DNA of 45,166 nt, from NCBI GenBank assembly GCA_949289215.1, contig CASENC010000047.1, forward strand, positions 1 through 45,166. Direction: 5' to 3'. The notes beneath the pieces were generated by a model. That model searched no databases, was not told where the DNA came from, and saw only the letters and a list, made by a program, of their open reading frames with translations. Source of the DNA: an uncultured Bacteroidales bacterium. Its GTDB lineage: Bacteria; Bacteroidota; Bacteroidia; Bacteroidales; Muribaculaceae. How positions within the stretch are numbered: position 1 is the first letter of the stretch; each line of letters starts with the position of its first letter. Positions 1 to 45,166 of this stretch are shown one piece after another. A program made the position numbers and the translations under genes.

Positions 1-161
1 TAGCCGATATAATAGCTGAAAATTTACGTATTTGCAATAAAACTTACGTTATTGCTTATGCTTATTGTTTCTAACGAAATGTAAGCCCCTATATGTAAAA
101 ATCCATGTAAACACCTATTGTTTAGCAACTTATATACTTACGGTCAATTTTTAGCGGACAC
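1..161 (+). mobile_element. Right end of an IS4-family-like insertion sequence (partial)
   Basis: Bases 147-161 read ATTTTTAGCGGACAC. This is the reverse complement, with one mismatch in 15, of the left terminal repeat GTGTCCACTAAAAAT at 44316-44330, which lies just upstream of an IS4-type transposase. The window therefore seems to start inside the tail of a related copy whose transposase would lie to the left, pointing rightward. No transposase reading frame is recognisable in 1-140: the frames hit stops early, and the longest open one ends at 74. The identity of this copy rests only on the terminal repeat. Bases 162-248, up to the end of the next gene, hold nothing recognisable. Confidence 0.45.
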
Positions 162-248
162 CAATAAAATAAAATCAGCCATAGAGCACTCCCTCAATGG
201 AGCAGAACTGCATTTATACCCCACGCCAGTTCATTGCACAACAGACAA

Positions 249-938
249 TTACAACCAGTTTACCCTTAGCAAATCTTCAAACTTTTGCTTGCCGCGGCTG
301 CCGCCTTCACGGTTCCACCACGGGCTGGCGGGGTGCGAGACACACGCAATGGCAACACCTGCATACTCCGTTCCTTTGCTTTGGCAAAATTCATTGAATT
401 TGTCGTATACAAGCCTGCTCAAGAACACTATCACATCGGGCTGCAACCTGTCGATTATGCCGGCCAGTGCCGTTCCTGCGACTTCGCAATCGATGCTTTG
501 CGGCATAAATCCCTTGTTCTCGCCATCATTGAGTGCGGGACGCAAGAAATAGTTGTAGAAAGCTGCTTCGAAAAGTCCTTTCCCGTGTTGTTCTATCCCG
601 GCAGCGTCCAATACACGGTCCATGATATTGAACACCTTGTTGAACGTAGAGTAATCAATCCAATTGCTTACCGCAGTCTTCTTTTCTGCCGGGATAAGCT
701 TGTCGGTGTCGGCAGTGTACCACTTGCCGGCATCCTTGAAGACGCTCACAGTTTCGGGATAATCATCGAAGTAATTGCTTTCGCCCACAAGCAGCAATTT
801 CTTGTGCTTTCCGTCCTCACGCCAATAATTGCCGCCTACAGCCGGTATCAGTTCCGGGAAACGCTCGAAAATTCCTCCCTTTACGAGTTCTTTCCCCATT
901 CCATAGTAAAATTCGGGTTGGTTAGAATTGTATTCCAT
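249..938 (-). CDS. Uracil-DNA-glycosylase-superfamily-like protein (tentative)
   Basis: A 229-residue soluble protein without signal peptide or membrane segment. Near the N-terminus is KKLLLVGESNYFDD (about residues 46-59), which resembles the GExPG-type motif of uracil-DNA glycosylase-like folds. PDVIVFLSR lies in the middle (about 168-176), and a late CVSHPASPWWN (about 199-209) resembles the C-terminal HPS motif. The order and spacing fit a UDG-like alpha/beta fold, but the catalytic motifs are not canonical, so activity as a glycosylase is inference. It stands alone, separated from the next minus-strand gene by a hairpin at 982-1016. No clear promoter is seen upstream. An alternative is a hypothetical protein with an unrelated Rossmann-like fold. 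Confidence 0.6.
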   Translation of the reverse strand: MEYNSNQPEFYYGMGKELVKGGIFERFPELIPAVGGNYWREDGKHKKLLLVGESNYFDDYPETVSVFKDAGKWYTADTDKLIPAEKKTAVSNWIDYSTFNKVFNIMDRVLDAAGIEQHGKGLFEAAFYNYFLRPALNDGENKGFMPQSIDCEVAGTALAGIIDRLQPDVIVFLSRLVYDKFNEFCQSKGTEYAGVAIACVSHPASPWWNREGGSRGKQKFEDLLRVNWL

Positions 939-981
939 GATTTATCATTTATTTGGTTTTGTATCAGTTAAAAAGCACATA

Positions 982-1016
982 GTAATGGGAATATATAAAA
1001 GTTATATTCCCATTAC
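982..1016 (-). terminator. Perfect 14-bp hairpin, likely terminator of the small-ORF transcript
   Basis: GTAATGGGAATATA (982-995) pairs perfectly with TATATTCCCATTAC (1003-1016), leaving a 7-nt loop. On the minus strand the hairpin lies about 20 nt past the stop of the 53-aa ORF and is followed after a few bases by CTTTTT. The stem is AT-rich, so termination may be partial. It also insulates the next minus-strand gene (249-938). Confidence 0.6.
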
Positions 1017-1036
1017 GGCACAACATCAATAGTCAC

Positions 1037-1198
1037 TTACTTTTTTGGGACGAAGGCATAAATCTTATTCGCACCATCAATCATTTTTGCCTCTCCCCCA
1101 AGGAGTTTTGCTGCATTCTGCATTGCACCCATACTCGGGTACGTCTGAACATTACCGTTCGGGAAATTTAATGTGTACATGATTTTAAGTTTTGCCAT
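1037..1198 (-). CDS. Small 53-residue protein of unknown function
   Basis: An ORF of 54 codons beginning MAKLKIMYTLNF and ending KIYAFVPKK. It is soluble, has no cysteine and no signal peptide. The sequence has normal composition for a folded small alpha/beta protein, with a central helix-like stretch (residues 23-35). It follows a roughly 320-nt leader containing strong paired segments (1209-1420), a promoter at 1526-1555, and is followed by a hairpin terminator, so it looks like an independent monocistronic unit. I do not recognise the family. The small size leaves open that the RNA rather than the protein is the functional product. Confidence 0.55.
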   Translation of the reverse strand: MAKLKIMYTLNFPNGNVQTYPSMGAMQNAAKLLGGEAKMIDGANKIYAFVPKK

Positions 1199-1208
1199 TA
1201 CCTACGGG

Positions 1209-1420
1209 GCTGGCTTTCCGGCTGTGAGTTATTCATTGGTAACAGACTACGAGAAAAGGACACAGCACACGCTTTTCTCTCATCTGCTTGGTTGGGCACC
1301 GGAAATCGCCCTTGGAGTTCAAATAAGGGAAAGCAGCCCGTGTCCTCGTGGGAGGATACAGAACACGCTTCGCCTCAATTATTGCGAACTCCTTAGTTGA
1401 ATTTTCCGGATTTAACCAAG
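1209..1420 (-). ncRNA. Candidate structured RNA or structured 5' leader
   Basis: Nested complementary segments form a rod: 1414-1420 with 1287-1293 (7 bp), 1403-1409 with 1299-1305 (7 bp), 1386-1392 with 1314-1320 (7 bp), 1363-1367 with 1339-1343 (5 bp), and an apical hairpin 1352-1355 with 1344-1347. Internal loops are nearly symmetric (4x5, 10x8, 18x18). A further 8-bp hairpin is 1272-1279 with 1251-1258. Two 18-nt imperfect direct repeats, AGGATACAGAACACGCTT (1353-1370) and AGGACACAGCACACGCTT (1257-1274), fall in the two hairpin regions. A promoter at 1526-1555 places the structure in a minus-strand transcript ahead of the 53-aa ORF. The rod with a large central bubble is reminiscent of 6S RNA, but I recognise no conserved family motif. 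A cis-regulatory leader is equally possible. Confidence 0.55.
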
Positions 1421-1525
1421 TCTCAATAATTCGGCTTGCAAGTCATGCAATATATGTCTTTTCGCGCCTGCCGGCCTTGCACATTCCAAAGCATCGGCTA
1501 TTTTTGCGCACGATTTTGTCTTTTG

Positions 1526-1555
1526 CAAATATACCAAATGTTATCGGAAATGCAA
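1526..1555 (-). promoter_or_regulatory. Bacteroidetes-type promoter for the structured leader and 53-aa ORF
   Basis: On the minus strand TTG (1553-1555) is followed after 19 bp by TATATTTG (1526-1533). This matches the Bacteroidetes primary sigma consensus TTTG/TTG and TAnnTTTG. Transcription would start near 1519, giving a leader of about 320 nt before the ATG at 1198. The 1421-1520 part of the leader contains only very short reading frames with ATG starts (13-23 codons). Confidence 0.65.
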
Positions 1556-1680
1556 GTGCCCGGCGGGCAAAAAACACACGAGCCGCTGCCCTTTCACACA
1601 TACATACTCTCAAGTCTTGCCACAAAATTACCTGCGGGTTGTGCCAAATCGCCGCACACCACCACAAAAAAAACGCAGCA

Positions 1681-3093
1681 TCATGACAAAACTGCCTTGG
1701 CCACTTCACGGTCTATTTGCAGAAATGTGTCACAAATGCTGTCGTCGGCATATTCCTCAAATAATTCATCGTTATATATCACCGACACCTTGCCAAGGCT
1801 GCCGATGCAACTGTGCAATTCCGACAATGCAGCCTCGGCCCGAGCCTTGCGCCTTTCGCCCTCGAATGTGAAAGGCATCGCCGCCACACATTTTACTCGT
1901 GATGTAATATCACTCACCTTGCGTACTACAAGCGGAGCCAGCCGCGAACCCGTCTTGCCGCCAAGGCATACGATTACTGCCACCTCGTCGATATCGCCGG
2001 CAAGCAATCGGGTTATCGCTGCCTCGTCATCGGCATGATTGCCGGTCAACAATACCTTTTCACATTCGGCCTTGTGTTTTCCCAGTTGTTCACTGTCGGT
2101 ATCAAGCATAACAAACCTGTACCTGCCATCGGACGGCAAAATTTCGCACAATGAGTCGGCCACGTTGCAGCCGCCATTCCCTATTGCAATAACAAGCCTC
2201 GAAATTTCATTTGAATGTAATTTGCTCCAAGCCTTGATAAGACTTACAACAGCCTGATACTGTTCCTTATAATCGGTTGTTCCATACGTTTTTTCAACTT
2301 CAGCCTCATACTCCTCAATAATTGTAGCCGAAGGGAAATGAAACGACGTTAGCGAAGGCACATGCACCACCCCGATGGTTTTATCTCGGGTGACAAATGC
2401 CGTAACCGAATAACATTCGCCGTTCCCGACCCATTTTGGGTAAAGGTTACCGATATACAAATAATCACTGCTTCGCGACACAAGGGCATCGCCGCCAATA
2501 TGAGCATCGCCCCAGACACGGGCTTCACCATTTATGCAGGCTTCACCATATATAAAAGCATCGCCAAACACTTCGGCCAAGTCCGAAACCACTGCATTGT
2601 CCGTAATCACTGCCGCACCATGCACGTGCGCATACATACCGCAAACCCGGGCTTTCCCCGATACTCTGGCGCGGCCATACACCATTGCGCCGCCTTCCAC
2701 TTGTGCGTCACCCGAAATACACGCCTTCTCATACACCTGTGGATTGCCCGATACCCGGGCGCGGTCCTTCACTTCGGCATCGTCTCTTACCATCGCATTA
2801 CCGCTCACAATGGCATTGTCGCAAACCATCGCCTTGCCCGAAATAAACGCATCGCCACGCACACAAGCATTGTCGCACACCAGTGCATCATCTATCACCT
2901 CGGCGTTGCCCATCACCATGGCATCACCGGCCACCCATGCATTGCCATCGTGGCTTAGATTGCCGTCATGCTCTATGTACCCACCGCGCATACCACATAT
3001 CATGTGGCTGAAAGGCCTCACACATTCTATCCTGTACAATCGTCTCCCATCTACCGTGATGCTGTCATCGGTCAAAACATATTTCCTACTCAT
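1681..3093 (-). CDS. Left-handed beta-helix protein fused to an FtsZ-like GTPase domain
   Basis: A 470-residue protein with two clear parts. Residues 1-50 (with RRLYRI and GGYIEHDGNLS) are the cap seen in phage- and Bacteroidetes-type hexapeptide proteins. Residues 51-207 hold about 26 hexads of the pattern [ND]AxVxG, predicting 8-9 coils of left-handed beta-helix. After a linker (208-297), residues 298-470 follow the FtsZ N-terminal domain in order: AIGNGGCN (303-310) for the glycine-rich T1 loop, LDTDSEQL (330-337) for INTDxQAL, GGKTGSR (378-384) in place of the tubulin signature GGGTGTG, MPFTFEGERR (406-415) for KPFSFEG, VIYND (438-442), and a final F457-xxx-D461. The protein ends there, so helix H7, the catalytic T7 loop and the C-terminal tubulin domain are absent. 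The FtsZ resemblance is seen in the sequence; nucleotide binding and any filament role are inference. No signal peptide, so it is probably cytosolic. Confidence 0.8.
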   Translation of the reverse strand: MSRKYVLTDDSITVDGRRLYRIECVRPFSHMICGMRGGYIEHDGNLSHDGNAWVAGDAMVMGNAEVIDDALVCDNACVRGDAFISGKAMVCDNAIVSGNAMVRDDAEVKDRARVSGNPQVYEKACISGDAQVEGGAMVYGRARVSGKARVCGMYAHVHGAAVITDNAVVSDLAEVFGDAFIYGEACINGEARVWGDAHIGGDALVSRSSDYLYIGNLYPKWVGNGECYSVTAFVTRDKTIGVVHVPSLTSFHFPSATIIEEYEAEVEKTYGTTDYKEQYQAVVSLIKAWSKLHSNEISRLVIAIGNGGCNVADSLCEILPSDGRYRFVMLDTDSEQLGKHKAECEKVLLTGNHADDEAAITRLLAGDIDEVAVIVCLGGKTGSRLAPLVVRKVSDITSRVKCVAAMPFTFEGERRKARAEAALSELHSCIGSLGKVSVIYNDELFEEYADDSICDTFLQIDREVAKAVLS

Positions 3094-3146
3094 AAGCGTA
3101 TAATTTAGTTAGCGGTTTACACCGGGAATATCCCCCAAGCCGCAAG

Positions 3147-3154
3147 CAAAATTA
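3147..3154 (-). promoter_or_regulatory. Possible -7 element upstream of the beta-helix/FtsZ-like gene
   Basis: TAATTTTG on the minus strand matches TAnnTTTG. No TTG is found at the usual 19-21 bp upstream, so only half of the promoter is supported. It lies 54 bp before the start codon. Confidence 0.3.
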
Positions 3155-3264
3155 CCACCGCCCTATGCCAAACCATGGCACAAATAAACAAAAGATACAA
3201 CTACAACCGGTGCAGTTATATCTTTACACAAATGATGCCGACAAAAAGAATGTGTGTTTTGACA

Positions 3265-3526
3265 CAAATTAAAGTGGGGGCGGCAAAGCCGTCCAATTTG
3301 TGGTAACCGATGTGTGAGGTGAAGCCGAACCATCGGAGCAAGAAACCATCATATAGGGAACGGTCTCAAAGAGGTCGAATGCATTACGGTTCGCTGTGTG
3401 TTCGACCTCTTTGAGGCCGAGTTTGTTGATGTATAGTCTTGCCGACGGCTTGCGACCCACCCATCGGCGGTCGCTGCGCCGCCGGTTACCGCAAATTAGA
3501 CGGCTTTGCCGCCCCCTTTTAATTTG
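3265..3526. repeat. Palindromic dispersed element, copy 1 (about 262 bp)
   Basis: The ends are long imperfect inverted repeats: 3265-3309 and 3483-3526 share CAAATTAAA, GGGGGCGGCAAAGCCGTC, AATTTG and GGTAACCG. The centre has an 18-bp stem (3362-3379 with 3401-3418, around TCAAAGAGGTCGAA). Near the left end CCGATG and CATCGG form another small hairpin. The same ends and the same central stem recur at 26767-26990 in the same orientation. No credible protein is encoded; reading frames across it are by-products of the palindromes. This resembles a MITE or a REP/BIME-type structured element. It fills most of the 3094-3698 gene-free stretch. Confidence 0.8.
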
Positions 3527-3553
3527 CATTTTAACACAACCCATCCCATAGAA

Positions 3554-3620
3554 ACGCAAAATTTTGCGTCTAATAACCACCATACTATACACACAGAAAC
3601 GATGTGTGCACATCGTCTCT
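3554..3620. repeat. Two short palindromes of REP type
   Basis: ACGCAAAATTTTGCGT (3554-3569) is a perfect 16-bp palindrome. ACGATGTG (3599-3606) and CACATCGT (3609-3616) form an 8-bp stem with a 2-nt loop, flanked by AGA and TCTCTAC. The GTAGAGACG-type edges recall short intergenic palindromes common in many genomes. They lie directly after the larger repeat; the rest of 3527-3698 is featureless. Confidence 0.5.
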
Positions 3621-3698
3621 ACAAATTATAATACACCACCGACAATAAATCGCAATGCAAATTTTGAAAAATTGCGGATATTCCATTAACCACCTTAG

Positions 3699-4106
3699 TT
3701 ATTTCGGGGCCTTGAAGGTGATAGGCAGCGTGTACCACACATTCACCGGTTTCCAACCGTCTTTCTTGCCGGGATTGAAATCGGGCAACGATTTCACCAC
3801 CCTCACGGCCTCGGCATCAAAGTCGGGGAAATGTCCCCTGACAATTTTCACCTCTCCAATTTTGCCGGTTTTTGTGACCACGAATTGCACAATCACCAGC
3901 CCACTGGTTATCCCTTCTTTCACTGCCGACTCGGGATACACAATATGGCTGTTAATCCACCTCATCAACTCTGCATCGCCGCCGGGGAACGACGGCATGG
4001 TGCTCGCAGCCATGTAAACCTTATCTTCTTCGCTATCTTGGGCGAAACAATATCCGCCGACCAATCCCATGACGGCAACCACTAAAATCATTATAATCCT
4101 TCTCAT
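3699..4106 (-). CDS. TonB C-terminal domain protein, secreted or membrane-anchored
   Basis: A 135-residue protein with an N-terminal hydrophobic signal (about 5-22, ending GGYCFAQ), then MPSFPGGDAELMRWINSHI and a typical TonB C-terminal beta-alpha-beta fold: YPESAVKEGITSGLVIVQFVV, GKIGEVKIVRG, and the late LPDFNPGKKDGWKPVNVWYTLPITF. Only one TonB C-terminal domain is present, with no Pro-rich spanning region, so it is shorter than a full energy transducer. Related small proteins in Bacteroidetes carry the domain as a module with no proven role in transport. It is monocistronic, with its own promoter at 4188-4218. Confidence 0.85.
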   Translation of the reverse strand: MRRIIMILVVAVMGLVGGYCFAQDSEEDKVYMAASTMPSFPGGDAELMRWINSHIVYPESAVKEGITSGLVIVQFVVTKTGKIGEVKIVRGHFPDFDAEAVRVVKSLPDFNPGKKDGWKPVNVWYTLPITFKAPK

Positions 4107-4187
4107 GCCTACTTGAATATTTTTATATATAGTTTATGTTAAGTATCCCCAATAATAAACTTACCTGTTAAGTATAAGCGGTTTCAA

Positions 4188-4218
4188 CAAATTTACAACA
4201 AAACATCTGTAAAACCAA
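4188..4218 (-). promoter_or_regulatory. Promoter of the TonB-domain gene
   Basis: On the minus strand TTG (4216-4218), a 20-bp spacer and TAAATTTG (4188-4195) match the Bacteroidetes consensus. The expected start site is near 4181, leaving about a 75-nt leader. Confidence 0.6.
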
Positions 4219-4289
4219 CAACAGCCATAAATAATTTTCGGAGTCGGCACAATATAAGCCCGGCACCAATATCCACTAAAGTCACCGAA

Positions 4290-6761
4290 TTACACCGGGT
4301 CAACGTCGAAGTAGAGGAAGGTCGATTTCATGCGGCTGTCAACCTTGAGCATATTTTCATATATAAGGCGCAAGATTTGTTTCACTTTGCTCATTGATGC
4401 CGTGTTTTCCATCTTCAGCACTATTTGACGTATATACAGGTTCTGAATGCGCCGCACGGCCGGAGCCTCGGGGCCAAGCACCCGTTGCTTGAACACTTGC
4501 CGCATCATATTGCTCATGCGCACAGCCATCTCACCCACCACCGCATCTTCGCGGTGCTTGAGATACACATTTATGATTTTGGTAAACGGCGGATAGCCAT
4601 ATCGCTCCCGTTCGGCAATCTCATCGGCATAAAAGCCACCGTAATCATGATTGGTAACAAAGCGTATGACAGGATTCTCAGGGTCGTAAGTCTGTATAAG
4701 CACACGGCCCTGCTTGCCCGAGCGACCTGCACGGCCTGCCACCTGCTCCATCATGTTGAACGCCCGTTCATGGGCAAGGAAGTCGGGAAAATTTATCATG
4801 GTATCGGCATTCAGTATGCCCACCGTGCTAACCCCGGCAAAGTCAAGCCCTTTCGACACCATCTGCGTACCTACAAGTATGTCCGACTTCCGCTCGGAAA
4901 AATCCTCGATTATTTTTTCATAACTATTCTTATTGCGCGTGGTATCGAGATCCATGCGTGCAATGCGGCTATCGGAAAACAATTCGGCAATATTGTCCTC
5001 CACGCGCTCGGTGCCAAAACCCACAATCTCGATGGTGGGTTGGCCGCAAGCCGGGCACACCGCCGGGAGCGACATCGAGTAGCCGCAATAGTGGCAACTA
5101 AGGCTGCCGGTATGCTTGTGGTAGGTGAGCGACACATCGCAATTCTCGCACTTTGGCACCCAGCCACACTGCTTGCAAGTGACCATGGGAGCATACCCGC
5201 GGCGGTTTTGGAACAATATCACCTGCTCGCCCGCTTTCAACGATTCGCGGCAAACTGTGAGTAGTGCATTGGAGAAAAAGCCGTTCACCTCGTGCTTGCG
5301 CCGTGCATCCTTCATGTTAATCACCTCCACAACGGGCATTTCTATGCCCTCATATCGCACAGGCATCTCCACAAGTCCGAACTTACCTGTCACGGCCTTA
5401 TAATACGTTTCCACGGCAGGCGTTGCCGAGCCGAGCAGACTCTTTGCCCCGTGCATCATCGCCAGCATCATCGCCACATTGCGGCCGTTGTAGCGTGGAG
5501 CCGGTTCTTGCTGCTTATAACTGGTGTCATGCTCCTCATCGATAATCACAAGCCCCAAGTTGGAAAATGGCAGAAAAACCGACGAACGCACCCCGATGAC
5601 AATGCACGGCTCACTGCTGTGCAACAACTTCTTCCAAGCATCTACACGCTCATTGTCCGAGAACTTGGAATGATAAATTATAAGTCTGTCGCCAAACACG
5701 CGGTGCAGCCGCTGCGTGAGCTGCGTGGTGAGTGCTATCTCGGGGACGAGGTACAGCACTTGGCGTCGCAATTGCAACATTCGGTCTATGAGATGCATAT
5801 ACACCGACGTTTTGCCGCTCGATGTCACCCCATGCAGCAACACCGTCGATTGAGAGCGAAAAGCATCGAGTATCTCACCCAAGGCCCTGCTCTGCTCGTC
5901 GGTAAGCACAGGCAAATCGGTTTTCACATCGGCCGAAAAGGCATAACGGTTTATCTCTTTCTTATATAGTTTCAACAAACCTTTCTTCACCGCGGCAGCA
6001 AGCACCGGCCGGGTGACATCGGCACGTTCAAGCAGTACCTGTTTCTTGACCTCGGCAAGGCGGTCGCGCTTCTGCAACCAGTGCGAAAGGTCGATGAATG
6101 CAAGCAGCAGCTGTTCCTGTTTCTTCGACCGTCCCACCATGTCGAAGAGGCGGTGAAGCCCTTCGCTGTCGCCGTGTTCGATGGGCAAGGTGACAAACGT
6201 CTCGGTTTTAGGGCGATAAGTATCAATCACCTTTTCCGACACGAATATAGCTTCCTTTTCAAGCATACGGCTCACGGTAGCCTCCACATTGCGAAAGCCG
6301 GTGGAACGCGTAATCTCACCAAGCTGCACACGGTCGCGGCACGAAACCAGGTCGTAAATCACCCTTTCGCGCTCATTTAATTCACACTCATCGGTCTCCT
6401 CGAAATCGGGGTTCACGCTCACCCACGTCTCGCTCTCTATTTTCAACCCCGATGGAACGGCAGCCTTGTAAACATCGCCCACAGGACACAGGTAATATTC
6501 CGAAATCCATTCCCACAGCTTCAATTGCGGATGGCGCAACAACGGGGTATCGTCGAGCAGCGACATCAATTCCTTCACTTCATACCCTTCGGGCGGCGTG
6601 TTGTGAATCATGCGCACAATAGCCGTATAATACTTCTTGCGACCGAATTGCACAAGCACTCTGCACCCAATTTTCACCTGTCCTTCGAGCATTGGCGGCA
6701 CGGCATAGGTGTAAGTGTTATATATAGGCAACGGCAAAATCACCTCGGCATACTGTGGCAT
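4290..6761 (-). CDS. priA: Primosomal protein N', replication restart helicase PriA
   Basis: An 823-residue PriA of normal length. The N-terminal 3'-DNA-binding domain starts YAEVILPLPIYNTYTYAVP. The helicase core has Walker A GVTSSGKT (311-318) and the DEEH box (408-411, DEEHDTSYKQQ). Eight zinc-ligand cysteines sit between the helicase lobes at 529, 532, 538, 541, 556, 559, 569 and 572. The GTQMVSKGLDF and HERAFNMMEQVAGRAGR motifs follow. PriA reloads the replisome at stalled forks by recognising branched DNA. It stands alone on the minus strand; a -7-like TAAATTTG is at 6794-6801 without a clear upstream TTG. Confidence 0.97.
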   Translation of the reverse strand: MPQYAEVILPLPIYNTYTYAVPPMLEGQVKIGCRVLVQFGRKKYYTAIVRMIHNTPPEGYEVKELMSLLDDTPLLRHPQLKLWEWISEYYLCPVGDVYKAAVPSGLKIESETWVSVNPDFEETDECELNERERVIYDLVSCRDRVQLGEITRSTGFRNVEATVSRMLEKEAIFVSEKVIDTYRPKTETFVTLPIEHGDSEGLHRLFDMVGRSKKQEQLLLAFIDLSHWLQKRDRLAEVKKQVLLERADVTRPVLAAAVKKGLLKLYKKEINRYAFSADVKTDLPVLTDEQSRALGEILDAFRSQSTVLLHGVTSSGKTSVYMHLIDRMLQLRRQVLYLVPEIALTTQLTQRLHRVFGDRLIIYHSKFSDNERVDAWKKLLHSSEPCIVIGVRSSVFLPFSNLGLVIIDEEHDTSYKQQEPAPRYNGRNVAMMLAMMHGAKSLLGSATPAVETYYKAVTGKFGLVEMPVRYEGIEMPVVEVINMKDARRKHEVNGFFSNALLTVCRESLKAGEQVILFQNRRGYAPMVTCKQCGWVPKCENCDVSLTYHKHTGSLSCHYCGYSMSLPAVCPACGQPTIEIVGFGTERVEDNIAELFSDSRIARMDLDTTRNKNSYEKIIEDFSERKSDILVGTQMVSKGLDFAGVSTVGILNADTMINFPDFLAHERAFNMMEQVAGRAGRSGKQGRVLIQTYDPENPVIRFVTNHDYGGFYADEIAERERYGYPPFTKIINVYLKHREDAVVGEMAVRMSNMMRQVFKQRVLGPEAPAVRRIQNLYIRQIVLKMENTASMSKVKQILRLIYENMLKVDSRMKSTFLYFDVDPV

Positions 6762-6880
6762 ATACTTTCCCCCTTTTAAATTATTAAACCAAACAAATTT
6801 ACTACATTTCCCCGTAAAATCATCGGTGCCGAAAGAATTTTACCGTATGCAGGGTGTTTCCTGAACAACACACATACCAC

Positions 6881-6923
6881 ATAAAAACAGTCACCCCCGC
6901 TACCGTTCAGGTAACAGGGGTGA
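6881..6923 (-). terminator. Terminator after the OmpA-family gene
   Basis: On the minus strand TCACCCC (6917-6923) pairs with GGGGTGA (6891-6897). The stem extends imperfectly inward through GTTACC/GGTAGC around a TGAA loop, and is followed by CTGTTTTT. It lies about 30 bp past the stop at 6954. Confidence 0.75.
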
Positions 6924-6953
6924 TTATTATTGGGTTATTAAATTACCCGATTT

Positions 6954-8156
6954 TTACTTCTTGATTTCGATAGTTGCTGCGCGGTCGAGGTCGGCTGAAT
7001 TTTCACCATATTCGGTGAGGTTGCTGTCGGCAGTGGCAGTTTCAATGCGGTTGCGGTCAACACCGTTCTTTACAAGCAACTTAACCACATTGTCGGCACG
7101 CTGTTCGCGCAATTGCTGGTTGCGGGCAGTCGAGCCGGTGTAGCTGTCGGCCCACCCGGTTACCACATATTCGTCATCGGTATTGCTCATTGCGTTTGCA
7201 ACAGCTGCAACAACCTTGGTTTGAACACCCTGTACACGAGAGCTGCCAATCGGGAAGTAGATTGTGGCAAGCGGAGCCTCCTTGACAGGTTCCGGTTCGG
7301 GAACCGGACGGTTCATGCATTCGCGCAATTGACGTTCAAGATCGGCAATCTTGGCATCAGCTGCTTTGAGGCGCTCAACCAATGCATCACCCTCGGCATC
7401 ACTGTACTTGTATTCGGGGCAAACCGGAACGATAGGAGCCGACCACTTTGTCTTGTTGAACTTGTAAGCGGCACCCACCATTACCGAACCATACAGGTTG
7501 ATTTGGCGAGTGAAATCCATGAAATTGGCTTGGTCGCCATCAAGTCTCAAGTCGAGCAAGATGTCAACATGGTCGGAAACCCTAAACGAGTTAAGCAAGC
7601 CGACACGCATACCAATCGACATGGTATAATACTTCCATTTGGCACTGTTGCCATCCATTTGACGTGTCATTTGGGCATGAGCTGCAACACCACCATAGAG
7701 CGAAGCATTGTAAACACGGTTGGGCTTATATCCGCACCACCAATTTGTAAGGTTCAAATATACATCGGCAGCAGGACCTATCGACCATTGACGGTTAACC
7801 GAATAGATACCCACTGCGCCATCGGCTGGATTTTCAGGGTCGATACCGGCACCATCGATAGTGGCGCCTTTCATCTTGCGGAAATCGGCACTGAATCTCA
7901 CTCCGATAAGCGGAGAGAACCATTTGCCTACGCCAATGTTGAACGAAGGCATTATGCGCTTGCCGAGGCCCAGTTCTCCATCATAAGAACTTGCCAATCC
8001 GCCAATACCAATCTCACCGGTTATAAACCAATTATCTTTAAAGCGGTTGAAAGTATAACCTTGCGAAGGATCCTCAACGTAGGTTACTTCTTGCGCCTTA
8101 ACATCCGCACCCATAATCACGGTGCAGAGCAATGCAAGTAATAAAATCTTTTTCAT
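6954..8156 (-). CDS. OmpA-family outer membrane protein with peptidoglycan-binding domain
   Basis: A 400-residue protein. A signal peptide covers about 1-21 (MKKILLLALLCTVIMGADVKA). A beta-barrel-like region follows (about 30-245: alternating strands such as NWFITGEIGIGG and SPLIGVRFSADFRKM). A coiled linker LVERLKAADAKIADLERQLREC (about 260-280) with a Pro/Glu hinge leads to the OmpA C-terminal domain (about 295-400), containing ATIYFPIGSS, VTGWADSYTG and NQQLREQRADNVVKLLVKNGV. These are the marks of outer membrane to peptidoglycan tethering. It has a promoter (8268-8299) and its own terminator, so it is a monocistronic gene. Confidence 0.93.
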   Translation of the reverse strand: MKKILLLALLCTVIMGADVKAQEVTYVEDPSQGYTFNRFKDNWFITGEIGIGGLASSYDGELGLGKRIMPSFNIGVGKWFSPLIGVRFSADFRKMKGATIDGAGIDPENPADGAVGIYSVNRQWSIGPAADVYLNLTNWWCGYKPNRVYNASLYGGVAAHAQMTRQMDGNSAKWKYYTMSIGMRVGLLNSFRVSDHVDILLDLRLDGDQANFMDFTRQINLYGSVMVGAAYKFNKTKWSAPIVPVCPEYKYSDAEGDALVERLKAADAKIADLERQLRECMNRPVPEPEPVKEAPLATIYFPIGSSRVQGVQTKVVAAVANAMSNTDDEYVVTGWADSYTGSTARNQQLREQRADNVVKLLVKNGVDRNRIETATADSNLTEYGENSADLDRAATIEIKK

Positions 8157-8267
8157 AGACTTACGTTTTTTTAATTGCGTTAATATTCATACTTTAAAAA
8201 GAAACTGTCTAGATATCCTCCTAACGTGCCAAATGATTTTCATTTAAACAGCATCTAAATTATTTAG

Positions 8268-8299
8268 CAAAATAACAATAAATTTATAAGTCGTACAAA
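8268..8299 (-). promoter_or_regulatory. Promoter of the OmpA-family gene
   Basis: On the minus strand TTTG (8296-8299), a 20-bp spacer and TTATTTTG (8268-8275), one mismatch from TAnnTTTG. The transcript would have a leader of about 105 nt, long enough for post-transcriptional control. Confidence 0.5.
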
Positions 8300-8332
8300 T
8301 TTTTTCACGGTAAAAAAGCGATACGCTACCAC

Positions 8333-8360
8333 AAAAAAACCGGAAATTTCATTTCCGGTT
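8333..8360 (-). terminator. Terminator overlapping the end of surE
   Basis: On the minus strand AACCGGAAAT (8351-8360) and ATTTCCGGTT (8338-8347) form a perfect 10-bp stem with a 3-nt loop, followed by a run of seven T. The stop codon of surE (8349-8351) lies in the loop region, so the last codons form the left arm. Confidence 0.85.
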
Positions 8361-9131
8361 TATAATGTTATCCAATGCCGTTATGGCCTTGTGTGCCGTC
8401 TGGTCGGCACGGCACGGCACCACGGTTGCATATCCGCGTTGCAGCCAGTAAAGGTCGTGCTTGTCGCTTTCCGGTTCCGACGGTACATACTTTCCGGTAA
8501 GCCAGTAATATTTATATCCGTGCGGGTCGGTGCGACATTCATATTCCTCGGTCCACCTGCCGGGCGCGGCAGCCACGGCCTTCAAGCCGGCGACGCTATC
8601 ACACTTGGGAATATTTACGTTGTAGCACACGTCAACCGGCAAGCTGCCGGCAAGCGCAAGTTCCAACATTTGCCGCACTACAGGTTCACACGCCGAAAAA
8701 TCGGGTGCCGCGGTATAGTCGCCATATGAAAAGCCTATACTCGGCACGCCAAGGAACGACCCTTCAAACACCACTCCCATCGTGCCGGAATATATGGCAC
8801 TGTTGCCCGAATTATACCCGTGATTAATTCCCGACAGCACAATGTCGGGACGGCGCGGCATAAGGTTGCTTACGGCGAGCTTTATGCAATCGGTGGGAGT
8901 TCCGTTCACATGATAGGCAATCAATCCCGGTTCATCACCGAAAAGCCTGGCTCGTAACGGAGTATCAACAGTGAGTGCCGACGATTTACCCGACTGGTGA
9001 GCCGACGGCGCGGCAACAAACACATCGCCATACTCACGAGCTATGTCAATCAAAAATTTCAAGCCGCCGGCTTGATACCCGTCATCGTTACCGACGAATA
9101 TCAACGGGCGCCGAGATGATATATCTTCCAT
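8349..9131 (-). CDS. surE: 5'/3'-nucleotidase SurE
   Basis: 260 residues, the usual SurE length. The metal-binding NDDGYQAGG is at about 14-22, followed by VFVAAPSAHQSGKSSALTVDTPL, VNGTPTDCIKLAVSNLMPRRPDIVLSGINHG (split motif of the family) and SAIYSGTMGVVFEGSFLGVPSIGFS. SurE dephosphorylates nucleoside 5'- and 3'-monophosphates in the cytosol. Only 12 bp separate its start from the stop of the upstream transglycosylase gene, so it probably ends the parA-parB-DUF5683-mltD-like-surE transcript, closed by the terminator at 8333-8360. Confidence 0.97.
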   Translation of the reverse strand: MEDISSRRPLIFVGNDDGYQAGGLKFLIDIAREYGDVFVAAPSAHQSGKSSALTVDTPLRARLFGDEPGLIAYHVNGTPTDCIKLAVSNLMPRRPDIVLSGINHGYNSGNSAIYSGTMGVVFEGSFLGVPSIGFSYGDYTAAPDFSACEPVVRQMLELALAGSLPVDVCYNVNIPKCDSVAGLKAVAAAPGRWTEEYECRTDPHGYKYYWLTGKYVPSEPESDKHDLYWLQRGYATVVPCRADQTAHKAITALDNIINRK

Positions 9132-9143
9132 AAATCCATGTAA

Positions 9144-10664
9144 TTATTTCACCGGAATAAGCAACGTCTGCCCTGCACGGATCCTGCTCCCACGTATCCC
9201 GTTGGCACGACGAATATCGGCCACGGTAACACCGCGATACTTCATGGCTATTTCCGAAAGGGTTTCGCCCGATTTCACTTTATGCCTGCGCGTGGCTTGT
9301 TTCTTGGTGCTTTTTGTCTTGGTACTTGTTGTCTTTTCACCTTGTGCCACATCTTTAACCCTCACGCGCTGATTGGTGGTGATTTTCAGCAACTGGCCGC
9401 GCTGTATGCCATCACCGCGCAATCCGTTGGCCCGCTTGATACTGCTCACCGTGACGCCATATTTGCGTGCTATCACCGAGAGCGACTCGCCACGACGCAC
9501 CTTGTGATACTTTGTAACCGCTTTGCGCTCATAGCTGCCACCCTGATTTTCATCATAGCTTGCAGGAGTCACCACCGTGCGCAAGGCATACTTATTGCTG
9601 TCGTAAGCAAGAATGCTGTCTTCGCTCATTATATAGCTGTACACCTGCTGCGAAGGCAATATCAACTTATATGGGTGAACATTCCCCGGAATTATATCTT
9701 TGCGATATTGCGGATTAAGCACACGTATCTCCTCGACCGGCATATTAAGCACGGCCGAAATTTGATTGAAATGAACACGGCGGTCGATGCTTATGGTATC
9801 GGTAATAAGCGGCTTTTTAGCAAGCCCCGGACTTATATTATGGCACTTGAAATAGGTCATGACGTAATTGGCTGCAATAAATGCAGGAACATAACCGCGA
9901 GTCTCGCGTGGCAAGTAATAATATATCTCCCAATAATCTTTCTTGCCCGAATCGCCACTGTCGGCACCGGCGCGGCGCAAAGCCTTGTTCACATTGCCGG
10001 GCCCGCAATTATATGCGGCAATGGCAAGCGACCAGTCGCCATATATCCCATAAAGTTCCTTCAAGTAGCGGGCTGCCATCTCCGACGAGCGGTAAGGGTC
10101 GCGGCGTTCATCGATAAGTGTGTTCACTTCAAGTCCAAGCCCCTTGGCCGTTCCTATCATAAATTGCCACAACCCGGTGGCACCTGCACGCGACACAGCC
10201 ACGGGATTAAGTGCCGACTCTATCACCGGCAGGTATTTAAGTTCGAGCGGCATACCTTCTTTTTCAAGTGCTTGCTCAAATATAGGCATATAATACATAC
10301 TCATTCCGAGCATTGTTTCCACTAAATCCCTGCGGCGCGTGATATACATTTCTATATAACTGCGCACAATGGGATTGTAAACCATCTCGATTTCGGTGGG
10401 CAACGCCTTCAAGCGTTCGATGAACACTTCATCGGATGTATTGTCAGACACCACATCATCAACCTCGGTGTCGAGTGCCGTATAGTTGCGAATATACCAG
10501 TTCTCGCGCATAGCCCGCGTATCGGTCTCGAAACTTTCGGGATACACTATGGCCGTGTCTGAAATCGTCTCTTTTATAGTCAATATGGTAGGCGCGGGAG
10601 CAGCCCAAGCAGCCATAGCTGCACCCACGGCGATAAGCGATGTCAATATTGCCTTTTGCATCAT
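9144..10664 (-). CDS. Membrane-bound lytic murein transglycosylase D-like protein with two LysM domains
   Basis: 506 residues. A signal peptide covers about 1-21. The SLT/GH23 domain (about 120-270) has the catalytic-glutamate segment ESALNPVAVSRAGATGLWQF, SLAIAAYNCGPGNVNKAL and the Tyr-rich ETRGYVPAFIAANY. Two C-terminal LysM modules are visible (YHKVRRGESLSVIARKYGV and RHKVKSGETLSEIAMKYRGV), separated by a Lys/Thr-rich linker. It cleaves the glycan strands of peptidoglycan to 1,6-anhydro ends. It sits in a minus-strand run after DUF5683 with a 53-bp gap. Confidence 0.93.
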   Translation of the reverse strand: MMQKAILTSLIAVGAAMAAWAAPAPTILTIKETISDTAIVYPESFETDTRAMRENWYIRNYTALDTEVDDVVSDNTSDEVFIERLKALPTEIEMVYNPIVRSYIEMYITRRRDLVETMLGMSMYYMPIFEQALEKEGMPLELKYLPVIESALNPVAVSRAGATGLWQFMIGTAKGLGLEVNTLIDERRDPYRSSEMAARYLKELYGIYGDWSLAIAAYNCGPGNVNKALRRAGADSGDSGKKDYWEIYYYLPRETRGYVPAFIAANYVMTYFKCHNISPGLAKKPLITDTISIDRRVHFNQISAVLNMPVEEIRVLNPQYRKDIIPGNVHPYKLILPSQQVYSYIMSEDSILAYDSNKYALRTVVTPASYDENQGGSYERKAVTKYHKVRRGESLSVIARKYGVTVSSIKRANGLRGDGIQRGQLLKITTNQRVRVKDVAQGEKTTSTKTKSTKKQATRRHKVKSGETLSEIAMKYRGVTVADIRRANGIRGSRIRAGQTLLIPVK

Positions 10665-10717
10665 ATATATTATTTTTATAGTTGTGTTTCTTACAAATTA
10701 TCCGCCCGTGCGCCGCC

Positions 10718-11620
10718 TCAGAAATCTATTATCAGCGAACCGCCAAGTGCCGGCCACCGGCTCATTGGACTATTGTCAAGCAGTGTCGGCCTGAAGTGCA
10801 TCGACATCGACAAGTCGGGTTCTACATTGAAATTGGCGAGCGACGCGTCAACATAAGCGTCAATTATACATATTACATAAAGCCCCACCATTAATATTAT
10901 ACACAAGTCGCGGTATCGGCGATAATAATTACGCCTCGACTGCAACGTGCGTTCAAGCCAATCCATGTCAAGGTCGGCCTCGGTGACAGTAGATGGGTAA
11001 AAATCCATGTAACTGTGAGTGTCGGGGTTGCTGTCGGTAATATCGCGGTAAGCCTGCGCATAATCTTGGAGCATTTGGTTATTCCACGATGTAGCATATG
11101 CCAATCCGGCATATCCGCCGACAATTATCGGCAATTTCCAGTAACGGCGATTATAAATCTGCCCAAGCCCCGGGAACAACACCGACAGCCACACGGCCCT
11201 CGTAGGGTCGGGATTGAACTCTCGCACTTTCCCGTATGTTATGCGGTCGATGGAATCCTGCCTTATCGAGTCGTTCCTGTACTTGATACGCTCGGCAAGC
11301 AATGCGGCAGCCACGCTGTCTGCTTGCGCCAATTCCACTGTATCGGCCATGAAGTCGGCTATGCTGATGCTGTCGGTCATTACCGCTTCCCCTCCCTCGT
11401 CGAGAATCACACGCACACGGTCGCCCGGCAACCGGGCCGAAACATTCTGCGGCACAACGGGCAACGAATCAACAGGCACCGAGTCGGCGGGCAATACGGC
11501 TGTCATTTGCGAAAGCAACCGTGCATCGGCAAAAGCTTGTAAAGGTGTGACAAACACACAGCACAACACTACTGCGATGCACTTGCACAATATTTCCCTT
11601 GACCTGAAATCGAATTTCAC
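10718..11620 (-). CDS. DUF5683 membrane protein
   Basis: 300 residues. N-terminal signal or anchor about 14-32 (CIAVVLCCVFVTPLQAFA), then a low-complexity extracytoplasmic stretch, and the DUF5683 core AVWLSVLFPGLGQIYNRRYWKLPIIVG (about 166-192) with several hydrophobic helices (AGLAYATSW, LCIILMVGLYVICIIDAYVDA). Function unknown; the family sits directly after parB in many Bacteroidetes, as here (33-bp gap). The genomic neighbourhood suggests a link to envelope growth or segregation, which is inference. Confidence 0.88.
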   Translation of the reverse strand: MKFDFRSREILCKCIAVVLCCVFVTPLQAFADARLLSQMTAVLPADSVPVDSLPVVPQNVSARLPGDRVRVILDEGGEAVMTDSISIADFMADTVELAQADSVAAALLAERIKYRNDSIRQDSIDRITYGKVREFNPDPTRAVWLSVLFPGLGQIYNRRYWKLPIIVGGYAGLAYATSWNNQMLQDYAQAYRDITDSNPDTHSYMDFYPSTVTEADLDMDWLERTLQSRRNYYRRYRDLCIILMVGLYVICIIDAYVDASLANFNVEPDLSMSMHFRPTLLDNSPMSRWPALGGSLIIDF

Positions 11621-11653
11621 TTTCTACAGTTTCTGGATTTGCTGCTTGCAAAT

Positions 11654-12559
11654 TTACTGCAAATTTTGCAAATCTTCATTCTTTAATCGGTCAAAGATGC
11701 TAATTAATCTTTCAAGTTCCTCTTCGTTTTGAAACGGGAATGTGATTTTGCCCTTACCCGCGGCATCACAAGTAAACTTGACGGGAGTGTGGAATGTGGA
11801 TGATAAGTGATTTTTCAGTATGTCGTAATCCCTTGTTGCCAGGCGTTTATTCACAGGCTGCGCATCATCGCCGGCCGAATCGGCTTTCTCGTTATACTGC
11901 TTGGCCAAAGCCTCTACCTGGCGCACCGACAAACCTTTTTTTAGCGTTTCGTTATAAAGTTTTAACTGCAATGCGGGCTTCTCGACGGCAAGCAACGCCC
12001 TTGCGTGCCCCATATCAATGAGCTTGTCGCGCAACCCCAATTGCACCTCGGCAGGCAATTTCAGCAGGCGCAGGAAATTGGCTATGGTAGCCCGCTTCTT
12101 GCCTATTCGCTCACTGAGCCGTTCTTGCGTAAGGCTGTATTGGTCAATCAGTTTCTTGAACGTCAAGGCTATTTCTATGGCATTCAGGTCCTCCCGCTGA
12201 ATATTTTCGATAAGAGCCATCTCGGTCATTTCCGAGTCGTTGGCCGTGCGCACATAAGCCGGCACCGTTGCCAGCCCGGCCATCTTGGCCGCACGGAAAC
12301 GGCGTTCACCCGATATTATCTGGTAATTGTCGCCGCCGATACTGCGCAACGTGAGCGGCTGTATTATCCCAAGTTCGCGTATCGAAGCCGCAAGCTCTTC
12401 GAGCGACTCCTCGTCGAATGAGCTGCGCGGCTGTTCGGGGTTTGGCGATATTTGGTCAATGGGGATTTCGTTGATGGCCGACGAGCCGCTCGTCTGTATG
12501 TCGTCCATGGAAATCAGCGAGTCGAGCCCGCGCCCCAGTGCAGAACGTTTTAATGACAT
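11654..12559 (-). CDS. parB: Chromosome-partitioning protein ParB
   Basis: 301 residues. The ParB CTP-binding domain begins IDQISPNPEQPRSSF and contains ISGERRFRA (82-90, the GERR nucleotide-binding patch) and ALIENIQREDLN. A helix-turn-helix follows (LTQERLSERIGKKRATIANF) and a C-terminal dimerisation segment. ParB loads at parS and spreads as a CTP-dependent clamp. The start is 30 bp after parA stops, so the two are co-transcribed. No palindromic parS-like site is evident in the window. Confidence 0.96.
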   Translation of the reverse strand: MSLKRSALGRGLDSLISMDDIQTSGSSAINEIPIDQISPNPEQPRSSFDEESLEELAASIRELGIIQPLTLRSIGGDNYQIISGERRFRAAKMAGLATVPAYVRTANDSEMTEMALIENIQREDLNAIEIALTFKKLIDQYSLTQERLSERIGKKRATIANFLRLLKLPAEVQLGLRDKLIDMGHARALLAVEKPALQLKLYNETLKKGLSVRQVEALAKQYNEKADSAGDDAQPVNKRLATRDYDILKNHLSSTFHTPVKFTCDAAGKGKITFPFQNEEELERLISIFDRLKNEDLQNLQ

Positions 12560-12589
12560 ATATAATATGAAGATTTTTTGGTAAAGTGT

Positions 12590-13369
12590 TTATGCCGACT
12601 GGCGCGTGTGCGGCTTGGAAATAAGCTCCTGGGCTAGTTGCAAATGGCTAGTTGCGCCACGGCTCTCCGAATCATACAATATCGCCGGCAACCCGTGGCT
12701 CGGAGCCTCGCTCAGCCTGATGTTGCGTGGTATCACGGTATTAAACACCATGTCACCGAAATGGCTTTTCAGTTCCTCGTATATTTGGTTGGCAAGACGC
12801 AGGCGCGCGTCATACATAGTAAGCAGAAAGCCCTCGATGGCAAGCGACGGGTTGAGCTTCGACTTGATTATGCGGATGGTATTAAGCAACTTGCTTATAC
12901 CCTCAAGAGCAAAATACTCGGCCTGCACAGGAATTATCACCGAGTCGGCCGCAGTCAGGGCATTGACTGTGATAAGCCCCAGCGAAGGGCTACAGTCTAT
13001 AAGTATGTAATCATAATCATTCTTTATCGGTGCCAGCATATTGCGCATCACCCTCTCGCGGTTTGGCTTGTTGATAAGTTCAAGTTCCGCACCCACCAGG
13101 TCGATACGCGACCCCACCAGGTCAAGGTTGTCTATGCAAGTCTTAACCTGAGTACCGCTGATTGGATAATCGTCAACAAGGCATTCATATATGGAAGAAG
13201 TCATCGACTTCGGGTCAATGCCCAACCCCGAGGTTGCATTTGCCTGCGGGTCGGCATCAATAATCAGCACTTTCTTGCCCTGCACGGCAAGCGACGAGGC
13301 AAGGTTGATGGCCGTAGTGGTCTTCCCCACACCCCCCTTTTGATTGGCTATTGAAATAATTTTACCCAT
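12590..13369 (-). CDS. parA: Chromosome-partitioning ATPase ParA (Soj family)
   Basis: 259 residues, the usual Soj length. The deviant Walker A KGGVGKTTT is at 11-19, Walker A' region IDADPQANATSG at about 38-49, and the switch DYILIDCSPSLGLITVNAL in the middle. It lacks an N-terminal DNA-binding domain, typical of chromosomal rather than plasmid ParA. It forms an ATP-dependent gradient on the nucleoid that moves ParB-parS. The gene starts the minus-strand cluster; the upstream gap contains DnaA-box-like sites (13449-13515). Confidence 0.96.
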   Translation of the reverse strand: MGKIISIANQKGGVGKTTTAINLASSLAVQGKKVLIIDADPQANATSGLGIDPKSMTSSIYECLVDDYPISGTQVKTCIDNLDLVGSRIDLVGAELELINKPNRERVMRNMLAPIKNDYDYILIDCSPSLGLITVNALTAADSVIIPVQAEYFALEGISKLLNTIRIIKSKLNPSLAIEGFLLTMYDARLRLANQIYEELKSHFGDMVFNTVIPRNIRLSEAPSHGLPAILYDSESRGATSHLQLAQELISKPHTRQSA

Positions 13370-13448
13370 GTCAAAAATCTTTTTCTCGATGCAAAGGAAT
13401 TACATTTCGAGCATATTTCCTTGTAATTCAGTTGAAAAATTGCAAAAT

Positions 13449-13515
13449 TGTTGATAAGTGGCACTTTTTGTTAATAACTACCCCCGGCCGACTCACTTAT
13501 CAACACTTGTCAACA
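13449..13515. other. Cluster of DnaA-box-like sites (possible origin-like region)
   Basis: Four 9-mers are close to TTATCCACA. TGTTGATAA at 13449-13457 and TTATCAACA at 13497-13505 are a perfect inverted pair inside 12-bp arms (13449-13460 and 13494-13505). TGTTAATAA is at 13469-13477, and TTGTCAACA at 13507-13515 has two mismatches. AT-rich DNA follows (13531-13570). This 200-bp gap lies between divergent parA and rnr. parAB often lies near oriC, so a replication-initiation role is possible, but no dnaA, gidA or rnpA is in the window. Confidence 0.35.
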
Positions 13516-13562
13516 ATCGGTTTTTCGTACCGCGAAAATTTCATTTTAAAAATAAAAAAACG

Positions 13563-13570
13563 TATATTTG
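13563..13570 (+). promoter_or_regulatory. -7 element of the rnr promoter
   Basis: TATATTTG matches TAnnTTTG exactly. No TTG is seen at the usual upstream distance, so the -33 element is weak. Its position excludes use of the earlier in-frame ATG at 13586, which would leave almost no leader. Confidence 0.45.
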
Positions 13571-13645
13571 TAATCATCATAGCCGATGGCGGCCCGGTTC
13601 CGGTACCTGCCCCATCGGCACATACACCATATAAACAGCTGTATT

Positions 13646-15970
13646 ATGGCAAACGACCAAGAAAGAAAAAAGGCTTCACGCAAAAAGAAAGAGCTGGAAA
13701 GTCAAGTGATTGACTTTTTCAACCGAGAAGAAAACATACCCTATAACTACAAACAGGTATCGGCGGCAATAGGTGCCGAAACTCCCAAGCAACGCGCCCT
13801 TGTGGTGGAAGTTCTCGAAGAACTCGCATTGACAGGAATGCTCGTCGAGGTAAATCCGGGGCGTTTCAAGGCCAAGTCACGCAGCAATGTGGCAACAGGC
13901 ACTTTCGTGCGACGCAGCAACGGAAAAAACAGCGTAATACTCGACCAGGAAGGCGAGGCGATATTCGTGGCCGAACGCAACTCGATGCACGCGCTCAACG
14001 GAGACCGTGTCCAAGTGCACATCTCGGCACAACGCCGTGGCTTCGAACCCGAGGCGAGGGTGATAGAAATCATCGAGAAGAAAGATCAGGTATTCATAGG
14101 TACACTGCAAGTGGAAAAATACTTCGCACACCTCATCACCGACAGCAAATTCCTTGCCACCGACATACTGATACCACTTGACAAACTCAAAGGCGGCAAA
14201 CAGGGCGACAAGGTTGTGGCGCGAATAATCGACTGGCCCGACGATGCCAACAGCCCCGTGGGTGAAATCGTGGACGTGCTGGGGAAAGCCGGTGAAAACA
14301 ATGCCGAAATACACGCCATACTCGCCGAATTCGGGCTGCCGTACCGCTATCCCGAGGAGGTGGAAAAAGCCGCCGACGCGATAGACGCCACCATCACCCC
14401 CGAAATAATCGCGGCACGCAAGGATATGCGCGATGTGGTGACATTTACCATCGACCCCAAAGACGCGAAAGACTTTGACGACGCACTGTCGTTGCGAAAG
14501 TTGCCCAACGGCAATTGGCAGGTGGGCATACACATAGCCGACGTGTCGCACTATGTGACTCCCGGATCCATCATCGACCGCGAGGCATATAACCGCGCCA
14601 CATCGGTATATCTTGTGGACCGTACCGTACCAATGCTGCCCGAGCGGTTATGCAACGAAATTTGCTCGCTGCGCCCCGACGAGGAGAAGCTCACTTACTC
14701 GTGCATAGTGGAACTTGACGACGACGCCAATGTATTGAACACCGAAATCTGCCACACGGTGATACGCAGCAACCGCCGCTTCACATATGAAGAAGCACAA
14801 GACGTGATCGAAACCGGAAAGGGCGACTATGCCGACGAGATACTCACACTCGACCGCCTTGCCAAGATACTGCGCAGCCGCCGTTACGAAAACGGAGCGG
14901 TCAACTTCGACCGCTTCGAGGTGCGCTTCGACATCGACGAGCAGGGGAAACCCATCGATGTGTATTTCAAAGTATCGAAAGACGCCAACAAGCTTATCGA
15001 GGAATTCATGCTGCTTGCCAACCGCAAAGTTGCCGAGAGTATAGGCAAAGTTCCGACAGGGAAAAAGGCAAAAACATTCGTATATCGAGTACACGACAAA
15101 CCAATGGAAGAAAAACTCGACAATTTCGCCGAGATTGTGCGCTCATTCGGACGTAAAATCAAGACTTCGGGAAATGCCGCCGACATAAACAAGTCGCTCA
15201 ACAAGTTGCTTAACGACATAAAGGGCGCACCCGAGGAGAATATGCTCTCCACGCTCGCCATACGCTCAATGGCAAAAGCCGTGTATTCCACCGTCAACAT
15301 AGGCCACTACGGGCTGGCATTCGACTATTACACCCACTTTACATCGCCCATACGCCGGTACCCCGACGTAATGGTACACCGCCTGCTCGACCGCTACAAA
15401 GCCGGCGGCCGCAGCGCAAGCGTTGACAAGGTGGAAGAGCAATGCAAGCATTCAAGCGAAATGGAACAACTCGCCGCACAGGCCGAGCGATCGTCGATTA
15501 AATACAAGCAGGTTGAATTCATGGGCGAACGCCTCGGCAAGGTTTACCAAGGCACTATCTCGGGCGTGACCGAATGGGGGTTATACGTGGAAATCGACGA
15601 GAACAAGTGTGAAGGCCTGGTGCCTATACGCGACCTCGAAGACGATTATTATGAATTTGACGAGAAAAACTACTGCCTCATAGGCCGCCGCCAAAAAAGG
15701 CGTTATCGCCTTGGCGACCCAGTGACAGTGCAAATAGCACGTGCCGACCTCGTGAAAAAGCAGCTCGACATGGCTCTCATTGACGAAAAGCACCCCGTCG
15801 GCACACACCATATCGACTCGGCACCCATAACAGTTTCCACCTCGTCGCGCCGCAAAGAATCGCGCCGTGAAAAAATGCGCGAGAACTTCGAGAGCGGCAG
15901 TGCCAAGCGCATATCCAAGCGCAGCGGAGGGAAGAAAAAAGAATCGAAAAAGCGGTCGAAACGCCATTAA
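13646..15970 (+). CDS. rnr: Exoribonuclease R
   Basis: 774 residues from the chosen start (MANDQERKKASRK). A start 20 codons earlier (13586) is possible, but that extension does not look like part of the family. In order: a winged-helix/basic N-terminus, cold-shock domains, the RNB domain with catalytic DAKDFDDALS and HIADVSHYV, then GLAFDYYTHFTSPIRRYPD near the end of RNB, and an S1 domain (GKVYQGTISGVTEWGLYVEI). The Lys/Arg-rich tail (SGGKKKESKKRSKRH) is typical. It degrades structured RNA 3' to 5' and matures or destroys stable RNA. A weak AAGATT/AATCTT hairpin lies about 15-35 bp past the stop. Confidence 0.95.
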   Translation: MANDQERKKASRKKKELESQVIDFFNREENIPYNYKQVSAAIGAETPKQRALVVEVLEELALTGMLVEVNPGRFKAKSRSNVATGTFVRRSNGKNSVILDQEGEAIFVAERNSMHALNGDRVQVHISAQRRGFEPEARVIEIIEKKDQVFIGTLQVEKYFAHLITDSKFLATDILIPLDKLKGGKQGDKVVARIIDWPDDANSPVGEIVDVLGKAGENNAEIHAILAEFGLPYRYPEEVEKAADAIDATITPEIIAARKDMRDVVTFTIDPKDAKDFDDALSLRKLPNGNWQVGIHIADVSHYVTPGSIIDREAYNRATSVYLVDRTVPMLPERLCNEICSLRPDEEKLTYSCIVELDDDANVLNTEICHTVIRSNRRFTYEEAQDVIETGKGDYADEILTLDRLAKILRSRRYENGAVNFDRFEVRFDIDEQGKPIDVYFKVSKDANKLIEEFMLLANRKVAESIGKVPTGKKAKTFVYRVHDKPMEEKLDNFAEIVRSFGRKIKTSGNAADINKSLNKLLNDIKGAPEENMLSTLAIRSMAKAVYSTVNIGHYGLAFDYYTHFTSPIRRYPDVMVHRLLDRYKAGGRSASVDKVEEQCKHSSEMEQLAAQAERSSIKYKQVEFMGERLGKVYQGTISGVTEWGLYVEIDENKCEGLVPIRDLEDDYYEFDEKNYCLIGRRQKRRYRLGDPVTVQIARADLVKKQLDMALIDEKHPVGTHHIDSAPITVSTSSRRKESRREKMRENFESGSAKRISKRSGGKKKESKKRSKRH

Positions 15971-16004
15971 TAATAATTTTATTTAAAGATTTTTTTCTTT
16001 AATC

Positions 16005-16035
16005 TTGGCAGTAACGGCGAAATACAATAATTTTG
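16005..16035 (+). promoter_or_regulatory. Promoter of the succinate dehydrogenase/fumarate reductase operon
   Basis: TTG (16005-16007), a 20-bp spacer and TAATTTTG (16028-16035) match the Bacteroidetes consensus fully. The leader is about 90 nt, with AT-rich sequence before the ATG at 16131. Confidence 0.75.
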
Positions 16036-16130
16036 CAATAAATTATGCATTCCGCAATGTGCAACAGCACTGAAAATCAAACATTATAATAACATAAATC
16101 AAATTTATTAACACTTAATTCAGAACTACT

Positions 16131-16892
16131 ATGTGGTTAACAAATTCGTCCGTAGGCCGGAAAATGGTGATGGGTATCACCGGACTTTTCCTCGTCCTAT
16201 TCGTAACCTTCCATGTGCTGATGAATGCCGTGGCACTGTTCTCTCCCGAAGGGTACAATGCCGTGTGCGAGTTCCTCGGTGCTAACTGGTATGCGATCCT
16301 CGGCACACTTGTGCTTGCTGCCGGTTTCGTAATTCACATCATCTATTCGTTTTGGCTCACACTGCAAAACCGCCGTGCCCGCGGCAACGACGCTTACGAG
16401 GTGAGCAAGCGTCCGGCTACCGTGGAATGGGCATCGCAGAACATGCTCGTGCTCGGCATCATCGTAGTGTGCTTCTTGATTGTCCACTTCGTGCAATTCT
16501 GGGCCAAGATGCAATTACCCGAACTCCTCGGCGAGCATCTTGAATTCACCGGCATGGGATATGTTTACACCGCATTCGGCCAAGTATGGACGCTGCCTGT
16601 TTACATCATCGGCTTCATAGCCTTGTGGTTCCACATGACCCACGGTTTCTGGAGCGCATTCCAGTCGATAGGTGCCAACAACGACGTGTGGTTGTCGCGC
16701 TGGAAAGCCACTGCCAAGGTTTGGGCAACTGTAGTATGCCTGCTCTTTGCCGTCGAAGCCATTTGGTTCACAATCGAAGCTCAGGACAAGAGCAATATGG
16801 ACAAGTATGGCATTAACACCGAAGCTGTAGTGGAAAACGCAGTGAGCGATGCCATCGAAGCTATGGGTATCACAATCACCGATGTTGAGTAA
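16131..16892 (+). CDS. Succinate dehydrogenase/fumarate reductase cytochrome b subunit
   Basis: 253 residues with about five hydrophobic helices, beginning WLTNSSVGRKMVMGITGLFLVLFV. Histidines in TFHVLM, GFVIHIIYSF, VHFVQFW and ALWFHMTHGFWSAF are the likely axial ligands of two b hemes, the arrangement of the single-peptide (type B) anchors of Bacteroidetes and epsilon-proteobacterial QFR. It anchors the flavoprotein and iron-sulfur subunits to the membrane and exchanges electrons with menaquinone. First gene of a three-gene operon, 32 bp before the flavoprotein gene. Confidence 0.95.
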   Translation: MWLTNSSVGRKMVMGITGLFLVLFVTFHVLMNAVALFSPEGYNAVCEFLGANWYAILGTLVLAAGFVIHIIYSFWLTLQNRRARGNDAYEVSKRPATVEWASQNMLVLGIIVVCFLIVHFVQFWAKMQLPELLGEHLEFTGMGYVYTAFGQVWTLPVYIIGFIALWFHMTHGFWSAFQSIGANNDVWLSRWKATAKVWATVVCLLFAVEAIWFTIEAQDKSNMDKYGINTEAVVENAVSDAIEAMGITITDVE

Positions 16893-16924
16893 TAAACCTC
16901 TCACTTTAAAACTTCAATACTGAA

Positions 16925-18940
16925 ATGGAAGATATTAAGAAAGATAAAAATACTGCCGCTCAGCCGGTTCTCGATTCCAAGATTCCCGAAGGCCCGATAG
17001 CGGAAAAATGGACCAACTACAAGGCCCACCAAAAGCTCGTAAACCCGGCCAACAAACGCCGTCTCGACATCATTGTCGTGGGTACCGGCCTTGCAGGTGC
17101 TTCGGCTGCCTCATCGCTTGCCGAAATGGGCTTCAATGTGCTTAACTTCTGCATACAAGACTCTCCGCGCCGTGCACACTCAATCGCAGCACAGGGCGGT
17201 ATCAATGCTGCAAAGAACTACCAAAACGACGGTGACTCGATATATCGCCTTTTCTACGATACAGTAAAAGGTGGCGACTATCGCGCACGCGAAGCCAACG
17301 TTTATCGTCTTGCCGAAGTTTCCAACAATATCATCGACCAATGCGTGGCTCAAGGCGTACCATTCGCCCGTGAATACGGCGGCACCCTGGCCAACCGTTC
17401 ATTCGGCGGCGCACAAGTGTCACGTACATTCTACGCAAAAGGCCAGACGGGGCAACAATTGCTGCTTGGCGCATACTCGTCGCTCAACCGCCAGATACAA
17501 ATGGGCAAGGTAAAGAGCTACAACCGCTATGAAATGCACGATGTGGTAATCATCGACGGCCGTGCTCGCGGTATCATCGCCCGCAACCTTGTTACCGGCA
17601 AGCTCGAACGCTTTGCCGCACACGCTGTGGTTATCGCTACCGGCGGCTACGGCAACACCTATTTCCTTTCAACCAACGCAATGGCCTGCAACTGCAGCGC
17701 AGCAATGGCCTGCTACCGCAAGGGCGCATTCTTTGCCAACCCGGCTTTCGTGCAAATCCACCCAACTTGTATCCCCGTACACGGCGACAAGCAGTCGAAA
17801 CTTACACTTATGTCTGAATCGTTGCGTAACGACGGCCGTATCTGGGTTCCAAAGAAACTCGAAGATGCCAAGGCTCTGCAAGAAGGCCGCAAGAAAGGCA
17901 GCGACATCCCCGAAGAAGACCGCGACTACTACCTCGAACGCCGTTACCCGGCATTCGGTAACCTCGTACCGCGCGACGTAGCTTCTCGTGCAGCCAAGGA
18001 ACGTTGCGACAAAGGTTACGGAGTTAACAATACAGGCCTTGCCGTGTTCCTCGACTTCTCCGAAAGTATCGAACGCCTTGGGATTGATGTTGTGCGTCAA
18101 CGCTACGGCAACCTGTTTGACATGTATGAAGAAATCACCGATGTCAACCCGGGCGAATTGGCTCGCACAATTGGCGGTAAGGATTATTACAACCCCATGA
18201 TGATATACCCGGCCATCCACTACACAATGGGCGGCATTTGGGTTGACTACGAATTGCAAACCACAGTGAAAGGCTTGTTCGCAATAGGCGAATGCAACTT
18301 CTCGGATCACGGTGCAAACCGCCTTGGCGCATCGGCACTCATGCAAGGTCTTGCCGACGGTTACTTCGTGTTGCCTTACACAATCCAAAATTACTTATCT
18401 GACCAAATCACTGTTCCTCACTTCAAGACCGACACTCCCGAATTCGACAAGGCTGAAAAAGAAGTACAAGCACGCCTCGACCACTTGATGAACATCAAGG
18501 GCAAGCGTTCGGTTGACTCAATCCACAAGGAGCTTGGCCACATCATGTGGGAATATGTGGGCATGGGCCGCACCAAGGAAGGCTTGGAAAAGGCTTTGAA
18601 ACTGCTCAAGGACCTGCGCAAGGAATTCGAGACCAACCTCTTCATCCCCGGCTCTAAAGAGGGCATGAACATAGAACTCGACAAGGCATTCCGCCTCAAC
18701 GACTTCATTACCATGGGCGAACTTATCGCTTACGATGCACTTAACCGCAACGAAAGCTGCGGCGGACACTTCCGCGAAGAATACCAGACGCCCGAAGGCG
18801 AGGCTCAACGCGACGACGAAAACTACTTCTACGTTTCTTGCTGGAAATACAACGGCAGCGACGAAGTGGCTCCCACGCTCATCAAAGAGCCGTTGCACTA
18901 CGAAGCCATTAAGGTTCAAACTCGTAACTACAAGTCTTAA
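16925..18940 (+). CDS. Succinate dehydrogenase/fumarate reductase flavoprotein subunit
   Basis: 671 residues. The FAD-binding GTGLAG is at 53-58 and HSIAAQGG at 85-92, where the His is the usual site of covalent [13 protein letters not shown] is in the middle, and the active-site signature with [15 protein letters not shown] and [24 protein letters not shown] lies around residues 435-475. The long form is typical of Bacteroidetes and catalyses fumarate reduction coupled to menaquinol oxidation in anaerobic respiration, or the reverse reaction. Which direction dominates cannot be told from sequence. 24 bp separate it from the iron-sulfur gene. Confidence 0.97.
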
Positions 18941-18964
18941 TCTATTTAACACAGTATCTTAACA

Positions 18965-19720
18965 ATGGAATCAAATATAAGTTTCACCCTCAAAGTTTGG
19001 CGTCAAGCCGGCCCGAAGGAAAAAGGTGGGTTCAAAAACTATGAAATGAAAGATATCCCTACCGATACTTCGTTCCTTGAAATGCTTGACATCCTTAATG
19101 AGCAGTTGATTGAAAAAGGCGAAGAGCCTATCGTATTCGACCATGACTGCCGCGAAGGCATTTGCGGTATGTGCTCGCTTTACATCAACGGACACCCACA
19201 CGGCCCTGCTACCGGGGCAACCACCTGCCAGCTATATATGCGTCGTTTCCACGATGGCGAAACCATCACAGTGGAACCGTGGCGCTCGGCAGCATTCCCG
19301 GTAATCAAGGACCTTATGGTTGACCGCAACGCTTTCGACAAAATTCAACAAGCCGGCGGATACGTATCGTTTAACTGCGGCGGCGCACAAGATGCCAATG
19401 CCGTGCTCATTCCCAAAACTGCCGCCGACGAGGCTATGGACTCGGCAACCTGCATCGGTTGCGGAGCCTGCGTGGCAGCCTGCAAGAACGGTTCGGCAAT
19501 GCTTTTCGTTTCGGCCAAGGTGAGCCAGTTCGCACTTCTTCCCCAAGGACGTGCCGAGGCTGCACGCCGCGTAAAAGCAATGGTAAGCAAGATGGACGAA
19601 CTCGGATTCGGCAACTGCACCAACACCGGTGCCTGCGCAGCCGAATGCCCCAAGAACATCAAGCTGAGCAACATTGCCCGCATGAACCGCGAATACCTTT
19701 GCGCAAAAATCAAAGACTGA
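18965..19720 (+). CDS. Succinate dehydrogenase/fumarate reductase iron-sulfur subunit
   Basis: 251 residues. The [2Fe-2S] ligands are in [15 protein letters not shown] and the later Cys of GATTCQLY. The second part has [14 protein letters not shown] and [17 protein letters not shown], which supply the [4Fe-4S] and [3Fe-4S] clusters. It carries electrons between flavin and hemes. It ends the operon; a strong terminator lies 22 bp after its stop. Confidence 0.97.
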
Positions 19721-19742
19721 TTTTTAATTAATCGGGAATACC

Positions 19743-19786
19743 CACCGGGGTGTGCTTCTTTATGTGGCACACCCCGGTGCTTTTTT
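19743..19786 (+). terminator. Rho-independent terminator of the succinate dehydrogenase/fumarate reductase operon
   Basis: CACCGGGGTGTGC (19743-19755) and GCACACCCCGGTG (19767-19779) form a perfect 13-bp stem with an 11-nt loop, followed by C and a run of six T (19781-19786). Confidence 0.95.
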
Positions 19787-19891
19787 AAGAGCATGCCTGA
19801 ATTCCCGAAATGCGCCTACTTTCTGCACGCGACATCGACATTTTCAGCCGATAGCTACACAGCAATGCATAATGGGGGAACGGCACAAAAT

Positions 19892-19922
19892 AAGGCCGAG
19901 GCTGCTGGGCAGTCTCGACCTT
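19892..19922 (-). terminator. Weak hairpin after phoU, possible terminator
   Basis: On the minus strand AAGGTCGAG (19914-19922) pairs with CTCGGCCTT (19892-19900), with one G-U pair, followed by ATTTTGTG. It lies 41 bp after the phoU stop. The T-run is short, so confidence is moderate. Confidence 0.5.
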
Positions 19923-19962
19923 GCGCATTGAATTATGAATAGGGGTTTTACTGTGTGATGCG

Positions 19963-20676
19963 TTACTTGTGGTCGTGCTCTTCGGCTTCGCGTTGCTCCC
20001 CGGTGTCGATTTTGTTTTTACGGTGTTTCAGCACTTCGGCATCGATATAGAACACGGTTTCTTCCGAAAGGTTGTTGATGTGGTCGCCTGCACGTTCCAA
20101 CTTGCGGAACACACCGGCCACTTCAAGGCACAACTTAATGCTTTCGGGATGTTTCTGCGCATACTTGGCAAGCACATCGAGTGCGTCACGGTTAAGCACG
20201 TCGAGTGCATCATCATCTTCAAATACCGACTTGGCCATACCTATGTCCCTGCGTTGCAAGGCATCGTAGGTGGTGCGAAGCATCTTCAACACGGCATCGA
20301 ATGTTTCTTGCAACTTCAGTTCCTGGAACAATTGTTTTTGTTCTTCCTTAAGTTCGGTGCGCACCACAAGGCGGGCAATACTGTCGGCATAATCGCCAAT
20401 GCGTTCAAGGTTGTTATTGATTTTGAGCATGGCAAGCGAAAAACGCAAGTCAACGGCAACCGGATTGTAAAGGGCTATAAAGTCTTCTATATCGCTGTCG
20501 ATTTTCAACTCAAAAGCATTAACACGGCGTTCACGGGCCACCACCTTGTCAACAAGGCCGTAATCTACATTAAGCACAGCTTTGCAAGCATCGCTCAATT
20601 GCTGGTAAACGAGTTTCCACATATCGTTTACCTCGTCTTTTATGGCTTGGAGTTCGTTTTCTACAAATTTTACCAT
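19963..20676 (-). CDS. phoU: Phosphate signalling protein PhoU
   Basis: 237 residues made of two similar three-helix bundles: MWKLVYQQLSDACKAV, then REVVARERRVNAFELK-like metal-binding helices (DKVVARERRVNAFE), INNNLERIGDYADSI in the first half, and FRKLERAGDHINNLSEE in the second. PhoU links the Pst transporter to a PhoR-type kinase, repressing the Pho response when phosphate is high. It is the last gene of the pst operon, 41 bp after pstB, and ends in an acidic/His-rich tail (EEHDHK). No PhoB/PhoR genes are in the window. Confidence 0.96.
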   Translation of the reverse strand: MVKFVENELQAIKDEVNDMWKLVYQQLSDACKAVLNVDYGLVDKVVARERRVNAFELKIDSDIEDFIALYNPVAVDLRFSLAMLKINNNLERIGDYADSIARLVVRTELKEEQKQLFQELKLQETFDAVLKMLRTTYDALQRRDIGMAKSVFEDDDALDVLNRDALDVLAKYAQKHPESIKLCLEVAGVFRKLERAGDHINNLSEETVFYIDAEVLKHRKNKIDTGEQREAEEHDHK

Positions 20677-20717
20677 ATCGTTCTTGAGATAAAATGATTA
20701 AGGATTTATGATAATGA

Positions 20718-21470
20718 TTAACCGAAGCGACCCGTGATATAATTTTGGGTAGCCTCTTTGGCCGGATGGGTGAATATCTTCTTGGTATCATCGTATTCCA
20801 CCATTTCGCCAAGGTAAAAGAATGCCGTTTTGTTGCTCACACGCGCAGCCTGTTGCATACTGTGTGTAACGATGATGACAGTTGTTTGTTCGCTCAACTC
20901 GCATATCAGTTCCTCGATTTTGGCAGTAGAGATGGGGTCGAGTGCCGATGCCGGTTCGTCCATAAGCAGCACCGACGGTTCCACGGCCATTGCACGAGCT
21001 ATGCACAAGCGTTGCTGCTGTCCGCCCGAAAGCGCATAGGCCGATTCCTTGAGCTTGTCTTTGACCTCGTTCCACAGAGCCGCACCTTTAAGAGCCGTTT
21101 CCACGCGGTTGGCAATAAAATCCTTGTCTTTTATACCATTGACACGCAAACCGTAAGCCACGTTCTCGAAAATACTCTTCGGGAACGGGTTGGGACGCTG
21201 GAACACCATACCAACATTTTTACGCAGTGTGTCGATGTCGATCGACTTGTCATATATGTTTTGCCCGTCGATAAGTATCTCGCCTGTAAGGCGTGTACCG
21301 GGAATAAGGTCGTTCATGCGGTTAAACAGCCTCAAGAAAGTGGATTTTCCGCATCCCGACGGACCGATGAAAGCCACCACTTGGTTGTTTGGGATGGTAA
21401 TGTTGATACCTTTCAGGGCGTGGAAATCGCCGTAGTAAAAGTCAACGTTTTTAGCTTCAATCTTGTTCAT
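20718..21470 (-). CDS. pstB: Phosphate ABC transporter ATP-binding protein PstB
   Basis: 250 residues. Walker [10 protein letters not shown] (about 36-44), the Q-loop [12 protein letters not shown], the signature [16 protein letters not shown] and Walker [14 protein letters not shown] are all intact. It energises phosphate import as a dimer on PstA/PstC. Starts 16 bp after pstA. Confidence 0.98.
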
Positions 21471-21486
21471 ATATTATCAGTCTTAC

Positions 21487-22371
21487 TTATTTCGATTTCA
21501 ATTTGTTTTCAAAATGCTTGCGTATGCCGTTGGCAAGCAGGTTCATCACAAGCACTATCATGATAAGCACGAATGCCGTACCATAGGCTATGGGCAACTG
21601 CGCCTCGATGTCGGTTCCACTGGTGGCAACAACATACAAGTGATACGGCAAAGCCATGCACTGGTCGAAGATGCTCTCGGGAAGACGCGGCAAAAAGTAA
21701 GCGGCACAGGTGAAAAGGATAGGAGCCGTTTCACCCGACACACGTCCGAGCGACAAAATGAGACCTGTGATGACACGCGGCATGGCCATCGGCAGCAGTA
21801 CGTGCCAAATAGTCTGTGCCTTGGTGGCTCCAAGTGCGAGGCTGCCTTCGCGGTAGCTGTTGGGAATATCCTTGAATGCCTCTTCGGTTGTGCGTATCAC
21901 AATGGGCAATGCAAGCAATCCCAGTGTGAGCGAACCGGCAAGAATACTGTCGCCGAAACCAAGGTAATTTACAAAAAATGCCATACCGAACAAGCCGAAC
22001 ACTATCGACGGAATGCCGGCAAGGTTGTTGGTCATGGTGCGAATAAATGCCACCAACTTGCCTTGCGGTGCATATTCGTTCATATAAATACCACTCATCA
22101 CACCCACAGGAAAGGCAAATACCGCACTACCTACCATGAGCCAAAAAGTACCGACGATGGCAGGCCATATGCCACCCTTGGTCATGCCGTCGGTGGGTGC
22201 CTGCGTGATGAAATCCCAGTTGATAACGCCTATCCCCTTGATTATGATGAAACCAAGAATGAGGAACAAGATGACGGCGACACTGTAACTGAGTATGCGG
22301 AATATACCGAAAGCCACGCTTTGCAAGCCGCGCTTGCGGCGATTGTATGCTTGATTAGTTTCTATTGCCAT
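21487..22371 (-). CDS. pstA: Phosphate ABC transporter permease PstA
   Basis: 294 residues with about six hydrophobic helices. The first is FGIFRILSYSVAVILFLILGFIII. The ABC-coupling EAA-type loop is EAFKDIPNSYREGSLALGATKAQTIWHVLLPMA, and NLAGIPSIVFGLFGM is typical of PstA. It pairs with PstC to form the pore. Its start is 5 bp from the pstC stop, so coupled translation is likely. Confidence 0.97.
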   Translation of the reverse strand: MAIETNQAYNRRKRGLQSVAFGIFRILSYSVAVILFLILGFIIIKGIGVINWDFITQAPTDGMTKGGIWPAIVGTFWLMVGSAVFAFPVGVMSGIYMNEYAPQGKLVAFIRTMTNNLAGIPSIVFGLFGMAFFVNYLGFGDSILAGSLTLGLLALPIVIRTTEEAFKDIPNSYREGSLALGATKAQTIWHVLLPMAMPRVITGLILSLGRVSGETAPILFTCAAYFLPRLPESIFDQCMALPYHLYVVATSGTDIEAQLPIAYGTAFVLIMIVLVMNLLANGIRKHFENKLKSK

Positions 22372-22376
22372 TGGAA

Positions 22377-23570
22377 TTATCTTTTAAGACGGTTGCGAGC
22401 CGAAACCACTTCGACGCAAGAATTGATGAACAACGTAATAAAGAACAGTATCACACCGAGCAGGAACAGCGACTGGTAGTGCGCTCCCCCGGCGGGTGCT
22501 TCGCCCAGTTCGGCAGCAATTGTGGCCGGAATTGTGCGTAACGGTTCGAGAATGCTAGTGGGAATAACCGCCGCATTTCCGGTAACCATGAGCACGGCCA
22601 TCGTCTCGCCTATGGCTCGGCCTATGCCAAGAACCACGCCCGAAGTTATGCCCGAGATGGAATAAGGAACAACCACCTTGTATATCGTCTGCCACTTCGA
22701 GGCACCGAGTGCAAGGCTTGCCTCGCGCATGGTGCGCGGACAGTTGCGCATTGCATCTTCGGCAACGGTGATGATGGTGGGCAATGCCATGATTGCAAGC
22801 ACTATGCTGCCGGCAAGACCCGATTCGCCCACAGGCAGGTTGAAAGTGCGTTGCAGCAACGGCACAATCACTGCCAGGCCGAAAAAGCCGTAAACCACCG
22901 ACGGGATACCGTTGAGCAATTCGATAATGGGTTTCAATATCTTGCTTACACGCGGATTGGCCACTTCGGCAAGGAATATTGAAACCGCAAGTCCGAAAGG
23001 TAATGCAAACAAAATTGCGAAAAAGCTCACCCAAATGGTACCGCTTATGAGCGGCAGGATACCGAAGATGGGCGAAGGCGTGGCCGTTGGGAACCATTCG
23101 ACGCCAAGCAATACATCACTTACCGGAATGGTATTATCGTCGATGTAATTAATCTCGGTGCGGCCATCCACAAGGCTTTCGGGCACGAAAGCTATCATTC
23201 CGGGATCGCCCGATACTTGTTCCACGATTTTGTCGCCTGCAAACTGGTATTCGTCGCCAAGCTCGGCCTCGGTATAAATTTTGTCAAGATCCTCAAGACG
23301 GAACACTTTGATGGGCACATCACCGCCGCCCACCTCTTTCCAATTGGTGATTTCCTCATCAAAAATATCTTTAATCTCAAGTGCGCTCAAATCTTTAACA
23401 TCGTTTTGCTTGTTGAGCGCGAGCACATATCCCTCTTCCACTATCGGTTGGCTGAACAAGCCTACAGCCTCGGCAAAGAGGAACGCAATAATCAGCACTA
23501 TCACAATGCTGGTAACAAAGCCGCTGACGGTGAAAATCCGTTTGGCTATTATGTCAATCCATTTTTTCAT
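22377..23570 (-). CDS. pstC: Phosphate ABC transporter permease PstC with a PstS-like insert
   Basis: 397 residues, about 80-100 longer than typical proteobacterial PstC. The first membrane helix (about 18-36) is followed by a soluble segment of about 45-160 residues. Residues 60-90 of it (DLSALEIKDIFDEEITNWKE and on) match PstS of the same operon (LTREQLEGIFRGKITNWKEV), and GDPGMIAFVPESLV recalls RGAIGYVGLAYL. The core permease follows: ELLNGIPSVVYGFFGLAVIV, then AMRNCPRTMREASLALGASK as the coupling loop, and the final helices. The insert lacks the N-terminal phosphate-binding lobe, so it is partial and would lie between the first two helices in the periplasm. Confidence 0.95.
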   Translation of the reverse strand: MKKWIDIIAKRIFTVSGFVTSIVIVLIIAFLFAEAVGLFSQPIVEEGYVLALNKQNDVKDLSALEIKDIFDEEITNWKEVGGGDVPIKVFRLEDLDKIYTEAELGDEYQFAGDKIVEQVSGDPGMIAFVPESLVDGRTEINYIDDNTIPVSDVLLGVEWFPTATPSPIFGILPLISGTIWVSFFAILFALPFGLAVSIFLAEVANPRVSKILKPIIELLNGIPSVVYGFFGLAVIVPLLQRTFNLPVGESGLAGSIVLAIMALPTIITVAEDAMRNCPRTMREASLALGASKWQTIYKVVVPYSISGITSGVVLGIGRAIGETMAVLMVTGNAAVIPTSILEPLRTIPATIAAELGEAPAGGAHYQSLFLLGVILFFITLFINSCVEVVSARNRLKR

Positions 23571-23591
23571 AATCTGTGTATGCTGGATGGG

Positions 23592-24407
23592 TTATCGTGG
23601 AATAAAACCTAATTTAAGTGTTTCGGCTTGGCCTTCTTCCGACTCGATATATTGGATGAAAGGCATCACTGCGGCCTCGTTGGCCTTGTCGTAATAATAA
23701 TACAGCGGACGCACCACGGGGTATTCCTTCGCCACCGCACTTTCCACCGACGGATACACATAATTCTTACCTCCGTCGTATGACACCGCCAGTGCCTTAA
23801 TCATCGGGTTGAGGTATGCAAGCCCTACGTAACCTATTGCACCGCGCGTTTGGCTTACCGACTGTATAATCGCGCCTGTTGCCGGCATCGAAAGCACTCC
23901 GCTCATGTAATTCTTATTATGCAACACGCTTTCTTTGAAAAACTCGTAAGTTCCCGACGATGTCTCGCGCGAATAAACTATTATTTTTGCATCTTCGCCG
24001 CCCACTTCTTTCCAATTGGTGATTTTCCCGCGGAAAATCCCTTCAAGCTGTTCGCGAGTGAGCTGTTTCACCGGATTGCCGGGATTTACTATAACTGCAA
24101 GGGCATCGTATGCAACCACCACTTCGCATGGTTCATGTTTCGATTGCTTGAGTTTCATTTTTTCACTGAACTTAATTCGGCGCGAAGCCATGGCAATGTC
24201 GGTGGTTCCGTCGAGCAAAGCCGAAATTCCCACACCGCTGCCGCCGCCGGTGACGGTGATAGTGGCTTCAGGATGCTTGTTCATGTAAATTTCCGATAAA
24301 GTTTGGGTGAGTGGTAGCACTGTGTCGCTTCCCTTGATGCGCTGCGCATGAGTGGCGCAATGCAGGCTGCATAACAAAGCAACTAACAAGGTGGTTGTCT
24401 TATTCAT
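23592..24407 (-). CDS. pstS: Phosphate ABC transporter substrate-binding protein PstS
   Basis: 271 residues. Signal peptide about 1-21 (TLLVALLCSLHCATHA). The phosphate-binding loops are seen as KGSDTVLPL (25-33), TGGGSGVGI (53-61), MASRRI, and SRETSSGTYEFF (146-157). NWKEVGG at 131-137 is shared with PstC. It has no lipobox and so is predicted to be periplasmic. First gene of the operon, with a Pho-box-like repeat and -7 element upstream. Confidence 0.96.
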   Translation of the reverse strand: MNKTTTLLVALLCSLHCATHAQRIKGSDTVLPLTQTLSEIYMNKHPEATITVTGGGSGVGISALLDGTTDIAMASRRIKFSEKMKLKQSKHEPCEVVVAYDALAVIVNPGNPVKQLTREQLEGIFRGKITNWKEVGGEDAKIIVYSRETSSGTYEFFKESVLHNKNYMSGVLSMPATGAIIQSVSQTRGAIGYVGLAYLNPMIKALAVSYDGGKNYVYPSVESAVAKEYPVVRPLYYYYDKANEAAVMPFIQYIESEEGQAETLKLGFIPR

Positions 24408-24443
24408 TGATCTATCTGTTGTTTACTCTTAAATATCGCAGTG

Positions 24444-24490
24444 CAAAGTTACGGTAAGCAATTCGCTCCAATATAACAACCGTGTAACAA
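24444..24490 (-). promoter_or_regulatory. Pho-box-like repeat and -7 element of the pst operon
   Basis: On the minus strand TTGTTAC-ACGG-TTGTTAT (24473-24490) is a 7-bp direct repeat with a 4-bp spacer, the layout of a PhoB box. TAACTTTG (24444-24451), 21 bp further downstream, matches TAnnTTTG. The only TTG near has a 17-bp spacer, short of the usual 19-20, so activation by a PhoB-type regulator would make sense. The site was recognised by pattern only. Confidence 0.5.
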
Positions 24491-24578
24491 GTGAAAAACA
24501 ATGCCGTAAAATTTTCCACAGTCCTCATCCAAGTGGGGATGTCTCCCGTTTTATATTCGTTTTCACAATTTGATTTTG

Positions 24579-24586
24579 TAATTTTG
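24579..24586 (+). promoter_or_regulatory. -7 element for the MFS exporter gene
   Basis: TAATTTTG matches TAnnTTTG. No clear -33 TTG is seen at the right distance. It lies 35 bp before the GTG start, so a short leader is predicted. Confidence 0.4.
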
Positions 24587-24620
24587 CACCTGAATTCTTT
24601 GGGGAAGCAGGAAAATTATC

Positions 24621-26036
24621 GTGAAACCGGCAAACGACAACGACGAGGCTGCGCCACAAGTGGTGGGTGACCTCAACTGGGACGGACTTCACCGCCCGCA
24701 TATCTATTATGCAATGGCTGCAACATTCTGCGGCCTTTTCCTTTCGGTCATCGACGGCACCATCTGTAACGTGGCGTTGCCTGAAATTGCAGCCCAACTT
24801 AATATCCCATCGTCCGACTCCATTTGGGTGGTAAATGCATTCCAGCTCGTAATCATGATGCTGCTGTTGCCATTCTCGTCGCTTGGCGAACTATGGGGCT
24901 ACAAGCAAGTTTACCTTCGCGGCATAGTAGTGTTCACGCTCGGCTCGCTGTTCTGCGCCTTGTCGTTCAACCTGCCCATGCTTGTCATATCACGGGTGTT
25001 TCAAGGATTGGGAGCTGCAATGATAATGAGCGTGAACACATCATTGATAAAACTCATCTACCCTAAACGCCACCTTGGCGAAGGCGTAGGACTTAACGCC
25101 ACTGTCGTCGCCATAGCCTCGGTCACAGGGCCATCGCTGTCGGCTGCCATACTTGCCTTCGCCCCATGGCCGTGGTTGTTTGCCATAAACATACCTGTCG
25201 GTATTGTCACATTCTTCATGGCTCGCCGCTACTTGCCAAGCAATCCCGTGCGTGTCATCGGGCGACACTTCAACCGGCGCGATGCATTGCTCAATGCTAC
25301 CACTTTCGGGTTGTTTATCGGTTGCGTGGAAGCCTATTCACACGATGTATCACCGCAATTGGTGGCGGCAGGGGTAATACTGATGCTCTTCATCGGATTC
25401 ATATACGTACGCTCGCAACTTGGCCGACGCTACCCCATGCTCCCGTTCGACCTTCTCAAAATCCCCATCTTCACCACATCGGTGGCAACAAGCATACTTT
25501 CGTTCACGGCACAAATGTTGGGAATGGTGGCAATGCCTTTCCTGCTTGTCAACACATTCGGTTACGATGCAGTGGGCACAGGCCTGCTCATGACATCATG
25601 GCCGCTCGTCATCGTGTTTGTGGCCCCCATGGCCGGTTGGCTCATCAGCAAGGTGCATCCGGGGCTGCTCGGCGGCATAGGATTGACGATAATGAGCATC
25701 GGCTGCTTCTCGCTTGCATTCGTCTCTCCCGATGAAAGCCATTTCGGGCTTGTATGGCGGCTCATGCTGTGCGGGGCCGGCTTCGGAATGTTCCAATCAC
25801 CCAACAATCACCTGCTGCTAAGCTCGGCACCGCCGCAACGCGCCGGCAGCGCAAGCGGAATGCTCGCCACGGCACGCCTCACCGGGCAAACAACCGGTGC
25901 CGCCCTCGTGGCCATGATGTTCCACCTGTTTGGCGACACGGCACCCCACAACGCGATGCTCCTTGCCGGCTGCCTCACCCTGTGCGGCACCATCTGCTCC
26001 CTTACCCGCCTGAAAGAACGCCTCCCCGGCAAATAA
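24621..26036 (+). CDS. MFS transporter, DHA2 (EmrB/QacA-type) drug exporter
   Basis: 471 residues from a GTG start. The first conserved motif, LFLSVIDGTICNVALPEIAA (about 35-54), is the DHA2 signature in helix 1. IVVFTLGSLFCALSFNLPML and the LGAAMIMSVNTSLI region follow, with about 14 hydrophobic helices in all. Proton-driven export of drugs or other amphiphiles is the usual role; the substrate cannot be told. No partner MFP or TolC gene is adjacent, so it probably works alone in the inner membrane. It is a single transcription unit between divergent pstS and sodB. Confidence 0.85.
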   Translation: MKPANDNDEAAPQVVGDLNWDGLHRPHIYYAMAATFCGLFLSVIDGTICNVALPEIAAQLNIPSSDSIWVVNAFQLVIMMLLLPFSSLGELWGYKQVYLRGIVVFTLGSLFCALSFNLPMLVISRVFQGLGAAMIMSVNTSLIKLIYPKRHLGEGVGLNATVVAIASVTGPSLSAAILAFAPWPWLFAINIPVGIVTFFMARRYLPSNPVRVIGRHFNRRDALLNATTFGLFIGCVEAYSHDVSPQLVAAGVILMLFIGFIYVRSQLGRRYPMLPFDLLKIPIFTTSVATSILSFTAQMLGMVAMPFLLVNTFGYDAVGTGLLMTSWPLVIVFVAPMAGWLISKVHPGLLGGIGLTIMSIGCFSLAFVSPDESHFGLVWRLMLCGAGFGMFQSPNNHLLLSSAPPQRAGSASGMLATARLTGQTTGAALVAMMFHLFGDTAPHNAMLLAGCLTLCGTICSLTRLKERLPGK

Positions 26037-26072
26037 TATTGAATAACATATCGTTTATTCCAATTTATTCCG

Positions 26073-26080
26073 TATCTTTG
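26073..26080 (+). promoter_or_regulatory. -7 element for sodB
   Basis: TATCTTTG matches TAnnTTTG exactly, 62 bp before the ATG. The upstream region has TTTA rather than TTG. Confidence 0.4.
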
Positions 26081-26142
26081 AATATTGACTTGAGGCTCAA
26101 AGCGGGCAGTTCAGGGCAAAAAACTCTCAATACACTTTCATC

Positions 26143-26724
26143 ATGAAAAATGAAATGCAAAAACTCGGGTATCCGGCCAACGGACTGGAACCGATAATCA
26201 GTGCCGAAACCATCGAATACCACTATGGCAAGCACTTGCAAACTTATGTGACAAACCTGGCGAACCTAACCAAAGGAACAGAGTATGAACAGCGCGAAGT
26301 GGAAGACATAGTTGCCGCTGCACCCGACGGCGGTATATACAACAATGCCGGACAAGTGCTTAACCACACCCTTTATTTCACACAATTCACCGCAGCCGGA
26401 CAAGGTAAAGCCCCTGAAGGCCGCCTTGCAGAACTTATAAACCGCGACTTCGGCAGCCTTGACGAACTGAAGCGGCAGATGGAAGACGCGGCAATAAGCC
26501 TGTTCGGCTCAGGATGGGCTTGGCTGTCACTGTCTCCCGACGGCAAATTGGTTATAACCCAAGAAAGCAACGCAGGGAACCCGTTACGGCAAGGAAACAA
26601 GCCGCTGCTATGCATCGATGTGTGGGAACACGCCTACTACATCGACTATCGCAACCGCCGCGCCGACCATGTGAAAAGCTTGTGGCAAATAATCGACTGG
26701 CAGGTTGTTGCAGGCCGCCTGTAA
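26143..26724 (+). CDS. sodB: Fe-type superoxide dismutase
   Basis: 193 residues, the normal length. Metal ligands are H27, H75, D159 and H163 (DVWEHAYYIDY). The conserved second-sphere Gln is in the N-terminal half (Q71 in AGQVLNH), as in the Fe subtype; the Mn subtype carries it later. It dismutes superoxide in the cytosol. The single gene has no partner; it fits a moderately oxygen-tolerant anaerobe. Cambialistic (Fe/Mn) use, known in the order, is possible. Confidence 0.95.
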   Translation: MKNEMQKLGYPANGLEPIISAETIEYHYGKHLQTYVTNLANLTKGTEYEQREVEDIVAAAPDGGIYNNAGQVLNHTLYFTQFTAAGQGKAPEGRLAELINRDFGSLDELKRQMEDAAISLFGSGWAWLSLSPDGKLVITQESNAGNPLRQGNKPLLCIDVWEHAYYIDYRNRRADHVKSLWQIIDWQVVAGRL

Positions 26725-26766
26725 CAGGGGGGGAAAGAAATACTCTCAAAATGCATTTTGTCGTTG

Positions 26767-26990
26767 GGGTGTATCAAATTGCAAATTCAATGGGGGCGGC
26801 AAAGCCGTCCAATCTGCGGAAACCGATGTGTGAGGTGAAACCGAACCATCGGAACAGGATAATCACATAAAAGTCGGCCTCAAAGAGGTCGAATGTATTA
26901 CAGTTTAATGCGTTCGACCTCTTTGAGGCCGACTTTGTTAATGCATGGTCTTACCGGAGGCTTTGCCGCCCCCTTGAATTTGGCACACCC
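26767..26990. repeat. Palindromic dispersed element, copy 2 (about 224 bp)
   Basis: Same ends as copy 1: GGGTGTATCAAATT...CAAATTCAA then TGGGGGCGGCAAAGCC on the left, and GGCTTTGCCGCCCCC with TTGAATTTG and CACACCC on the right. The centre is a perfect 23-bp stem: 26871-26893 with 26913-26935, around TCGGCCTCAAAGAGGTCGAA. The block with CCGATGTGTGAGGTGAA and CCGAACCATCGGA is nearly identical to copy 1. Copy 2 lacks about 45 bp present near the right end of copy 1. It lies between the sodB stop and the promoter of the next gene. Confidence 0.8.
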
Positions 26991-27001
26991 TCTTTGATGT
27001 G

Positions 27002-27032
27002 TTGCACGGCACGACATTCTTGGGTATATTTG
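27002..27032 (+). promoter_or_regulatory. Promoter of the flippase-like gene
   Basis: TTG (27002-27004), a 20-bp spacer and TATATTTG (27025-27032) match the consensus. The start codon is 28 bp further on. Confidence 0.7.
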
Positions 27033-27060
27033 CATTCCTCATGTAAATAAACGATATGTT

Positions 27061-28104
27061 ATGCAGGATAAACCGTCGAAGAATGGCAATGCGATGAAAA
27101 TTCGCCCCATATATGTGATAATTCCGGTGCTGATAGGCATCGGCGCAGTGGTTTGGTTGTTTTGGGGCGAATTTGGCAACTTCAATTGGAATGCCGCCAA
27201 TTTCACATCCGGGGCAATCGCATGGCTACTGCTTGCAGTCATGGCCGTCGCCGCCCGTGAAATGGGATATATGTGGCGATACCGGCGTCTCACCGACGGC
27301 GACTTGTCGTGGTTGCAATCGTTCAAGGTGTGTATGTTGTGTGAATTTACTTCTGCCATCACCCCGACGGCCGTCGGCGGCAGCAGCATGGCAATGATAT
27401 TCATGAACCGCGAGGGCATCAACTTGGGCCGCGGCACGGCACTGATGATAATCACACTTTTCCTCGACGAATTGTTTTTCGTAATTTCATGCCCTATAAT
27501 TGTTGCATTCACACCGTTCTACAGCCTATTCGGCACATTCGATGTGGATTTTTCCATCGGACTTAAATGGGTATTTTGGGGTGTATATGCCCTTATTGCC
27601 GCATGGACCGCATTGCTATTCGTAGGCATCATTGCCCGCCCCCAAGGGTTAAAACGATTGCTCGTCGTCATGTTCTCGTTGCCATTGCTGCGGCGATGGA
27701 AACGCAAAGCGGCACGAATGGCCGTCAACTTGGCTGCCGCATCGGTCGAAGCACGTTCCAAATCAATGAAATGGTGGCTCGAAGCCTTTGCCGCCACTGC
27801 ATTTTCATGGATAGCCCGATACGTCATGGTCGGATTCCTGTTCCTTGCATTCGTTCCCGGCTGTGACCAGTGGCTCGTGTTTGCACGCCAAGGGGTAATT
27901 TGGCTGCTATTGCTTGTATGCCCCACACCCGGAGGCAGCGGCGTGAGCGAATGGCTATTCAGCGAATACTATGCCGACATGGTGGCGTCGGCACAAGCAG
28001 CCCTTGTGATAGCCCTTGCATGGCGCATACTCAGCTATTACATCTACCTCGTCATAGGCCTTGCCGTAATACCTTCGTGGCTGAAACCGGCTAAAAAGCA
28101 ATAA
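27061..28104 (+). CDS. Lysylphosphatidylglycerol synthase TM-domain / flippase-like membrane protein
   Basis: 347 residues with about 7-8 hydrophobic helices. Two family markers stand out: TSAITPTAVGGSSMAMIFMNREGI in the first half and LLLVCPTPGGSGVSEWLFSEYY near the end. This matches the membrane domain of UPF0104/LPG synthase-like proteins, without the C-terminal aminoacyl-transferase domain. It is predicted to move lipids or lipid-linked molecules across the inner membrane, though the substrate is unknown. Monocistronic, with its own promoter. Confidence 0.85.
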   Translation: MQDKPSKNGNAMKIRPIYVIIPVLIGIGAVVWLFWGEFGNFNWNAANFTSGAIAWLLLAVMAVAAREMGYMWRYRRLTDGDLSWLQSFKVCMLCEFTSAITPTAVGGSSMAMIFMNREGINLGRGTALMIITLFLDELFFVISCPIIVAFTPFYSLFGTFDVDFSIGLKWVFWGVYALIAAWTALLFVGIIARPQGLKRLLVVMFSLPLLRRWKRKAARMAVNLAAASVEARSKSMKWWLEAFAATAFSWIARYVMVGFLFLAFVPGCDQWLVFARQGVIWLLLLVCPTPGGSGVSEWLFSEYYADMVASAQAALVIALAWRILSYYIYLVIGLAVIPSWLKPAKKQ

Positions 28105-28109
28105 CCATC

Positions 28110-28215
28110 TTGCGCTCGACTTGCACTATCTTTTGATAACATAGGCCGCGCCTCGGCAATGCAAAAAAATCAACTTGCTGATTTTTTGACATTGCGCTCG
28201 ACTTGCACTATCTTT
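28110..28215 (+). repeat. 24-bp direct repeats carrying promoter elements
   Basis: TTGCGCTCGACTTGCACTATCTTT occurs at 28110-28133 and again at 28192-28215, 82 bp apart, identical in all 24 bases. Only the second copy has a TTTG at the right distance upstream, so it is the active promoter and the first looks like a duplication. Confidence 0.8.
28164..28187 (+). terminator. A/T-rich hairpin, weak terminator of the flippase-like gene
   Basis: AAAAAATCA (28164-28172) and TGATTTTTT (28179-28187) form a 9-bp stem with a 6-nt loop. Its T-run doubles as the TTTG of the purU promoter. Confidence 0.4.
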
Positions 28216-28216
28216 G
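28185..28216 (+). promoter_or_regulatory. Promoter of purU-hisHAF
   Basis: TTTG (28185-28188), a 20-bp spacer and TATCTTTG (28209-28216) match the Bacteroidetes consensus exactly. The start site, near 28223, lies downstream of the ATG at 28159, which excludes that start for purU. Confidence 0.8.
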
Positions 28217-28242
28217 CAAACAAAACAGCCAATTTTGTAACA

Positions 28243-29112
28243 ATGAGTAAGAATCTGCATAACAACGCCGTGCTGCTGATGCACTGCCCCGACCAACCGG
28301 GCATACTTGCCATACTTACCGAATTTATCAACACCAACGGCGGTAACATTCTTTATCTTGACCAATATGTCGATCGCGTCAACGGCATTTTCTATATGCG
28401 TGTGGAATGGGATTTAGACAAGTTCATTATCCCGAAAGAGAAGATCAACGATTATATTTACACGTTGTACGCACAACGATACAATATGGAATACAGCCTT
28501 GCTTTCACCGACCGGCCGCAACGCATGGCCTTGTTTGTATCGAAAATGTCGCACTGCTTGTATGACATCCTTGCCCGATACACAGCCGGAGACTGGGATG
28601 TGGAAATTCCGCTTATCATAAGCAACCACCCCGACCTTGAAATGGTGGGCAAGCAATTCGAAATACCGTATTTTACAATTCCCGTGAACCGCGACAACAA
28701 GGCCGAGATGGAAGCTCGTGAGTTTCAATTGCTCGACGAGTATGGCATAGATTTCATAGTGCTTGCACGGTATATGCAAGTGTTGTCGGAAGATTTCATC
28801 AACCGCTATCCCAATCGCATAATCAATATACATCATTCGTTCCTGCCCGCTTTCGTCGGAGCGAAACCATACCATGCAGCATATGAGCGCGGTGTGAAGT
28901 TGATAGGTGCCACAAGCCACTATGTGACTACCGAACTTGATGCCGGTCCAATCATAGAACAAGATATCGTGCGCATTACGCACAAAGATACCGTTGCCGA
29001 CCTTATCCATAAGGGACGCGACCTCGAAAAAATAGTATTGTCACGTGCAGTCGAGAAGCATATACAGCGCAAAATCTTGTCGTTCAGGAATAAAACCATA
29101 GTTTTCAGCTAA
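28243..29112 (+). CDS. purU: Formyltetrahydrofolate deformylase
   Basis: 289 residues from the ATG at 28243 (MSKNLHNNAVLL); the in-frame ATG 28 codons earlier lies upstream of the transcription start. An N-terminal ACT domain (about 8-90: AVLLMHCPDQPGILAILTEF) is followed by the formyltransferase fold: RIINIHHSFLPAFVGAKPYHAAYERGVK contains the catalytic Asn/His, and TELDAGPIIEQD the Asp. It hydrolyses 10-formyl-THF to formate and THF, balancing one-carbon pools. It overlaps hisH by one base (TAATG), so translational coupling with histidine genes is likely. Confidence 0.95.
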   Translation: MSKNLHNNAVLLMHCPDQPGILAILTEFINTNGGNILYLDQYVDRVNGIFYMRVEWDLDKFIIPKEKINDYIYTLYAQRYNMEYSLAFTDRPQRMALFVSKMSHCLYDILARYTAGDWDVEIPLIISNHPDLEMVGKQFEIPYFTIPVNRDNKAEMEAREFQLLDEYGIDFIVLARYMQVLSEDFINRYPNRIINIHHSFLPAFVGAKPYHAAYERGVKLIGATSHYVTTELDAGPIIEQDIVRITHKDTVADLIHKGRDLEKIVLSRAVEKHIQRKILSFRNKTIVFS

Positions 29113-29717
29113 TGGCCGCAATTGACGAAACCGTAATCATAAAATACAATGCAGGCAATGTGTTCTCGGTGGTATGCGCCTTGCAGCGCATAGGTGTCGA
29201 AGCCGTTGTGACCGATGATGTGGAACGCATTCGTCGTGCCCGCAGGGTGATTTTCCCTGGTGTGGGCGAAGCATCATCGGCAATGGCTTATTTGCGAGAG
29301 CACAGGCTCGATGCTGTTATCAAGTCGTTGCAATGTCCTGTGCTGGGCATATGCATAGGTATGCAACTGCTTTGTTCGCACTCGCAGGAAGGCGACACCG
29401 AGTGCCTCGGTATATTCGACGTGCCGGTGCTTCGTTTCGACAATTCAGCCTGCCCCGACATGAAAATTCCGCAAATGGGATGGAATACCATTTCCTTGCC
29501 GCAAGGCAGCTTTATTCCCCACGAATGTGACGGGCGGTATGTTTATTACGTGCACAGTTATTATGCCCCTTTGTGCGACCATACTGCGGCTGTAACCGAT
29601 TACATAACTCCTTACAGTGCGGCATTGCAAAAGGATAATTTCCATGCCACGCAATTCCACCCTGAAAAGAGTGGAGACATGGGCGAAATCATATTGAAAA
29701 AATTCATTGAATTATGA
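29112..29717 (+). CDS. hisH: Imidazole glycerol phosphate synthase glutaminase subunit HisH
   Basis: 201 residues. The triad is C81 (VLGICIGMQLL), H183 and E185 (ATQFHPEKSG). Glutamine amidotransferase that supplies ammonia to HisF. The start overlaps the purU stop by one base, and its own stop overlaps hisA by 4 bp (29714-29717). Confidence 0.96.
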   Translation: MAAIDETVIIKYNAGNVFSVVCALQRIGVEAVVTDDVERIRRARRVIFPGVGEASSAMAYLREHRLDAVIKSLQCPVLGICIGMQLLCSHSQEGDTECLGIFDVPVLRFDNSACPDMKIPQMGWNTISLPQGSFIPHECDGRYVYYVHSYYAPLCDHTAAVTDYITPYSAALQKDNFHATQFHPEKSGDMGEIILKKFIEL

Positions 29718-30439
29718 CAACCATTATCCCGGCAATCGACATAATAGGCGGCAAGTGTGTGAGGCTCACACAGGGCGACTACAGCCGCAGCCGTGAATAC
29801 GGCGAACCGCTTGACATGGCTATGGCTTTTGAAGATGCCGGATGCCGTCGGTTGCACCTGGTCGATCTCGATGGCGCAAAGGCAAGCCACATCATCAACT
29901 ATCGTGTGCTTGAAAGCATTGCCACACACACCGGCCTTGTGATAGACTTCGGCGGCGGCGTGAAAAGCGACGAAGACTTGCATATCGCATTCGACAGCGG
30001 AGCTGCAATGGTCACCGGCGGCAGCATTGCCGTAAAGCAGCCCGATGTGATGCTGCGATGGCTTGCCACGCATGGCAGCGATCGCATAATACTTGGTGCC
30101 GATGCCCGCGACGGCAAAATAGCCACCAACGGTTGGCATGAGAGCAGCGACCGCGACGTTATCGATTTTATTGAGGATTATGTTGGCAAAGGCATAACAC
30201 AAACCATTTGCACCGACATTGCTTGCGACGGTACTTTGCAAGGCCCGTCGGTGGAATTGTATCGCAAGATACTTGAACGTTGCCCCGGCTTGCAACTTAT
30301 TGCAAGCGGAGGCATTGGCTCGATGGCCGACTTGGAAAAGCTTGGTGACGCAGGCATAACGCAGGCGATAGCAGGCAAGGCAATATATGAAGGAAAAATT
30401 ACATTGAAAGAAATAGAACAACTTAACTTGCAAAATTGA
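29714..30439 (+). CDS. hisA: ProFAR isomerase HisA
   Basis: 241 residues, a single-domain (beta-alpha)8 barrel. The N-terminal [16 protein letters not shown] contains catalytic D9; the second acid is in [13 protein letters not shown]. The GGGVK and GGIGSMADL phosphate-binding loops are present. It catalyses the fourth-step Amadori isomerisation in histidine synthesis. Tight overlap with hisH, and 7 bp to hisF. Confidence 0.97.
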
Positions 30440-30446
30440 CGGCACA

Positions 30447-31202
30447 ATGCTTGCAAAACGCATAATACCATGCCTCGACGTGAAAGACGGCATGACGGTG
30501 AAAGGTGTAAACTTCGTTAACCTGCGTTCGGCAGGCGACCCGGTGGAACTCGGCCGCCGCTATAGCGAGGAGGGTGCCGACGAACTGGTTTACCTTGACA
30601 TCACAGCCTCGGTCGAAGGGCGTAAGACGTTTATCGATCTTGTGCGGCGAGTGGCCGAAACGGTGAGCATACCGTTCACCGTGGGCGGAGGAATAGGATC
30701 TGTGGCCGACGTTGACACGTTGCTTGGTAATGGTGCCGACAAGGTGTCGGTCAACAGTGCCGCCATCAGGCGACCTGAACTCATCGACGAGATTGCCGGC
30801 AGTTTTGGCAACCAAGTATGTGTAGTTGCCATCGATGCACGGTTCACCGACGGGCAGTGGGTGTGCTACCTGAAAGGCGGCCGGGAACGAACCGACCGTA
30901 CTTTGCTCGAATGGGCACATGAAGCACAAGAGCGTGGAGCCGGCGAAATACTTTTCACCAGCATGGACCATGACGGCACTCGCAACGGCTACGCCTGCGA
31001 TGCACTTGCCGAGTTGCACAATCGGCTGCAAATTCCCGTCATAGCTTCGGGCGGCTGTGGCACAATGGGCCACATAGCCGATGCTTTCACCATCGGGAAA
31101 GCCGATGCCGCACTTGCCGCCAGCGTCTTCCACTTCGGCGAAATTCGCATTCCCCCCCTCAAGCAATACCTCGGCACCCGCGGCCTCCCAGTGAGGATAT
31201 AA
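30447..31202 (+). CDS. hisF: Imidazole glycerol phosphate synthase cyclase subunit HisF
   Basis: 251 residues. D11 in PCLDVKDG and the Asp of [12 protein letters not shown] are the catalytic pair. [14 protein letters not shown] and [14 protein letters not shown] are phosphate-binding loops. It uses ammonia from HisH to form imidazole glycerol phosphate and AICAR. It is the last his gene in the window; no hisIE follows. Confidence 0.97.
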
Positions 31203-31236
31203 CACAACTCAATATAAATCTTAATCTAAATTACAA

Positions 31237-32340
31237 ATGAAAAACGAAATTAAATTTTACCATGCTTATGATGAAAAAGGAAATATCATCAACATCTATG
31301 ATGTAACAAAAGATAACCGAGCAAAAAAGTACTATTGCATAGGTTGTAATAATGAAATGTGTGCAGTATTAGGCTCTGTTAGAAAACACCATTTTAGACA
31401 CAAGGGAGAATGTTGCAGTTATGAAAGCTACCTTCATAAACTTAGCAAAAAATTACTCAAAGAAAAATTTAACAGTCAAAAGCAATTTATCATTAAATAT
31501 ATCATTCAATATTTATGTGAAAGAGCTGTAAACTGCAAAATAGAACAATTATGCTCTACAAAATGTAATCGCACTGAACAACATGAATTAGATTTAAAAG
31601 AAAAATATGATCTATGCGAGGAAGAAAAAACTTATAATGGATTTAGGGCTGATTTAATGTTATCAAATAGCAAGGATTCAAACAAAATTCCTCTTTTCAT
31701 AGAAATCTCAGTAACACATGATTGTGAACAAAGTAAATTAGAATCCGGCATTCCTATCATAGAAATAAAAATAACCGATGAAGAAGTGTTACAAGATATA
31801 ATGGAAAACCCATTTCTTACTGATATTGGGAACGACATTGTTCGTTTCTACAATTTAAAAAAAGTCACCCCAATAATACCCTTAGATCGTATTTGGATAT
31901 CAAAAGATAATGATGATGTATTGCGTGCTTATATAGTAAGAAACGGGCAAGATGGTTTAAATTGTCATAATGTAGAAAACAACCATCGACAAGATTCCAT
32001 TTATGAAATTGCTGTTCCTTCAAATATACGAATCAGAGATACAGAACTTGACACTTACTTATTCGGTTTAGAAAAAGCTGTTGATAGTGGTTTGAACCTA
32101 AAGTATTGTGATTTATGTATCCATTATAAATATTGTATATTGAAGAATATTACAATCATTGATAACCAAACAGGGCAAAAAGCAATTAGAGACCTATATG
32201 TTTCTCAAATTCAAAATCTTGACAAAAACACATTGGCATCAGGTTGCAGTAAATATTTCAAAAATATATATTACATTCGAACTATATTAAATAAATTAAC
32301 TAAAGTGCCCTACTGGGAATGGAAAAAGGGAAATGACTAA
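31237..32340 (+). CDS. CoiA-like protein with Zn-finger and PD-(D/E)xK nuclease-like domains
   Basis: 367 residues, strikingly AT-rich compared with its neighbours. The N-terminus has a Cys/His finger: C34, C37, and HHFRHKGECC (51-60), the pattern of competence CoiA-family proteins. The following FRADLMLSN and PLFIEISVTHDCEQSKLESG fit the D...(I)ExS pattern of a PD-(D/E)xK nuclease. A second cysteine cluster CDLCIHYKYC lies late in the protein. The family is named for a competence factor, but many members are of unknown or accessory function, so a nuclease role is inference. It sits 34 bp after hisF and ends 30 bp before the convergent dgt gene. Confidence 0.75.
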   Translation: MKNEIKFYHAYDEKGNIINIYDVTKDNRAKKYYCIGCNNEMCAVLGSVRKHHFRHKGECCSYESYLHKLSKKLLKEKFNSQKQFIIKYIIQYLCERAVNCKIEQLCSTKCNRTEQHELDLKEKYDLCEEEKTYNGFRADLMLSNSKDSNKIPLFIEISVTHDCEQSKLESGIPIIEIKITDEEVLQDIMENPFLTDIGNDIVRFYNLKKVTPIIPLDRIWISKDNDDVLRAYIVRNGQDGLNCHNVENNHRQDSIYEIAVPSNIRIRDTELDTYLFGLEKAVDSGLNLKYCDLCIHYKYCILKNITIIDNQTGQKAIRDLYVSQIQNLDKNTLASGCSKYFKNIYYIRTILNKLTKVPYWEWKKGND

Positions 32341-32370
32341 CCACATACAAGTATAACTTAACAAAGAATG

Positions 32371-33693
32371 TTACACTGCCGGGAGGCTCATGCCGTTAAG
32401 TTTGCGGTAGAGGTCGAGGGCATACACATCGGTCATACCGCTTATGTGGTCTATGACAGCTTGTATCTTTTCAAACAGCGTGGGGGCCTGTACGTCATAT
32501 TGTTGCGGGAACTTACTGAGTAGCAGTTGCGAATAAGTGCGTTCGGGATAAAGCACGGCTTCGGTGAGCTTACGCAACAATTCGGTAATAATTTGGTGCC
32601 CGGCAAGGTCAATGTCAACCACATCGCTCGCACGGTATATCTTGGCATATGCCGTTTCGCTACAATTACAATAAGCCCGGCGTGTACGTTCCGAAAGGTG
32701 GTCGATAAGGCATCCTTCAAATTCTCCGCGCAATATTTCCTCTTCATGCTCGACAAAGATATCGCAACACTCGTTGACAAGAACTCCTATGATGCACGAA
32801 CGCAAGTAAACAATTTTCTCGTTCTTGTCGGCCACGTGCGACATCACGCTCTCGATGTGTGCTTTGCGTTCATCGTCAAAGAAGCCGAGCAGCAGCTGTA
32901 TCACATCTCCGGTGTTCAGTATCTTCAATTTATGGGCATCTTCTATGTCCATTATCTGATAACAGATATCATCGGCCGCCTCCATCAGGTAAACCAGTGG
33001 GTGGCGGCAATAGCGTTCTTCTTCTATTTTTATAAGTCCCACTTCACCGGCCACACGTTCAAACAGTTCCTGCTCGGTGGTGAAAAAACCGAATTTCCCC
33101 TTTTCTCCGCACTTCGACGATGAAAACGGGTATTTCACTATAGATGCAAGCATCGAATATGTCATTGCAAAGCCTCCCGGCCTGCGCCCCTTAAACTGGT
33201 GCACAAGCAACCTGAACGAATTGGCATTGCCTTCAAAATGTATCAGGTCGTCCCACTGCCGCGTTGTGAGATGTTCCTTGAACTTCAGCCCGTCGCCTTC
33301 ACTGAAAAACGCCCCAATTGATTTCTCGCCCGAATGTCCGAACGGCGGATTGCCGAGGTCATGCGCAAGACACGCCGCAGCCACTATCTCCTCGATGTTG
33401 TGGAATTTCTTTACCCATGGTTCACCGGCATACTTTTGCCTGAGTCGCCGTGCTACCTCACTTGCCAACGACTTGCCCACGCTCGATACTTCAAGGCTGT
33501 GCGTCAACCGGTTGTGCACAAATATGCTTCCCGGCAGCGGGAACACCTGCGTCTTGTTCTGCAACCGACGGAAAGGCGATGAAAATATAAGCCTGTCATA
33601 ATCACGCTGGAAGTCGCTGCGTATCGTTTCGCGGTTGTCGTTGTAATGCTCAAGCCCGAGCCGCTTGCCGCATATCAGGCGATTCCAGTCCAT
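32371..33693 (-). CDS. dgt: Deoxyguanosinetriphosphate triphosphohydrolase-like HD protein
   Basis: 440 residues from MDWNRLICGKRLG. A start at 33747 (18 codons earlier) overlaps the upstream gene by 38 bp, and the family normally starts at this motif. HD-domain ligands are in FVHNRLTHSLEVSSVGKSLA and ACLAHDLGNPPFGHSGE, with YLMEAADDICYQIMDIEDAHKL supplying the distal Asp. EFQRDYDRLIFSSPFRRLQNKTQVFP-type sequence near residues 30-55 marks the dGTPase family. It splits dNTPs into nucleoside and triphosphate; it may also help resist phage by dNTP depletion, as shown for some dGTPases. It follows the deacetylase gene and reads convergently with the CoiA-like gene. Confidence 0.92.
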   Translation of the reverse strand: MDWNRLICGKRLGLEHYNDNRETIRSDFQRDYDRLIFSSPFRRLQNKTQVFPLPGSIFVHNRLTHSLEVSSVGKSLASEVARRLRQKYAGEPWVKKFHNIEEIVAAACLAHDLGNPPFGHSGEKSIGAFFSEGDGLKFKEHLTTRQWDDLIHFEGNANSFRLLVHQFKGRRPGGFAMTYSMLASIVKYPFSSSKCGEKGKFGFFTTEQELFERVAGEVGLIKIEEERYCRHPLVYLMEAADDICYQIMDIEDAHKLKILNTGDVIQLLLGFFDDERKAHIESVMSHVADKNEKIVYLRSCIIGVLVNECCDIFVEHEEEILRGEFEGCLIDHLSERTRRAYCNCSETAYAKIYRASDVVDIDLAGHQIITELLRKLTEAVLYPERTYSQLLLSKFPQQYDVQAPTLFEKIQAVIDHISGMTDVYALDLYRKLNGMSLPAV

Positions 33694-33709
33694 TTTATGA
33701 CGGTTGCCA

Positions 33710-34396
33710 TCACTTGTCATATACATTGCCATAAGTGATTTTTGCATGCTTTACAGGCGTGATTTCTTTGCGCTTGAAAAGTTCGCTTACTGTGACAAGC
33801 GTGTAACCCTGTTTTTTCAATTCGGGAATGATGGTTTTCAACGCCTCGGCGGTGGCATCGTTACCCTCGAAATCGTGCAAGAGCACAATGTCGCCGTCTT
33901 TCACCCGGGCAAGCACATCACGGCTGCGATCGGCAGCAGTCACCGCCGGCTCCCAGTCTTTAACGTCGAAACCGCCTATAAACGTCAAGTCGATAGTTTC
34001 ATACATCAAGTCGCTTGTGTCCAAGTACGGAGCACGGAAAAATTGCGGCATCCTGCCCGATACCTGCCTTATCACATGGGAAGTGAAATTAGCCTCCATG
34101 CGTATCTTGTCGGCCGTCATGCCGCTCATGTGCGAGTGCGACCGAGAGTGGTTTTCAAGTTCGCAGCCCTGTGCCACGGCACGCTTCATCACCTCGCGCG
34201 TGGAAGCATCTATATTTTTGCCGCACAAGAAAAACGTTGCCACGGCATCGTTTTCCTTCAATACGTCAAGCACTTTCACGGTAGTAGAAACATTGGGACC
34301 GTCGTCAAAAGTCAATGCAACCAGTTTCTCCCCGTCGGCAGCCCATACCGACAAGGCACACATTGCCACGGCCAACATCATCAATAATTTTTTCAT
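33710..34396 (-). CDS. Secreted polysaccharide deacetylase (NodB homology)
   Basis: 228 residues. Signal peptide 1-20 (LLMMLAVAMCALSVWAA). NodB motifs in order: TFDDGP (29-34), H83 and H87 in NHSRSH, RAPY (121-124), and LLHD (172-175). All metal and catalytic residues are present. It removes acetyl groups from peptidoglycan or another N-acetylglucosamine polymer in the periplasm; the substrate cannot be predicted. Upstream of dgt on the same strand. A TATATTCG near 34425 resembles a promoter -7 but is poor. Confidence 0.93.
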   Translation of the reverse strand: MKKLLMMLAVAMCALSVWAADGEKLVALTFDDGPNVSTTVKVLDVLKENDAVATFFLCGKNIDASTREVMKRAVAQGCELENHSRSHSHMSGMTADKIRMEANFTSHVIRQVSGRMPQFFRAPYLDTSDLMYETIDLTFIGGFDVKDWEPAVTAADRSRDVLARVKDGDIVLLHDFEGNDATAEALKTIIPELKKQGYTLVTVSELFKRKEITPVKHAKITYGNVYDK

Positions 34397-34635
34397 AACA
34401 GTAACGATTTGATTATCTTGTTGCGAATATACAAAAAAAATTCGTCAACTTAGCACTCAAGGCCGATGAAATAGACACCGTATGCTCGTGGAACAATCCG
34501 GCTGCAAATTCTCGGCCTGCACCAGAAATTCCGAATAATCCCAACATTCGGTTCATCAGTTCCCTAATTGCGCCGTGAAATTTTCCATTGTGACGATATT
34601 TGAGTAACTTCGCATTGCCAAAAAATATCGCTACA

Positions 34636-35079
34636 ATGGAAAAAATCACTGTGAACATAATAAACAACTCGGCCAACCCGCTACCGGCCTACGAGACTTC
34701 GGGGAGTGCCGGAATGGATTTGCGTGCATCGCTCGACCAACCTATGGTGCTTGAACCACTGCAACGTGCAATGGTTCCAACGGGGATACACATAGCCCTG
34801 CCCGAAGGGTATGAGTGCCAAATACGCCCTCGCAGCGGACTGGCCGCCAAGCACGGCATTACAGTACTCAACTCTCCCGGCACAATCGATGCCGACTATC
34901 GTGGCGAGATAAAGGTGATACTTGTAAACCTGTCGAACGAACCATTCACCATAAACCCGGGCGAACGTGTGTGCCAAATGGTGATTTCGCGTTACAGCCG
35001 TGCCGAATGGATTCAAGTGGAAACCCTCGACGAGACCGAACGCGGCAGCGGCGGCTTCGGGCATACCGGCGTGAAATAA
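34636..35079 (+). CDS. dut: dUTP diphosphatase
   Basis: 147 residues from [20 protein letters not shown]. An ATG 12 codons earlier is excluded because family members begin at the chosen Met. Motifs I ([11 protein letters not shown]), II ([13 protein letters not shown]), III ([15 protein letters not shown]), IV (ERVCQMVI) and V ([11 protein letters not shown]) are complete, marking the trimeric form. It removes dUTP and supplies dUMP. First gene of a plus-strand envelope cluster. Confidence 0.96.
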
Positions 35080-35097
35080 TACTACATTTTGCCAATC

Positions 35098-36000
35098 ATG
35101 CAAATAACAAAAGTCTCTCCCGGCGAATACAAACGCCAACTGCCCATGGTGCCGCACGTGTTCAATTCGGTGGAATTTTCCGAACTGAACCGCGACAAAG
35201 CCACGGCTCTGCACTATTTGATATTTTCCGACACCAAAGTAAGGTTCGGCATAATACTCGGCGAGAAAGCCGACGGGTTGCACAGCCCGTTCTCGGCACC
35301 TTTCGGCGGATTTTCCACCCTGCGGCAACAACGGCTCACATATATGGATGAAGCCGTGGACCTACTAAAAACATATGCCGGCCGACGAACGGTGCATATA
35401 ACCCTGCCTCCACTTGTTTACGGCTCATCACAATTGTCGAAGTGGGTAAATGTGTTACAGCGGCACGGAACCATGCAATGTTGCGACCTGAACTACCATT
35501 TCGAGCTATCGATGTTTCCGCAATATGCAAATATCATAGAGCGTAACGCCCGGAACAAACTGCATCAAGCGATGCAGGAAGAACTTACGCTTATTCCCGA
35601 TTGTGACATTGAGCGCGCCTATGGCGTGATAAAAGCCAATCGCGATGAACACGGATATCCGTTACGTATGTCGCCACAGGCCGTAAAAGACACTGCCGGA
35701 ATACTAAAAGCCGATTTTTTCACAATGACACACGACGGCTGCGACATTGCAGCCGCACAAGTGTTCCATGTTGCCGAAGGCATGGCACAGGTTATCTATT
35801 GGGGAGACTTGAAACAATACTCCAAATTGCGCACCATGAACCGCCTTGCCCACGACATTTTCGCCCACTACCACAACCGTGGACTGAAAATCCTCGACAT
35901 AGGCCCCTCGACCGAAAACGGCACCCCCAATCACGGCTTGTGTGAATTCAAGGAGAGTATAGGCTGCTCGGTTTCACCAAAATTCCAATTCACATTATGA
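35098..36000 (+). CDS. GNAT/FemAB-like acyltransferase of unknown substrate
   Basis: 300 residues from MQITKVSPGEYKRQLP; the alternative TTG start is 9 bp earlier. The middle contains a second-half GNAT-like core: RDEHGYPLRMSPQAVKDTAGIL, then DIAAAQVFHVAEGMAQVIYWGD and LRTMNRLAHDIFAHYHNRGLKILDIGPS, resembling the acetyltransferase domain of FemAB-type proteins. No signal or membrane segment. Sits 18 bp after dut and 116 bp before the TPR gene. The role is probably amide-bond formation or acetylation linked to envelope or peptidoglycan, but the substrate is unknown. Confidence 0.65.
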   Translation: MQITKVSPGEYKRQLPMVPHVFNSVEFSELNRDKATALHYLIFSDTKVRFGIILGEKADGLHSPFSAPFGGFSTLRQQRLTYMDEAVDLLKTYAGRRTVHITLPPLVYGSSQLSKWVNVLQRHGTMQCCDLNYHFELSMFPQYANIIERNARNKLHQAMQEELTLIPDCDIERAYGVIKANRDEHGYPLRMSPQAVKDTAGILKADFFTMTHDGCDIAAAQVFHVAEGMAQVIYWGDLKQYSKLRTMNRLAHDIFAHYHNRGLKILDIGPSTENGTPNHGLCEFKESIGCSVSPKFQFTL

Positions 36001-36116
36001 CACAACGTCACGCACTTATACATTTTTAATAAAAAATTAAAAGCCACTTCCTGAAAAAGTATTTAATTTGCACCTATCGAACAATAGGTTATCAAACAAA
36101 AAAACTGCAATCACCG

Positions 36117-37862
36117 GTGAAAAAATTTATTTTCGGCATAATAGCACTGCTTGCAATGACGGCAATTTTGCCGTCTGTTGACTCCGACGCATCCAACAAA
36201 AAGAATATTCCGAGCGATACCGACCGTCGCAAAGCCGGATATATGTTCCTCGAAGCCTTACGGCAACGTGAAAACGACAGCATCGACGCTTTCTTCGAGT
36301 TGTTACGACAAGCCTACCGACTTGAACCTGACAACGATGTAATAGCCTATTACCTGGGGTTCTGCTATGTTACAATGGATAATTCCAACCGGGATATCGC
36401 CGAAGAAGGCTACCGGCTGATGAAAAAGCACTTCGATGCCGTGCCGACCGACTATGACGAAGCCCTTGTATATGCCAATGTGGCAAGCCGACTGGGCCAT
36501 AACGAAGAGGCCATAATTGCACTCGACACACTCGTGAAGCTGTTCCCCGACAAGCTTGATGCCCGCGTGATGCTTGCCGATGCATATGCCCGCAGCCGGC
36601 ACTTCCGTAAAGCAATCGCCACCTATGATTCGCTTGAATCGACCGAAGGCAAATCCCTGCCGTTGTCGTTGCGGAAAATCAATTTCTATATGGCTCTGAA
36701 CGACACCGCAGGCACCATTGGAGAAGGACGGAATCTTTACCAGTCGGCTCCCGACAACGCCACTTACAACCTGCTGTTGGGCAACATTTTCATGCAAGTG
36801 GGCAAGCAAGACAGTGCCCTGCACTATATCGACCGTGCACAACAGCTCGACCCCGAAAATGGCATGACATACCTGAGCAAAGCCCAAATATACTACAACG
36901 ACGGCGACTCGGCCAACTATGACAAACAGATTTACCAAGCCCTGATAAGCAAAGACCTTGATGTGGTGAACAAAGTGGAAGTACTCACCGACTACATCAA
37001 GCAACTGCTTGCCGAGCGTGACTCGTCGCAACGCATCGACAACCTGTTCAAGGTGCTTATAACACAGCATCCACATGAAAGTGAAATACACAAGCTATAT
37101 AGCCGATACTATGCAACGTTACACGATTATAAGAAGGCCGCCGAGCAAATGGAATATGTCACCGACATCGACCCATCGAATGCCGAAAATTGGAACTTGC
37201 TGATAATGTTCGACCTTATCGCCGAAGATTACCCAAAAGCTCTCAAAGCCGCCCAAAAAGCCCTCGAATACAACCCCGACAGCATAGAACTCTATCAAAA
37301 CGTCGCCCCCGCATATTTCCAAATGAAGGAATATGACAAAGCACTCGACACTTACCGCAAGGCCCTGCAAATAGCCGACTCCACCGACTATATGCTGCGC
37401 TCAAGCCTGATGTGCGGCATGGCCGACGCATATAGCGAACTTAACGATACCTCACGAGCATATGGGTGCTATGAAGAGGCTTTACAACTGTTTCCCGATA
37501 ACGACCTTGCACTGAATAATTTCGCATACTTCCTTGCCGTGAGAAACATGGAACTCGACCGTGCCGAGCAACTTAGTGCCAAAGCCGTGATGATAAGCCC
37601 TGAAAGCCCCACCGTGCTCGACACATACGCTTGGGTGTTTTTCCGTAAAAAAGAATACTCGCTGGCTCTTGCATACATAGAAAAGGCCATAAAAAATTGC
37701 AAGGAAGACAATGCCGAGATACTTGAACACTACGGCGACATTCTATTCATGAACGGCCAATTCGAGAAAGCTGTGGAAAACTGGGAAAAAGCTCTTGCTT
37801 TAGACCCGGAATCGGATATACTGAAGCGTAAAGTGGAATATAAGACCTATTTCAACGAATAA
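36117..37862 (+). CDS. TPR-repeat protein with N-terminal signal/anchor
   Basis: 581 residues from a GTG start. Signal or anchor MKKFIFGIIALLAMTAILP. Then many TPR units, including LLRQAYRLEPDNDVIAYYLGFCY, ALHYIDRAQQLDPENGMTYLSKA, AAEQMEYVTDIDPSNAENWN, ALKAAQKALEYNPDSIELYQNVA and AVENWEKALALDPESDILK. It is a scaffold for protein contacts in the periplasm or at the inner membrane. The gene begins the TPR, DUF4292, LytM row, whose order recurs in Bacteroidales, and ends 7 bp before the lipoprotein gene. Confidence 0.88.
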   Translation: MKKFIFGIIALLAMTAILPSVDSDASNKKNIPSDTDRRKAGYMFLEALRQRENDSIDAFFELLRQAYRLEPDNDVIAYYLGFCYVTMDNSNRDIAEEGYRLMKKHFDAVPTDYDEALVYANVASRLGHNEEAIIALDTLVKLFPDKLDARVMLADAYARSRHFRKAIATYDSLESTEGKSLPLSLRKINFYMALNDTAGTIGEGRNLYQSAPDNATYNLLLGNIFMQVGKQDSALHYIDRAQQLDPENGMTYLSKAQIYYNDGDSANYDKQIYQALISKDLDVVNKVEVLTDYIKQLLAERDSSQRIDNLFKVLITQHPHESEIHKLYSRYYATLHDYKKAAEQMEYVTDIDPSNAENWNLLIMFDLIAEDYPKALKAAQKALEYNPDSIELYQNVAPAYFQMKEYDKALDTYRKALQIADSTDYMLRSSLMCGMADAYSELNDTSRAYGCYEEALQLFPDNDLALNNFAYFLAVRNMELDRAEQLSAKAVMISPESPTVLDTYAWVFFRKKEYSLALAYIEKAIKNCKEDNAEILEHYGDILFMNGQFEKAVENWEKALALDPESDILKRKVEYKTYFNE

Positions 37863-37869
37863 CGCCTGC

Positions 37870-38682
37870 ATGACAATCCGCTTGGACGACATATTGCTTA
37901 TATTGCTGTCGATGATGCTATTTGCCACATCGTGCCGCACCACAGGCGACGGTTACAAGGCCGTAGCACTCAAAATCGACAACCGCGACACAGGGCTACG
38001 ATTAAAATCCATCACCGACGGCTACCGGCAATGGCAGACATTCACGGCAAAAGGACGCTTTTCAATTACCGGCAGCGAAGAAATGTCGGCATCGATGCAA
38101 ATGCGCATGACGTGCGACCGATACATTTATATTTCACTGCGTGGCGGCATGGGCATAGAAGGGGGCAAAATATTCATCACACCCGACAGCTTGTATATAA
38201 TCGACAAAATCAACAAATGCTACGTTGCCGATGAAATTTCCACATTCACCGCAGGCATACCTATCACACTTGGTTCGTTGCAGCAGTTGTTGCTATGCCG
38301 CACTTTCGGTTCACCCGATGCCCTGCCGGCCGATGCCGACGGACGTTTCTCGGCAACAACAGGTGCAGGCGATGGTGCCGAATACCGGTTTAACTTCAAC
38401 CGCCACAACCTGCTCGACCTGGCATCGGCAACAAGCAACGACGAGCTGGCCTCGTGCAACGTGGGCTATTCAGGCTACATCGATACACGCCAAGGAGGGA
38501 TATTAGCTACATCGATAGCAATAATATCGCAAATGCAAGGCTTGCAAATAACCATGCAAGCCGAATATTCACCGGAAAGCATCACATGGAACAGGCCGCT
38601 CGACGACCGGCTTTCGATACCGGCAAGTTACCGACGGGCCGATACACGGATATTGCTACAACAACTCGGGAACGAACTTTAA
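37870..38682 (+). CDS. DUF4292 lipoprotein
   Basis: 270 residues. Lipobox LFATSC with Cys22. DUF4292 starts around residue 40 (GLRLKSITDGYRQWQTFTAKGRFSITG) and continues through SMQMRMTCDRYIYISLRGGMGIEGG and PDSLYIIDKINKCYV. Fold is like LolA/LolB-type lipid carriers (inference from strand pattern). It is probably an outer or inner membrane lipoprotein in the TPR/LytM module. 7 bp after the TPR gene and 15 bp before the LytM gene. Confidence 0.88.
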   Translation: MTIRLDDILLILLSMMLFATSCRTTGDGYKAVALKIDNRDTGLRLKSITDGYRQWQTFTAKGRFSITGSEEMSASMQMRMTCDRYIYISLRGGMGIEGGKIFITPDSLYIIDKINKCYVADEISTFTAGIPITLGSLQQLLLCRTFGSPDALPADADGRFSATTGAGDGAEYRFNFNRHNLLDLASATSNDELASCNVGYSGYIDTRQGGILATSIAIISQMQGLQITMQAEYSPESITWNRPLDDRLSIPASYRRADTRILLQQLGNEL

Positions 38683-38697
38683 TTCACACTACTGAAA

Positions 38698-40053
38698 ATG
38701 AAACAATGGCTTACAACCATACCAATAATCTTCTTCATTGCCATCGCATCAACTGCAATGGCACAATCATCAATGACTGATGTGCGGCAGCAAAAAAAGG
38801 AGAAACAAGAGGAAATAAAACGCACTTCTTCAAAAATCGATAATAATAAAAAAGAGATAACACGACAACTGAACTCATTGCGCTCAATCGAAGCCGACAT
38901 TACTTCACAACAAGCTCTCATCAAAAGCCTCAACGCTCAACTCGACAGTATCAACAGGCAAGTGAACATTGTCAACGACTCGATTGCCGCAATCAACGGG
39001 AAACTCTCCACACTTCGCAGCTCATATGCCTCGGCTGTGAGAAAAATGCACTCACACTCGTCGTCGTTCGACCGGCTCATGTTCATTTTCTCTTCAGGCT
39101 CGTTCCATGAGGCATACCGGCGCATGAGGTACCTGAAGCAGTTCCAAAAATGGCGTAAACGCAATGCCGAAAGAATCGAAGAGCAACTGCAACTGCTTGA
39201 AACCGAAAAACAAAGCTTGAACGAACTAAAAAAGCAGAAAACAACAAACCTCACAGCCCAACAGCGGGCAAAACTCGACCTTGAAGGGCAAAAGAAGAAA
39301 CAAAACAACACAATAGCACAACTGCGCAAACAAGACAAACAATTGCGGGCGACACTGGCCGAACAACAACGGCAAGCCGATGCCCTTGACCGCGAACTCG
39401 ACCGACTGATTGCCGAGGAGCAACGCCGACAGGCCGAGGAAGAAGCCCGCCGGGCAGCAGAAGAACGTGCCCGGGCAGAAGCAGCGGCAAAGAAGCCCGA
39501 AACAGAAAAGTCCGAAAAAGTTCCACAAAAAGACAAGGAACCTCAACCTGTTAGAGACAAAGGGACTGAAAAACCAGAACCTGCCGACATCGTAGGCAAG
39601 GCGCCCGACAATATGCCAAAACCGGAACGCACATTCAGCGGCTCATTTGAAAGCAACAAGGGCCGACTGCTTTTCCCTGTAACGGGCAAATATAAAATCA
39701 TAGGCACCTTCGGACAACACCGACATCCCGACCTGAAATATGTGAAAGTAAACAATAACGGTATCGACATCGAGGCCCAAGCCGGAGCATCGGCCAGGGC
39801 GATTTTCGACGGCAAGGTCTCGGCCGTGTTCCCGCAAGACGGTTACCACACTGTGGTAATGGTGCGGCATGGAAAATACCTGTCGATATACGTCAACCTT
39901 AGTGAAATATACGTGCGCAAGGGCGATTCGCTCAAGGCCGGACAGGCCATAGGCAAAATATATTCCGACCCCGACGACGGAGGCCGCACCATTCTGCACT
40001 TTGAGGTGCGCAAAGAACGTGAAAAACTCGACCCCCAACAATGGGTGAAGTAA
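38698..40053 (+). CDS. EnvC-like murein hydrolase activator (degenerate M23/LytM)
   Basis: 451 residues. Signal peptide 1-22. A long coiled coil (about 25-260) rich in Lys, Glu, Gln and Ala, then a Pro-rich linker, and a C-terminal LytM domain (about 318-451). The domain has NNNGIDIEA where active M23 enzymes have HxGxD, YVNLS in place of YxHLS, and TILHFEV where the first His of HxH is missing. Most zinc ligands are therefore lost, as in EnvC. It is predicted to activate amidases that split daughter cells, rather than to cut peptidoglycan itself. Third gene of the TPR-DUF4292-LytM operon; 3 bp before the flippase. Confidence 0.88.
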   Translation: MKQWLTTIPIIFFIAIASTAMAQSSMTDVRQQKKEKQEEIKRTSSKIDNNKKEITRQLNSLRSIEADITSQQALIKSLNAQLDSINRQVNIVNDSIAAINGKLSTLRSSYASAVRKMHSHSSSFDRLMFIFSSGSFHEAYRRMRYLKQFQKWRKRNAERIEEQLQLLETEKQSLNELKKQKTTNLTAQQRAKLDLEGQKKKQNNTIAQLRKQDKQLRATLAEQQRQADALDRELDRLIAEEQRRQAEEEARRAAEERARAEAAAKKPETEKSEKVPQKDKEPQPVRDKGTEKPEPADIVGKAPDNMPKPERTFSGSFESNKGRLLFPVTGKYKIIGTFGQHRHPDLKYVKVNNNGIDIEAQAGASARAIFDGKVSAVFPQDGYHTVVMVRHGKYLSIYVNLSEIYVRKGDSLKAGQAIGKIYSDPDDGGRTILHFEVRKEREKLDPQQWVK

Positions 40054-40056
40054 ACC

Positions 40057-41496
40057 ATGGCACAAGGCAGGAACGCAATATCGAGACAGATAATCAAGGC
40101 TATGAGCGTCTTTGGGGGCGTACAAGCCTTGACTATATTGTGTTCCATTGTACGCACCAAGCTCGTAGCCGTGTGGATTGGTCCGGTAGGTATCGGGTTG
40201 TTTGGCATTTACAACTCGGCTATCGACATGATCAACAATATTGCAAACATGGGCATACGCAGCAGCAGCGTACGCGACATATCCATTGAGGTGGAACGAG
40301 GCAACCGCCAACGCATAGCCGAAATCATTTGTGTAGTGCGGCGTTGGACGTGGGCCTTGAGTGCAGCCGCTGCCCTGCTCATGCTTGCCACTGCGCCATT
40401 ATTAAGCAAGTGGACTTTTGGCGACGACAACCATTCGCTGGGTTTCATTATGCTGTCGGTAGCTGTAATGCTCACCGCACTGGTCAATTGTGAACAATCT
40501 ATTTTACAGGGTACACGCCGGCTGCGCCGATTGGCTCAAGTGGGCGTATGCAGTGCGGCCGTGGGGCTTGCCGTTTCTGTGCCGCTGTTCTACTTTTTGC
40601 GCGACGACAGCATCGTATTGTCGATAATCGCCTATTCGGCGGCAGCGGCATTCTTCGCATGGAAATTCCGTAACAAGGATTTTTCAAGCACACAGGTAAC
40701 ACTTTCCTACAAGGAAACAGCCACACGCGGTGCCGGATTTGTAAGGCTTGGTTTCTTCATGACGCTCGGGTCATTCCTGGCAATGCTCAGTTCCTACATT
40801 TTCATAGCCTACCTCAATCATGAGGCAGGCACCGCCACCGTAGGGCATTATCAAGCCGGATATACCCTTATACACCGTTACGCGGCACTCATCTTCACTG
40901 CCATCGGTACCGAATACTATCCGCGACTTGCCGCAGTGTGCCACAGCAAGTTGCGCACCGGGCTTTTTGCAAGCCAGGAAATCAATATAGTTCTCACTGT
41001 GCTTGTAGCCATCATATCGCTGTTTATCCTGTTCAGGCAATTAGTAGTGAATATACTATATTCAAGCGATTTCAATGTTATCATTCCGTTCATCACCTAT
41101 GCAAGCCTCGGCATAGTGTTCCAAGCCATATCGCAATGCATGGCCTATGTGATAATCGCCAAGGGTAAAGGGAAAACATATATTGTCACCGAAAGCACCA
41201 GCACCATAATCGGCCTCGCACTCAATATCCTGTTTTTCAATATAGCCGGATTAGACGGCCTAGGATGGGCTTACGCCGTGTGGTATATCGCTTATACGAT
41301 AATTGTAGGTATTGTTTATTTCAATCAGTTCAAGTTCACTCTGCACCGCTCCACCATATTCATGGCATCGTATGCCACCATCATGGCATTGGCGGCAATA
41401 GCAACCATGAACCTCGGCCTATGGCCGCTTACGGCAGTCGTAGCCATAATCGCCGTGGCTGTGTGCTTCACCTCGCTACGCCGTAAATTTCGGTGA
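40057..41496 (+). CDS. Polysaccharide flippase (Wzx/MATE-like)
   Basis: 479 residues with about 12-14 hydrophobic helices, starting ISRQIIKAMSVFGGVQALTIL, as in oligosaccharide flippases. GPVGIGLFGIYNSAIDMINNIANMGI and HYQAGYTLIHRYAALIFTAIGTEYYPRLA mark the two halves. It carries lipid-linked glycan across the inner membrane. No glycosyltransferase neighbours are seen, so the glycan is unknown. It begins 3 bp after the LytM gene and is probably co-transcribed. Confidence 0.9.
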   Translation: MAQGRNAISRQIIKAMSVFGGVQALTILCSIVRTKLVAVWIGPVGIGLFGIYNSAIDMINNIANMGIRSSSVRDISIEVERGNRQRIAEIICVVRRWTWALSAAAALLMLATAPLLSKWTFGDDNHSLGFIMLSVAVMLTALVNCEQSILQGTRRLRRLAQVGVCSAAVGLAVSVPLFYFLRDDSIVLSIIAYSAAAAFFAWKFRNKDFSSTQVTLSYKETATRGAGFVRLGFFMTLGSFLAMLSSYIFIAYLNHEAGTATVGHYQAGYTLIHRYAALIFTAIGTEYYPRLAAVCHSKLRTGLFASQEINIVLTVLVAIISLFILFRQLVVNILYSSDFNVIIPFITYASLGIVFQAISQCMAYVIIAKGKGKTYIVTESTSTIIGLALNILFFNIAGLDGLGWAYAVWYIAYTIIVGIVYFNQFKFTLHRSTIFMASYATIMALAAIATMNLGLWPLTAVVAIIAVAVCFTSLRRKFR

Positions 41497-41501
41497 CTAT
41501 A

Positions 41502-41681
41502 TTACCAGAACTTGTTTTGAGCCTTGTTGTATTGGAATCCTACACTGCCCAACTTGTCTTCAAGCCAATGACGGTCGATTTGCATATCGCTGCACATCTC
41601 GTCGAGCGACCCGTAACAATCACGCAATTTCATATTCACAAAACTCAATAGCATCATCACATCACTTGGTAATTCGGTCAT
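41502..41681 (-). CDS. DUF4250 small protein
   Basis: A 59-residue ORF beginning MTELPSDVMMLLSFVNMKLR and continuing with DCYGSLDEMCSDMQIDRHWL, matching the DUF4250 pattern (short, highly acidic, starting with a PxDxxMLLSFVNMKLRD block). A small helical cytosolic protein, function unknown. It lies 5 bp from the end of the flippase and is read convergently. Confidence 0.85.
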   Translation of the reverse strand: MTELPSDVMMLLSFVNMKLRDCYGSLDEMCSDMQIDRHWLEDKLGSVGFQYNKAQNKFW

Positions 41682-41766
41682 AATCTTAATCCTTTAAAAA
41701 TTCGCCGCAAAAATACCATTTTCCACACATTTTTCCAAAACAAAATACTACCTGCACTACCGAGTT

Positions 41767-43230
41767 CTACCAGACGGTAACATCCACATTATTATTCACG
41801 TTGATATTAATGTCCGACGACTCATCTTCGGTTCTAACCATCTTCACATAAAATGTCGCACGGTATAGTGAATTGAATTTGTCGTTAACGTCCTCCGACC
41901 GTTCGTTTGAATTTCCCAATTTATCTTCGGCAGTTATTTCTATATAATTATCGCCCAGGTTAAGCGGAAGGTAGCAATTAAACGTATAAGGACTTTTTTT
42001 ATTCACCAAGTTTACCTTATGCTTGGCATCTTTATATGCAAATGTTACCGATTTGACACCTTTTTCAAATGCTATCGTAAATCCTGCCACATTTCCACGA
42101 AATTCATTTCCTGTGACAGTTATGTTTTCTGTAATATCCACATTGGGAACTCCTGTTATGTTAAATCCCGATAACTTGTAATCATTATATGTAGTATCCC
42201 CAAACAATTTGCTACCTACACTTTTTCCCGAAGCTTCTAATCCTGCACGATTGTTGGCAATTCTATTATTTCCCAATAAAGCATCTGCATACCTTCCTGC
42301 CGAATTCGTTTCATGATAACTCTCGTTCTTTGTAGATATATACGGAGGCTTGTTATCAATGCACACCACCCCCACCGGCAATATCTGCCTATTCCATTTC
42401 TTGTCGATACCTATCAGAAACATAGTCAACAAGCCACCCTTGCCTTTTGACCTGTAACAAGGGAAAGTCGCGCCCGATGTCGGTGATGCTCCTGCAAAAT
42501 TATCGGAAACGGCATCGCGGATAAAACTTTCCAAATCATTATCGTTATCGGTTGCGAATAAATAGTAATAATCGGCAACCATATTAGTATTTATTCTATA
42601 CCTGATTTCTGAAAAATCTTTTATCGTAGGTATCGATGAGAAATCTTCAGGGCGATAATTATTCGTCTTTTTATATGATAAATCCTTATATATGTCATAC
42701 ATTAATTCAATGTCGCTATCTTCCAGGAAATTACCCGTATCATACAGCCATCTTCTAATATCTTCGATTTTAGGCGCAATGCTGCCCTCTTTGACCAAAA
42801 GCCCGGCTTTACCGCTTGTCAACCTTGCATAAAGACCCTCTTCTTTAGGCTTTGGAGAATAATTGTATTCAAAATCGACTTTTGTTTTATTGTCAATTGT
42901 CACCGTTAATGGCAATTTAGTATTACGAGTAAAGTTATAAGCCAATTCTTCACGTCGTGCACTGCAACGAATTATGCTGTCAACGTCGAGATAGGCCTTT
43001 TTACCGATGAAACTGTAAGACTCCGACAGCCCGGCACTTGCATCATTAGATATTATATCAACACGGTGTGATATAGAATCGTTTGACCTGATTTCTATAA
43101 TATTGCCGTTGATTTTATATGTTACAGTATCTTCTTCCTGAACATCCACAGCCTGTGCCTTTTGTGAATTATTGCAAGCGACACATAAAAGAGCCGGCAA
43201 TACCATTGCAATTATTTTTTTACTGTACAT
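41767..43230 (-). CDS. Lipoprotein with Ig-like C-terminal domain, unknown function
   Basis: 487 residues from the ATG at 43230, preceded by GGGAGG; the earlier in-frame start 23 codons upstream would overlap the upstream gene deeply. Lipobox: LLCVAC (residue about 19). The middle (about 195-305) contains SEIRYRINTNMVADYYYLFATDNDND and GLLTMFLIGIDKKWNRQILPVGVV. The C-terminal 100 residues (TVTGNEFRGNVAGFTIAFEKGVKSV through GDNYIEITAEDKLGNS) look like an Ig-like or Big-type beta-sandwich. It overlaps the stop of the upstream gene by 11 bp, so the two are translationally coupled. No known family recognised. Confidence 0.7.
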   Translation of the reverse strand: MYSKKIIAMVLPALLCVACNNSQKAQAVDVQEEDTVTYKINGNIIEIRSNDSISHRVDIISNDASAGLSESYSFIGKKAYLDVDSIIRCSARREELAYNFTRNTKLPLTVTIDNKTKVDFEYNYSPKPKEEGLYARLTSGKAGLLVKEGSIAPKIEDIRRWLYDTGNFLEDSDIELMYDIYKDLSYKKTNNYRPEDFSSIPTIKDFSEIRYRINTNMVADYYYLFATDNDNDLESFIRDAVSDNFAGASPTSGATFPCYRSKGKGGLLTMFLIGIDKKWNRQILPVGVVCIDNKPPYISTKNESYHETNSAGRYADALLGNNRIANNRAGLEASGKSVGSKLFGDTTYNDYKLSGFNITGVPNVDITENITVTGNEFRGNVAGFTIAFEKGVKSVTFAYKDAKHKVNLVNKKSPYTFNCYLPLNLGDNYIEITAEDKLGNSNERSEDVNDKFNSLYRATFYVKMVRTEDESSDININVNNNVDVTVW

Positions 43231-44296
43231 ATTTGCCTCCCGATAATTCTTGAGTTTGTTTGTTCTTCTTGGATTTCCGGCTTGACGCAGGATAACCATA
43301 CTGCCCTTGATAGTTTTCCTCCAATACCTTTTTCTTAAAAACCCGGAGCTTTGTAAGTAGATTTTTACATATTAATTTCGATGCATGAAAGCTATATTCC
43401 TCAACAATATCCTTTTTCCCCTTATACGAGATTTCCAAACCCGATGCGGAATAAATACGCATGATGCTTTCATCCTGTCCGCCCAGGAATCCTCGTCCGA
43501 ACTCAAAACGGGCATCTTTAACAGGGATTGATATTGTCACTGTTCCTTGCTTAAATTCATTACCCTGATTAAACTCGGTTGCTCTCACATCTTTGTGTGA
43601 GATGATAATATTGGGATACTTGTATTTTATTGTCAAACCGGTTGTCCTCGTCCATTCGCTGTTATGATAAACCTGTTCGCTTTTAATATCATATTGCTTG
43701 AAATCTTTCAATATCGACTCAAAAACGTCTTTTGATGATTGCCCTTGATAATGAGCGTCTTCGTTCAAAGTGCGAAGCCACGGAGTGCTGTTGTAAACAT
43801 TCCCTTGAAGTTCATGCGATATTGAAACAAATTTTTGCGCACTCTCCTGATCAGAGAAAAGAATTTGAAACCCGTATAAAATTTCATGCTCTCCGAGTGC
43901 ACCATCCGGTCGATACCGTTTTAAATCAAAGCCGTCTGTTCCATATTCCGAATTGGTGTAGAAATGAATTTTTCTTATATCACCTTTTTGATAATATTCA
44001 CCGTCAATCTCTTGCCAGTCTCCATCTTTGATGTAATAAGGCGTATATGTATCTATAATCCACTCTTTCTCTTTGATGTATGAACCGGGATCTACCAGTT
44101 TAACATTGGCCTCAAAACTACGACCATCTATTTCCTTTATTCTGAAAGAAATAACATCATGCCATTCATTCTCGATACAAATCTTCAACTCTGTTTGCAA
44201 AACTGCATTTAGCTCATCGACCGAGCTTTGAGCTACTGCGTTCTGTACACATAAAATGGCTATGATTAACCCTAATAATCGCTCGGTGTTCATCAT
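43220..44296 (-). CDS. Secreted protein of unknown function, partner of the lipoprotein
   Basis: 358 residues from MMNTERLLGLIIAILCVQNA (ATG 44296; the next ATG is one codon later). A longer frame starting GTG at 44323 runs into the IS terminal repeat and is unlikely. Signal peptide about 1-22 (ending NAVAQ). Then mixed beta-rich sequence with many Lys, Asp and Tyr (for example GDWQEIDGEYYQKGD). No domain recognised. The tail is basic (SSRKSKKNKQTQE). AT-rich relative to core genes, adjoining an IS4 element, so probably accessory. Confidence 0.7.
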   Translation of the reverse strand: MMNTERLLGLIIAILCVQNAVAQSSVDELNAVLQTELKICIENEWHDVISFRIKEIDGRSFEANVKLVDPGSYIKEKEWIIDTYTPYYIKDGDWQEIDGEYYQKGDIRKIHFYTNSEYGTDGFDLKRYRPDGALGEHEILYGFQILFSDQESAQKFVSISHELQGNVYNSTPWLRTLNEDAHYQGQSSKDVFESILKDFKQYDIKSEQVYHNSEWTRTTGLTIKYKYPNIIISHKDVRATEFNQGNEFKQGTVTISIPVKDARFEFGRGFLGGQDESIMRIYSASGLEISYKGKKDIVEEYSFHASKLICKNLLTKLRVFKKKVLEENYQGQYGYPASSRKSKKNKQTQELSGGKYVQ

Positions 44297-44378
44297 TTCT
44301 GTTCCGGTTTCATTAGTGTCCACTAAAAATCATAGGAGTTCTTTGAAATTATTGAAATTCAGTTTGTTACAAACAATT

Positions 44379-44408
44379 TTGGAGTCAACGGATTTGAATT
44401 TACTTTTG
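44379..44408 (+). promoter_or_regulatory. Promoter of the IS transposase
   Basis: TTG (44379-44381), a 19-bp spacer and TACTTTTG (44401-44408) match TTG/TAnnTTTG. The start site lies about 10 bp before the transposase ATG (44428). Confidence 0.65.
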
Positions 44409-44427
44409 CGGTCATAATCAGACCGTT

Positions 44428-45166
44428 ATGCATAAAGATCAGTTCGTTTTCTCTCAATTAGTCCGATTTATGGATCGCAACCATTTCAATTATCTCGTTC
44501 GTAAATATGAAGGCGACAAGTATATCAAGATCTATACCTGTTGGAATCAACTACTTACGATGATGTTTGGTCAGCTGTCCAACCGTGAGAGTCTCCGGGA
44601 TCTCATCGTAGCAATGGAAGCTCATACCGGGAAGCTTTACCATCTCGGAATCGGGAAATCTGTAACGCGAAGCAATCTTAGCAAGGCTAATGAACAGCGT
44701 GACTGCCGCATCTTCGAGGAGTATGCAACATTCATGATTGCCGAGGCTCGCAAGCGTAGAATCAACAAAATCTTCGAAATTGACGGTCATGTTTACGCAT
44801 TTGACTCCACTACGATTGACCTGTGCCTGTCGGTGTTTGAATGGGCTAAATTCCGCAAGCATAAAGGCGGAATAAAGCTGCATACACTCTACGATATTGA
44901 ATCGGAAGTACCTGCATTTGTGCATATTACGCCTGCTAATATCCACGACTCAAAGGCGATGCCTGAGATTCCATACGAACCCGGAGCGCATTACGTATTC
45001 GACCGTGGGTATAACGATTTCGGCAACCTCTATACGATAAACCGCATAGGCGCTTTCTTCGTTGTACGAGCTAAAAACAACGTGCGGATTAAGCCTAAAA
45101 CCTGGAAACGAAGATTGCCGGAGGGTGTAGTGTCTGATGTAATCGGATGCTTTACGGTTTATAAAA
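44428..45166 (+). CDS. IS4-family transposase, 3' end missing at window edge
   Basis: 246 codons, open to the edge. Starts MHKDQFVFSQLVRFMDRNHF, with an N-terminal DUF4372-like domain (NYLVRKYEGDKYIKIYTCWN and QLLTMMFGQLSNRESLRDLI). First catalytic Asp in AFDSTTIDL (about residue 125), then IKLHTLYDIE and the second Asp in YVFDRGYNDF (about 191). The catalytic Glu would lie past the edge. It cuts and moves the element by the DDE mechanism. Confidence 0.9.
   Translation, partial: MHKDQFVFSQLVRFMDRNHFNYLVRKYEGDKYIKIYTCWNQLLTMMFGQLSNRESLRDLIVAMEAHTGKLYHLGIGKSVTRSNLSKANEQRDCRIFEEYATFMIAEARKRRINKIFEIDGHVYAFDSTTIDLCLSVFEWAKFRKHKGGIKLHTLYDIESEVPAFVHITPANIHDSKAMPEIPYEPGAHYVFDRGYNDFGNLYTINRIGAFFVVRAKNNVRIKPKTWKRRLPEGVVSDVIGCFTVYK

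What the first reader, a model, noticed from the sequence alone, without database searches (positions are those of the whole stretch)
1681..3093. Beta-helix scaffold fused to an FtsZ-like GTPase domain with an altered signature loop
The N-terminal half is about 26 hexads of left-handed beta-helix. The C-terminal 170 residues retain the order of FtsZ N-domain motifs (T1 loop, INTD-like, tubulin signature, PFSFEG-like, VxPND-like, F-x3-D), but GGGTGTG is GGKTGSR and the protein ends before H7/T7 and the C-terminal domain. A GTPase-like domain lacking the activation loop on a rigid beta-helix would be expected not to polymerise like FtsZ, and might act as a nucleotide-gated scaffold or FtsZ-binding regulator. 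The fusion is seen in the sequence; the role is inference. I know of no described protein with this architecture.
Basis: partly seen in the sequence, partly recalled or inferred. Interest (0 to 1): 0.85.

Follow-up and report, generated by a model that had tools for sequence, protein, structure and literature searches.

The report
Half-FtsZ fused to a beta-helix rod
A gut bacterium carries a protein in which a rod-like scaffold of a type common in phages is joined to half of the cell-division protein FtsZ; the half-FtsZ belongs to an apparently undescribed family of cut-down FtsZ copies, whose relatives, along with a second family that keeps the other half, often sit among RNA-repair and conflict genes.

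Summary
The signature GGGTGTG reads GGKTGSR.

The fusion is local. In a sister genome the two parts are neighbouring genes; a one-nucleotide length difference and a lost ATG set the states apart. It is fused in 1 of 22 genomes with the half-FtsZ. All five solenoid copies examined in the genus are followed by the half-FtsZ gene or a remnant.

The larger find is the family. 'A' (GTP-site half) is in 22 of 297 sampled Muribaculaceae. A second short FtsZ family, 'B' (at least 25 of 297), has lost the GTP loops but mostly keeps the T7 aspartates and the C-terminal domain. They share 8 genomes (1.9 expected, p=1e-4). RtcB lies near A in 9 of 22 and near B in 12 of 25. Neither was found outside the family, in limited samples.

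Likely role: a non-polymerising FtsZ mimic (brake or decoy). This is inferred.

The parts
1681..3093 (-). Whole ORF, 470 aa: beta-solenoid + cap + half-FtsZ
2470..2973 (-). Residues 41-208: left-handed beta-helix (YdcK type) hexapeptide repeats, acidic (pI 4.6)
   Evidence: PF18836 and PDB 2f9c; phrog_7964 1.1e-86 and phrog_5070 5e-78, best stretch residues 1-152; charge
2206..2469 (-). Residues 209-296: C-terminal cap of the solenoid protein, shared with stand-alone solenoid genes and phage families
   Evidence: phrog_5353 matched to residue 290 and phrog_20532 over 189-289; alignment with three L001 copies
2190..2220 (-). Fusion junction: one nucleotide shorter than the sister locus, and the ATG of the stand-alone half-FtsZ gene is AGG here
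1684..2205 (-). Residues 297-470: half-FtsZ domain 'A' (FtsZ N-domain up to the start of H7)
   Evidence: PF00091, TIGR00065, solved FtsZ; hhalign of the set against FtsZ E 9.4e-41 (the set held L159 and L160 too)
2164..2190 (-). T1 loop, residues 302-310 (IAIGNGGCN)
1942..1965 (-). Altered tubulin signature, residues 377-384 (LGGKTGSR)
249..938 (-). 229-aa protein of unknown family, near the half-FtsZ gene in 3 of 3 genomes of the genus that carry A
   Evidence: cluster 17: window, L034, L035; no Pfam match

Best explanation
Shown: the C-terminal domain is a truncated FtsZ paralogue (family A) that keeps the nucleotide-binding half without H7/T7, the C-terminal domain or the core of the T3 loop. 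It is fused here to the phage-type beta-solenoid gene that precedes it in this genus. Its relatives are stand-alone genes in Muribaculaceae, many of them in RNA-repair/conflict islands, where a second truncated FtsZ (family B) mostly keeps the T7 aspartates and the C-terminal domain but no GTP loops. Inferred: A is a non-polymerising FtsZ mimic. It docks through its remaining N-domain 'top' face onto the T7 face of an FtsZ-fold partner (B where present; in the window genome, where no B was seen, the cell's own FtsZ) and acts as a dominant-negative end cap or brake on Z-ring assembly, used while the cell deals with RNA damage or an invader. In the window protein the beta-helix, a fold whose relatives commonly form trimers (recalled), would hold several such heads on a rigid rod. 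Each part of the mechanism after 'non-polymerising' is inference.
For: Domain identity. Truncation at H7, missing T3 core (11 of 11), last signature Gly replaced (21 of 21). Selection: half-FtsZ part constrained between window and G001, dN/dS 0.21 at dS 0.78. 20 clade rows apart from FtsZ with support 100/99 (the tool warned of long branches). Complementary loss in B: hhalign to FtsZ along its length E 9.5e-29; T7 first Asp kept in 19 of 24 and second in 23 of 24, with the GTP loops gone, which fits a T7 face that still contacts an FtsZ-type nucleotide site. A and B share 8 genomes against 1.9 expected, p 1.2e-4; in 7 of the 8 they lie on one contig within about 12 kb. Context: RtcB near A in 9 of 22 and near B in 12 of 25; WYL 12 of 22 and 17 of 25; exoribonuclease 7 and 9; MoxR 3 and 6 (names). 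Precedent for cell-division domains, FtsZ/tubulin rarely, as effectors of conflict systems: PMC7159879 (section 17 read).
Against: The missing T3 core and replaced signature glycine leave GTP binding and an FtsZ-like top face unsure. No B was seen in the window genome, G001 or G007 (one weak 46-residue match in G001, E 0.002, not followed up; G000 and G007 are about 85% and 83% complete). 14 of 22 A genomes and 17 of 25 B genomes lack the other. The T7 Asn is kept in only 4 of 24 B. In 8 of 13 type-1 loci A is directly followed by a metallophosphoesterase gene, overlapping it by 1-4 nt, which points to RNA ends rather than division. In the window's genus none of the nine island genes counted lies in the stretch fetched around A (3 of 3). 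The co-occurrence may reflect shared islands or ancestry. No structure or binding data.
Confidence: 0.33

Rival explanations
1. Decoy or sensor: A (and B) are inactive FtsZ pieces kept as bait for phage proteins that attack FtsZ. Binding of the invader's protein would protect native FtsZ or trigger a linked defence.
For: Many loci are conflict-type islands with WYL, bpMoxR, VWA-like (VWA_CoxE below its cut-off) and PDDEXK_4 genes, one of the last also hit by PADLOC PDC-S26; cell-division domains are known effectors there and decoys were proposed (PMC7159879, section 17 and passages); a defence protein that senses a phage protein bound to FtsZ is published (PMC13423816, abstract and outline read); catalytic features lost in A and B; sporadic distribution.
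Against: A pure decoy should keep the surface that the inhibitor binds; B keeping mainly the T7 aspartates fits a functional contact better. No defence gene was recognised beside the window gene by reading its translations, though the contig starts 1.7 kb downstream.
Confidence: 0.25
2. RNA-repair cofactor: A is a nucleotide-binding partner of the calcineurin-type phosphoesterase encoded right after it, part of an RNA end-healing pathway with RtcB; the FtsZ fold was reused and has no link to division.
For: A is directly followed by the phosphoesterase gene in 8 of 13 type-1 loci, with 1-4 nt overlap in 8 of 8 (L190 and L193 are the same 5,952 bases in two genomes). RtcB, a PrfH-type release factor, exoribonuclease and HAD_SAK_2 occur in the same islands.
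Against: In types 2 and 3, the window included, A is not next to this gene; it does not explain B.
Confidence: 0.22
3. Degenerate remnant: in the window lineage the fusion is a by-product of a decaying gene pair and has no function of its own.
For: Of the four other solenoid copies examined in the genus, one is followed by a separate A and three by remnants; tandem copies in G001.
Against: Long open frame; dN/dS 0.21 for the half-FtsZ part and 0.35 for the solenoid part, although most of that may predate the fusion; the lost start codon makes the fused reading the only good one.
Confidence: 0.15
4. Assembly or base-calling error: the real sequence has two genes and one base is missing.
For: One assembly only, 52 contigs; a one-nucleotide length difference.
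Against: No usable start codon for a separate half-FtsZ gene remains (ATG is AGG), and the junction differs from G001 by several substitutions too.
Confidence: 0.05

Closest known systems
FtsZ (PF00091 + PF12327)
   Same: N-domain by profile; T1, FEG, T6 Asn, F-x3-D
   Different: Altered signature, T3 core missing, no H7/T7, no C-terminal domain; TIGR00065 cut-off far from met
YdcK family / phage hexapeptide proteins (PF18836, phrog_7964, phrog_5070)
   Same: N-terminal 290 residues, solenoid and cap
   Different: Half-FtsZ attached; NF040481 (YdcK equivalog) cut-off not met
FtsZl1 (Makarova and Koonin 2010, PMC2875224, section 4 read)
   Same: FtsZ-like N-domain without the usual C-terminal half
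   Different: FtsZl1 has GGGTG(S/T)G, no recognisable T6-H7, and a coiled coil plus helical domain; here the T6 Asn is kept, the signature is altered, and the partner is a beta-helix or nothing
Cell-division effectors of MoxR-vWA conflict systems (Kaur et al. 2020, PMC7159879, section 17 and passages read)
   Same: FtsZ-superfamily piece in islands, some with MoxR and VWA-like genes
   Different: No complementary halves, RtcB islands or beta-helix fusion in the passages read; no MoxR/VWA seen by the window gene

Membership tests
FtsZ | Tubulin/FtsZ GTPase domain by profile | tested here: met
   PF00091 44.0 bits, cut-off 33
FtsZ | Signature GGGTG(S/T)G | tested here: not met
   GGKTGSR; last Gly replaced in 21 of 21 clade rows
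FtsZ | T3 loop | tested here: not met
   Core missing in 11 of 11 clade members aligned; type-2 rows keep a shortened segment
FtsZ | H7, T7 NxDxxD and C-terminal domain | tested here: not met
   Frame ends at the start of H7
FtsZ | NCBI equivalog cut-off TIGR00065 | tested here: not met
   50.1 bits (whole protein), 54.7 (fragment), cut-off 295.2
FtsZ | GTP binding and polymerisation | not testable with these tools
   needs protein
FtsZ | Predicted fold of the domain | not tested
   structure prediction switched off
YdcK-type beta-solenoid | PF18836 repeat | tested here: met
   37.2 bits, cut-off 30
YdcK-type beta-solenoid | YdcK equivalog NF040481 | tested here: not met
   74.1 bits against 350
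FtsZl1 | GGGTG(S/T)G plus coiled coil and helical C-terminal domain | tested here: not met
   altered signature, protein ends at H7
MoxR-vWA conflict system | MoxR and vWA genes beside the gene | tested here: inconclusive
   None seen in the window translations, no profile run on every gene, contig edge 1.7 kb away; the island clusters were not in the window. bpMoxR above cut-off and VWA_CoxE below cut-off in L138
MoxR-vWA conflict system | beta-propeller on the vWA protein | tested here: inconclusive
   L138:10726-12060 hits only VWA models, below their cut-offs

The most novel reading that the evidence does not exclude
Muribaculaceae carry a split FtsZ: A keeps the nucleotide site and no catalytic loop, B keeps the catalytic T7 aspartates and no nucleotide site. 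Together they make one hetero-interface that cannot grow into a filament, a closed GTPase pair derived from a cytoskeletal polymer and wired to RNA repair. The window protein is a version in which the A half is mounted on a phage-type beta-helix and redirected to the cell's own FtsZ.
Probability: 0.2. Interest if true: 0.92.

Novelty: new variant of a known kind. Interest (0 to 1): 0.72.

Why it matters
FtsZ is treated as a whole-protein polymer. Here one bacterial family keeps two cut-down FtsZ lineages with complementary losses, often inside RNA-repair and conflict islands, and one lineage has put the nucleotide half on a beta-helix rod. If they act on FtsZ, they link RNA-damage repair or anti-phage conflict to a division brake; if they pair with each other, they show how a filament-forming GTPase can become a closed switch. 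Either is directly testable with small proteins.

Tried and rejected
Rejected: that the beta-helix/FtsZ fusion is a conserved architecture (1 of 22 A genomes, open frames). That the half-FtsZ is a known phage or plasmid gene: with P0001, 69 phage and 15 plasmid records matched but none over 80% of the protein, and the rows listed (20 of 69; 15 of 15) stop at residue 293 or before; no match for L038's A in phages or plasmids, none for L040's A in plasmids (not tried in phages); no relative in four viral-contig scans with A or P0001 queries. B was found on one IMG/VR contig (L195) and on one short unannotated 'Bacteriophage sp.' scaffold (L204) that reads as the bacterial island; no plasmid match; two more B scans found nothing. 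A and B outside the family: order sample of 247 genomes, four of them of the family (B: 2 matches at E<=1e-24, both full FtsZ with frames of 511 and 463 aa; A: only the window genome); phylum sample of 118 (B: none, and the tool notes that no known B genome was in the sample; A: only the window genome). Cut-offs were strict to keep FtsZ out, so distant members could be missed. Searches at looser cut-offs were swamped by FtsZ. L159/L160 (G168/G271) are short FtsZ-like proteins that group with FtsZ and were not counted as A. The phage neighbourhood of a solenoid relative gave only hypothetical proteins.

Dropped before counts: L158 (B in two frames) from the B alignments; L155 and L137 also from A6; L187 (stop inside A) and L193 (same as L190) from the tree; G424 (B fragment) and G348 (divergent B-like frame, noticed only because its A locus was fetched) from the 25 B genomes; with both added the overlap is 10 genomes, p 2e-6. 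The B count is from a capped list sorted by E-value, so it is a lower bound. G442 and G501 hold the same 5,952 bases, so the 22 A genomes are at most 21 independent sequences.

Full report
What is there. The finding's coordinates hold one open frame on the minus strand, 470 aa. Residues 1-290 are a YdcK-type left-handed beta-helix with a C-terminal cap: PF18836 37.2 bits, PDB 2f9c E 1.3e-13, and two phage protein families of unknown function at 1.1e-86 and 5e-78. Relatives of this part occur in 69 of 50,697 phage records and 15 of 72,556 plasmid records. Residues 297-470 are an FtsZ N-domain: PF00091 44 bits with cut-off 33, TIGR00065 E 1e-14, solved FtsZ E 5.5e-9. It stops where H7 begins. 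The genome also has a full FtsZ of 441 aa.

How the fusion arose. In a sister genome (G001, L034) the same two parts are neighbouring genes: the solenoid gene ends in TGA and the half-FtsZ starts at an ATG after 7 further nt. In the window the junction is one nucleotide shorter and that ATG is AGG, so the two frames are one and no usable start is left for a separate gene. All five solenoid copies with this cap that were examined in the genus (window, three in G001, one in G007) are followed by the half-FtsZ gene or a remnant of its start, in frame in two of five. The pairing is therefore old in the genus, and the fused or split state turns on single nucleotides. The half-FtsZ part is constrained between window and G001 (dN/dS 0.21, dS 0.78; solenoid part 0.35). 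Most of that constraint may predate the fusion.

The family of the half-FtsZ ('A'). In 297 sampled Muribaculaceae genomes, 22 carry A at E<=1e-32; two of these (G442, G501) share the same 5,952 bases. The window's is the only long frame; the others are 174-254 aa. In a maximum-likelihood tree the 20 clade rows separate from FtsZ with 100/99 support, while two further short proteins from another family (L159, L160) fall with FtsZ; the tool warned that long branches meet and the root is at the midpoint. Clade rows keep T1, the E and G of FEG and the T6 asparagine (21 of 21 for these two), replace the last glycine of GGGTGTG (21 of 21), and lack the core of T3 (11 of 11 aligned; type-2 rows keep a shortened segment). 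By tree and context there are three types: type 1 (about 173 aa, 13 genomes, L187 and L193 placed by context or identity), type 2 (about 227 aa, 6 genomes) and type 3 (the window's genus, 3 genomes).

The other half ('B'). A gene near A in L037 matches the FtsZ C-terminal domain (PF12327 23.5 bits, under the cut-off of 27; solved FtsZ E 2.2e-7 over residues 101-237). Its relative beside A in L038 has no Pfam match, but the family profile finds solved FtsZ at 1.2e-13 and aligns with FtsZ along its length (hhalign E 9.5e-29): the glycine loops and the T5-H6 region are gone, the T7 loop and C-terminal domain remain. The first T7 aspartate is kept in 19 of 24, the second in 23 of 24, the asparagine in 4 of 24. 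B occurs in at least 25 of 297 genomes (capped list). A and B share 8 genomes against 1.9 expected, Fisher p 1.2e-4, and in 7 of these 8 they lie on one contig within about 12 kb. This does not correct for shared ancestry. Fourteen A genomes, the window's among them, and 17 B genomes lack the other. Neither was found outside Muribaculaceae in an order sample of 247 and a phylum sample of 118 genomes, at strict cut-offs and, for B in the phylum sample, without a positive control.

Where they live. Counted in the stretches fetched, several cut by contig ends: near A (22 genomes) RtcB in 9, WYL 12, exoribonuclease 7, metallophosphoesterase 11, metallo-beta-lactamase type 6, PrfH-type release factor 3, MoxR 3; near B (25 loci) RtcB in 12, WYL 17, exoribonuclease 9, metallophosphoesterase 8, MoxR 6, HAD_SAK group 5, release factor 4, VWA-like 3. 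At least one of the repair-type or WYL genes is present in 17 of 22 and 18 of 25. One member of each group was named by Pfam: RtcB, WYL, metallo-beta-lactamase with RMMBL, phosphoesterase, PDDEXK_4, bpMoxR, HAD_SAK_2, RF-1 and RNase_T above cut-off; VWA_CoxE and DUF6557 below. In 8 of 13 type-1 loci A is directly followed by the calcineurin-type phosphoesterase, and the genes overlap by 1-4 nt in 8 of 8. In 4 of 6 type-2 loci B follows A within 2 kb on the same strand. The window's genus is different: none of these nine groups lies in the stretches around A (3 of 3); A sits by the solenoid gene and near a 229-aa protein of unknown family; RtcB is elsewhere in the window genome and no B was seen, though the genome is about 85% complete and the contig starts 1.7 kb downstream of the gene.

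How it may work. The truncations make FtsZ-type polymerisation implausible. Two lineages with complementary losses, and T7 aspartates kept in a protein without a nucleotide site, suggest that a longitudinal FtsZ-type contact is still used. I therefore favour a non-polymerising FtsZ mimic that caps or brakes an FtsZ-fold partner, with the beta-helix as a rigid and probably oligomeric carrier in the window protein. Against this stand the missing T3 core, the tight A-phosphoesterase linkage in type 1, and the missing B in this genus. The decoy reading has precedent: cell-division domains as effectors in MoxR-vWA systems, the MinD and FtsK ones predicted inactive and FtsZ/tubulin rare (PMC7159879, section 17 and passages read), and a defence protein that senses a phage protein bound to FtsZ (PMC13423816, abstract and outline read). 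RtcB2-PrfH is a known ribosome-repair pair (PMC9223846, abstract and outline read).

Compared with print. FtsZl1 (PMC2875224, section 4 and passages read) also lacks the usual C-terminal half but differs in signature, T6 and attached domains. Literature searches for FtsZ with RtcB, WYL, PrfH, RNA repair or beta-helix terms showed no paper on these families in their listings. The library lacks most subscription papers, and the 2016 RNA-repair survey was not held. The statement that beta-helix proteins commonly trimerise, the residue roles of T3 and T7 and the FtsZ nomenclature are recalled.

Limits. The fused frame is known from one assembly.

Noticed in passing
L138, L140, L146, L149, L195 and other B loci: Muribaculaceae islands of RtcB, WYL, exoribonuclease, bpMoxR and short FtsZ-like genes; an integrase-like gene in L195 (by eye) and tRNA genes in 2 of 7 loci scanned (L138, L188) hint at mobility.
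   Followed up: partly
L037:5119-6278, L040:6713-7827, L139:3-1003, L183, L188, L190, L192, L193: Half-FtsZ gene overlapping the start of a calcineurin-type phosphoesterase gene by 1-4 nt.
   Followed up: partly
L190 and L193: The same 5,952 bases, half-FtsZ and phosphoesterase included, in genomes G442 and G501 of two genera: recent transfer or contamination of an assembly.
   Followed up: no
L159:7995-8666 and L160:7936-8607: Short FtsZ-like proteins (223 aa) with a near-normal signature in two genomes of another family; they group with FtsZ and look like an independent truncation.
   Followed up: partly
L039:4872-5810 and L140:8257-9144: Related genes, FtsK/SpoIIIE-type by Pfam in L039, next to half-FtsZ (L039) or close to B (L140).
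   Followed up: no
window 249-938 (-), L034:2816-3505, L035:3470-4201: 229-243 aa protein of unknown family near A in this genus; by eye it recalls uracil-DNA-glycosylase-like proteins, not confirmed by Pfam.
   Followed up: partly
L034:4795-7737: Three tandem solenoid genes, two followed by remnants of the half-FtsZ start: a duplicating array.
   Followed up: partly
L204 (MT837932.1): Unannotated human faecal scaffold filed as 'Bacteriophage sp.' that carries the RtcB-WYL-exonuclease-B cluster; the label is probably wrong.
   Followed up: yes
G000:C30 (L041:3171-3965): A second solenoid protein of this type in the same genome, without half-FtsZ.
   Followed up: no
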